Source of the DNA: Dipetalonema caudispina
Taxonomy: Eukaryota; Nematoda; Chromadorea; Rhabditida; Onchocercidae
Assembly: GCA_013365325.1 (NCBI GenBank)
Contig: JABVXV010000210.1
Location: 48,637-112,636, forward strand
Direction of reading: 5' to 3'
Length of the DNA: 64,000 nt
In this document: one piece after another, positions 1 to 64,000 of the stretch
Layout: every line of letters begins with the position of its first letter
Position numbering within the stretch: position 1 is the stretch's first letter
The notes under the pieces: model-generated
Database searches by the model: none
The model's input: the letters and a program-made list of their open reading frames with translations, nothing else
Told to the model about the DNA's origin: nothing
Program-made: the position numbers and the translations under genes

Positions 1-129
1 AAATTTAATAATCAAAATTTCGGGAACAATAAAAATTCTTGATGGAATCTATAATAATGGGTCATTTAAATTCATTTTAGAATTTACAAGTATCAATGCA
101 ACAAAATTTATTTGTCTAATTAACAAACA

Positions 130-337
130 TTAGGAATTTAAAAATTCATGAAAAAATTGATTTAAATAATATGATGCATTTTTGTGAAGCAATTTCGTTG
201 AAACTAACGCTTTTTTAGCAGCACATTGTATAATACTTAAAATGATCAGTGTTGATGCGATAATGTTACTGAATAATGATAGGATACAAGTGATCATGAT
301 GATAAGAGCCATATTGTCTTCTTGAATTATCTCTTTT
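130..337 (-). CDS. candidate exon of a small hydrophobic membrane protein
   Basis: The frame is open from an acceptor-like site (ATTCCAG, minus strand, next to position 338) down to a stop at 130. It encodes a strongly hydrophobic stretch beginning MALIIMITCILSLFSNIIAS, followed by a short Lys- and Asn-containing tail. This would fit the last exon of a small membrane protein. It lies downstream of two related-looking exons on the same strand (788-999 and 2698-2901), so it could be a third member of a local family. No family is recognised, upstream exons were not found, and chance hydrophobic reading in AT-rich DNA is possible. Confidence 0.3.
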
Positions 338-701
338 CTGGAATATAAATCCTGATAGAATTTAAGCTATGATTGATTGATTGAAACATTTGGTATAGAA
401 GAGAAGTCTATATTTCCGGTTTGATTTTTCATCGAGAAAATTAGCTGCTAGATTGTTGAAAGAAATGAACTATCCTATCCTGAACAGGATGATATGAGAG
501 CAGCGGAAGAACCAACCAGCTATCAGCAATCCTTGAGTGAGAAAATACCTTATCATTCATATTCATACTCTTCATATATGTGATTTTCCTAATATTTTCA
601 GGTTATCAATGAAAGTCTGCTATAAATAGCTTCTAGAATCTTTTAGATGTTCATTGTTTCTGATATGATATTAGCTGAAGCGGTCATTTCAAAAAGCTAT
701 T

Positions 702-819
702 TTAAAATGTTTGTTAATCCAATTAAGTTTTTCATATTTCTAACTTCTTATTTATTGCTGTAACATTTAGTCGTTTTCAATATAAATTCATTCAAAGATA
801 ATCAAATCGATGAAATCAA
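702..819. repeat. direct duplication, copy 1 (partner 2612-2729)
   Basis: About 118 bp matches 2612-2729 with six substitutions by eye (about 95%) and no gap. It spans the last codons and 3' flank of two minus-strand membrane-protein reading frames. This points to a tandem gene duplication rather than a mobile element. Confidence 0.85.
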
Positions 820-999
820 ATTCGAAAAATATCCTTGAAGAGAAATAAATGGTAAATTAGTCAGTACATTAAGTAATACCTCAAATATTTTCACAAAAAC
901 TTCAAAGGCATTAACGAGTAAAACATTTCTTCCACGGAAACTGTTGTAATTCTCATTGCTGATATTAGTTGGTATATTTATTATTTTCGAAATTAACAT
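788..999 (-). pseudogene. fragment related to the membrane-protein gene at 2698-3273, probably broken
   Basis: The minus strand carries a hydrophobic open stretch (residues such as FEVFVKIFEVLLNVLTNLPF). The last dozen codons, in a different frame, read FDFIDLIIFE followed by a stop at 788-790. That tail matches the end of the exon at 2698-2901 (FDFIDLIIIE, stop). The upstream part NENYNSF resembles NEKYYGGSF in the other copy. The shift between frames suggests a decayed tandem paralogue, unless an unrecognised intron restores the phase. The 3' flank is shared with the second copy (see the duplication entry). Confidence 0.35.
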
Positions 1000-2611
1000 C
1001 GAAAATTGCTAGCAATGATGTATAATACTTAAAGTAGTCCATTACATTCTCTAATTTAAAACTAATGAAAAGTAACAAATAATTAATCAACCCAAAACAT
1101 CATTTGCTCTGTTTACGTGATAATTACATCACGTAAACGTGGAAACTTCATTCTAAATATTCAAGTTGTTGAAGCGATTAGTTCACGAAAGATTTTTAAC
1201 AATAAAAGTGGATAAAGTTGGTAAATTATTTTTACTTTTTTACACTACAAAATTTATTTGCTGGGAATTCTCTGAATAATTAACTATTTTATGGGATGAT
1301 ATCACAATGAAGGTAATAATATTTAATGATAACGTTAATATCATCACTTTGTAATCATTATTGCTGTGTAAAACTTCCAATTTTGTTATCATTCACAATC
1401 CAGATCGTTTATCCTTATCGTATTTTTGTCTGCATTATCAATATTTATACATTTGTTACCTATATATTAGCATAATTTTACCAATTTGATAATTTTCTAA
1501 TCTTAAAATTAAAACATAACTTCTGTCAATGATTCCTTATTTGAACAATATTTAAATGAAGCGTATAAGAAAGTTTTTCAATAATTCAGTGATTATGAAA
1601 TGTAAGCATTGCGGAGACATCTAAAATCAAAAAAAAAAAAAATTCCAATACAATTTGGTTTTTAAATTTTACTAAGCTTCTTTAATGATTAAGCACATTT
1701 TGCCAAAAGTACAGTTATGATATGTATATTTATTTGTACTTTTTTTTTTTCTTCTTTTAAACAATTTGATTGCAAAAAATCACTTCTTCAATGATAATGA
1801 TGATAATTTCTCATGTTATCTTTACGTTTCCATTACGTATGAATTATCACTGAATCTTTTGATAAGCAGTTTATCATATATGCATCTGTGATCATATTGC
1901 ATACTGCCATCCATGTAAATGCCTCAACAAAGTTAAATATTATTTAGTAAAAAATTAAACTTCCAAGATATTTGCTAAAATTTTCTTAAGGTCAAATTTC
2001 TCTTAAATATCCAATAATTATGCAATAACAATATATTAACTCTTTAATTGAACTATCTTGCATTCTTGGCTAATTAAAAAAAAAAAAAAGGACATGATAG
2101 AATGAAATTTATTGGAAGAAAGGATTGAAATGATTTAAAAGTGGATGAAAAAAAAAAAAGTATAATTATTTATAAATAGATATTAACAATGATTAAACTT
2201 CGATATAACATAGCACGAAGATAAGCTGATGTTACGAGATAAGCTGTTAATAAGCCATATGGGACACTGAACCACATTAGTCTGCTAACCTATAAATTTA
2301 CAATAGAATAACTTAGGTAAATTTATCAGTACCAATTTTTTTTTTTTTTTTCATCTTACATATATGATATCATCAATGTTTATATTTTCCTCCCTGACTG
2401 GCTATCAATCAAAATTCTAATATGTAAAAAATATATCAAGTCCGTTACATGTTTGCATCAGATCTGATATGTTTTTTTTTTTTTTTTTTTTTTTTGCTTA
2501 GGTCAATGTAAATTCAATACGTAAATTACTTACTAATTATATTTGAATAAGAAATTAATGATCAAAAGCAAATTATTCGAAAGGATAGTAAAAATATGAC
2601 CATTTTTAGGA

Positions 2612-2729
2612 TTAAAATGTTTGTTAATCCAAATAAGTTTTTCATATTTCTAACTCATTATTTATTGTTGTAACATTTAGCCGTTTTCAATATAAATTCA
2701 TTCAATGATAATCAAATCGATGAAATCAA
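2612..2729. repeat. direct duplication, copy 2 (partner 702-819)
   Basis: This is the second copy of the 118-bp segment, offset by 1,910 bp. It overlaps the stop codon and 3' flank of the exon at 2698-2901. Confidence 0.85.
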
Positions 2730-3273
2730 ATAGTTTTGATAATTTTGCAAATTTTGCTACAAAAAAGAGAAAGCAATTAATAACCCAAATATATTTTTCG
2801 TGTAATCCAGCAAAGATATCTGCTACAGCGATAAATGTCCAAATGACAAGAAATACGAGTGAGATAAATCCGATCACAAGCATAAAACTGCCCCCATAAT
2901 ACTTTTCATTTGCGAGAACAATAATTGCATTTATTGTCGAAATCAAGCTCGTTATCTATTTATCATATTATTAATAGTTTGAGAAAATTTTCAATCTCTA
3001 ATTAAATCTTATTTTGAAAATTTCATCAAATTTGACACATTCTTCCAATCACTACTACTATTTTCTTGAAAAATATTTTCAATCTGATTTAGTGAATATC
3101 ATTTCCATCTATGATATCATATCACAAGAGATGAATGCTAATGATAATAAGCAATAAAAGAGAAACATACTGCGGCAAAAACACGCATAAGAAGAATAGC
3201 AATACCAAAACTATCCATAATTAAAAATTGTCTAATAGTGATTGAAAAACCACCACACGTAAAATCACAACTA
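2698..3273 (-). CDS. partial gene for a small multi-membrane-segment protein, function unknown
   Basis: Two minus-strand exons join in phase: 3273-3171 (acceptor TTTTCAG, donor GTATGT) and 2901-2698. The joined peptide contains CDFTCGG, the hydrophobic MDSFGIAILLMRVFAA, then YYGGSFMLVIGFISLVFLVI, further hydrophobic residues, and ends FDFIDLIIIE before the stop. At least three likely membrane segments are visible. The 5' exon(s) were not found, so the start and N-terminus are missing. The general layout resembles small four-pass membrane proteins, but I do not recognise the family. Related fragments lie further along the same strand (130-337 and 788-999), so this may be part of a local gene family. 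Splice choices are inferred. Confidence 0.45.
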
Positions 3274-5976
3274 CTGAAAATGTTTGGCACAATAATACTT
3301 TGACAATTTTACATATCATTTCATAGTAAATAATTTTAAAGAATTTTAAATTAAAATATTTTGTAGAAATTTCTCTAAACATAGCGGTATTTTTCTTTTT
3401 TCTTTTTTTATGATTTAATTAAATAAACCATATTGCACCACTATACTTTTTGCTGATTAAAAGTCCAATTTGAGTATTGTAAACGTGTAGCTAATTTGGA
3501 ATTTATTTCATTTTTATAAATTTTTAACAAATGGGAAAAATATTATTACTTTGATGATTTTATTTGAAATTTCTGATAACTGAAAGATTATTTGATCATT
3601 TAGTATAGTTTTACCGTTTTTGACATAACACAACATCGAAAAAAAATTTACGATGTTAATTATTATAAAATAGAATAAACAATTTAGGAAACAAATTTAA
3701 TTCAATAAAAGTGAATATCAAATTATGTAGTGAAATTAATATCTTCTAGGTGCTTTCTTACTGAACAATTTCATCATGTATTCAGCATTGTAGGTTACCA
3801 TTCATTTTGAAACATTAGAAATTCGCGTCAATTTTGCGCACTTTACTCATTAACGATTGACAAATGTAGAGTTTCAACTTAGCTACAATTCAGATCGTAA
3901 ATTTCCCACTATGTCGTTGATATGCTTCGGGATAGTACAGTTAACTTCAAGTAGTAATATTCGTTTATGAGATTGATATCTTGTTCAAGATATGCTTATG
4001 AAAAGAAAAACATGTTGAAGTGAAGTTTACAATAAAATTATTATTATCAGAAATCAAGTGTTTATAATATGCTATAAGGAGGAATCTTTTGAAGAATGTT
4101 GAAATGCTCAAAATATCGATGAATTAAAAACTGTACTTAATAGAATGTTTTGCAATTCAAGTGATTGATTTAATGTTTTTATTATGATGTAAGATCAAGA
4201 GAATATAAATCAAATTTTATTCGGAAAGGATGCATATAAACAGAATGATAGTGCATATTTACGCCGAATCTATTTTCAAGTAGTATGAATAACTCAAAAG
4301 TTATTAAACTAGAAATATCATTTTCGAATAGATTTTGTCACCAAATATTAATGTTTTGTGAAGCTTTTCGTTTTTTATTAATTATCAATAAAAAAAAAGA
4401 AATCCATTTCCATTAAAAAAAAAACCATAGCATGATATTTTTTACTAAAATACAAGATAAAGATAAAATATATTTGCAGCTTACATATACATAATAATAC
4501 AAAAAATTAATACACTAAAGCTGGCAAATCTTCTCCATTTTATGAAAAATATGACTTGTTCTGAAGAGAACAAAAAAAAAAGACGAAAAATTAGGTTAGC
4601 CATCATAACAATACATAAGCATCTTAACATTATACATCGTAAAATACACGAAGATAAAATTGATGAAGATTATTTTAACACTACAAATATATGTTATATA
4701 TAGATAATCAATACCTCAGAGCACTTTTTATTAACTTAATGCACATTAAATATCATCATTTTGGGGTCTCAACCTTTCAGGATATTGCCATTTCCTATTT
4801 CTCTCTTAGATATCATTGAACAATGTGTAACATCTACTTGTTACTGATGATAAACGTAAATATACACTAACCTAATGCTTTGAATGCAATTTGTATCTAT
4901 TCACAGAGCAAAGAATTTTTCGTTTTCTGCAATTAAATTAAGCATACATGAAAAAAGTGATGATAAAATTTAGGAAGTAAAACATCGAATGAACCGGGAA
5001 AAAATAAAGCATTCGTAATAAAAGTTATTACCAATAGGACAATGTAACAACTGATTCAAAAACAAACATTTTCAATGTTAAAAAAGACCTAACTTCAACA
5101 AGCTGCTTATCTTGATGACTGAGTTTCAGTGAGTGAAAACAACAACGAAAAGCTCACCAGATTTTACATAACAAAGTCATTAGAAAAATTGTTAATGAAA
5201 GGAAGGATCCTTCAACACGCAATTGTCGATATATTTGATACGTTCACAATATTTATGGAGATACGGAATGAGGATTAGTCAGCACCATCTCTCACAAAAA
5301 GTGAGAGTGAAAGAATTCCCTGGAGTCAGGTATGTACTAATCTTCAATGATCTGCTATACACTTTTCTATTTTTTTTGAAGACCAAAAAAATAGCTGCTT
5401 TAACTTCTGAAAATTATAAAAGAAAAAAGACAAATCATAATGAAATTGAGAAAGACTAGTACAGCAAATGAGGTCACCTGGGCAATTCACGGCGCAAAAA
5501 TTAAATCAATATTCGACAGCATTAAGAGTTTCAATCACAATATAATCTTAAAACTTCTGAAAATTGACATAAGAAATAAAATAAATTAACCAGCATAATT
5601 TTATTGCATCACATAATTTGACCGGATATTGAAACCAGTAATGAAGAGTCAGAAAGAACATGAAGCATTGAAATTTTTGAAACATAATCTTCCAAATTCA
5701 AGATCGAATGAAAGAGCTATGAAAATTTGAAAGCTTTAAATCGTAGATTTTCTAAAAAATATGATACTTATTGTGCTGGAACGGTCAAATACATAGTACA
5801 CAATAAATTTCAAGCAGATGAGAAATTCGACAAAAGAGATAGTGTGATACTGTTTAAGATATTTTTACAAAAGTCAGATGAATAAAAAAAAAAACCTATA
5901 AGCGATTTTTCAACGCACGCTTTTCTTTTCCCTTTTAGCAATTTGAATTGAAGGCATGAACTTACGAACAATATTT
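3274..5976. other. gene-poor AT-rich stretch
   Basis: No supported gene was found. It holds many short poly-A runs and AT-rich sequence. A plus-strand frame at 5223-5459 has a donor-like GTATGT after the peptide KEFPGV, but no partner exon or recognisable domain, so it is not called. The left part should contain the missing 5' exon(s) of the membrane-protein gene. The right end is the 3' flank of the mannosidase gene. Confidence 0.5.
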
Positions 5977-10010
<4,034 letters not shown>

Positions 10011-12363
10011 TGTTTTAAATACATTATTAATTTACCATTATTATTCCTCTACCAAATCTACAATAAATATTTCATTGCAAATATAGCAAAAGATCAATCA
10101 AATCGACCAATGAAACATTCTGATAAATTATACTTAAATACTTTTACACTTTGTTAAGTATATACATATGAAAGGAAAAATAAAATCTTCTTAATGAGAA
10201 AAAAAAGAAGAAAAATTTTTATATTTGTTTAATTGTATCCAACAAAATCTCATTGCATAATTTCGAATAAAATTTGATTTTAAAGATATGTAAAAAAAAA
10301 AAAAAAAATTCTTAATAAATGTATATGGAAGGAGAAGGGGAGAAGTCAATAATATCAAAATTAATTAACTAAATAAATACAAATTGTATTATCAGTATAT
10401 TTACTGTAGAGGTAAACAAATTAAAGAGTATGAAATACCATAAATTATCATATAGATATCTTGCTTTTATCATAACATTGTTGTTAATATATGCTGAATA
10501 TTGCGTTCATTAGCAAAATCCTGAAAATGAAATGAGATGAAAAAGATGCACTGAAGAAGTTTCATATTTGTTAATTAATTTATAATTAATGTAAGCATTA
10601 TTCTATCATCTCAGCTAACATAATATCTTGTAATATTAGCAATATACAACATTTGATAATATCTAAACAATTTCACTCCATAACAATCATCAATGAGAAT
10701 AAATAAGTTCCACGTGGCAAATTGTCTATTAACCGTTCGGTCGATATATATTTCTATCACATGACTGAGATGTGTTGTATTTTTTTTTGACAGCTAAATT
10801 TGGGTGGAAATTTGCATAATGCAAATTTAGACACTCATTTTTAGTGAGAAAAATTAATCCGCAGAGATAAATAAACCAAATTATAGTCATTCTAATTTCT
10901 TATTGGAAATCGAATTAAAAAATTTCAATTCTTATCAGGAAATTAAATCTTCATCCGGAAATGAAAATAGCAATGATTTTATATTTCCCAAATCGATAAT
11001 TTAGTTTTATCACCATCATTTGATCATGTAATCATCATAGTAAGGGAATGATCGGATTGAATTTTAATCCGGAAATTGAATGAAAATAGCATTAACTTAC
11101 ATTTCCCAAATTGATAATTTAGTTTTATCACCATCATTTGATCATGTAATCATCATAGTAAGGGAATGATCGGATTGAATTTTAATCCGGAAATTGAATG
11201 AAAATAGCATTAACTTACATTTCCCAAATTGATAATTTAGTTTTATCACCATCATTTGATCATGTAATCATCATAGTAAGGGAATGATCGGATTGAATTT
11301 TCATCCGGAAATTGAATGAAAATAGCATTAACTTACATTTCCCAAATTGATAATTTAGTTTTATTACCATCATTTGATCATGTAATCATTATAGTAAGGG
11401 AATGATCGGATAAGTAGTGTATCATTTAATTAATTGTTTCTCACTATGAATTATCCTTGGAAAAATTCCCGAATTTTTTTTTTTTTTTTTTTTTTGTTAT
11501 CTTCAAGAGAAAAAATTTCAATGAATTTTCATCGATTATATTATCGATTATTATTTTATGTTTATTTTTATCATTAAGTTATGCAATGAAATGTGACAAT
11601 TTGGGATAATTCTATCATTGGAATTGATAATTTTTTGAAATTTATTCGAATTAAATGTCATTAAAATTATTCATTAAATATTTCATCATTACTTTCTTCC
11701 TAAATATCAATATTTAACAAGCGAATTTCATTTACATTTACTGACATTTAGTAATATCATTTGATTATTGATGACAATTTGATAATATCAAAAGTAATAT
11801 AATAGTGATAATTTTTATGAGATATTTATTTTATATTTTATAAATTCCCAATAATTGTCTATTCCATAATTTTATTTATTTATAATATTTCAAATTTATT
11901 TGTATTTCAATACACCGCAAAAAAAAAAAAAAATTGGGTAATGATATTTTGTATTGTATTTTAAATTTTAACTTTTGTATCATCACTTATAGGAAGAATA
12001 TGTATAAGATCGTTATGTATATACAAATGACAAATTTTGCATTTGATGATGAATAATTAATGAACTGAAATATCTCAGATATTCTGATAATCATTCAGGA
12101 TATAAATTGTTATATTCTATCAGTAATATCTTCTTACATTGATAAAAGTATTGATCATTTTTTGTTTTACAGTTCATGAAATTTACGCTAATGTTATCAT
12201 TTTGAATATTTTGAATTCTATAAATTGAATGAAAATTTATTTATCTTCTTTCAGTTATGTTTTTCTTCGTTGACTTCTTCACAACATTAAATCCAAATTT
12301 AACAAATTATAAGAGAACTGGAATTTCAAATTCTTAATTTACTATCAATCATGCAAATTGATA
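10011..12363. other. intergenic region between mannosidase 5' end and the secreted-protein gene
   Basis: This is the presumed promoter region of the mannosidase gene (right of 10010) and the 3' flank of the next minus-strand gene. Apart from the 118-bp tandem repeat and homopolymer runs (e.g. 11477-11495 poly-T), I see no gene. Confidence 0.5.
10950..11411. repeat. 118-bp tandem repeat, about four copies
   Basis: The anchor TTCCCAAAT recurs at about 10985, 11103, 11221 and 11339, an exact 118-bp period. The two central units are almost identical and the flanking ones slightly diverged. Each unit holds a short palindrome, CGGATT-7 nt-AATCCG, and the motif ATCATTTGATCATGTAATCATC. The last unit ends at GGAATGATCGGAT. 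No coding potential was seen. Confidence 0.93.
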
Positions 12364-15300
12364 TTAACCTCTTAAATCATCATAATACATGGCATAATAA
12401 TCACTGTCTTCTCGGAAATTCCTCGTTGTTGTCGTAGGAATTGATCTTCTTACAGTTATGCCGGAATAACGGGTTGTTGTTGTTGGGATGCTAGAAATGA
12501 TAGCCTGTTTACGAATAATTGTTGTTTTTTCCATAAAAGGTTTGTAAGTTACTGGAATATAAGGACGTCGTAGTCGTCGAAAAGTGGTAACAGTTTGTCG
12601 GCTGAAAGTTAAGACAAGATTGCAACAACTGATTTAGGGAATTATCCTATTGAAATTTCCCAGAAAAGGATTTTTAAAAAATCAGAAATTCATGCAAAAA
12701 AAAATCAATAAACAATGAGATAAAAAAATCAAAGAACAAATGAGGAAGCAAACTTTGAGATTTTTACTGGTATCGGTGTGGTAGCATCGATTATTATTTT
12801 GGTCTGTCCGATTTGGTCAATATTTTCGGAGATTTCGGGCAGTGCTAGATCTATATCCGGAATTACAAGAGATACTTTGGTTCGCATCAAAGATGCTATC
12901 GTAGTAGTTTCCGTTTTCGCAACGACATCTGGTTTAACAATCGTTTCAATACCATCAATATCTGTGTCACTGTCAACCTGAAAATATTTGTGGACAATTT
13001 TGTTAAATGATATTTTACTCCAAAGCATTACTAATTCATTCATAATTTCTTATCATCATTTAATACTTACTGTCTAATCTATTTATTCTTTCATATGTTA
13101 AATGGAGCGGTATTTATAAATGGAAATGCCAGATGATCCAAACCTACGGCGTTGTAATAGTCGATTGCATCAATGTTTTCCGCAATTTCAGGTAATTCTT
13201 CGACAGTTGGTTTCTTCGGTTTCCTGAACTCACCATCATGATCAGTATTACCATTTTCAACCATCTTACTGAAATCGATGCCGATATCGCCATCTTCTGG
13301 ACCAATTTCTGTGAAAAGCTAACTTTGATAATTCTTGAGAAATTGCTCTTCATATGTACCTTCTTTTTAAATTGCTTCATCATATTTCTTCATCAAAGCA
13401 GAAACAATTGATAATTGATACCTTTATTATTATTTTTCGATGATTTACCAGCACTAGCAATACTACCAAACAAATTTCCTATACTGTTACGATCACCCTT
13501 ATCGCCTGCTCCACTCATGAATTGAGCGATCAGATCAGGATTTGAAATGAGATCACCGAGAATCTCCCATCCTTTTGGATCTTGAATTAGCTGCAGTGCT
13601 GTCTACAACAATTTGCATAAATATTCTTCCGGGTCTTTCCAAATTCGACTCAAGTTTAGAAGTTTAGAGTGAGGGCATAATTTAGACTAAGAGGTCAAAA
13701 ATGATCCATAATTATTAAAAAATGGTAAAAATTTTTGTCAGCCATAATATAAATTCGATTCATTTATGCTTTACGTAGCTTATTTAATTTTGCATTATTT
13801 ATGATCCGAATTTGTTAATCTATAAATTGAAAAAAAAAAAAGCTTTTACCTGAAAGTTAATGAAAAATTCACTTTTCCGGAATTCATCAATAGCTTTGTA
13901 AATATCTCCACAACTAAGTCGATTACAAATTCCCAGCATTTCTGGTAAATTAAAAATACGCTCATCGAAGCTTCCCTTTGAACCCGTTAAAAATGCTTCA
14001 AAAATTTTTGCAAAATCGATTGGTTTTGCTGAAAAAAAAAAAAAAAAAAAGAAAAAAAGAAAGAAAATTGAGAGGAATAAATACATTTATTAGGAAACAC
14101 TATGAACATTGGATACATTAACAGTGATAACGTAAATTTAACTTCAATGATAAAAAAATATATGGGAAAAATTTTGAAATATTTTCTTATATCAATAAAG
14201 ATAAAGCAAATGTTGCAAGAAATAGAAAGTTTGCCACAGATAATGGGTGATAAAAAAAAAAAAAAGAAATTGATCCATTATAGGATGGAAATGATTAATT
14301 CGAGATCAAAAATGACAAGAATGATTAATCCATGGATCATCGTGTAATTTGTATTAGGAAGCGCTGTTGTACTATATCTTCATATCGGATAAATTTTTAA
14401 ACAGTGTAACATATGATAGGTATTCGATGAATATATCATATTTGATCTTTACATTAGCATTTGTCTAATTTATTTTATTAAATTAACATCTAATGGAATA
14501 ATTTTTTGAAAATTTAATAATTGTTGATGAAATTTAGCATGTTTTACCATTTCCATAGCTGTCTAAATATAAATGTGATTGTAAGTAGTCCTTTTCTCTC
14601 TCTCCCTCTCTCTCTCTCTCTTGTATCCTTCCTCATTTGTCTGAATGTATCAATTGAATTTAAAATTTAGTAAGAATTATTGAAATTAATTTGTGATAAG
14701 TTAATGAGTCATGATGGATTAGGACAGCGATGGCCGAGTGGTTAAGGCGTTGGACTTAAGTTCCAATGGACGTAAGTCCTCGTGGGTTCGAACCCCACTC
14801 GCTGTAACACAGTTTTAGCAGCTGTCAATAACAAATGTTGTATAAAAATAAAAGAAAGATTGCTGCTTTGATAGGTCTTGTAGTTATTTTTAGGATATTG
14901 TCAAACATTTCTGTAGGATTCTGAAGTCGTTGGAAAGAAATTGGTCCAGTAACTTTTAACCTTTCTTGCTACAATTTTATAAGGCTATTTCTGGTTGCAC
15001 TATGGTTGTTTTTTTTTTTAAAAAAAAAAAAATCTTTGATAGAATTTTCTTGATCTCTAAAGATGTCCAACAAAAAATTGATAATTGAACAGATCATCTA
15101 CTCTACTGCATAAGAAGTTAATAAATTTCAACCATTAATCTTATTGAAAAAAAAAAAAATTAATTTAATAATAATTGAAGAAAAAAAAAAAAAAAAAAAT
15201 TGAAGGACTAACCGTCTACCAAGAAATCAGGTAGTAATGATAAATCTGATTGATGATAACTATCAGTTGTTTGGCTATTATCATTGATATTTTTGTTGGT

Positions 15301-17138
15301 CGTAGTTCTATCTTTTATTTTCCCCGTAATTTTACGCCGATCATCGAGGATATGGAAAACGGCTGTCAGTACACCATTTGGACCAAATAGCAATTCTGCC
15401 CATGCCATATCTTCTATTATTGTTTTACCTTGAAAAATTTTGGTGTAATTTAAATATCTTCATAAACAAATCAAATTTCCATTAAGCTGAAAAAATCAAT
15501 AAACGATTAAAAAGTCCAATGATAACATGGAAGATTATGAAAGAAGTGTAATTTCTCAAAAACTATAACAATTGATGAAATTGATGAAAATAGTCGGATA
15601 TCAAATTCTAAAGCCATTTTTACAAGAGTACCAGAAGTACTCTTACTTCTTGAGTAAGAGTTAAGATTAAGTTAGATATTTTTCGATATCTGATAGGATT
15701 GGCTAAATTAGGATCGAAATAAAGTGATTCAACGATCTGAATTTGAGCAAATCGTTTACATTTCAAATGAAATTTACATCGAATATATCAACAAGCGTCA
15801 AAATTTCAAAATTACTATATAAGAAATTCTCATACCGTAACTTTATATTTTATATTAATTATATCATACTTCGAAGATTGTTTTTGAGTGTGACACTTGG
15901 CGTATCACCGAAATTCGATAGCGATTTTCTTCCCAGTTGAAATTCACGTGATGCTAATGGTTGTTGTATTGGTTGTCTTCTTTGAATACTTTGCTAGAAT
16001 AAATTTTAAAAAGCAATAAAATTTTAGGATTTTATAATTTTAAATCTTTCAATTTCATTTGGAAAAAGATCCATGCTCATCTCAGAATGCCTTGAACAGG
16101 AACTTTGCTATTGATAAATTGGTCATTCTGTTCTTGAGCAGCCATTCGTTGAAATAAGCTTAACATATCAGCAGCACTTCGAACCAATGATGAAAGTTGA
16201 GAGGGCAATTGCTTATTATTTCCTAAAACAAACTTTGGTATATTTAACTCTCGAAGAGTGAAATTTTAACATCGTTTTATTGATTTCCTGCTATTTAATT
16301 AGTTCTAATCAATTTGGCTGATTTGATGAGTGTTTTATTCAATGTCAAAACGGAATTTGAAGAATGAAAGATGTCTAATTATTCCGAATGGTATAATTAA
16401 CTGAATCAATCAGTTTATCTACAAAATTATGCACTCTGTATTTTATTTTTTATTTGTCGGATCCTTCTTTTTCATTTCAAAAATTTTTTCCAACCATAAA
16501 TAATTAGACTTATCGTTTAGTTTAAAATAATTCCAGCTAAATGGCATATCTTTGAGGTATTACTGCAGCAGATAAAACAATAAGATCAATGCTACAAATT
16601 TATGAGGGTATAAATTACTTAAACATGATCGATAGTGTTCATCAATCATGCACTTTTCAATAATATTATAAGAATAGATAATCTTAAAAGATAGATCATT
16701 TTAAATTTAATGAATTAACTGACATTCCAATATTAATTGATGTTACTTACCACTTTTCATTCCATGCAATGGTAACGTATTTGAATCATTTGGCAATTTA
16801 TTGCTCGTTGAATTTCGCTGCCGAATTTTCAACAGTTCACGATTTTTCTGTACAGTTAAATCATTTTGCTGACAATTTTTCAATGCACATAAGCCGACTA
16901 TATTATCACTAACAAACTTCTGCCTTGTAAGGATGCCAAATTGTTTTGGCTTATAAATAGTTAGATTTCTGTTAAATTGCGAGATTTGATTGGTTTTGTT
17001 CAAAAATCGGTAATTTCGCCGAAATCCCGTTATATTAGCAGTTGGAAATATCACAGCACAGCGAAGTTCAACAATATAAATTAAGATAAGAAATGTAAGA
17101 ATTAAAAATTTCAGTAAATTGACGATGATCGCATTCAT
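12364..17138 (-). CDS. secreted protein of unknown function, 600 aa, nine exons
   Basis: Exons (minus): 17138-16751, 16222-16104, 15993-15870, 15428-15213, 14028-13850, 13602-13449, 13308-13148, 12977-12754, 12601-12364. All phases agree. The N-terminus MNAIIVNLLKFLILTFLILI followed by YIVELRCA is a clear signal peptide. The first exon stays open upstream to an ATG at 17213, but the later start gives the better signal peptide. The middle contains AKPIDFAKIFEAFLTGSKG, a Cys pair in ICNRLSCGDI, and ALQLIQDPKGWEILGDLI. The C-terminal third is acidic, then basic and Thr-rich, ending DSDYYAMYYDDLRG. No known domain is recognised. The exon 2 donor (AAA|GTTCCT) is weak but keeps phase. A tRNA gene lies antisense in intron 4. 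Its neighbour at 18851 is also a secreted unknown on the same strand and may be a distant paralogue. Confidence 0.8.
14594..14622. repeat. (CT)n microsatellite
   Basis: A TC/CT-rich run with one CCC interruption, inside intron 4 of the secreted-protein gene and about 100 bp upstream of the tRNA. Confidence 0.85.
14724..14806 (+). tRNA. trnL-UAA: tRNA-Leu (anticodon UAA)
   Basis: The acceptor stem ACAGCGA pairs with TCGCTGT. The A box (TGGCCGAGTGG) and B box (GGGTTCGAACCCC) are present. The anticodon stem TGGA/TCCA encloses the loop CTTAAGT, giving UAA. A long variable arm (GGACGTAAGTCC region) is typical of tRNA-Leu. There is no intron. A TTTT terminator follows within about 10 bp. It is nested in intron 4 of the minus-strand gene at 12364-17138, on the opposite strand. 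Confidence 0.96.
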
Positions 17139-18850
17139 AGCAAGACTGGTAGTAATAATAGCAGTAGTAGCATTCATAGCAAAACTAATAGTTGTAGCAT
17201 GATCATATATCACACTGTCAACCTATTAACTTGATCGTTCTTTCTTCTGAAAAGTTTTGACAAGGAGGAGCACAAAAGAGATAGGAGAAGAGAAAGAAAG
17301 AAGGATAAGTTCTTAATTCAATCGTGTTTTACAGCTGAACCTGATTATGAATCATCAATTGAAAAGCTACTAATATATGATCATTAGAAACCACTAATTA
17401 TACTATTAGAAAAACTGATTAAACTATTTCCAATTATTTTCAATTATTCAATCTGTACAGTAAGGATTTCATTACTGATTTTCCTTTTCATTTTCTGCAA
17501 AATTTTTATTTATATCTGAAAATTTTAATTTCCGCCAAAATCTATCATTGAATAATTTGTAAATTTGAAAATGATAACAAATTTGCGGAATATTTAAAAT
17601 TGCAAATTTCCAACATTTGAAGTTACATGATACTTCAATAAAAATTTAGTTAAAATGAGGCGAATAAAATGAAAGAACGAAATGTATTATTACTAATGTG
17701 AGTAAAAAGTTATATCAGAATATCGTCGAAGAATGACTGTGTACGGAATCATTGTGGATGACTTAGGATACCGGATTTGCTGATGAATGAAAAAGAAAAT
17801 CCGGTTTTGTATAGGTTTTGATGTATAGCAATAATAGATTTTTCAAGGTGAATCGATTATTCCAACTTCGACAATCATCAATTTGTGTGCGAAATATATC
17901 GTTTGGAAGTGAAATGTAGCGCTCCTTTTTTACGCTATTCTTATAATTTCAAATATTACAATGGATTGTAAATTGAAAAATAGGAAGAAAAAAAAAAAAA
18001 AGGTAATTAGTTGAAACCTGATTGGGAAAGATTTTTTGTTTATTCTGGAAAAAGAAAGTGAGCAAGAAGAAGTGATTTTTTAATGAATCAGAATCATTAA
18101 TTATTTATTAATGCTCTAAAATTTGATACTTTTTGGATCAAATCTTGTTTCATATGCTAAAAAGATTTTTTTTAAAAAAATGAATAAATTATGAATCAAA
18201 CAAATAAATTCTTTTCTTCTTTTTTTTTTTTTTTCATTATTTCGATCATTCGCGCAATTTCTTGCAATTGAAAAGAATTAACATTGCATTAAACATCTTT
18301 TTTTTTTTTTCATTTAAGTTTTGAATAATTACTAATTTGATTTAGAAAATTTTATCACAAAATATTATTGAATATACAAAGGTAAAAACGCTTATGAAAA
18401 GTGATTACAAATTATTTTACAAAAACCCGTCGTATAAATGACAGAGATGTTTTAATTAAAACAAAAATTCATGGATATGTAAAGGATTCATGCAAAACAA
18501 GCATAGATATTTGTACAGTTTTATTCAATTTTTCTATACTTTTAATTAAAATAATTCTTATTAAATTAACACGGTAATTTCAATGCTAAGTAGTGTTGAA
18601 GATAATATCCTGTATAAAAATATTGAAAATTTTTAATTACAAACTAAAAATATTAAGTATTGCATTATCCCTTAATTAACAATAGTTCATTGAATAGGTT
18701 GTAAATTATCGGTTATTGTAAATTATGTTTTTTTTTTTTTTTTTTTTTTTTTTTTCTGTTTCAATTATAATTTCGTTTTCCAATTACATTATTCAAAAAA
18801 TGATAGTTTAAAATTTTATTGGAGCAAATTACAACATTTTCACACAATCT
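17139..18850. other. intergenic region between the two secreted-protein genes
   Basis: About 1.7 kb between the 5' end of the 600-aa secreted-protein gene and the 3' end of the next one on the same strand. Poly-A/T runs are abundant (e.g. 18729-18755). No additional gene was seen. The spacing is far larger than a usual nematode operon gap, so each gene probably has its own promoter. Confidence 0.5.
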
Positions 18851-20976
18851 TTAGCTATCCTTAAGAAGTTTCATGCAATCAAGTAAACCTTTTCGACCTA
18901 TTGTCTGCTTATGAAGTTTACTCATCTGTTGATTATTATAATTGGTTGTATGATGCATTGATGTACCCGTACTTTTCGTATCATCATTCTCTTCCTCAAT
19001 ATTATCATAATAATCGGTCGATCGTTTGTTTCTTACTGGTCCAGCCGGATTTATTGGTTTAAACTGCTCAGGAAGCATTATTAGTGGTAATGGTAATGGC
19101 ATTATATTCGGTAACAATAGCTTATTATCAAAATGTGATATTAACATTTGCATTTCTTTCGTCATCAAATTCATGGATGGTGACATTCCTAATCTCAAAC
19201 CTGCTGGTGGTGATACATGGGATATGATTGGTGCAGCTGTCGCAAGAGTTGGAAAAGTAAAAATTAATGGTGGAAAGGTAGGTAAGAGTGGTGATGTTGA
19301 TGCTTGTGTTAGCATTGAATCTACAGGTGTTGATGTTGTAGCAGCATTTAGATTTGGAAAATCTGAAGGATTTGGTAAACTTCTCATAGGATTTGAAAAT
19401 ACTGATACTCCTGATACATGCTGTTTTTCTTTGAGTTGCATCTTCTGAGATATCAATCCAGAATCATTGATATTCTTCCCATTGGTAGACCACGTTTGAG
19501 ATCCTACATTCTGATACATTCCCGGTTGTATTGGTACAGGTGGTGCATCCGAATCATCATAGTACGGATCATCCTTGATGATGTAATGATGTAGCTTTTT
19601 AGCATCTGCTTCCAATGGTTCAATAGTTGAGATAAACCTAAATTATTTCAATAATTTTTCTCAAATTATTACATTAAAATAACTGCAACAAATAGCCTTC
19701 TTAATATAAAGTCTTTGAAAAAAAAAAAAAAAATTTGAAGAGTACCGGTCAATAAGTTGAAATGCGTTTGCAAAAAGTTTGCACTGCGTCGGAGAAAGGC
19801 CTTGTTCTTGGCACACCGTCAACAGTAGATTTGGATCACTACAATTATCATATCAATTATCCATCGGAAAAAGATTTAGAAAATACATCGTTATCTCTCT
19901 TTCACGGATGATATCGAAGCAGTTCACATTTTTCACGCTTTTTTTTGAAACTGAATATTTGATGTATGAATATTGATGGAAATATTCATGGATGAAAATA
20001 TTGAGATTCAAATTGAAATTAAGCGCATATTGCTCATAAATTGTTTATGAAAATGGTTAAGAAGATATCTCAAGCAATAGTTGCAAATCTCATCCTACAA
20101 CAAAATATTTGTATTGGATTCGGATAAATGATTTCAATTCAATAAGTTACTTGGCAATTGCTTTACGTAATTTCGTATCAGCCAACATTTGTGCAGCCAA
20201 ATTCAAATTCGATATTGATTCATCATTTTGAAAATTTTGAGCGCTGCATATAATAAATTTGCATATTTTCGAATTACTTTTGCAAATTGGCATATCATCC
20301 AAAGCAGAATAATTTGGCAAACCAAGAATTTCAGCATCTCTTCCACCCATCTGCCCTGATCGTAACTGAAAAATTGATAAAATTTACGGCAGAAAGCTAT
20401 TCAAAATTTACAATTTCATTTTCAAAATAAATTTAAAAATAATAATAAATTGAAATTTTGCATGAGGAAAGCAAAACTTTTCTGGATGCCATCATATCTG
20501 ATTGTATTGGTTCTGATGCGCCGATAATTGGTCGAACAAAGTTTAATGCTCCTTGGATTATGTCATTCAACGATACTAAAATGTTTTCTATTTTTTTTTT
20601 CCTCCCGAAAATATGAAATTAGTGTTATTAATTGATATTTGTATAATTTAACATAAGGTTTATTAAGTGAAAAAATTCAACTGAATTTTAGAATTTTTGA
20701 AGATATTCATTTTTTCATTTACTACGATAAGATAAAATTTTGATGAATAATTAAAATATTCATTGTTAATTTAACAGGTGGTAGCATCGAAATCTCGCAA
20801 GTCTGAGATTCAAACTCGAAGATTCAATCTTATTTCAAGTTTATATATTTCGTGTAAAATTTATGCAACAAACCTTGTCGTTTTGCATCTTTCTTGGTAC
20901 CAGTAATATTGTTACCTTGTACAGGTATAGGTAACATGAAGATAGCAAATAAAGCAATAAAATGAATAAGTAACAT
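18851..20976 (-). CDS. secreted protein of unknown function, 431 aa, five exons
   Basis: Exons (minus): 20976-20874, 20575-20478, 20365-20151, 19838-19746, 19637-18851, all in phase. The signal peptide is MLLIHFIALFAIFMLPIPVQ(G), with a short upstream leader. A mature N-terminal helical region is followed by a Cys-containing segment (PICKSNSKICKFIIC, then VCQEQGLSPTQCKLFANAF). Five or more cysteines suggest disulfides in an extracellular or secretory-pathway protein. The large last exon encodes a disordered, Pro-, Met- and Asn-rich tail with YYDDSDAPPVP and an acidic DYYDNIEEENDD patch. No known family is recognised. Weak resemblance to the upstream neighbour (LAAQMLADTKL...NDPNLL versus TALQLIQDPKG...NPDLI) suggests distant paralogy. 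The exon 2 donor (AAA|GTTTTG) is the least certain junction. Confidence 0.82.
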
Positions 20977-22146
20977 TTTGCATCAACCGAAGCGATTCAT
21001 TAATAATAATGTTTTATTTGGGATAGTAATAAAAGATTTTTCAAGTTTAGTAGAATTTTTCTAAAAATGAATTATTGTTATTTTTTTTTTTTTTGTTTTA
21101 TGTCATGCAAAATTAATGTCAAAAAAAAACATTGCTAACATATAAAGCCATACTAATATTAGTGACAATATTAATATTGGTAGAGGCAATTAAGATAACG
21201 ATAACAACAATTAGTAGCAATTACCCTAGTAGATAACAATGCTAATAATTAATTAACAAAGGTGGGAAATAAGACTGAAAAGATAAGTAATATACTTGGT
21301 GATACGATTATTTATGCTGCTGATAGTTACTTATTGTAAGCAGAAATTCAGAAATTAGAACTGACCCTTTTGAATTGTGATTTTTATGAAAACTTAAGAA
21401 TTATTGGACATGCTGAATTAACATAGCTATTCAATGAATATTATTATTGTTAAGTTTATGATTCAAAAATTTCTACCTCAGAAGTCACTTCAGAAAGTTA
21501 ACAGTAAGATCGCATGAAGAAAGAAGAAGCGAATAACAGAATGCAAATTTATTTTTGAAAGTTAAAGAAAAAAATTGTTGAAATCAAAAAAGAAAAAAAA
21601 AAATTCGATAACATTTTTAGGAATTTTTATTAAAAGATAGAAAAAGGAAACAGCATCATTTTTTTTTTTTTTTTTTTTTTTTGTTGTCGAGGTCATCCAA
21701 TAGAGTATATTTTAAAATGAACAAGGCCATGATGTATTTTGTCCTCTAAAAAATGTTAATATCAATTATTTTGTTATATCACTGCATTATTCCAATTTCC
21801 GGAATAAATGCTTTCAATCGATTTTTCTTTTTTTTTTTTTTTGGTTCTGATCGATTGATTTTAACTCTTCAATATAACATATAAAGAAATTTTTTTGAAC
21901 TTAATAGAAATTTTCGGAAATATAACCTTTTATCATTAAAGTTAAAATCAATATTTATTAAATTAAGAAATGATGATCCAATCAGGTAAACAACAAATGA
22001 AACATTTTCCTCTTCCCCCAAAAAATTACTGATTAGTTAATTTACTCAAACAATATTTTACCAAAAAAAAAAGTTGGTAAAGTTGGAATGAAAATTGAAT
22101 GTATAGATGACAGTTAAATGCCTATTTTGAGTGGCAAGAAGAGGGA

Positions 22147-22199
22147 AAGACAGAGAGAGAGAGAGAGAGCGAGAGAGGGAGAAAGAGAGGGAAAGATAT
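22147..22199. repeat. (GA)n microsatellite
   Basis: A GA-rich run with a few interruptions. It makes long spurious frames on both strands (Arg-Glu or Ser-Leu repeats). Confidence 0.9.
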
Positions 22200-23320
22200 G
22201 AGAAACAAGTTTCTCGTCCATCCCATCAAGAAGAATTGAAGAAAAGAGGTCGTCGTCGCGGAAAAATACATTTTCACGATAACAACATGATGATAATTGT
22301 ATTATTGTCAAGTCTTTAATAGTTTCAATCTTTTTACTTTTTCATTACAAATTGAAATCAAATGTTAAATTTGAAAGTTTTACCTATGCTATACATCAAC
22401 TTTAATATTTTTAAATTTTTTTTATCATCTGTACAAATTAATCATTAAATTTATCCATCTATATTTAAAACAACTTTAACGTTTCAAATTTTTGCGAAAA
22501 AAAAAAAAAAGTGAAGAATTTCAACAAAAGCTAACAGATTCTCTCATTCTTATCGTTGTTGCTCACTCATAAAACGTATATCATCATCAAACTACGAAAT
22601 CATTCTTGTATCCTCTCCTATATATACCTCCTTTTCTTCACAACAATTCACCAAAATGATAAAGAAAAAGACTTTTTAAATAAAAACAAAGTGTGTATTT
22701 TTCATTGTTTCGAATTTTCAATGATAAAAAGTGAAATATTTCAAAACGAATTTATTGCTAAAATTTTCACGATAAAAATGAAAAGTTCTAAAAAAACAAA
22801 AAAAAAAGAGAAAAAATGATTCAAAAAATTGGTAAAAGTTTATTGAATAAAATCATAATAAAAATAAAAATATTGAAGATACTAATTTTTGTCTTTTTCA
22901 TGAAACAATATGTAGATTCAGAATCCTTTCATCACTAGACATTTATCAATTCGGAACTCGCTTCCGTTTTCCTGTTTTCTATAGTTAACCATTGATTTAG
23001 CCAAGAGACTTGTTTAATTTTGCTATATATGTCGATATTTCCGGTGACAAATAAAATAGTTAATTCCAGTATTAGTTCATTCCTGATCATTCCAAGCAAA
23101 AAAAAAAAAAAAAAAGAAAAAAAAAAATAAAAATAGTTAATTGAGAAAGATTGAGAAATTTTTTGATAACATTATGATGACATCAAAGAATTTTCCAGTA
23201 TGATAAACCAACTGCTTAAATTCTTTCAATTTCAACTCAAAATTTCTAATCATACCTAAAGCCTACTTTTGATATCATACAACGTTCCTAAGCTTCTAGG
23301 ATACAAATATCCATCCTATA

Positions 23321-23494
23321 ATGCCTAGAATAGCTATTTTTATAGTAGGCGAAAGTATGCAAGTTGAGTATGATGACACTGTCAAAACAGAGAAAGCGAG
23401 TGTATTAGTTAAGCCTGATGATGTTTTATTGGCCAAGAAGCCATATCTAGCCATGCGTTTCGTTCCGTCATTCATTGGAAAAACTATTCAGTAG
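23321..23494 (+). CDS. small open reading frame, 57 codons, uncertain
   Basis: An ATG-to-TAG frame begins MPRIAIFIVGESMQVEYDD and ends FVPSFIGKTIQ. Its composition is less AT-biased than its surroundings and its codons look more coding-like than neighbouring chance frames. There is no recognisable family, no obvious splice partner, and no signal peptide. It could be an isolated exon, a decayed insertion or chance. Confidence 0.22.
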   Translation: MPRIAIFIVGESMQVEYDDTVKTEKASVLVKPDDVLLAKKPYLAMRFVPSFIGKTIQ

Positions 23495-24153
23495 TGATAA
23501 AATGTATTTGTTTCAATGAATAAATTGAAAGAAGTTAGATAAGAATTAAAAGAGAGAGAACAAAAATTAGCACAAAGCTCAAACAAATTTTTATTATTAT
23601 AAGTTAAACTCTAAGATAATTAAGACGAAAAATATTTACAACAATTAATACAATTCTTCTTTTGGTAAATATAAAACTTCCAAAAGATTCTGAAAATGTG
23701 TCATAAAGCTCACATTGTCAAATTTTCAAAAAAGTGCGCTTTAAAATAAAGGAAGAGAAATTCCATAGTGCATAATGAATTAAGAGCTACGGAATGGATC
23801 ACGTACGTATTGTTAGTCAATTTTATCTGATTTCAATATCTTTAAGTTACAAGAGAACTATTGTGTCATGCATTACGTCAAATCAAGTGTCTTTACATAC
23901 GTGCGTACGTATATGAGCATACTTTTCAAAATATTAAAAAAGATATATGCTGGAAATACGTGAAATTGAATAGATACTTGTAAAAAGATGGTTTTAATTA
24001 CCACTGTAGCTACCAAAGATGGCCGTTACTTTGCCGAACGTCAGAAATGTATTTCTTACATAAATTTTTTGAACAATTTGCAGAAAACGATGTGCTGACA
24101 GAATGTATCGTTAGTTATAGCAGCAAAATGTTTAATGTGGAATGAATTCAGAA

Positions 24154-24239
24154 AGCATGCATAGATGATGGTTAGGTTACAGAATCTTTGCTCACATAGC
24201 ATGCTTAGATGATTAAGTTACAGAATCTTTGTTCACATA
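24154..24239. repeat. two-copy imperfect tandem duplication (44 and 42 bp)
   Basis: Both units run from AGCATGC(A/T)TAGATGAT through GTTACAGAATCTTTG to TCACAT, followed by the start of a third AGCATGC. Confidence 0.85.
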
Positions 24240-25245
24240 GCATGCCATTTATAACTTGTGGGAATGAAAAGATATGCATTAATTATTGTGCATGTTTTCT
24301 AATCATTCCTTAATAATTAATCACTATCGCTATGTCTTGTAGATAAGAATAACTATTGGTTACTTATTTAGTATTATTTAATTCAGGAAGGAAAAATTTT
24401 ACAAAAAAATTTCTGAGATAAAATTTCTTTATCAACAAATTTACAACACATATATGTATCGCGGATAATAGCAATATCACGGGTAAGTATCATCATTAAA
24501 TCCTTTAAAGTAGAATAATTATTATATCGAAATTGATACGATAATAATTCTGCCAACAGATCACCAACTTTTTTGTTATCTTCCCCATAAAAAAGAAAAA
24601 AAAAAAACTGAACTGTTAACTTGCATTGATGGCTACTATTAATAGAATCTGTCGAATTAACTTGGCCAAGAATACTAAATCAATCATTCATATTATTCTT
24701 AGATTAAAACTATCTTTGCTATCTTAGATTAAAGTAATAATTTACGGGTGGTTAATGACAATAAAAAAAAAATAATGGACTGTAAAAAATTTTATGAAAT
24801 TTTCAAAATTTGCGATAATTGATTATCAGAATAATATCAAAGATTGGCATAGAGTAAATTAGCACAATAAATGTGACATTCTTAATTCACTTCTTGGCCA
24901 TTTCAACTATTTTCTTTTATTTTTGTGTAATAAATGCCTGGGAATTTAGTGCCAGAATCTATTAAAATTAAATTAGAGGAATTTTTCAAGTATTGTACAC
25001 ATTGGATGCAATTTAGAATAAGATTTCTGCATTTAACATATTCCAAATTATTTCATTTTAAATTGCATCGTGATCTTAAATTTTTAAAATGATTTCCATA
25101 ATCTCTCAACAAATTTAGTTAGTATCATTTAAACAGTTAAACTGGCTTTACTTGTCTTGAAAAAAAAAATATATTTAGCCCCAGAATATCAACATAATCG
25201 AAATTTTCCACTTCTTTTCTTTTTCATTTCGAAATTCGTTGATAT

Positions 25246-25681
25246 TTATTGACTATTGTGCTGTCGACATGTGTCAGTAAGTGGCCCAGAAACTGGATAA
25301 ATTGTTCCAACAAAATTTTTGCCCTGTTGCATGAGGTTATAACTGGTTATGATAAATGGACATTCTTCCAGTTGAAACTGAAAATGATGCAAAATTTTGA
25401 TTTAATTCATCAATTAATGCTCAAATAATGATGCAATCAATCGATTAGCTAAATTTTTGCCATAAATTACTCAATAGTACAGAATCATTTGAAAGAATTA
25501 AAGATAATTTTAAAATTTTTTAAAACACTAAACTTACTTTGCAAGCATTACGAGATTGTCGTGTGAGGAAACATAGAGTATAAAGCGCTAGATCAAATTC
25601 CGGACTTGTACCAATGAAAAATGAACCAGTTCGCTTAAGATAATTACGCCAGCTAAATTTTACTGCAGCCATGATATTCTG

Positions 25682-25715
<34 letters not shown>

Positions 25716-28128
25716 TATCACTTCTTGTACATCTAATTAATTGCTATTCCTATTAGTGTAACATTTACTTGAAATGTAACAATCGAAGTGAAGCATCCAA
25801 TTAACTTACTTTTTGTTTAAATTAACCATATTTATGGTTAAATTTTTACATAACTTCCATACAAATAAATTACAAAATTTCATATCTAAATTTGTTAAAC
25901 ATATTTTTGAAATTAATTTTGTTAAGTAAGAAAGTAGCAATAAAGTAGTTCAACTTGATAAGATAACATATATTTAATGATCTAACAAATATAGTCTAAT
26001 CATCTTTGGCTTTTCCACATTTCAACCAAATAAGTGCCAGAACTAACAAATCGTTTAACGGTGTAGCCATGATAATCAAATTGTTGTGAAGCATTTCGTT
26101 CTAACAAATAAAATCGTAGCCATGAATGCATTCCACTCACTTCACCGTTTTTATACTAAATTTTAATAATTGTTTTAAAAAAAATTTTTTTTCTCAAAAT
26201 AAAAAAAAAAAAACAAAACGATTACATAATTTAATAAGTTTTATTATTAGCTGGATTACGATAGATTAAATGGAATAATTGAGGCTCAAAACGTAGATTC
26301 TCTTTCTAAAGTTTGATATATGATTATGCTTGAAGCAAAATTCCATTATCACTAAAAAGCGTATCGAAGTAAGTGATAAATGACGACAAAATTGTGATGA
26401 TAAGAAATTTTCAAAAACTTTCAAAAATTAAATTTTAATGTAAAGATTTTAATTAATAATAAAATACTTCTCCCATGAAAATATGTTCGAATCCGGATGA
26501 ATCAATGAGACCACCTTTCCGTGAATATTCTACAAACCATAATTGTTTAATCCAAGCACGGAATGTGTTCAAATTTTTTGAATATGGATAACCTTAAAAT
26601 AACTCCTCGTAATTGTTGCTTTGTTATTTCTCATATAATAAATATTTATTCCAAAATTTACAAAGTTTCTTTTTTTTCTTTAACAATATGTCTTTGCAAG
26701 GCATAAATTCTAAAATTTCAAATTCCAAAGAGTAATTTTACCTGACAATAAATGGAGATGAAACAAATGATGCCTTGCTGAATTTAAAAACATTTTTAAA
26801 ATATATTTTACCTTTTTTCAATAGAAACTGATAAAGACTTTTCCATACTGTAGTGTTAAGGACCGCATCAAGATAATCATCAATTGCTTTCTTCTTCTGA
26901 AAATATCATTTGAAAAGCAATTTTTTTAATTTCATAATAAAATCTAATTTTCCACAATTGTACAATACCATTGGATTTCATAATAAATATCATTTAAATT
27001 GTATGTTTATATGTTTTTTAAAATTTTATGAAAAATTTACTCTTCTTTTTCTTCACTTCTCTTTCTTTCTCTATCCCTTTTTACTACTTAATATTTCGTT
27101 GTGATTGGGAAAAAAAATTTTTTGCAAGTATCCGAAATTGAAAAAGAAGCCAAATTCATAATACCTTCAGAGTACTTTTCTCTTGAATACCAACTTCTGG
27201 TTCATATTCATTATTTAAAGCAATCCATTTTTTATATGTATCCTTCTCCAATAAAATAGGATCTACCCATTTGAATAGTCTGAAAAAAAAAAAAAAAAAA
27301 CAATCGTTAATAAAAATTTTAATTAGAAAACTGCAAAAGTTAATAAAACAATAAATTTTGGACGGCATTGTTTTATTCTTATCGTGCAATTACGTCAGAA
27401 ATGTCTTTTTTTTCCTTTTTTTTGGATACTTAAATAATTATGAATAGTTATAAAAATATCAAAATACCCGTAAATAGATTAAAATTTCAAGAAAAGATAT
27501 GTAAATTTATTATCATAAATTATGATCCTATAGAGAATTTTATCATTAATCACAAATAGCAAATATAGTGGAAATTATTAATAATAATAAAAATATATAT
27601 ATATATATATATATATAGACCGTAATTTAAAAGTGAAATGATTATAAAAGTAATAGAACGAAATATATGAATAGTAATATTCATTACTAATTCTTATAAT
27701 TAATTATAAAATTGAATGAGATTGATATTCAAAACGTAGCAATGTTAATTCTTGCATTTTCCCGATACATTTGCTTTCAACCTCTTAAAGTATTATCATA
27801 GTAATAGTAGTACCTTCTTTTGGCGTTATCACTGGAATCATGAGTTGTTGTATGTCCCTGATAATCCAGAATGATTTGCTCATCATCAGCTTTATTGATA
27901 TCTTGTTGTCGAAGTTGATTCACTAAGTTTACAATTTCGCTATCTGTCACCAGGAATCCTAGATTTAATAAGTGAATAAATATCAATTAATCATTCTTAA
28001 ATAAATGAAAAAGAAATGAGTAATTGTTTATGTCTAATACCTGGCATTCTTTCTATTCCATTTAGGATATCGAATAAAATTGCAATTAAATATAAAAATG
28101 ATAGATACCATGCAGCAAAGACCATCAT
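25246..28128 (-). CDS. ENDOU: secreted EndoU-family endoribonuclease (XendoU/PP11-like)
   Basis: Eight exons (minus): 28128-28041, 27958-27814, 27279-27165, 26896-26812, 26592-26468, 26155-26048, 25678-25538, 25377-25246; phases agree, 312 aa. A signal peptide ([19 protein letters not shown]) is followed by a helical N-terminal part and the EndoU domain. The two catalytic histidines are in GFEHIFMGE (H181) and [13 protein letters not shown] (H196). The family signature [18 protein letters not shown] follows, with the catalytic Lys probably just before or around it (K229 or K237; not certain). The C-terminus has GTIYPV, common in the family. EndoU enzymes cut RNA 3' of uridine in a metal-dependent way; the signal peptide places this one in the secretory pathway or outside the cell. 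An acceptor TTTTACAG lies one base before the ATG, as for spliced-leader trans-splicing. The exon 6 donor (TTT|GTTAGT) was chosen over read-through because the next exon then joins the family sequence. Confidence 0.93.
27592..27617. repeat. (AT)n microsatellite
   Basis: An AT dinucleotide run inside intron 2 of the EndoU gene. Confidence 0.9.
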
Positions 28129-28136
28129 TCTGTAAA
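28129..28136 (-). promoter_or_regulatory. probable spliced-leader trans-splice acceptor of the EndoU gene
   Basis: Minus strand TTTTACAG, then a single A, then ATG. Such a short 5' UTR directly after an acceptor is typical of nematode trans-spliced messages. No upstream cis exon was seen. Confidence 0.55.
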
Positions 28137-30418
28137 ATTATTTGATATTTTAATGCAAACAAATCAATTCAATCATTCATATTTGAGCTATTCTTCGAAT
28201 ATCAATCTATGTTGACGTGTACTTTACGTCAACATTTGTTATAAGCAAAATTTTCCAAAAAAAAGTTCGCTTCGAATTTTCCATTTGCTTATTCAAAAGT
28301 AAAATGCAACTGGTCATCTATCATTAGCTAAAGTATAACTGATCATCTATCACCAGCCATTATCGATATGCAATCATTAGATCTAAGAAGTTCATTGCGT
28401 TAGAAATGAATACTTAATTCCGTTATGATAGGGCGCATACTTTTCAGATTAGTTCATTTTAATTAGTAATTCATTGAATCAATCGATGGTAGAAATCATC
28501 GTTAAAACATTTTTTCTTCATGATACATCTAAGGATAATTAAGATATATCAGTCTATTTTACGACTACTTCCCCTTTTCATAATCTTAATTCGAAACAAA
28601 TGTTGTAAACTAACTTCTCTTTGAATAATGAAAATTTTATTTGTTCAATAAATTTCACTCTAATAATGCAACAAATTGTTGAATAACAAATGTTTGAAAT
28701 TTGATGAAAATTTTGAACGTAATGATAGATAAAGTTAAAGATTGTAATAGCTTAACATATGACTTAGATGAATGAATTCAACAATTTTGCATCTTAACAT
28801 TGATAAATGATAATGTAAATGTTTATTTATCCATAAGTGTATAGTTAAAAAAAAAAAAAAAAAACTACGATTTTAATGCTAAAAATAATTGAAAAATGGT
28901 GAAATTTCTTTAACTTCAATTTTTATTATCGTTCATCATTAGTAACTGAAAAACAGCTGTTCTATTTCATAGCTAATTCAAATAAATGGATGCCAATATT
29001 GATTGAGCGTTAAATTTTAAAAATAACAATATAATGATTTTTCACAGTGAAATTTTGCCAGCAAATTTAAGAAATCATTCGTTATGGAACTATTATTAAT
29101 TCATTTAATAAATTTCATGAAATCCACCTTATTATTTAAATTTCTAAAATGATACTAACTGCCACATTTGAATGAAGCAAAATAAAGGTTAAATATTTTT
29201 AATGATAAAAAAGAGGAAAAAATTATTTTAAAAAAGAAAAATCTGAATGTTTGTTTGATAAAATTACAATTCAAATTCATTTTTTTCCTTTTTTTTTTAT
29301 TTTTTTTATTTTTTTTTTTGGAAGAAAGTTGGTTTTAAACGTATAAGAAATATAGAAAAAGATAAAATGTAACATATCTTTTGGGAGAAATAACAGTTAA
29401 GAAAAAAATGATACACTAAAATAAACTTCTACGATTAAGCTATGATTAGTTTATTTGAAAAGAAAGAAATTTTGCAAGTGAATAACTTTTTTGAATTATT
29501 CCCCAAAGGAAAATATATGAAAAAATAAAGAATGAAATAAGATGGAAGTTTATCATTTACTTATCAAAATTACTTCTATAGGTAGTGATCATATCAGAGG
29601 TACGTGTATCGTTTGAGTGTAATCAAATCCTTTCTAATCTATTACCATTTTGTTGTCATATTACTTGCAAGTAACAATGGTTAATTTTTAATTTGATTGA
29701 AATTAAGCTTCAAATATCGAAGTGTACTTTTCATGTTTCAAATCGAATTTTTTCGGCAATATCGAAAGAAATGAAACTGAAACAAATTGATTAATTTTTA
29801 TTTCAATCGAAATTTAATTTAATTCGTAGTTCTCTTGTTCAATAGCTTATTGTCATATAAGGAGGAGAAGAAATGATAAATTTGAATATATTATAAAGCA
29901 TTACAACAATGAGTATAATGCAACAAAAGCTTACATTATTTTCAATTTTTTAATTTAATCATTCGCATAAAAATAAATAGCCAATTATATACAACAAAAG
30001 AAATGAGAGACGGTAATAATTATATGTGAAATCGAATTTCATCAAATATCTGTAAAAAATTTTGTTCACTTATTTTTACATATAAATAGGATACATTATG
30101 AGCGATATATGTAATTGATTGAAAGGAATACAAAATTGATTGTAAATTGATATTAAAAGATAACAAGGCCTCTTCGGCTAAAATTATGATAATGAGCATA
30201 TATATTAATAAAAGATAACAAACAGCAAGTAAGGAATTGAATATTCGAAAATAACAATTTCAATTTAACTAATCAAATAATTATTGTAAAAATTTAATAC
30301 AATAAAGCTAACCATTTCATGTAATTTTTCCAAAACATAGAAACATAATTTGATGAATTATTTATCTGATATCAATTAATCTTATCAGTAATTCTTCTTC
30401 GTCATTGCTAACGATATC
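28137..30418. other. intergenic region upstream of the EndoU gene
   Basis: About 2.3 kb between two minus-strand genes: presumed promoter of the EndoU gene and 3' flank of the calponin-repeat gene. It is AT-rich with homopolymers. No gene was seen. Confidence 0.5.
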
Positions 30419-33400
30419 TCATTTATCAGGAAAAATATCAGCATTCTGTCCATTCGTATCACAATTAACTTTCTCCTTCCATTTTATTATTTCTGCTTCT
30501 TTGATTCGCCTTTCTCTTCCATCAAGTTCGAATTTACCTTTCACCTTTGCTTTCCCTCTTCGTTCCTGCTGACGTTGTATTTTTTCTTCCATTGCTTTTC
30601 CAATCATATGTTCCCTTTCATTCATTACTCGATCAAAATATGATTTAGAAATGATATTGCGAGATTTTTGAAAGCTATCTGAATGTGGCTGTGGTTGTAG
30701 AGTTAACTGAAAGTATTCATTACATGATAAATGATATAATAACTTATATTTTTGATATTGAATATCAAGGAGAATATCAAATTACTAACTTGTCCACCAA
30801 TCCAAGCCATATAATGTGAATCCAATACATCATTTTCAGTCTCTTTCGTATTTTTAACTTGCATAGATACTTGTGTGTTATTGATTAATCCACTGGAACG
30901 AACCTAAAATATATTTGTAATTAAAATAAGTGCAAATTTCTATACATTGAATGCCTAACTTTCATTTTTCACTCAAGTATCAATTGAATTTTATTTGTAT
31001 TTTACCTGAACATTTACATTTTACCAAGCAAAATAATGCTCGAAAATGTTTACCTATACTTTCAGAACCCAAATTTTGAGCAATTTTTGACCTAACCTTT
31101 AGTTGCAGTATCAAAAAAAAAAAAAAAAAAACACTTACACCATCAGCTTTTTTTGCTTTAGCTGCAACAGTTTCACGTGGATCCTGAAATTTTGGGATAG
31201 CTGCACGACTGGCATTTAATTCTTTTTGACTAAATTGTCGACCACCTTTCACTTCCATTACAGCATCTCGATGTTTTCCTTAACATTTTAAAATTTGATA
31301 AAAATTTTATTAGAAAATATTTCGTAATGAATAGGTTAAATTGATGGAAAAAAAAAAGCAAATAGCAGTGATGAATAATTTAATTCCTTAAATTCAATTC
31401 TCTTTTCTCTCTCTCTCTCTTCATTTTTCTCTTCGCTATCATATTTCATCTTGGAACTTACCAAATAGTTGACCATTTTTAGCATCAGGATTTGCTTGTG
31501 ACCAAATTTTTAATATGCTTTCGCTAGTTTGATCACCAATAATTTTGTTGATATCTTTCTTCTTCTCACCCTCCTAAAATTACAATTCCCTTTGTGAAAT
31601 TATCACAGAATTAGCTGCAACTTTAAGCATAATTCATCTGCAAGATCTGTTGAAAAGAATGCTACTAAAGAGGTAATTATCTGTATGATAATATTATTTT
31701 AATTTGTAATAAATAAATAAATTTCCAAATATAGTTGTTCTGATCATTTCATTTGAAGAAGAAAATTATTTAAGATTGCTCAATCATTTACAATACCAAC
31801 ACTTCTTGATGCGCATTTTCATTTCATTTTTAAACTGATTATTTGCTACTTCACATTATTTGATCAATCAATCAATCATTCAATCAATCAATCAATCATC
31901 ATTTGCTTTAATTCAGCCATCCAATGATATAATTTTCAATTTGAATGATATCAATTACAACATACGAAACGCAACATACGAAACGAAATTCATTAATTAC
32001 GAAACTTTCAAATTTCGATTGGTCTAAGAGTGAAAAATCTAACTAACATAAGAAAACAAACAATTTATAATTGTGCTTCTTACAAATGAAATCATTGAAA
32101 AGATAAAATACTTGAGAGATTCGTTGAAAGAAAAAGAAAATTGACAAATGATTGCAACATGTTATTAGCTTATTTACAATTTTTCTCATTAATGCTAGAT
32201 TTAATTGAAAACTTTTGATAATATTTTACCTTATCCTGTACTTTAATAGCATGTTCTCGAATTCCACCAAATGGTGTAAGTCCTGCTTGTGATGCAAGTT
32301 CTTTATCATGTAACTGCGGGCAATTCATCCATGGTACTACACCATCATTACTTTCACTTAATTGTTTACTACATTTGATTGTTGTTGCTGGAAAAAAAAA
32401 AAAAAAAAATCACTAATTTCATTCTACTCTCAAATTAATGGTTGAAATGTTAATTATAATGACCTATAGTTTAATGCAGACAGTATTTCTTTTTGTTCAA
32501 TTAATCCAAAAGATTTTGATCATTAAAATTATCAATTTCTCCAGATAAAAAAAAAAAAGAAAAAAAAAATTCTTTTTTCTAATATTAGAAGAAAATACAA
32601 CAAATTTTAAAAGTTAAAACTTTTTTATATTTGATAAAATTTTCTATGAGCAATAAAAACTTTTGGAATAATCAACGGAGAAAGGCATTGTTATTCACAA
32701 AAATTGAAAAAAATTGCTCAATTTTATTACTTTCCTTTTCTTATCCTTTCTTACAGTTGTAAAAAATTTGTGAAAGATTTATTTTTGAGTAACAAGAAAT
32801 AAAATGGTTCAGTACAAATAAATTATGGATAATTAACTCTTCGCTATTATTAAGTTACATTGCAATTAGTCTGTGGTCACTTAACCGTCCATTGACCATT
32901 GTGACCTTCTAACTTCAATAATCAATTTTCCAACATTTGTAGACCAAATTATATCAATAGTTGTCTATTTCTCAAATCAAAAAGATATTTCTGACCATGA
33001 AATTTAGTATTTGGACATTTAAACTTTTCAATAATTTGTAATATGCTGAATCGCAAGAATTACCGAAAAATTCACGGTACCATTCCTAACAGAAATGTTT
33101 ATACGAAATTTAAATTAATATCCCTCATGTAAACAACATACTAACGGTTTTTTTTTTTTTGAACAAAAAATCTATCGTAAAACAAACAAACATCACTACT
33201 TGAATAATTAATAATTTCTTTGTTGCTATTATTAGTGCAAAATAATTAAAATATTTCTTAATTGATAATTTACAAATAATTAAAATGAATTTTTCCTTTA
33301 GGAATTTCAGTAATTTTTTAAGGTTTGAAAAAATGGTGTGCACATTTGGTTCATTGCATTGCGATATTTAATTGAAAATGATGTAAAAAATCAAATAAAT

Positions 33401-34399
33401 TCAAATTGATTTAACACTAAACCAATTTTAAAACATCTGCTTAGCAAACTAAAAATTTCACTTAAAATAGTTAGTCGGAGTCATTTAGTGATGTTATAAT
33501 AATGTTAACATTAGAGGTAGCTAAGCATAAAATTACAATATTTAACTCGAAATGAAATTTTAAAAAATTGATGAAGAAGTTTTCAAAGAACTAGAAAAAA
33601 CATTACATGTAATGGATAGGTAACTATTCTTCCAGAAAAACAAATTTTAACAGATTTTATAAATTCATATCAATTCAAGTTCAGGCTTACTACAGATTCA
33701 GATTTATTCATCACTGTCATATTAAGACATATTCAAATTTGGATAAAAAATTGGTTCAGTTCGAAAAAAAAAAAAAAAACCGGTAAAATTGTTAATACTA
33801 ATGATAAATTACCAATGAATCCTTAAAAAACGTCTGTTAAATTTTTGAAATTTATTTTTTGAAAATATAAAATCAAAATGGAACTTACTGGCATTTCGGA
33901 TGGTACCAAAACCACCTGTACCTTTTTGACTGGCATATTTGTTAGTTCCATATTCCCATGGAATTACACAAGGAAGGATGATTTTACGACGATGTTTCAT
34001 TTCTTGCTCCTTTGCATATTCCTGTAGCGTTATATAACCATTGAAATAAAGTGCACAAAATGTACAGTGCATAAAATTATAGGGTAAACGACGCTGATCA
34101 TGATAGTTTATCAGATTATGTTGCTGATAATGATAGAAGTTCGGATAATAATATTGAGAAAATCTCATTGGTTTATATTGACAATGATAATAATTCGACA
34201 ACATCGTGATTATACTGATGTATGATGATAATTTCTCAGTGAAACATCGAAAATATTCCTGACAGTTTAGAAATTTCGATATTTTCAAATGATTCAATAA
34301 TCTTCTCGTATCACTAATTTCTGAGAGAGATAGAAGATTTGAATAAGATACAGATCTTGAATTATCCTTATCCGATGCTTCAACATTGCTATTCATCAC
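30419..34399 (-). CDS. calponin-repeat (CLIK) protein without a visible CH domain
   Basis: Six exons (minus): 34399-33889, 32387-32230, 31573-31462, 31278-31139, 30903-30790, 30706-30419; phases agree, 440 aa. Two calponin-type repeats are visible: IPWEYGTNKYASQKGTGGFG (about 148-170) and, more diverged, LHDKELASQAGLTPFGGIR (about 196-214). The rest is Lys/Gln/Glu-rich and ends in a highly charged helical region (EEKIQRQQERRGKAKVKG). Calponin repeats bind actin filaments; worm calponin-like proteins act in muscle thin filaments. No calponin-homology domain precedes the repeats. The first 130 residues (Tyr-, His- and Asn-rich) are unusual. An acceptor-like site (CTACAG) before EYAKEQEMKHRRK would allow a shorter first exon, so the start is uncertain, although a 196-codon open frame is unlikely by chance here. 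Confidence 0.8.
31862..31902. repeat. (ATCA)n microsatellite
   Basis: ATCA/ATTCA tetranucleotide run in intron 2 of the calponin-repeat gene. Confidence 0.85.
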
Positions 34400-34924
34400 T
34401 AGCGATAATTTTCCACAGCAATAACTGGAATATGGTAAAATGATTGGTTCGTTTAAGTAATCTGTTGCACTTGAAGTTTAGAGATTTGGATTAAGAATAT
34501 GGCGAATTGTTCGAAATGATCAATGTTGCAGGCAGAATTGTCTGAATGGGAATAACTGCAGATGAAAGCATTTGTTGTAACTACAACAATTTTAGCAGTA
34601 GAGTAGAATGAAATATTTAAAGGGAACAAAAATCAAGTACAAATCATAGATCTTAGAATGAAATCAAATGGGAAACAAAAACTTCAATTATCATCAAATC
34701 TTTTATGTTACAAATGGATGATAGTTTTGATTCAATTGATCACATTTCAAAACATTGGCAAATCTTTTCGATATTTTAACAATGTGATTCAACCTTCTTC
34801 TCCTCTCATCGTACACTACTTTGATAAATAGCATCGATTTTTTTTGTGTGGTATCAATCAACCTATCATTTTCTGTTGGTTTTTCAACGACTATCCATCT
34901 CCACTTCTACACATATAACTACAC

Positions 34925-35020
34925 GTATGTGTGTATGTGTGTATGTGTGTATGTGTGTGTATGTATATATATATATATATGTATGTATGTATGCATGTAT
35001 GTGTATATATGTGTATGTCT
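34925..35020. repeat. compound TGTG/TATA/TGTA microsatellite
   Basis: GTGT and GTAT units, then a (TA)n run, then TATG units, within 1 kb of the 5' end of the calponin-repeat gene. Confidence 0.9.
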
Positions 35021-38000
35021 TTAAAAGTGCATCGGGCATCAATTTTTCAAATAGGAAAAATCACTGCAAATTAAACTGCCATCTATCACATCCAAATTTT
35101 TGAATAGATACCATAAAAATTGAAATAGAATTAGAAATTTGACCTTGCAGGTATAGTAATAATAGTATTATCAAACCTATACTTAATTAGTCATACTTAA
35201 TGGATGTTTATGAGCTTTAAAATTAATTTGCAGGAGGTAAATCTGAATTTTAAAATTTATTTTAATAGAATTTACTCATTCGTAAAATTGTACTAGAGAC
35301 GTAGAGAGAAAAAGAAAAATGAATGCATTTAGTTTTATTTCTTAAAATTCACTTCTTTATACAATGTTTTAAATTTTATTTTAGATTATAAACGTAATTT
35401 TTATTGATCAGAAAAAATGATAAGAAATGAGCTCATAAACCAACGGGATGATAATATGATTTGTATTATTTATCATTATAAATTCGGTTTCATTTGGCAA
35501 GAGTAACTGTAATAGAAATTCAACAATCGATTTTTGTCTGAATATTGGATTGGAATATTAAATTTTGTATTTCATAAATAATATGATCTTTTCTTCCATA
35601 AACAATTACAAGTAAACGGTGAAGAATTTATTTGCTCTCACATTTAGAACGAATTTTGTCTCCTTTGAAAATTGCGAGAAACATTTTTAAAAAACACTAA
35701 CTTGTAAAATAAATTGAATTTCATTGCAAATAATGATTATTGTTTACTATATCTGATACAATACTTGTATAAAAACTAATATGCTATATTACTTATGTGA
35801 AACCTATTAAATTACTCATCTCAATAAGAGATTCTCAAGTATATTTTCATGATCAGCGTTTGGGTCAGGAAAACAATGAATTCAGCAAATAATTAAATAT
35901 TGATCGTGAAAAATTTCTATTAATAATTTTAACGAACTTCTTGTTAGTAATAAATATTTAATTATAATCATTTTAAACTAACCGTTTTTTTATCCATTTT
36001 ATTATCGTTTTTTTTGTCGAAGATTTCCTTCGTAAAGAAATGGGAAAGTAAAACAGCGTACTGTATGCTTGAGTAGACTGTTTGAAATTGAATGAATCGT
36101 TGAACTGCTTCGTTGAAATCAGTTTCAAGAAATACAGGAGGAATTCGTCACTTCAGCTTCATCGTTATTTTGTCATCAAAAATTTTCCACATTTCTCTGT
36201 TTACTTTCACTGCCAGAATACTTTCAACTCTTCTCTACACCTGAATAATACAAGTATGTGGTGTACAGTAAATTTTTTCCAGCAAATAGAATCAAATCAC
36301 TGCTTTTAAGCGCAGTTTGTTTTACCTCATCGATGAACGTTTTGATAATTCTTATGTATACAAACAAAATTTCAACTAATTACTATTTGACAATTGAAGA
36401 AAAATGTAAAGAAATATGTAATGTAATTTCTTATATAAAAAAAAAAAAAAAAAAAAAGAGACAAGGAAAATTAGGAAAATTTGGGAAAAAAAAATTGCAA
36501 AGAAATGGTAGCAAACGTAAGAAAAATGAAATGATTTAAATTTAAACTTAAATTCTACAAATTTTACATTCATTCAGCAATATTCATATACATCTCATAG
36601 ATTATGTTTGGGGAAAAAGGAGGAAAAATAGATGTTAGGAAGTTTGAATAGTCTTAAATGAATAGTGAGAAATGAAAAATTAAAATGAAACTGATATAAT
36701 GGTTTCAAATGATACTTGTAATCATTCATTTAATCTTTTCGATTAGATTGAAATAATGAGTGAGAAATAGTACAACGCATAAACATTTTATAGTGATTAT
36801 AGTAAATTTCGAACAAAAAAAAAAAAAAAAAAAAAAATACATAGAAGAATGATAGTGTATTTTTGTGAACTATCCTAAAATTCGATTAAAAGTAAACTTT
36901 TTCACTATTAAAAATCTTCCGTGAATTCAAAAGAATCGAAATAAATTGGAAAAATAAGTAAAAAAGAGTAGCAATAGAATAATTAAACTAGAAATCATAG
37001 AAACGGAAAAATAATTTTGATCCAAATGAATGATTTCTAACCAATAATAGGAATGAATGGAATTTTAAGAAATGTTGCTCATTTGAAAGAAATTTGTCAA
37101 AATCAATGAATTCAATATTTGCAAGTACGCATTATTGTGTTAAAAAAAACTTCGTATGCTTTTAATTATAATGTTGAAAAAAAAAAAAAAAAAAAAAAAA
37201 AAAAGGAAGTAATTACTTAAAAAGCTAAATTTATATTGAATGCATAAAAGTATGAAATGAAAAGAAGTAAAATGAAATGAAATTTTTTCTTATGCAAATT
37301 AAAAAAAAGAAATGTAACACTAATAGCATTGCTTAATTAAATACATTAATAATAATGAAATTTTTATCAAATATCAAAGTAAAATATTATTTTTTTTGTT
37401 GTCAGAATATTACAAAATGTGTAAAAATTTCAAAAATACATTACACATTTTACTATCTGTGTAATTTCGGCATAACAAAGATACGAGGAATAAAGTGGCC
37501 AATCATTTACCCAAGCAATGGAGAATTAGTCCACTACAAGCATTGATAATAAAAGCTTTTTTTTTTCAGGCAAATATATGCTTTCACTAGTCATTTTTAC
37601 AAATCGGCTCTTTCTGTTCCTTTGGCTAATTTTATGCAAGCAAATTGAGATTCACAACATATTGCATTTTTAAATCGACCATAGAATGTTTCATCCATTC
37701 GTTGAATATATTAGCTTCGGCCAGGGAACTAACTATTGATGTGCTTTTCCAACATAGCTCAGAGCTTAAGTTGTAGTATTGAAAATGGAACATATATAGT
37801 AGTAATGACTGAATGGTAGATTAAATAATTTGAATTCATTAAATTATTATATATTCAAATGAAGAATTTCTATAGGAACGAGAATGACAAGGAATCAGTC
37901 AATTAGAATTTCAATCAGTTTTTTTTTTTTTTTTTTTGAAGTAAAAGATAAAAGTCTAACTGATAAAGAGTTATTCCAATCAATTTGAAAGAGTTCTTTT

Positions 38001-39788
38001 TGATAAGAATAAATCAGGCAAATTTTCTAGAACAAGACAAGTATTCAGGTAGCTAAGATCAAAAAAAATCGAAACAAATAACATATATTATCTTACCTAA
38101 ACCGAAATTTCATCTTTAAAATTACCTCTTGCATAATTATTTTGAGTAAATGTACTTAAACAATTGAATTGAGGAGTTAAAATTTAAAAATTTTCAGGAT
38201 TAAATTTAAATCGAATTTCGAATATTTAAATATGACTCATTTAAAATTCATATTTAAGTTGAATAAGGAAAATAAATGATTTTAAAAATTGCAACAAATT
38301 ATACGTTGTAGAAAAAGTAGAAAAAGTTGTCAAATTTTCAAGCTTAATTTGACGTTTAAATCTCACTCTTTTATTTAACCTTTAAATCTCATTGAATGCT
38401 ATCTACCAGTCACTACCATTGCTTAAATAATTTCGAACAAATTTCTCACCTCCAAGCAATTTCATCTAATTTATCCTTTTGTTGCCTGATCTTGTTGTTT
38501 TCATTGATTCTAAATTTATTTTGAATTTTATCAAAAAAATTTAGATTAAGTTCGTTTTCTTTATTAAATCAGTTATCTTTGAAATCAACAAACATATACA
38601 ATAAAGAGTAGAGAAAGATAAGAAAATCGATTAGTCCCACATAACACGGTATAATTTTTAGAAATTGAGTGAAATTTAAATTAACATAACAAAATTTCGT
38701 TTATAACGATTTCTAAAATGAACTTAAAATGAAATTTAAACTAAGAAAGATGTAAAAATTGTGACAACACAACCCATATATAGTCAATTAACAGAGTTGA
38801 AAAGTGTTTTTTTTTTTTTTTTTGAAATCGATAAATGATGAGAATGTAATGAAATGTGAACAAATATATGCTTTATGCCTATCTAACAATAAAATTGTTT
38901 TTTAAATTTACTAATGTTTTACATGTACATCCCACCAACCATCATCAAATAGCTTCAAATGTTGGAATTTAATTAATTTAAAGGAACATATGAAATTGTT
39001 TAGTTGGGTGCATGAATAAATAATTAATTTATTTGACAATCAATCAAAAATTCATAATAACCAATTAATTTAGAAAATCATTGTATAATGAATATAAATT
39101 GAAGACTACTCCTCTATTATCATCCATTTTTCTGCAAAGAATTAGAAATCATTGTATCAGCAAATGATGATACCTTAGAATGGCTTGATGATTTCGTTTA
39201 TTACGACATCTATGATAAATGATAAAACAAGTAATAATAAAATGATACTTTTGAATCGATTTTTCTAAGCATTCTACAATGCACAAAGATTCAACTCCTT
39301 TATCACTAAATCAAGAGATGAGATAAATCCGGAATGTCTCGAAATTCCGGAATGTCTTAACCGAACTATACGTCAGTTGCTTTTTACTACGTGTGTAATA
39401 TTATCTATACGTATAAATATACATATATGATATATGATTCGATACATTACAATCCGGAAGTTATCAAGTACCAATAAAAAATTTAACAGTAAGCTAATAA
39501 TTTAAACAATACATGAAAATATCTAATTCTATATATGGGATCAACAAATAAAAATAAGCGTTCTATGAAGGGAAACATTAGGAAGAATTAAAATCAGTAA
39601 CAAATTAAAATTAATCATTTCAAATGTTTTGAAAATAAAGTAATGCTTGACCTGTTTGAAAGTGATTATCCATTCATTTCAAACAACCTACTAGAAAGGT
39701 TGAAAATATTGTTATGGGTGAATAGGAATGGATGAGAAATTTTATTGAGCCGGTTGAAACTGGTTTTTCCGGTGAGGACATAATGATG

Positions 39789-39791
39789 ACA

Positions 39792-39822
<31 letters not shown>

Positions 39823-39823
39823 G
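39789..39823. repeat. (ATG)n trinucleotide repeat
   Basis: About ten uninterrupted ATG/GAT units, followed by a purine-rich GA/AGG stretch to about 39,910. Confidence 0.9.
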
Positions 39824-41030
39824 TATGAGTGAAGATAAAAAGAAGGAGGAAGAGAAGGAATAAGGATGAATGAGAAGAAGGAAAAGGAGAGGAAATGAGA
39901 AGATGAATGAAGGATCATGAAATTGTCACATCATCATTCATCCTTATCTGCTAAGATCTTCAATTTCAGGACTTTTCTATTTGTTAAATTCATGAAGGAA
40001 ATTTTTATCGTTTGACATATGTCAATGAGAAGAAGATCCTAATTGTCATGTAATGATTTGTTCTAATTACCAATGATAATTAAATTGTAATTAACCAAAT
40101 TATTATTATTATTATTCTCATTATCAGATGGGGTTATCATTGTTCTTCTCTCTCATTACTATTTATTATCATTTAACTTATCATTATCTTATTAAATAAT
40201 TAATCATTTATGAGTAATTGGTAATATTTCAAAAAATAAAAAAAAAAAAAAAAAAAAGAAAAGAAAATTGAAGAGGAAAAAATTTTGAAATATAATTATT
40301 AATGAAGAAATACCATTTATTAATAGTTTCTTTTCACTTATGTAAAAATGAAAAAAATAATTCAAATTTTTTTTTTTCTTTTTTGGTACTAAAAATCAGG
40401 AAAGATAATTATATTATTTATTATTAATTAATGCATAAATATTATCAGGTAATAATACTATTATGAAAGTTCAATTCATATATTATTTTGTTCTTTAAAT
40501 ATCGAAAAATTTAAACTTAATAAAATCAAATATTGATGCTCAAATAGAATAATATAATTTGGTTGTTTATGTATGGCCTAAAAATGCCTGAATTTGAAGG
40601 CCTCAAAATAATTCCAAAACTTTTCTCAATTATCATCCACCTGAGCTCTTCATATTTTTAAGCTGTAAAAGACAGTTTATATCATGAGAATATCTCCTGG
40701 AGTGAGTGTGACTGAAGTTTGTGAAGGATATGTTATGTGAGGTCAAGGTTCATTCGTTCTCTTAGTTTTCTGCGAAAGTTCTTTTCCTCTTGGTTAATGA
40801 AACTTTTCCAGTCTTATTTTAAGTGTAGTTGTAAGTTTTCAATCAATTTGATGATTCCTTGCATTCTCATCAGGAATGAGTGTTTTCCGTAGTGTTTGGA
40901 GAAGATGGTAGTATTATGACATAAGATGTGTTTTTGAGCTGAAGATAGTGATCGATACTTTAAAATTAGATAAATTTCATTCTAATTCTGAGTTAAACAT
41001 TTCATTTATGTTCATTTTTCATTTCAGATA

Positions 41031-44000
41031 ATGGTACGGTTTCGTACTATTTGTTCGAAAATTCTACAGGAAGTATCTCGTTCACATTTAAGGTAATCTT
41101 CAAGGATTTATATTTTAAGTGAAAACTAATAAATGTAAGTTAGATAAGATCGTTGGATAGCTATGATGAAAGATAAAGGGAAAAGTTAAGTGTTTAGAAA
41201 AGTTTTTTACTCGAAAATTGTTTGGAAAATTTTTCACAACCATTAATTCTCTAGTATATGCTGAATAATTATAAAGGCATAAGTATAACCTGTAAATAGC
41301 CTATATGGGATTCTTCTCTTTATCATTTTCGAGTATAATTCTTTGCCACATTAGTGAAGCAGCATTTATAATTAATGATACATTTAAATTACGCACAGTT
41401 TCATTCGTTTTCTGCCGGATAGTATTCGCCTGTTCTTTTTATTTTCGTTATTTAATCGTTCTTATACTTAAGTATAAACATTATTCCTAATATATAATGA
41501 GACCAGTTCTTACAGAAATTTCTCTTCGAAAGGAAAGAAAGGATCAGCAACTTCTCATTATGCTACTGCTTCCCCACTTTTAGAAAATTCCATTGTATGT
41601 TTTTATTTCTTGTTGTAGGACTTAGTTAGTCAATTAATCAATTAAACATTTCATTGGATGTTTGAAATGAATAAAGAGCTATAAATGGGAAGAATTAAAT
41701 TTTTCATGGAAGATAAAATTTCTCAACTGTGATATTTCTTTTTCCAGAATTTTATTGATGTCAATAATGTGTCATTACGGGAACCAGTACCTGGACTTTC
41801 AGAAGCGAGATATTTGAAACAAACTGACGTTAAACCTTTCGATACAAAATTAACAGTATTAGAAAATGGGCTTAAAGTAGCCACTGAACCTCATTATGGA
41901 ATGTACTGCACTGTTGGAGGTTTGTTCAGTTTTTTTAAAAGAACGTAATCTCATTTGTAAATGAACACTCACCATGATGCTCTGTTCCTCTGGAACTGGC
42001 ACATTATACCATTGGACATCCTATCTCGTTATATTAATACACTATTTTCTTCAGGAGTTTTCTTATTACTAATTGGGTTTTAAGGTTATTCGACCTGTTT
42101 TTTTAATTAAACTTTAGTGATATATTATTCCGAATCTTCAAAAGTGAATTTACAGTTGCCATAGATGCTGGTTCACGTTATGAAGTTGGCTATCCCTTCG
42201 GAACTTCTCATTTCATCGAAAAACTCGCCTTTACGGTATTTACTCACTCAGTTCTATTTATTTTCCAGTTACCATAAAATTTCGTTTTGGGGTTAGCAGG
42301 ATATTAATTTTCTTAAATTTCTTGATTCTTCCTGCTCTTCGTCCCATTTCTTTCTAGTTTTTAGTTGAAAACTATACCAATTTTGTGAGTAACTGATTGA
42401 AGTACGAATAGATTTCACTAGGCTTTTCATACAAACATTAACTGTCATCTATTCGAAATAAATATATGACAGAATTGGATAAATCTTATTTTAGGGTACA
42501 CCATCTTTTCCAAGTAAGGAAGATTTGTTTCGTTTGTTAGAACAACGTGGTGCTTTAATTGATTGTCAGTCAACGAAAGATACATTTATCTATGCATCCT
42601 CATGCCAAGTTGATGGTTTCCCTGATATTATAAGATTGATTGCTGATTCTGTGCAAAGGCCGATAATTAACTCGAATGATGTAAGATTTTAATATTAAAT
42701 ATATGTTGTTGGAGCGTATAATCTTGAAATTTTTAAGACTGCATGTATTTGGAAGAAAAACTTCCCCTTCTCTTCTATGTAGAACTCGAATTAATTGATA
42801 ATATTTTCCAGATAGAAGATGCTCGATTAATTATTGATTTCGAAAATAAAGATATGAATTCGAAGCCAGAATGCGAGCCTTTACTGACTGACTGGATACA
42901 TGCTGTAATCTTTTTATATTTTGAGGAATTATCTGAATTTTGAGTGAACGTAGTTAAAATGAAATTAAATTGGATCATTCTGAATCAGTTTAGGTTGAAC
43001 TGTAATCCTGTATTATATCCTGTATTATAAGGTTTGGATTTCTAAGCCTTCTTTTTGCAGGCGGCGTATAATAGTAATACTTTGGGTTTCACTAAATTTT
43101 GCCCTGAAGAAAGCATAATGAACATAAATCAAGAACATATTTATACATTCATGAAGCAGTACTATAAACCAAACCGCATGGTAGTTGCCGGTAAATGTTT
43201 CATGTTTTTAAACGTGCCATATTTTCTCATTAGCTAGTCTTTTTTTTACTTGTGTTGAAGATACCATGGTAAGCACCTTATCATGATTAGATACCAGGTG
43301 GATATTAGGTAGCAACATTTTAGAGCACTGAAGTTCTACAAAAGTTTTTCCTTCCTTATTTCAAGGAATAAAACAAAATACTCTTCTTTCACCTTCTGAA
43401 TTATTTAATATTTCGAAATTTTCAAGAGTAACTGATAAATATTCGTGATGACTTAATAGGTACAACTTTTCAGCTGAATACATCGTAGTCATCATACGCA
43501 CTTTTAAAAGTTGCAGGTATTGGTGTTGATCACGATGCTTTAGTTGCTTTATCCAGAGAACTTTTCGATGACACAAAAACAGCTTGGGCAGAAGATCCAT
43601 CATTGCTTCTCGAAAAAAAGCCCCCTATAGATGATTCTTTTGCTCAATATACGGGTGGAGAGAAACTTGTAAGTTTGATTCTAAATATATGCGCCAATTT
43701 TAGTATTTCCATGGTTCATCCTACTGCAGTATATTATTAAATACTGTTTAAGATTTCCAACAGGATTAAAAAGCATAGAATTACGCAAAAGTTTTGTCAT
43801 ATTCCAGGTTGCAAAGGATCTTAGCTGCATGGCTCTTGGTCCAACCCCATACCCTAATCTTGCTCACTTCGTTCTTGGTTTCGAAAGTTGTGGATATCTT
43901 GATGACGATTTTGTAGCTTTCTGCGTTCTGCAGTCATTAATGGGAGGAGGAGGTAGTTTCAGTGCTGGTGGACCAGGTAAAGGAATGTATACGAGGTTAT

Positions 44001-44856
44001 ACGTTGACGTTTTAAACAAGTAAGACTTTATTTCATGGTGGTTTTCTGTTTCCTGCTTTCTTTAAAAATATTGCTGAACATAATTACTAATATCGGATTT
44101 TAGGCATCACTGGATGTATAATGCAACAGCTTATAACCACGCTTACAAGGAATCCGGGATTTTCCACATTCAAGCATCCAGCGATCCATCACGGGTTAAA
44201 TTTCTTGACATAATTTGCTGATTTTTTTTTTTTTTTTTTGCAAATGTGCTCATGGTTCGTTCTTTTCAAATCATGTTTTAGATTGACGAAACAGCTAGAG
44301 TGATACTAGAACAGTTTTTGCGGCTATCTAAAGGAGCAGAAAAAGAAGAATTGTCTCGGGCTAAGACTCAGTTGAAAAGTCAGTTGATGATGAATTTAGA
44401 AATACGACCTGTAATGTTTGAAGATTTGGCTCGGCAAGTTCTGGGACATGGTTACCGACGAAAACCGAGTGAATACGTTGAAAAAATCGGTAACTGTTTG
44501 CTTTTGACTGTAGAGATTCGTGTGAAGTACCGATTACATTTACTGATATAATCATAGCTTCAATCCCTCGATACAATTTAGAACACAGGAAAGCTGATTT
44601 TTATATCCTAACTGAAAGCAAGACTGCTAATGAAGAAGTATAAGTCTATGTTATATCTTAGACTTCACAATAGTTATTATCAGATCGGATAACAAATACG
44701 GATATTGAAAGGATAGCAGAACGTATGCTGTCAAAACATCCTTCCATTGTTGGTTATGGTGATGTTAAACGTATTCCACGTTACGAATTAGTTGACAAGT
44801 GTGTGGCAAAAAGACAACTTGGAGATCTCAAGTCAAAAGGATTTTTTCGCTTTTAA
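41031..44856 (+). CDS. PMPCA: mitochondrial processing peptidase, alpha subunit
   Basis: Twelve exons: 41031-41092, 41516-41594, 41748-41919, 42156-42235, 42495-42680, 42812-42904, 43061-43190, 43517-43668, 43808-44019, 44104-44194, 44282-44489, 44684-44856; all phases agree, 545 aa. A basic, Ser-rich N-terminus ([20 protein letters not shown]) is a likely mitochondrial presequence. The M16 peptidase fold follows. The zinc site is degenerate (HFIEK, 123-127, instead of HxxEH), as in all alpha subunits. The glycine-rich loop [14 protein letters not shown] (364-377), which binds presequences and is diagnostic for alpha, is intact. The protein pairs with the catalytic beta subunit in the matrix to remove import presequences. 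The length is close to human PMPCA (525). The start is the first ATG, three bases after a TTTCAG acceptor, suggesting trans-splicing. A likely poly(A) signal lies at 45043. Confidence 0.95.
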
Positions 44857-45039
44857 AATAATGCGTTATTGTTTAGGTACATTTCAGATCCTATTAATGT
44901 AGATTATCGATATTAAAATTTTTTGATTTGTTCTTCTTTTTGTTTCTTCAAACCATTGCATCCATTTTTCGAGAAATTACACCTAATACTCATTTTTACC
45001 TACAAATTTCTTCTACAAATGTAAACATGTAACTTATGA

Positions 45040-45300
45040 TACAATAAATGTCTTGCGGTATGTTTTAACTACTTGTTGGATGCAATTCCATTTAACAAAG
45101 TAATGAAATTAAGCTACTCGCATTTTCTTTTTATTAAATAATTAAGCAAGGAAGAGCTTCAGCAGATAGCGATATGAGGATCAAGAAATTTCCCAGTATT
45201 ATTAGGAATTCTTGAACTCTATTATAAGATGGGACTTATCATTGTCAATGGATAAGTTATTTATATGTGTGATAGTTATCTGAGTTAGAGTCCGAATTCA
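45040..45300. repeat. interspersed repeat, copy 1 (partner 63740-64000)
   Basis: It matches 63740-64000 over 261 bp without gaps and with eight substitutions by eye (about 97%). The last 120 or so bases are identical. The left edge is sharp at ACAATAAATG. The copies are direct and 18.7 kb apart. The true right edge cannot be seen because copy 2 runs to the window end. Confidence 0.93.
45043..45048 (+). terminator. likely poly(A) signal of the MPP-alpha gene
   Basis: AATAAA lies 187 bp after the stop codon and is the first one downstream. It sits exactly at the left edge of the interspersed repeat that starts at about 45040. Confidence 0.55.
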
Positions 45301-47375
45301 ATCATTCAATTTCGATTTCCATTTAATATGGTTGGTGAAGCATTGGCCAGGATTTTGTTGACTCTTTTGCATTTCAATCATTAATTAACATTTAAAGAAC
45401 GAAACATTCACTACTAAACCTTTACTTCCTGGTCCGGAACCGATTTCAATCCAATTCATAATACAATTAATTTGCATATCGGAGCTCCGTCGTTGACTAC
45501 AATTTCTCCAAAGCGCACAATTTAAATCTCGGAATTCAGTGCGATATGAAATGGAATACTTCTGAACGAGTTAAAGATTAAATCAAGACTGAATTATTAG
45601 ATTATTTAGATTATAGAATGTATAATTGTAAGACTAAGTTAGTTTTAAATAACCGTGAATTATAACTTACGTGTGATGCTTATAAGAAAAGGTAATTAAG
45701 TAATTAATTATATTGTAAAATCAATTGTAACAATGCTCATATTCAAGTTTCACTCTTTTGGTTATGTCCACTACACAATACTTTTAGCTTTAACTATAAA
45801 TAGTAATTAATCGTATTGTATACGACTGTCCATACGTTAGCATTTGACGTACTGTTTGACGTAAAATGGAACAGCAAAAGTCGATCCAAATTATGAAATT
45901 AATTTTGGGAAATGCGTTTGTAACGTTGAATGATGAATTTCTATTTGCTACTACTTTAATATCAATCTTTCATAAGCTTCTCCTTGGTGGATATTATAGA
46001 AATATAAAATATCTTAGAATGTTAATGTTAGCGTTGTAGCATTATTGATTGATTCTGATCAGTAACAACTAGCAACTTCAGAATTATTCATCCGTCACAC
46101 TTCCCCGAGACAGCTCTCAGAGTTTCTAATATGCATTTCCATTATCGAACCTCAGACCTTCTCGGATAGATGTCCACTTGTTCAGAACTTTGGGTCATTA
46201 ATATATACGTGAAATAATTAATTTCTATTAATAGCATCCCTCATTTTAATAATGTCGACATCGGTGTCAATATTCCTTTACTGATAGGATTGATCTGATT
46301 TACCAAATTTTTATTTCATCAAATTCTTTCCATTTCTGTTTTCAGTTCTTTCAAATATTTTATATTTAACTTGTAAGCTGTTCTAAATCATAAAGAATGT
46401 TAGAAATTCTGAGTGGAAAAAGGCTGATAAAGGGAGGGGTCATAAGCAAATGACCTCATACCTTCTCTCATTTGTGACTTTTTTTTTTATCACTTCAATT
46501 GGTTACATAGTCTGAAATGTCTTCCTTTTCGTAATTCAGCTGACATCGAAGTTTTCATGAAGATTGAACGGGCGGGGCGGAAGGATAAGAGTTAGAGTGA
46601 CAAGGGTCATTCTAACCTATGTCCTCCTGATGGGTTACAGAGTGGTCATTCCTTAGTTTCTCATTACAATGATAGGCCCTTTACTTCAATATACTATCAT
46701 AATCATCTCATTCACTGATAACTATACATAATTGTGTTCGGTGTGTGATATTTAAAGTCCGAACTGCTTTTCCTATTTTCAAATTTATTCTGGCTGCACT
46801 GTCATACGTCCCGCCTTATTTTCCCAGTTAAATTATTCATTCAATACTTTCCTCTTTGCAGTGCGTTGTTTATTTTGCTTCCGAATAAGTTAGCGAATAA
46901 GACAGTACCGTTAAGACTTCCTGACATTAAGTCTGTCCTCATCTCCGTGACTTTAACCGCCTCTTCCGGAAATCTTCAATCGCACAGCACGGATCCCGAT
47001 TCACTGGGCCAATTACGGTATGTTGACCGTATGTCTCAATATGAAACCACAATATCTCGAAGTATACGGCTTTGGTAAAGCCTTAAGATTTCAGTTTTTG
47101 GATGATTTTCGCAGTGTACTTTGCAAAAAAGAATAGAATAATTACAGAATTATAGGGGAAAAAAAGAAGTTAATCAATTTAAATAAATATAATAAAATTT
47201 TGATGAATAAAAAAACTATTCGGAATTAAATAAGCATTCGTTAGCGATGGAATTTATAAGATGTTTTGGGTACTTTTTTCGATAAATGAATTATTGAAAA
47301 TCAAATTATAGTCAATTTTTTTTTTGTTTTTCTAGTCTTTTGTGATATCAATAATACCACCGAGCGCAAAAAGAA

Positions 47376-50300
47376 ATGTCTCGGAGTGTTGATGATTTGG
47401 GCCTTCAACAGCCTTCCATACCAACCGGAGGATCGGATGGTGTTGATGGTTTAATAGATATATATAATAACTCTACCACTGAAGTGAAGAATTTATTGGC
47501 AAATGAATGTAATATTCTTTTCGAATGTCGGTGAGTCCATTTTTGTCTTTGTTTTAAGAATTTTTCAAAATCTTGCAATCAATATTATCAATAATTAAAC
47601 TTAGCCTTCAAGTTGTATTGTATTAAATTCTTTTTGTCTTTCTAATTTTTCAATTTTTCCGAAAATGGCTCTGAAATGAAAGTGTTGATTTTTCATGAAA
47701 GCTTTACAGTTGCTGCGGCAATTTTTTCCGGAATCATTTGGACCTTTTCACACATAAACGTGTCTATTGCCGCACACTGCGTTCAGCTGCTGCGTCAGCA
47801 TTCAGTTGTGCTATGGCTTTAGATTTTGCCGAAAAAGCACTTGCAGGTAAACAATTTCTGAAAAACCTGTGATATTATTCAATTCAAAAATTATAAAAAG
47901 GGTTATTTCAGTCGAGAAAGTAAAAAGATATCTATCACTGCGTTGTAGTTAATAGTAGTTAAGGTCTTGCCTTACAGTAGGAATGATCTTTTAGCAGATG
48001 CTATCTTTCCGTAGTTATATTTGTTATCGAATAAAGAAACTGCATGGAATAAGTGTGATATAAAAGATATCTAACAAGTGCAGTAAAAGTGATATATTTG
48101 AGAACGTCGAAAAGGCGATCAGGGCAAAAAGAAAGGATCATCACTGCAGCAGCAGAACAGAGGAGAAGCAGGGACATCTTCCGGCGCGAAAACTGATTCA
48201 CAGCCACCGAAACGTGCCAAAATCATTCTTAAACGAACAAATCTTATCAATGTTGCAAAAAAACGTTCGAAACATTCCGCATTGTCACTACCGAATTCGG
48301 AAGTCAGTCTATTTATAACCATTACTTAAACGGCTTATTAATAATGCACATATTATGATGGAAAACAAAAGATGATGAGGAAGATGGATTAGAAATCGTT
48401 TTCAATTCCGTTATTGAATTCCACTCTGTTATGGATTTTTTTACAGCACAAGTCGGAATTACATAAACTGCCTCGCACCACACCTGATAAGGCAACAAAA
48501 ACATTCGTGGAATAAAAAATTTTTTGTAGAGACAGCGGTAGCGCTTCGCAGTTTCCTTTTTTTATAACTTTAAAATCTTTAAGAGAAGTAATGGAATAAA
48601 TTTGGAAAAAATTTGAACTAAGAAATGGATGAATCACACCTTTTTTAGATCATAGAATCAATCCCACATGCGCTGTTAACAACAGATATAATACCACCGG
48701 ATCGCGTTCCAGTTCTTATTCCACAGGACAATTCAAATAGTTATCGGGAAATCAATCTACGTAATCGTAAAGGTGATAGCTCAAAGAACGGTGATGCTCG
48801 AGAAGTTGAGTCCGAAAAAGTATATTTATTTTGTTTTATTTTTAATATTCTTGGGCAATGGGAGTTGAGAGAAAAGGAAGTCAAATAACGCACCTTGCAA
48901 GCAAACGAAAACAGAATTCAAAACTTGATGTGTTTTCCAATTACAGCTTAAAATTTTGGAACGTATGGGTAAATACCAAACAATGATGGTCGATTTGAGC
49001 TTGCTTACTTGCTCACACAGTGACTGCAAAGAAAAGCAACCGTTTTCATCACTCTTCACGTTTGCATATCATCTTACAGTGAAGCATAATCGCCGTGATA
49101 CATCAAACAAACGAATCCCATGTTATCTGTGTGATTTTGAATCTCAGACGTACGTTTATTATTGATTGTAATCATCTTATGCATCTAATGCTTATGATAG
49201 AATTATGTATGAATTAAAAAAAACTGGTTTCTTTCATTGAATGCTTAGTTCAAGTGATGTTGATATTTCAGCTACACTGCATTAATTGAACATTTAAAAA
49301 GTGTACACGAACAGTATTATCAGGAGCACGTAACAGCACGTTCGACATCGGAAGAGCTTAAACGAGGCCGGAAGGGAAAGCAAGCAAAAGTAGATTTTTT
49401 TTCCCTTTTAATCTGTAATTTGTTTTGTATTCATAGCAAAATCTTCCAAAGTTTTTATTAATTTCATTTCCAAAAATTTCTTGTTTAAGAGTATACCAAT
49501 GCGAGGACGAAGCTTAAGTCCGTTATCAGATGATTTTCTGGAGACGGAAGAGTCGTCTGATGGATCAGAGGAGATTGGATATGATTCGGCTCCTGTGCTA
49601 GAATTGATGGCAAATATGGAAGCTGAAAATATTGAATTGGTATATTTTGCTGTTGTTATTATATTTGTTGAACTCGGCATACTGTTTTTCATAATACTTG
49701 TACAACTTTCAGGCAGTAAAGGATCGTATGGAATACATCATTGCAGTTGTGTGTGGTGACGTCGAAAAAGCTCCGATATTGGAGGACAGTAAATATGAGT
49801 TAAATACACAAATTCTGCCTGTGAGTTTTATGATATATTCATGTTATGGAATATTTTCATTAGAAGACGGGTAAAAGAGTGGAGATCTGAAAGTTGGTAT
49901 AAAGAATTTTGAATGGAGCGAGATATGAGAGATGAAAGTACTTTTAAATTTAGAATGAATCTTCTTCGAAGCCGGAAATACTGCTGAAAAGACGTCCACG
50001 TCTTAGTCACGGAAGGACAGAACAGGTTTGTTTTAATGTTGCAGAATATTCACAATCGTACTAATTTCCCAGAAAGTTATCTGTTAGACATACCGTGTTT
50101 TAATAAATTCATTTTTCAGCTTGCAAAATTAGGTCCATCAGTTTCGAGGAGGGAAAAACACTGTCTATCGACATGTCTTTGCGCAGTTCGTAAACAGATG
50201 GTGGGAAATGCAATAGGGGATCAAGTAGCTGGTTCTAGCAAGGTGCATGTTTAAGAGATGTCTTAAGATGGCAATTAATGAGCATTTAAAAATTATAGTC

Positions 50301-52211
50301 GTTAGAAAAATTCAATCCGATTGATTTTTTAAGATTTTGCAAGAAAGTGATGAAAAAGCAAAGCACGAGACTGAACCACCGAAAAAACATGGTAGAGTGC
50401 GCAAACCAAAACCAAAAGCTGAACATGCATCCAAAAATGATATTGAGAAAGATGAACTGAGTGGAAATAGTGACGAAGTAAGTGCATGGCCAGTGTTGTG
50501 TGGCCAATAATGTATTTGTTGAGCTGCATTTAGGTTATGTGAAATTTTGAATTTTTTCTTTTTCAGGCTGAAGATGGTCGTAAACAACGTCCTTCACGTC
50601 AGCGTCGTAAACCAAATTGGATTAACGAGAATTATGTTACTGGTTTTAAGTTAGCATTCTTGTCACTAGCATTATTTTATTCTGTGCTCATTGGGATAGA
50701 TGAGTGGCTGACAAATAAATATTCGTATTTCAAATGGGAGGTTTTCATTCTTCGTAACTTCATACTCATTTATTAAATTTAGAAACAAACGTATCCGTCG
50801 CGATGATGATGATGCTGATTCGGAATCTGCACAACCAAAGGGACTAAGCCGACCGTCATCAAGGACCGGACAAAGTCGACCGCCATCGAGGACTGAATCA
50901 AAATGTGCTAAAGGTGCAGATAGTCAAGCATCAACACCTGTTGAACCTTGTAATACTATTCCTGGTATTCAGTCAGAAGCTAGCAGCGAAGAAACGTCGA
51001 ACTCATCAACTCCTGCGCCCCATGAAAGCACATAGTTAGTTTCTGTGTGTCTTGAATTTGTTTTTCCTTCTCTCTTATGCTTGGCAATATTAAGAAAATC
51101 CATAAAGAATTATATTTGTTTTTATAGTAATGTTGCAACCACCAGCCATGAATTGGACAACAGTGCAGCACGATCGCCACTTTCGTTATCCTCAACTGCA
51201 CCTTCTTCAACTGATGCAGAAAATGTCAGGGATCTAATGGTAATGCCTTTGTCATTAGAAAATATGATCAGTGATGTAATGACGATGCTTTCTGTCATTA
51301 ACATCACTCATCAAGTTGTTATTAACATTTTACTGCTAATTTCAAGTTTCAGACTAAGAAGATTTGTCGTTTACAGTATACTCCACGAGCACGAAGAATG
51401 AAATATGGAGATGATTTGTTATCCAATGTCGGTTAGTGATTTTTTGGCTAACTTCGTATGTGTATCTGAAATAATGTGTGTCTTGGAATCTAAATATATG
51501 AAAAGTTTTTGTCATTTGTGCTAGAAATAAACAGCAGGGTATTGGGGACAGGTGAAAAAATTCATTAATTTTGTTGCAAATGAAGAAGAAATAGCAAGCA
51601 CCTCATCAAAAGATGATAAGGGACAGGCAACTAACGATAGCGCAAACGTAGCATCAAATAATGGGCGCTCCGCATCGCAGTCTCGTCGTAAGCAAGATCT
51701 CTCAACAATCCATGAAAATAATGATGAAGTCAAGGTATAATGATTAGTTGTTAGTCTCCAAACAAGTTATTTATGATAAATGAAAATGCTTAGTAACACA
51801 TCAACTGAAAACTTCTACTTAACAATTAGCGTTGTTGTTATGTATTTGTTTGGCATTGTGTGATTAATTTCAGATTCAAATTAGCCTATGGTAAGCTTCA
51901 AGAATTAACGAATTACCTCCGAATTTTTTTTTTTTTTTTTTGTGGAATCACATTTTCAGATTGTGCGCTATTCAAACGGTGAAGCATCTCTTCCAAAGGA
52001 CCTCTCTGATATTCCTGTCTACCTTACTGAAACACAACGTGATCTATTTTTCTCATTCATCCGTCCTGCTTCGCCTTCGAGTGATGGTGCATCAAGTGCT
52101 CATAAGTGTATGCAATGTGGCGACATCATTGCGAATATATCGGTCTGTCTCAAAAATTTGGGGAATTACTTAGAATTGTTTCTGTTTCACTTCTCGGAAA
52201 GCCACTTCTAG
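47376..52211 (+). CDS. multi-zinc-finger (C2H2-type) nuclear protein, about 871 aa
   Basis: Eighteen exons in phase: 47376-47530, 47710-47846, 48103-48302, 48447-48506, 48649-48819, 48947-49149, 49272-49389, 49490-49639, 49713-49820, 49954-50025, 50120-50242, 50334-50477, 50567-50649, 50783-51034, 51128-51239, 51353-51431, 51538-51734, 51960-52211. Finger 1 is CRCCGNFF...HKRVYC; finger 2 is TCSHSDC...HLTVKH; finger 3 is CYLCDF...HLKSVH. Long disordered linkers carry basic patches (PPKRAKIILKR, KRRPRLSHGR, GRVRKPKPK, RKQRPSRQRRKPNW) and a Ser-rich acidic region, fitting a DNA- or chromatin-binding protein. Finger 1 recalls ZNF800-type fingers, but I am not certain of the family. The exon 3 acceptor has two in-phase options (48103 or about 48115). 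The 3' end is uncertain: the last exon holds a new CMQC knuckle and either reads to the stop at 52211 or splices at 52143. Confidence 0.72.
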
Positions 52212-54564
52212 AATACTCTCATATAGCGAAGATATGGCATTTAGAATCGATATATCCAAAGATGGTTATAATAAGCATATAATGAGGATTTTATGCTTTC
52301 ATGCGATAGTGCGTAGTGTGGTATAATGTTGTATCGTCAGCGTGTGTTACTATACACTGATTTTCCTCGGTATTCATGGCAGTTCTAGTGAAGGCTTCGT
52401 TCATCTTATTAATTTTGTGGGTACGACTGATAGCGCCTGATTTATTTCATTTAAAGGTGAAATTGCAGGAGGGGCGCAGCATGTTGTGAGTCATTCACGC
52501 ATCATCTACGTTGCTAATTGTATGGATATGGTTCATTTTTCTGTTCCGACATGCGAACTCACTTGTAATATAGACACTGTGATAAATTGCGTTTTGCACC
52601 AAGAGGTTACGTACATCCGAGCAACGTCTTATCGTGTATAACACAGAGACAAGTAAGAATCGACGTACCATATTTAGATTTTCGTAGAAACACTTTCTTC
52701 AGTCTCATTTTATTTATGTTTTTGTCAGAAATTTGTATTTCTACTTTTTATCTGTAATACATATTCCTGCGAGAGTATTTCAGGAATGCGAAACGCGCAC
52801 TAAATATATTTCACATGCGCGACGATTTGTATAAAATCATTGAATTGGGCGAAACAGAGGATTGCGATCAAATTCAAGTAAGTTTTGCCAACCTCTTTAG
52901 CAAATGCTTTTGTGTTTACAACAGCTTTTTGATGATTTGTCCTAATCCATCCAATCTTGTAGATTATATATATGTCTGAATGGTTTGTGTAGAAGTTGTT
53001 AGCAGAATTGATCATCCAATGATTGGCCACTTATATTTATTATTTGATTTTTGCAGAATGTATTACTACAGATGACAGGGAATAAATCAGTGCCACGTGT
53101 GGAAAATGTATTGGAGGTGGTGATGACAGGATAACTGCACAGAAAGATCGATATTTGAATAGTGCTGCAAGGAGCTGGTGTGATTTGATTCTGGTGGAGG
53201 TTTACTAGGCATTAAGCATTCATTGAAATTGATATTGCCATTTGGTACTTTGGTGATTCAATCGAAGCGTCAAATAACATCTGCTCAGTGTCAATTGCTG
53301 GATAACGGATATCATCCAAAGTTTGACTTTAATGCATTGTCAAACTAAAATTTGCGAATTTCACTCTCCAGAAAGATGCTCAGAAATAATTAAGACTGTT
53401 GTGAAGATGAGACCGGTTACCCGAAATGACTAGTGGTATTTTTGTTCCGATATTATCTGTGCATCCTTATGTAAGTGTGCATCCTTATCACACGGTTGCC
53501 GATCTTTCAATTTTTTAGGTGCAATACAGAAGTGAACGTATAACGCATACGATCGTGGAATGATAATTATTGTCTTTGAACATTCGTGATCAGCATTCTT
53601 CATCTCATTCATTGTCTTCCTTTCTTTTTACTGATCAATAATTAGTAGGAATGAAACATATAGTGGGTATTGTGAAGATTTGTTCTGCTTAAAATTTTGC
53701 TTGTTTAAATAATTGTATCCATTTTTCGAGAAATTCATTTAATATTTATTTTTATGCCTAATTTGTTCTACATTCTTTATACTTTTTTCGTCACATCTCT
53801 TTTTTTCATAATTGTAAAGTTGTTTTGTGATGGTGTTTTAGGACTACTGTCACTGCTTGATTATTGCCTCCGAGCCAAAAAATAATGAGATATTTTAAAT
53901 CATATTGGAGGTGTTGTTGTTATAATTATAAATAGGGAGAAATAAAACGGTTTTTAAAATAGGGAAGCATTGTCGTTCGTTCTGCTTGTTTATTAGCACA
54001 CCGTTTATGTTTTATTCGACAAGAAGGTGAACAAAAACAACAAGTAAGGGAGGTTGTCGACGAAGGAAGATGATTGGATAGCAAAGTGAAGGTGTATTTG
54101 TGTCAAGTGAGAAAGAGAATGGAAAAAGTGAATGGTCGAAATGTAGTAACCATTGTTACATCTTAATGTTTGAACTCATTTCTTACAACAACGAACCATA
54201 GTTTTCGGGATTAACACACCGAATTCCTTTATTTTAAAATTTTGACTACAGCTGAGACCGTAGCAAAAGCGACAGTTGTTGAACAAGTTCTATTATCGGT
54301 ATTCTTCCAATAACTCAGAAAAAGAATGAATCTATGAACCAACTGAGTGCTTCTGTTTCTAAAAATTATAAGATCACTAATTTTATGAGTTATAACAGTT
54401 AGTTTTTAGCCGGTATTGAGTAGCTGTGTAATGTACAATGAAGTTGAGTTGAAGTAATTTTTTGTATTATTTTAGAGCAATTTCTCCTTTAGCAAAGTGC
54501 ACTTACGGAGACGTCGGAAGAAATTTTCTCCATTTCAAAACTATCATAAAACTCGCACTTTCTA
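52212..54564. other. region between zinc-finger gene and SelS-glutaredoxin gene
   Basis: It contains a 66-codon open frame without a start (52441-52641), overlapping other short frames that might be terminal exons of the zinc-finger gene; the glutaredoxin pseudogene (listed separately); and about 900 bp of AT-rich sequence before the first exon of the next gene. An acceptor-like CTCCTTTAG at about 54,495 may be its trans-splice site. Confidence 0.45.
52783..53600 (+). pseudogene. partial, broken duplicate of the glutaredoxin gene end
   Basis: It matches 57022-57800 (last two coding exons, their intron and 3' flank) throughout, with substitutions and indels. The first exon copy is still open (NAKRALNIFHMRDDLYKIIE, donor GTAAGT). 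In the last exon copy a 10-bp deletion after VPRV removes the FIGG segment and shifts frame, leading to an early TAA. Further changes disrupt the tail. The exons with the CPYC active site and the SelS module are absent. It therefore cannot encode a working glutaredoxin. Orientation is the same as the parent, about 4.2 kb upstream of it. Confidence 0.88.
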
Positions 54565-57452
54565 ATGTCGCCGTTCAATTCGATTATCAGTAAGATTTTA
54601 ATGAAGGCAAGATCATCACTCATCTGGAAATTTTATTGTTGAATTTCTACATGTATTTCGACTTTTCTTGAATAATTCTCTATCACCCTACAATATAGCT
54701 ATTTTTTCTACTTCAGAACGGTAAAAAAAAAAAAAAAGTTAGAAAAACTTTCCTAACTTTTGAAGCTTTTGCAATTTTTCTTAACTTCATTCATTTAAGA
54801 CTTAACTTATTCAAAAAGTAATAAAATTAAGACAAAAACCTTCCAAAAATTTACAAATGTTTCATTTTAAATATAATTAAATTCATTGTTGAGATTCGAT
54901 AATGTGTGCTAATAGTATTAGCTTTTCACAAGACTAAAAATCATTCTATTTGTTCCAAAAATTTGTTTGCTTTTTCCATCTCATATTAAGCACGCGAAAT
55001 ATTTAACACGGTTGTTTGATTTTATTTTGCTCTTTAATTTCATCTTTCTAAGCTAATAGAGTAGATTATGTACTGGGAAGAATATCAAGACTTATTCATC
55101 TTGTTTGGCCCTTTTTTTTATGGATAAATTGAACAAGGGTATTGTCTTGTTGAACTACCATCTGAGCAGGATATGCATATTTTGCTAATTAATTTCCTTA
55201 CAATTTGTAATAATTCATTAGTGATTCCGAGTGTTCGATTATTTTCTAGCTTCAGTCAATAAATATTGTAGAAAGTACAAATTATTAATTTGACAGTGAA
55301 TTCTGATTTGAACAAAAATGCTTAATTATTTGCATAAACTAAAATTTCATAGATTTTAACCTATCCTGAGTAATCATCATTTCTGTCTACGCTACTGACT
55401 AAGATTGCATTTGATGATTAAAACAGATAATCCTCATATTTAATTTCAATTTAATGCTATTAATTATCATTGTTTTTTCCACTGATTGCTTGACCGATTG
55501 TCAGACAAAGTTGTATATGTGTCTTATTTTAAAAAATTATGTTGCCAACTGTAAATCATTGTGATCTTGAACGGGTTATTGGATAATATATATAATTTCT
55601 TGATTTATCAATTTGCAGATATTTTCGTGGAATACGGTTGGTTTATATTGGGAACTCTTATAGTGTTTCAATTCGTATATAAAAGGTTCATCTCACCGTT
55701 CGTTCAAGATATCCAACGAAGAAAGGAGTTAGAAAGGAGGAAAAAATTCGGTACGATATATACATTTTATTCATTTACAATGAGTAATCTATATTAATTT
55801 CATTAAATTTATAGTTTTTAAAATCGAAGCATAAAAAAACTGTGGAACAAATTTTCGATAGTTAGGACATCATAAGATGTCTTGCGAAAGCTTTTGAGGA
55901 CAAAATCATAAAGACGGTCATTCTAATCTATTAATATCACTATCGAAAATGATATCTATTATTAATGATAATAAGAGATAGAATGAAAAAGTAATTAACT
56001 TTCTTCACCTGTGTAGTTAGCCTTTGTTTTCAGAAGGCTTGACGTAACGCACTTACTTCTTGCAATAACCCATTAATTTATGCGTTTTCAATAATTATCC
56101 TTCATAATTTTTATTTGATCATTATAAAACGATCATCTTTTGCAAAGCAATGAATTATTCTGCTGAGGAGACATAGCATCTCCTATTTAGGTTAGCAATT
56201 TTTCGCTCATAAGAGCATATTGAATCGGAAAAATTTCAGTGTTTTAAAAATATTTCAGATACTGAACTACAGGAAGCATACGGGGATCGTATAAGAGTAG
56301 CTCGTGAACGAGCTCAACAGGAACTGGACAATAAAGTAGTTGAGGCACATAAACGTTTGGAAGTAAAGAAACAGGAGAATTTGCAAGACACCATGGCAAA
56401 AGTAAACGCTTTCAGTGAACCATAATTAATATCTTTTATTAGAAATATTTTATCAGGTTTCAGAAATGAATTTACACTAAAAATAATAGTACTGAGTTCT
56501 TTGTTTAGTTACTCTCATTGATTTTTATAATCGATTTCAGGCATCATCAGGAACATCGAAACTGGACATGGATCCATACACGTTTGTTACCAGTATGACA
56601 AGTTCAACTCCGGTTGTTGTTTTCAGCAAAACATACTGTCCATATTGCAAGTATGTTTTGATTATGTGAAACCATTTCTATAGCGAAATCAGAGTTATGA
56701 TTAAAAGATTCAGCCTGCATATTATATCAGTCATGATAACTATTGGGTAATATTGAAACAGATAAACAAATATGGTTCGTTAATTCAAGGAAATAGAAAG
56801 ATGCCCGTACTAGCGAAAAATAGATATTTGAAACTATTCACAATCTAATCAGTAGACAGAACAGTTTATTGGCTGGTATCGTAGATTTTTGTTTGAATGC
56901 TAATTTACAGTCATGTATGTCGTGCAGTTTCGATTCCAGCAGAAAGGTAGCTATAATGAATGGCGGGGAAGTGTTTATTTATTCTGCAGGCAATATTTTC
57001 ATCATATTTCTATTAATTCAGGAATGCAAAGCGAGCACTGAGTACATTTCGAATGCGCGACGATTTGTATAAAATCATTGAACTGGACGAAAGAGAGGAT
57101 TGCGATAAAATCCAAGTTAGTTTTGCCAGCCTCACCCAGATGTACGAGAAATAATTTGCCCGGTAACTAATTTAGCAAATGCTTCTGTGCTGTATTGCTT
57201 GCAACAGCTTTTCGATAATTTGTCCCCATTCATCTAATCTTATAGATATATATGTCTGAATGATTTGTGTAGTGATATTGGCCACTTATATTTATTTGCT
57301 TTTTGCAGGATGTATTACTACAGATAACAGGGGCAAAATCAGTGCCACGTGTTTTTATTGGTGGAAAATGTATTGGAGGTGGTGATGACACGGTAGCTGC
57401 ACAGAGAGATGGACGTCTGGAGAAAATGTTGAAAGAAGCTGGTGCGATTTGA
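54565..57452 (+). CDS. SelS/VIMP-like membrane protein fused to a dithiol glutaredoxin, 215 aa
   Basis: Six exons: 54565-54589, 55619-55750, 56259-56401, 56541-56650, 57022-57115, 57309-57452; all phases agree. Residues 1-100 resemble selenoprotein S/VIMP: a short N-terminus, a membrane helix (EYGWFILGTLIVFQFVY, about 13-29), then a basic, charged coiled-coil region (RIRVARERAQQELDNKVVEA). Residues about 110-215 form a glutaredoxin: active site CPYC (133-136), SVPRVFIGG with the cis-proline (181), and GGGDD for glutathione contact. Vertebrate SelS binds p97/Derlin in ER-associated degradation and carries a C-terminal selenocysteine; here a Grx domain takes that place. I infer an ER-membrane oxidoreductase with its Grx domain in the cytosol. 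Exon 1 (ATG..ATCA|GTAAGA) was chosen for its perfect donor and correct phase; it is only 25 bp. Alternative: exon 3 can read through to a TAA at about 56427 (tail KVNAFSEP), making two genes of an operon with about 110 bp between. Confidence 0.75.
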
Positions 57453-57906
57453 TTCTAGTGGAGATTTACAAGGCATTAAGCATTCATTGAAATTGATATT
57501 GCCATTTAATCAAAGTGTTGGATAATAGTCTGCTTAATGTCAATCGCTGATGACGCATACTATTCAATGTTGGATTTTAGTGCATTGTCGGACCAAATTT
57601 TGCAAATTCTACTGCCCAAAAAGATATTCAGAAATGATCAAGACTGTTGTAGGAATGACCAATTATAATGTGATATTACCAGTAAATATGCATCTTTATT
57701 ATATACATTTAATGATCTTCCTTTTTTGAGGTGCGATATAGAAGTGAACATACAGCGCATACAGTCATTGAATGATAATCATTGTCTTTGAGCATTTGTT
57801 CTTTCTTTTTATTAAAACAATTACAAAAATGTATTTCTATTTGAGTTAGAGAAAAAACAAGACTACTGAACTTTCCTCCATTCCTTAGCTGTGTATTCCA
57901 GCATAC
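57453..57906. other. 3' flanks of two convergent genes
   Basis: About 450 bp between the stop codons of the SelS-glutaredoxin gene (plus) and MTG1 (minus). Its left 350 bp is also present, diverged, behind the pseudogene copy (to about 53600). No gene was seen. Confidence 0.6.
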
Positions 57907-60065
57907 TTATTCATTTTTATCCATATAATCTAACAGAAGATCAATATCTAAGCAGTGGTCACGTAGTTTGTTATTCCGAAACATATTAATAAACTGTTTG
58001 GCTGCCGTATCAATGTCCCATCGTTCAGCTCGTTGTCCAGCAATGTAGCATTGAAAGCGAAGATCATTGGATTGACATATATCCAATAACACTTTCTGTA
58101 TATCATCTGATGGTCCATTATGCAGATTGAAAAACTCGACGTAAGAGTAATCACCCGTCCTGCAATTCTCCATAGAATTAAGCAGCTGATACATTTCTCA
58201 ATTTATCCCTAGCGTGGGTAAAGATATTGTTGAGTTGTTGTGCTCAGTGCAGGTTCAGGAAATCCTATATATACGGCCGTAATACGGCTGTTGAAAAATA
58301 CGGCTGTTGAAAAACAGAAGGATTCAAGTTTACCTGTTTAACCAGTATAGCAAGTAATCGGCAACGTAATGAACTTGCGTGGCACTTTCCAAAATAAGAT
58401 TGCACAGCGCTAGTTTCATTGCACCATCTGTATCCCGTGCTAATGGATTCAGTACCCCCGGTGTGTCTACTATGTATATTAGCGGCTGATCGAGAATTCG
58501 CACACGATTTTGGACACGTACTGTTACTCCTGGCCTGCTACCTAAATTCCTTAACTGATTCACATTTTCTTTTAAGCTATATAATTTAGCTATTGGATAG
58601 TTATTGAACTGAAAGCAACCTAATTGCTAAATGAATTAGATAGAATAATTAACTAACTAACTTTGTTAAAACTTTTTAAGAAAGACTCGCTGTCTAATAA
58701 ATGATTTCTAACTATGAAACATATTTGGTTCGCGTGAAACATTGTTTTCTAAATCACTGAACAATCTGACCCCCTAAAAATGGTTTTCTAATGTGTCTTA
58801 GTACTAACAGCTTCGACATAGTTTGAAGAACGATCTGTCTTCCTCGATGCACTTATGTTTTCTTTTTCGAAAGTTTACCTTCCTCTACAGCTTTCTGATT
58901 GTTTCCAAGATTGGCTAGTCGTAGTGAGTTGATCAATGATGATTTTCCAACATTAGGGATGCCTACTACCATAACCTACAACAGAGGAAATCCTCTGCAT
59001 ACATCAAAGTAAGAGGGACAATTTTAATGAATATATTTAACTAAATAGGGGCCTTGAAAACTCGAAACATGTATCAATTCTCGAACTACACCTGATTATG
59101 AATGCTAATCCTCTTATCCAAAAAACTGTAGTATGTCCTCTGATGGAAGTGCAGTTGAATGTTTTGATGTTAGCCGTAAAGTTGCTCACTTCAACAATCC
59201 ATCTTTTAAGGAATGATTAGTAGTTTTAAATAAAAAGAAAGATAACGGAAATACTAACCTGGTATTCCGTTTTCACAGTTCGATTGAAACGTGGTTCTTC
59301 ACGAAGACATCGTAACATCATGTTTTGTAAATCCACGAGTGGTTTCTTGAGACGTTTTTTGCAATTTGTCCATACTAAATTCGTCATGCCATTGTCACGA
59401 TAATAATCTTCGATTGGTTTTCTTAAATTGTAGTTCCGTCACAGTTAAAAAAAAATGAATGAGATGGTTTTATGGTCAGAATCTTGCATCTGTTTTAGAG
59501 AAATTATACTTTAATTCATAAAGAGTCAATAACGGGAAAATTTATGCTACACTGAATAACAGAATAGCAGTTCTAGCAAAGTTGAGAAAATGTCAAGTAC
59601 CAAGTGTGAACGTTCAAGAACATCCATAACAAACCTTAAATTGTTACTGATGAGATCCATTTTATTCATCACAAGAATATGTGGTCGTATGGCATATAAA
59701 GAAGAATAAAACTGAGGGTTGCGTCCAGTGATTGGCACGCGAGCATCGTGCACCTAAAAATTCAAAAAGGAAATATCAGGATCCCATGACACAATTTGGA
59801 ACATGGTCCATCATCAAAAGAGATGATTTTCCCGCAAAAAGGGGATCTCTTTACGAGAAGTTGAGTATGAGGAACAAATTTAAACAACAACTTGAAGCAA
59901 TAATTCAGATTGCCTATAGTGCCTACTCACTTCAATGATAAGGTCCATTGTTCTCAATTTACCGATCATTCGTTTCAACTGTACAGACATATGCATCGGG
60001 AACCAGATACGGAAATCAAATTTTGCAGGTAATAGGTAGCGTTCCCGACATTGTACCTTTGGCAT
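57907..60065 (-). CDS. MTG1: mitochondrial ribosome-associated GTPase 1 (circularly permuted GTPase)
   Basis: Six exons (minus): 60065-59931, 59753-59635, 59421-59259, 58975-58879, 58568-58334, 58159-57907; phases agree, 333 aa (human MTG1: 334). The G motifs are in permuted order: G4 NKMD (75-78), then G1 GIPNVGKSS (144-152), G2 in SRPGVT and G3 DTPG (206-209). This is the YlqF/MTG1 class. WFPMHM near the N-terminus matches the family WFPGHM motif, with Met for Gly. The protein acts in assembly of the mitochondrial large ribosomal subunit at the inner membrane, matrix side. The start is the ATG in exon 1 behind an acceptor TTTATTTAG, suggesting trans-splicing. The exon 5 acceptor has more than one in-phase option (58568 chosen; 58589 region possible), so a few residues after G1 are uncertain. 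The exon 6 acceptor (ATTGCAG) was fixed by phase and by the join YWLNR-TGDYSYVEFF. Confidence 0.92.
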
Positions 60066-60754
60066 TTCACTCGGTGCATCACAGATCTTACGCCTAAATA
60101 AATCACGAAATTATGCATGAAAGACGATTACGCATATAAGACAATAGAAACAGCAAACTCTGAATAGCTTAACGAAACTTGACAACTAGTTGTTTCTTGT
60201 AGGAAAATTCCAAATTATCTGAAGCCAACAACCTTCAGATGAAAAAGACCTTTCTAGAAAGTCCAATAACAGAAAACGAACCTTCTCGTATGATTCAGAA
60301 ACGTCGAATCCGGCAAATCAACGAGCCGACTCCAAGCACACATGAGACGCTGCCGTCTTATCAACCACATTCGACTCAAAAACCCAAAATTCATAAAATT
60401 TTAACCATTTTCGGACTTTCTTAAATTTTTGTTTACGATTATGCCCCTAACGAAAAAACCAATTCTTGATTAAAATTGTCCTTTCACTGGATTTCGTTTC
60501 TTAGAAAATGAAAAAATGGAAATTCAGAAAAAATAAATAAATTCATGAATTGTGAGTCAGTGAATATTGTTATTATTACAAATAAAGGAATTCTTTATAT
60601 AAGTATAGGGAAAAAGAAGTTCAACAACAACGTAAAACAATGTGAACTGAGCATTTACATGAGTAAAAACAACAGATGAGTGAAAACAACAGATCATTGC
60701 ATTCACTTACCATATATACAAACAACCAGTCAACAATATTTTGTCATCAGAATA
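60066..60754. other. gap between MTG1 and ELP4
   Basis: About 690 bp between two head-to-tail minus-strand genes: ELP4 3' flank and MTG1 5' flank. A plus-strand frame at 60239-60424 is Pro/Thr-rich without domain or splice support and is not called. The gap is wider than a standard nematode operon spacer. Confidence 0.5.
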
Positions 60755-62881
60755 TCAAAAAGATTTCAAAATTTCTTGACAGTTTTTCTTTTTATTATCA
60801 TTATCACTAAGTGCTGGCGGCAAGTGTAAAATTCTAATATCAAATTTTCGCTTCTGGAGTTGAAAAATGAGATCACTGCTCGCTGGACAGTGTGTTGCAA
60901 TCGATGTCATGGTTGGAAGTTTCAGTAAACGAAAATAACCATCGAAACGATCACCGAACTTCTGCATGGTATTATCACATTCTACAGCATCCAAGTGAAT
61001 CACTAAGTCACCGTGTGAATAAAGTCTTTCCTTAAATACACGTCAAAGTTCGGAGATTTTTATGTATTGCTTTAAATTGCATGAATCAAAGAAAGAATTG
61101 ATAACCATTTCAAATGGGCTACTATGCTTCAAAAGAACTTAAACATATAATACGATAAGTTTACAACCGCGTATTTGTGAAAAGTAGCTCAAGTAGGAAT
61201 ATCAGTAACAAATTTCTTAGCAGTAAACAGTTCAAAAATACATATAAGGAACAGTCAAACCTTCTCCAATTCTCTTACTCTATTTTGAACTGACATTTGT
61301 ATTTAAACTTTATTTCATTTTTCAAGTAAAAACAAACCAACAAACCTTTCGTTCATTCGGTATCCCGCTCGAGTTAATAATTAACATCGCGACAGCACAA
61401 TGAGTGCTTAACATAGTACGCAAATGAGCAACGAACTTTAAATCATTTTCAGGATCTTGCCAAAAAGGATTGCCAACACCTGAGCGGTATTAGTTCCCAT
61501 TATTGAAGTCAAGTAAACAAGAAAAGAAAAAAAAATGCCGAGTATAAAAGATTTACCCACCTTCTATGATTATACGCAGGACACGTTTCTTGGGCTTTAA
61601 AGAAGTAGCCGAATACTCATCTTCTAGAAGTTTTTGCCGTATCCGCTTATAAAGATCACTATAACTAGGTAATTCATCCTCTGATCTGGCGCTATCAGGA
61701 AAGAAAGACATGCTGCATGCTTCTATTCTTTTGTGATCCATCTTTTTCGCTAAATCATACTGTGGAATTCCATGTCGAGGACAAGATAGTGATGAATCCA
61801 TTCTTGGTGCAGTTGAATAACGCCATGCAATTTTCATTGTTAAATTTTCGACCTTCTCTACACCACTCTTTAAATCATCATCCGCACCATTTATTCGGTC
61901 CGGCAGATTTTCTAGTAGTTCTCGTGGATTACGGTTTGTGCTTGCAACAAATAATGAATGCTGGCAACATATACCTAAACAATTATGCAGTTTTAAACTC
62001 TTTTAAGACTTTCAAATTACTGAGAACACAACCAAGATTAAATTGAATATCAGAAACATAAACATATAAACATAAGCGTCAAGTCATGTTTCAGAAGTAA
62101 ACATACTGCATATCCGAACAAATTTGACAGTTACTGAATTAAAGTCTTGAGATTCACCACAAAATCCTTGTTGAATATAACATTCAGATGTTATTGTAAT
62201 TTAATTTAACTAACCTTCAGCGCTGAAATATTTACTAAGGACAGTTGCATAGGCTCGACTCTTATTCTCATCGATGATACAAAGTGAAGAAAGTGGCAAA
62301 CCACCTCCTATCAGTGCATCCACTGCTGTACAACCCATTAATATTTCTGGATAACCTGATCGCGTATTCGTTCCGGGAATCCTCAGAAAAGCATCCGGAC
62401 GTACTCCAGCCATCCCAATCTGCAATTATCATTTAATAAAAGAGATAATCGAAACCACATATACTCAAAAAACAATTTATTTAAAGCTTTTACATATATG
62501 AAAAGACGATAAATGACTGAGACGCGAAAAAAAAAAAAAGATACATAAAGCTTGTAAAGCAGTCAATTAGTCTGCAATTAGAAAACATTCTATGTTTGGA
62601 TCTTTATCCAAATTAGACATTTCCTTCTACATTTCTGAATTCGACAATAATTTACAATTCAATTCTACCAATTCAAAATCCTTCGACAAATTTCGAAATT
62701 CAATTCTGCCTGGACTCCGTGAGAAGTCCAACAAGAAACGAAAGAAGCATATTTACCGATGTGAACCGGACGCAATTCCGGGATGAGGTGGGATGATTAA
62801 TTTAGATATTACCTGAAAGTTGAGGAGATAGTGGTAATTGAAGATTTGGCATTCCCTGCGAATGGTATAACTGTTCGCCAT
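60755..62881 (-). CDS. ELP4: Elongator complex protein 4 (PAXNEB family)
   Basis: Exons (minus): 62881-62813, 62421-62215, 61974-61561, 61479-61346, 61030-60755; phases agree, giving about 363 aa. Family landmarks are FLRIPGT near the start, the RecA-like segment ALIGGGLPLSSLCIIDENKS, MKIAWRY, RVLRIIIEG, the strand and loop VGNPFW, and LHLPPALSD close to the C-terminus. Elp4 forms a RecA-like hexameric ring with Elp5 and Elp6 that binds tRNA and supports the Elongator wobble-uridine (cm5U/mcm5U) modification in the cytosol. Like other Elp4 proteins it lacks a normal Walker A motif. Human ELP4 is about 424 aa, so this is compact. Exon 1 (MANSYTIRRECQIFNYHYLL) is inferred from a good donor and phase; alternatively translation starts at the ATG at 62413 (MAGVRPDAF), eight bases after the acceptor AATTGCAG, giving 340 aa. 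Confidence 0.9.
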
Positions 62882-64000
62882 GTCAACCTTATAAATAAGG
62901 AATAACTTAATCATGGATTAATTAGCAAGAGAAATGCATGCAAGCAATGCAGATCAACATGGCTAGTTATGTTATGTTAAACATGAGAGGATTAACAAGC
63001 AGCTTTCAAAATATCACTCAAAAAAAAAAAAAAAAAAGAAAAATTGTTAAAATCCATTCAGGAATTCGATGAAATCTTTTCTAACGAAAAAATTTAGTTG
63101 CTATGCCTGTTGATATAATAATAAATTCTCATTTAAACTAGGAGAATTTATAAATTTGCACAAAATATCCTCGTGATAATAAACATCTTTAAAATAGTAT
63201 TAGAAGTTGAAATGGTATTAAGTGAAATTCTTAGTACTTCTAAAAAAGTGCTTAATTATCAGCTGAATTATTTCAAATAAAAAGAATGAATTTTTTAAGT
63301 GATAATAGTGTCAGAGTTGTAGGCTAATATAATTTAAAGCTTCTTGCTAATTACATTTGTTAGAATATGCATAACTTCACACAATTACTGTGTATTTTAT
63401 ATTTTCTTTGGCAATTAATTATTTCGCCCAAATATATTTTTATACTTTGGGAAACTTGTATTTAATAAAAGTGTGCTTTGATATGAAAACGTAGGAGTGA
63501 TGATATTCCATTCCATCGATAGTGTAAAAATAACCTGTTTTAATGCTTCCACTCAAAAATATCTGAATCACTGGCAAGGAATAGATAATCTAATACACAT
63601 TTCCCTCGATTGTTTAAACTTTAGCTATATATAGCTCTTATTGTAATTATAAAATCAGTCATCATTTTTTTCAGACACACAAAAAGTGTCAATTTTCATA
63701 AACCTAATTAAGTTAACGGTGAAAACTATTCTTGGTTGGTACAATAAATGTCTTGCGGTATGTTTTAACTGCTTGTTTGATGCAATTCCATTTAACAAAG
63801 TGATAAAATTAAGCTACTCGCATTTTCTTTTTCATAAATAATTAAGCAAGGAAGAGCTTTAGCAGATAGCGATATGAGAATCAAGAAATTTCCCAGTATT
63901 ATTAGGAATTCTTGAACTCTATTATAAGATGGGACTTATCATTGTCAATGGATAAGTTATTTATATGTGTGATAGTTATCTGAGTTAGAGTCCGAATTCA
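62882..64000. other. upstream flank of ELP4 and right end of window
   Basis: Presumed ELP4 promoter region, AT-rich with poly-A runs, followed by repeat copy 2. No gene was seen. Confidence 0.5.
63740..64000. repeat. interspersed repeat, copy 2, cut by window end
   Basis: Direct copy of 45040-45300 (about 97%). It begins at the same ACAATAAATG edge. The matching continues to the last base of the window, so the element or duplication is longer than 261 bp unless it ends exactly there. Confidence 0.93.

What the first reader, a model, noticed from the sequence alone, without database searches (positions are those of the whole stretch)
54565..57452. SelS/VIMP membrane module joined to a glutaredoxin domain in one gene
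Seen: six exons with consistent phases link a membrane helix plus charged coiled coil, resembling selenoprotein S, to a complete dithiol glutaredoxin (CPYC, SVPRVFIGG, GGGDD). Known: vertebrate SelS (VIMP) is an ER-membrane partner of p97 and Derlins whose C-terminal selenocysteine gives it reductase activity; many nematodes have reduced selenoprotein sets. Inference: a whole Grx domain replaces the Sec tail as the redox module, making a membrane-anchored, p97-linked glutathione-dependent reductase. I do not know whether this architecture has been described in other nematodes.
Basis: partly seen in the sequence, partly recalled or inferred. Interest (0 to 1): 0.8.

Follow-up and report, generated by a model that had tools for sequence, protein, structure and literature searches.

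The report
Nematode selenoprotein S–glutaredoxin fusion protein
A filarial worm gene joins the membrane anchor of selenoprotein S, a protein of the endoplasmic reticulum's waste-disposal machinery, to a complete glutathione-type redox enzyme domain, and the same joined protein occurs in many other roundworms, where the enzyme domain sits in the place of the usual selenium-containing tail.

Summary
Six exons (54565-57452, +) splice in frame into 215 aa with a SelS module (PF06936, 33.0 bits, cut-off 29.8) and a complete CPYC glutaredoxin (60.5 bits). It is unlikely to be an operon misread: 26 of the listed database proteins carry both domains, from 18 named nematodes (Plectus to hookworms, Ascaris, filariae) and 8 unnamed sources, 6 of these as uninterrupted frames on contigs of 1.7 kb or less. 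The Plectus SelS match is unambiguous (68.3 bits), with an exact p97-binding motif. Fused Grx domains group apart from soluble nematode Grx, with one mite sequence inside the group. Fusions leave the SelS profile at 112-139 of 192, so Grx stands where the redox tail was. The p97 link is weaker: strict motif in 1 of 25 fusions, contact residue R86 in 25 of 25. Most likely an ER-anchored, cytosol-facing, glutathione-dependent reductase at the retrotranslocation site; activity is untested. I found no paper describing the pair.

The parts
54565..54589 (+). Exon 1 (MSPFNSII), start codon; least certain exon
   Evidence: In frame with GT donor; supported by D. immitis P0006 MWQFDSIIN; other filarial models start differently
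55619..55750 (+). Exon 2: YGW motif, single membrane helix and start of the charged helix
   Evidence: hydropathy peak at residues 7-28
55619..55680 (+). Membrane helix, residues about 9-29; net charge -1 before it (residues 1-14) and +6 after it (30-52), predicting N-terminus in the ER lumen and C-terminus in the cytosol
   Evidence: Kyte-Doolittle and charge count; topology is inference by the positive-inside rule
56259..56401 (+). Exon 3: cytosolic SelS helix
   Evidence: modelled as one helix 2-99 in the D. immitis orthologue
56279..56338 (+). Residues 60-79, aligned to human VIMP 78-97, the strip that contacts p97
   Evidence: register; contact residues from PMC5725882 section 11
56402..56425 (+). 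Read-through beyond the exon 3 donor to TAA (VNAFSEP*), probably former exon; would give a SelS-only product if the intron were kept
   Evidence: resembles Setaria P0011 linker by eye
56541..56650 (+). Exon 4: linker, first Grx strand and CPYC
56637..56648 (+). CPYC active site, residues 133-136
   Evidence: sequence; first Cys in 25 of 25 fusions, second in 21 of 25
57022..57115 (+). Exon 5: Grx core
57309..57452 (+). Exon 6: SVPRVFIGG, GGGDD, C-terminus and TGA stop
56613..57431 (+). Complete glutaredoxin domain, residues 125-209 (over exons 4-6)
   Evidence: NCBIfam GRX_euk 107.8 bits
52776..53587 (+). Decayed upstream copy of exons 5-6 and 3' flank, about 70% identical DNA, with a 10-base gap that breaks the exon 6 frame

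Best explanation
One gene encodes a single-pass ER membrane protein of selenoprotein S (VIMP) descent in which the disordered, redox-active C-terminal tail has been replaced by a folded classical glutaredoxin. Shown by sequence: continuous frame, both domains, conservation of the pair across chromadorean nematodes, intact catalytic Cys, Lys, cis-Pro and GG-type residues. Inferred: N-terminus in the lumen and Grx in the cytosol; the SelS helix brings the protein to the Derlin/p97 retrotranslocation site; with GSH as electron source the Grx removes glutathione from, or reduces disulfides in, proteins at that site. Because 4 of 25 fusions keep only the first active-site Cys, the shared chemistry is most likely monothiol deglutathionylation of mixed disulfides rather than dithiol disulfide reduction.
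For: In-frame six-exon gene. Both Pfam domains over cut-off here, and both precomputed in 26 distinct listed proteins: 17 of 120 listed (202 found) plus 9 new of 120 listed (393 found). The 18 named ones are all nematode genera. Of the 8 unnamed ones, 6 lie on contigs of 906-1700 bases as uninterrupted frames of 221-264 aa, as expected of transcripts. Plectus P0129: SelS 68.3 bits over profile positions 3-136 of 192, Grx 59.1 bits, exact VIM RQQAVEAARMR. In 25 fused rows R86 is kept in 25, a hydrophobic residue at L82 in 25, a basic residue at K88 in 21. First active-site Cys, the FSK-type lysine, [ST]VP and G[GS].[DS][DE] are each in 25 of 25. AlphaFold2 model of the D. immitis orthologue: mean pLDDT 91.3, helix 2-99, disordered linker 101-112, then a Grx fold that matches the GSH-bound Grx 4i2u at E 1.7e-12, TM by target 0.92, rmsd 1.2. 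Charge -1 before and +6 after the membrane helix.
Against: No RNA, localisation or enzyme data for this species. The SelS score here is only 3.2 bits over cut-off, and 2 of 10 relatives scanned fall below it (P0001 26.5, P0126 29.0); P0004, P0010 and P0127 align over the half but carry no precomputed SelS domain. PDB sequence searches found no SelS with the window half and human SelS only at E 0.95-8.2 with Plectus or the profile, below unrelated proteins. The strict VIM is missing in 24 of 25 fusions, R78 is kept only in Plectus and K88 is Ala in 4 of 25 rows, so p97 binding may be weak or lost. pTM 0.52: the arrangement of the two parts is not predicted. In the Grx trees a mite sequence sits inside the fused group, and 0 of 200 bootstrap trees show the fused rows alone as one clade.
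Confidence: 0.68

Rival explanations
1. Two genes in an operon: a truncated SelS ending at the TAA near 56425 and a downstream glutaredoxin trans-spliced at 56541; the fusion is a gene-model artefact.
For: A TAA follows the exon 3 donor, about 115 bases before the exon 4 acceptor, operon-like spacing (recalled from C. elegans), and exon 4 has an in-frame Met (MDPYTF). Teladorsagia has a SelS-only and a Grx-only model, both listed with a longest contig of 518,779 bases (P0200, P0075); Trichostrongylus P0201 is SelS only, on a 2,681-base contig.
Against: 26 listed proteins with both domains, 6 as uninterrupted frames on short contigs. The exon 3-4 splice keeps frame and phase, and there is no AATAAA/ATTAAA between. 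The Teladorsagia pair looks like one gene split by the annotation.
Confidence: 0.04
2. A real fusion, but the SelS half now serves only as a membrane anchor; the Grx acts generally at the ER (or another membrane) and p97 is not involved.
For: Strict VIM in 1 of 25; R78 lost in 24 of 25; the M89, L93 and V97 positions vary.
Against: R86 in 25 of 25, K88 basic in 21 of 25 and hydrophobic L82 in 25 of 25, in a helix whose equivalent in human VIMP (A69-E108) is the minimal p97 binder. The human motif is itself imperfect: RQEALAAARLK, Lys for the last Arg.
Confidence: 0.22
3. The gene makes two products: the ER-anchored fusion and, by trans-splicing or an internal start at exon 4, a soluble Grx.
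For: Acceptor at 56540 and in-frame Met in exon 4. Litomosoides P0013 (139 aa) and O. flexuosa P0015 (131 aa) are modelled as Grx only.
Against: Those may be fragments of gene models; the own genome holds other Grx candidates, C111 (CIYC) and C752 (CPYC), so a soluble form need not come from here.
Confidence: 0.2
4. The TGA stop is read as selenocysteine, giving a C-terminal Sec-Phe.
For: TGA is followed by TTC TAG; two relatives end ..TCF (P0001, P0007) with Cys in about that place; the genome has a tRNA-Sec (71.7 bits, cut-off 47).
Against: The two Rfam hits in 54400-58400 are weak snoRNA matches, no SECIS (sensitivity for nematode SECIS not controlled), and my own crude scan gave nothing convincing. 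Wuchereria P0008 ends ..SRF with Arg, and several relatives end ..AGAI. Simple stop-codon drift explains it.
Confidence: 0.02

Closest known systems
Selenoprotein S / VIMP (PF06936), e.g. human SELENOS
   Same: Short N-terminus, YGW, single membrane helix, long charged cytosolic helix, A-R core of the p97-binding strip
   Different: No C-terminal tail with Sec; the last third of the family profile is replaced by a folded Grx; the first Arg of the VIM is lost except in Plectus (25 rows)
Classical dithiol glutaredoxins (Grx1/Grx2 type, GRX_euk)
   Same: CPYC, TVP-type loop with cis-Pro, GG motif, fold
   Different: Membrane-anchored through a SelS module; groups apart from the soluble nematode Grx sampled
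Filarial TrxR with N-terminal Grx-like domain and flatworm TGR (PMC8914392, abstract and passages seen)
   Same: Helminth redox proteins made by fusing a Grx domain
   Different: No TrxR domain here; the filarial TrxR Grx domain is reported to lack the active-site motif and Grx activity, this one has CPYC
Yeast Grx6/Grx7 (recalled: membrane-anchored monothiol Grx of the early secretory pathway; Grx6 also appears among the PDB hits)
   Same: Membrane-anchored glutaredoxin
   Different: Recalled to face the lumen; anchor not of SelS type as far as I recall; here the cytosolic side is predicted

Membership tests
Selenoprotein S / VIMP | Match to PF06936 over the curated cut-off | tested here: met
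   33.0 bits against 29.8; Plectus fusion 68.3; 2 of 10 relatives scanned are below cut-off, 26.5 and 29.0
Selenoprotein S / VIMP | N-terminal single membrane helix with cytosolic helical segment | tested here: met
   Hydropathy and charge, AlphaFold2 helix 2-99 in D. immitis P0006; sidedness is prediction
Selenoprotein S / VIMP | Strict VIM RX5AAX2R | tested here: not met
   Absent in the window protein; 1 of 25 fusions (Plectus) has it; human SelS itself has Lys for the last Arg
Selenoprotein S / VIMP | p97-contact residues shown by mutation in human VIMP (R78, L82, R86, K88, M89, L93, V97) | tested here: inconclusive
   Window: Y, I, R, R, A, L, V, i.e. 3 identical, 2 conservative, 2 changed (residues)
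Selenoprotein S / VIMP | C-terminal disordered tail with Sec (or Cys) and Y-N-P-L type motif | tested here: not met
   Tail motif in 0 of 25 fusions; profile match ends at position 112 of 192
Dithiol glutaredoxin | CPYC-type active site with first Cys | tested here: met
   CPYC here; first Cys 25 of 25, second 21 of 25
Dithiol glutaredoxin | GSH-site residues (Lys before the active site, TVP-type cis-Pro loop, GG-type motif) and Grx fold | tested here: met
   25 of 25 each by motif; Foldseek best 4i2u E 1.7e-12 for the D. immitis model; the window protein itself was not modelled
Dithiol glutaredoxin | GSH-dependent reductase activity | not testable with these tools
   needs recombinant protein
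TGR / Grx-TrxR fusion | TrxR flavoprotein domain | tested here: not met
   No such Pfam domain among the 8 families listed for the 215-aa product

The most novel reading that the evidence does not exclude
In chromadorean nematodes the ER receptor for p97 carries its own deglutathionylase: a SelS anchor whose selenium tail was exchanged, before the split of Plectus from the other lineages, for a GSH-dependent Grx that keeps p97 (or substrates entering it) free of glutathione adducts, for example at the D2 Walker A cysteine (human Cys522) whose glutathionylation lowers p97 ATPase activity. The own genome keeps that cysteine in its best p97-like exon (GPPGCGKT).
Probability: 0.2. Interest if true: 0.85.

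Novelty: new variant of a known kind. Interest (0 to 1): 0.62.

Why it matters
What the reductase tail of selenoprotein S does is, to my knowledge, a standing question. A whole clade that swapped this tail for a well-understood glutathione-dependent enzyme domain suggests that a thiol reductase is wanted at that spot, and names the likely chemistry. It also suggests a route out of selenium dependence other than Sec-to-Cys exchange, and gives a simple test object for redox control of p97 at the ER membrane. No named non-nematode sequence among those listed (120 of 202, 120 of 393) has the same two domains, so it looks like a distinctive nematode redox protein.

Tried and rejected
Operon reading: judged unlikely on the fused frames elsewhere. 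Chance coiled-coil resemblance to SelS: rejected because the Plectus fusion scores 68.3 bits. Sec at the TGA: no support.

A family search of the own genome with PF06936 found nothing, not even this locus, because introns split it, so it says nothing on copy number. The full protein as query gave 11 matches: five for this gene, one for its decayed upstream copy, five for other Grx-like stretches, three of these at E 0.16-0.23. PDB sequence searches with the SelS half were uninformative by E-value; I used only for the register of the alignment to human SelS. Two papers on SelS activity were not held. Search for stand-alone SelS: 15 hits. Ten are fusions; P0200 and P0201 are SelS-only models of strongylids; P0202 and P0204 are unnamed; P0203 is a moth. 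The searches do not show whether Caenorhabditis or Trichinella keep a SelS: only soluble-length Grx of these (105-122 aa) appear in the listed rows, and divergent proteins could be missed.

Tree rows dropped: three rows (P0198, P0092, P0083) fell out because my motif filter missed them. One search took them back but left out the own C111 Grx. The mite sequence P0035 sits inside the fused group in both trees (long branch), and 0 of 200 bootstrap trees have the fused rows alone as one clade; holding them as one clade costs 0.09 log units, p-AU 0.495. The 25 fused rows are the window plus 24 relatives that I chose. P0001, P0002, P0004, P0019 and P0121 (near-copies or odd models) and partial models were left out. 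The tree uses 105 columns, so inner order is unsure.

Full report
What is there. On the + strand, exons 54565-54589, 55619-55750, 56259-56401, 56541-56650, 57022-57115 and 57309-57452 join in frame (start phases 0,1,1,0,2,0; all introns GT..AG) into 648 nt and 215 residues. hmmscan gives Selenoprotein_S (PF06936) at residues 6-92, 33.0 bits against a cut-off of 29.8, and Glutaredoxin (PF00462) at 125-190, 60.5 bits against 22.9; NCBIfam gives GRX_euk 107.8 bits. The SelS score alone would be modest evidence, so the case rests on relatives.

Relatives. A search of 5.8 billion proteins with the 215 residues returned 202 proteins at E <= 0.001, 120 listed, 17 of them with both Pfam domains precomputed. 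A second search with an alignment of 13 relatives returned 393, 120 listed, 19 with both, 9 of these new. Of the 26 distinct two-domain proteins listed, 18 carry a species name, all nematode genera: Cercopithifilaria, Elaeophora, Loa, Onchocerca, Dirofilaria, Ascaris, Anisakis, Panagrolaimus, Aphelenchoides, Nippostrongylus, Ostertagia, Haemonchus, Ancylostoma, Necator, Heterorhabditis, two Mesorhabditis and Plectus. Eight are unnamed sequences (jgi, lgn); six of these are uninterrupted frames on contigs of 906-1700 bases, which for a gene with five introns here points to transcripts (inference; the contigs' nature was not shown). The window is from a filarial nematode by these matches: 72-83% identity in the six filarial proteins that cover at least 94% of the query. 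Its genome has 78 Mb in 764 contigs.

Probably not an operon. The reading across it, MAKVNAFSEP, resembles by eye the Setaria linker MEKVNSPSGH, so the TAA looks like decay of DNA that was once coding, with the splice now upstream (inference). The intron has no AATAAA or ATTAAA, one AATAAT. Teladorsagia has a SelS-only and a Grx-only model, both listed with a longest contig of 518,779 bases, probably one gene split by annotation.

The SelS half is truly SelS. The Plectus fusion P0129 scores 68.3 bits over profile positions 3-136 of 192 and has RQQAVEAARMR, a strict RX5AAX2R motif, aligned without a gap to human SelS RQEALAAARLK (E 0.95, used only for register). Against: 2 of 10 relatives scanned fall below the Pfam cut-off. 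Two stand-alone SelS proteins, P0202 and P0204, match the profile to 189 and 192 of 192; a third, from a moth, only to 121. The fusions scanned stop at 112-139. The tail motif [YF][NL]PL[ST]G is in 0 of 25 fusions. So the Grx stands where the Sec tail stands in SelS.

p97. In human VIMP helix H2 (minimal fragment A69-E108) binds p97, and alanine at R78, L82, R86, K88, M89, L93 or V97 weakens binding (PMC5725882, passages and section 11). In 25 fused rows R86 is kept in 25; L82 is hydrophobic in 25; K88 is basic in 21 and Ala in 4 (P0025, P0027, P0028, P0125); R78 is kept only in Plectus. A loose 3-residue pattern (hydrophobic, R, basic) is found at the expected place in 21 of 25 rows and at only four other offsets in all rows together, so the strip is conserved as such, but binding cannot be claimed.

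The Grx half. First active-site Cys, the FSK-type Lys, [ST]VP and G[GS].[DS][DE] are in 25 of 25 rows; the second Cys is Ser in 4 of 25: Ascaris, Aphelenchoides, Necator and unnamed P0123. The D. immitis orthologue P0006 was modelled on a 29-row alignment: mean pLDDT 91.3, pTM 0.52, helix 2-99, disordered 101-112, then a Grx fold; Foldseek best hit is GSH-bound Grx 4i2u, E 1.7e-12. The window protein itself was not modelled.

Origin. Trees of 52 and 54 Grx domains (105 columns) put all 25 fused domains in one branch (99/91 and 99/93) together with one mite sequence, apart from the soluble nematode Grx sampled (100/96 in both trees), which include a soluble Plectus Grx. Because of the mite, 0 of 200 bootstrap trees have the fused rows alone as a clade; such a clade is not rejected (p-AU 0.495). 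One fusion before Plectus split from the rest is the simplest reading (inference).

Own genome. The full protein as query found 11 matches: five for this gene, one for a decayed copy of exon 5 upstream, five for other Grx-like stretches. One of these genes is a divergent CIYC Grx on C111; another Grx (CPYC) lies on C752. No other SelS was found, with the caution that introns limit this search. A tRNA-Sec gene is present (71.7 bits), so selenium use as such is probably not lost; filarial TrxR is a known selenoprotein (PMC8914392, abstract and passages).

Mechanism. Shown: architecture, conservation, intact residues. Inferred: a membrane helix flanked by -1 and +6 charge puts the Grx in the cytosol, where GSH is reduced; SelS ancestry places it at Derlin/p97; monothiol variants point to deglutathionylation. 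p97 is negatively regulated by glutathionylation of Cys522 in the D2 ATP pocket (PMC5389986, passages), and the own genome's best p97-like D2 exon (91% identity to the human stretch) keeps GPPGCGKT (that Cys522 is the cysteine of this motif is recalled); this makes p97 itself a candidate substrate, which is speculation.

Literature. Searches for the pair in 5.39 million open papers listed no paper that pointed to it; one search matched 1,593 papers of which 15 were listed, one search matched none. I read passages of PMC2375036, PMC6155587, PMC3316567 and PMC8914392 and saw no mention there. Subscription papers and preprints were not covered. The database rows already carry both Pfam domains and names such as 'Glutaredoxin domain-containing protein', so the sequences are public and a description seems to be missing.

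Verdict. Real, ancient, widespread in nematodes; a new variant of the SelS kind, not a canonical SelS, since the tail was tested and is absent. Function is well motivated and untested.

Noticed in passing
52776-53587 (+): A decayed copy of exons 5-6 and 3' flank of the same gene lies about 4 kb upstream, about 70% identical DNA, with a 10-base gap that breaks the exon 6 frame; tblastn found no clear copy of exons 1-4 there. Dirofilaria has two full-looking Grx models (P0006, P0012), which may be a separate duplication.
   Followed up: partly
57450-57458: The stop is TGA followed by TTC TAG; two filarial relatives end in ..TCF and one in ..SRF at about this place, so the stop codon seems to drift in filariae.
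   Followed up: partly
P0078, P0079, P0093: Bdelloid rotifers (Adineta) show a glutaredoxin together with PF10169 in one protein of 243-255 aa; could be another Grx fusion or a gene-model error.
   Followed up: no
P0016, P0023, P0123, P0126: Four fusions have lost the second active-site Cys (CAFS, CPYS, CPYS, CPFS), three of them in named nematodes of different groups.
   Followed up: partly
L018 (G000 C565:39561-39646): tRNA-Sec gene over the Rfam cut-off in this filarial genome (71.7 bits).
   Followed up: no
P0121 (Ancylostoma duodenale, 391 aa): A model with SelS-Grx-SelS order and the start of a second Grx, perhaps two tandem fusion genes joined by the annotation.
   Followed up: no
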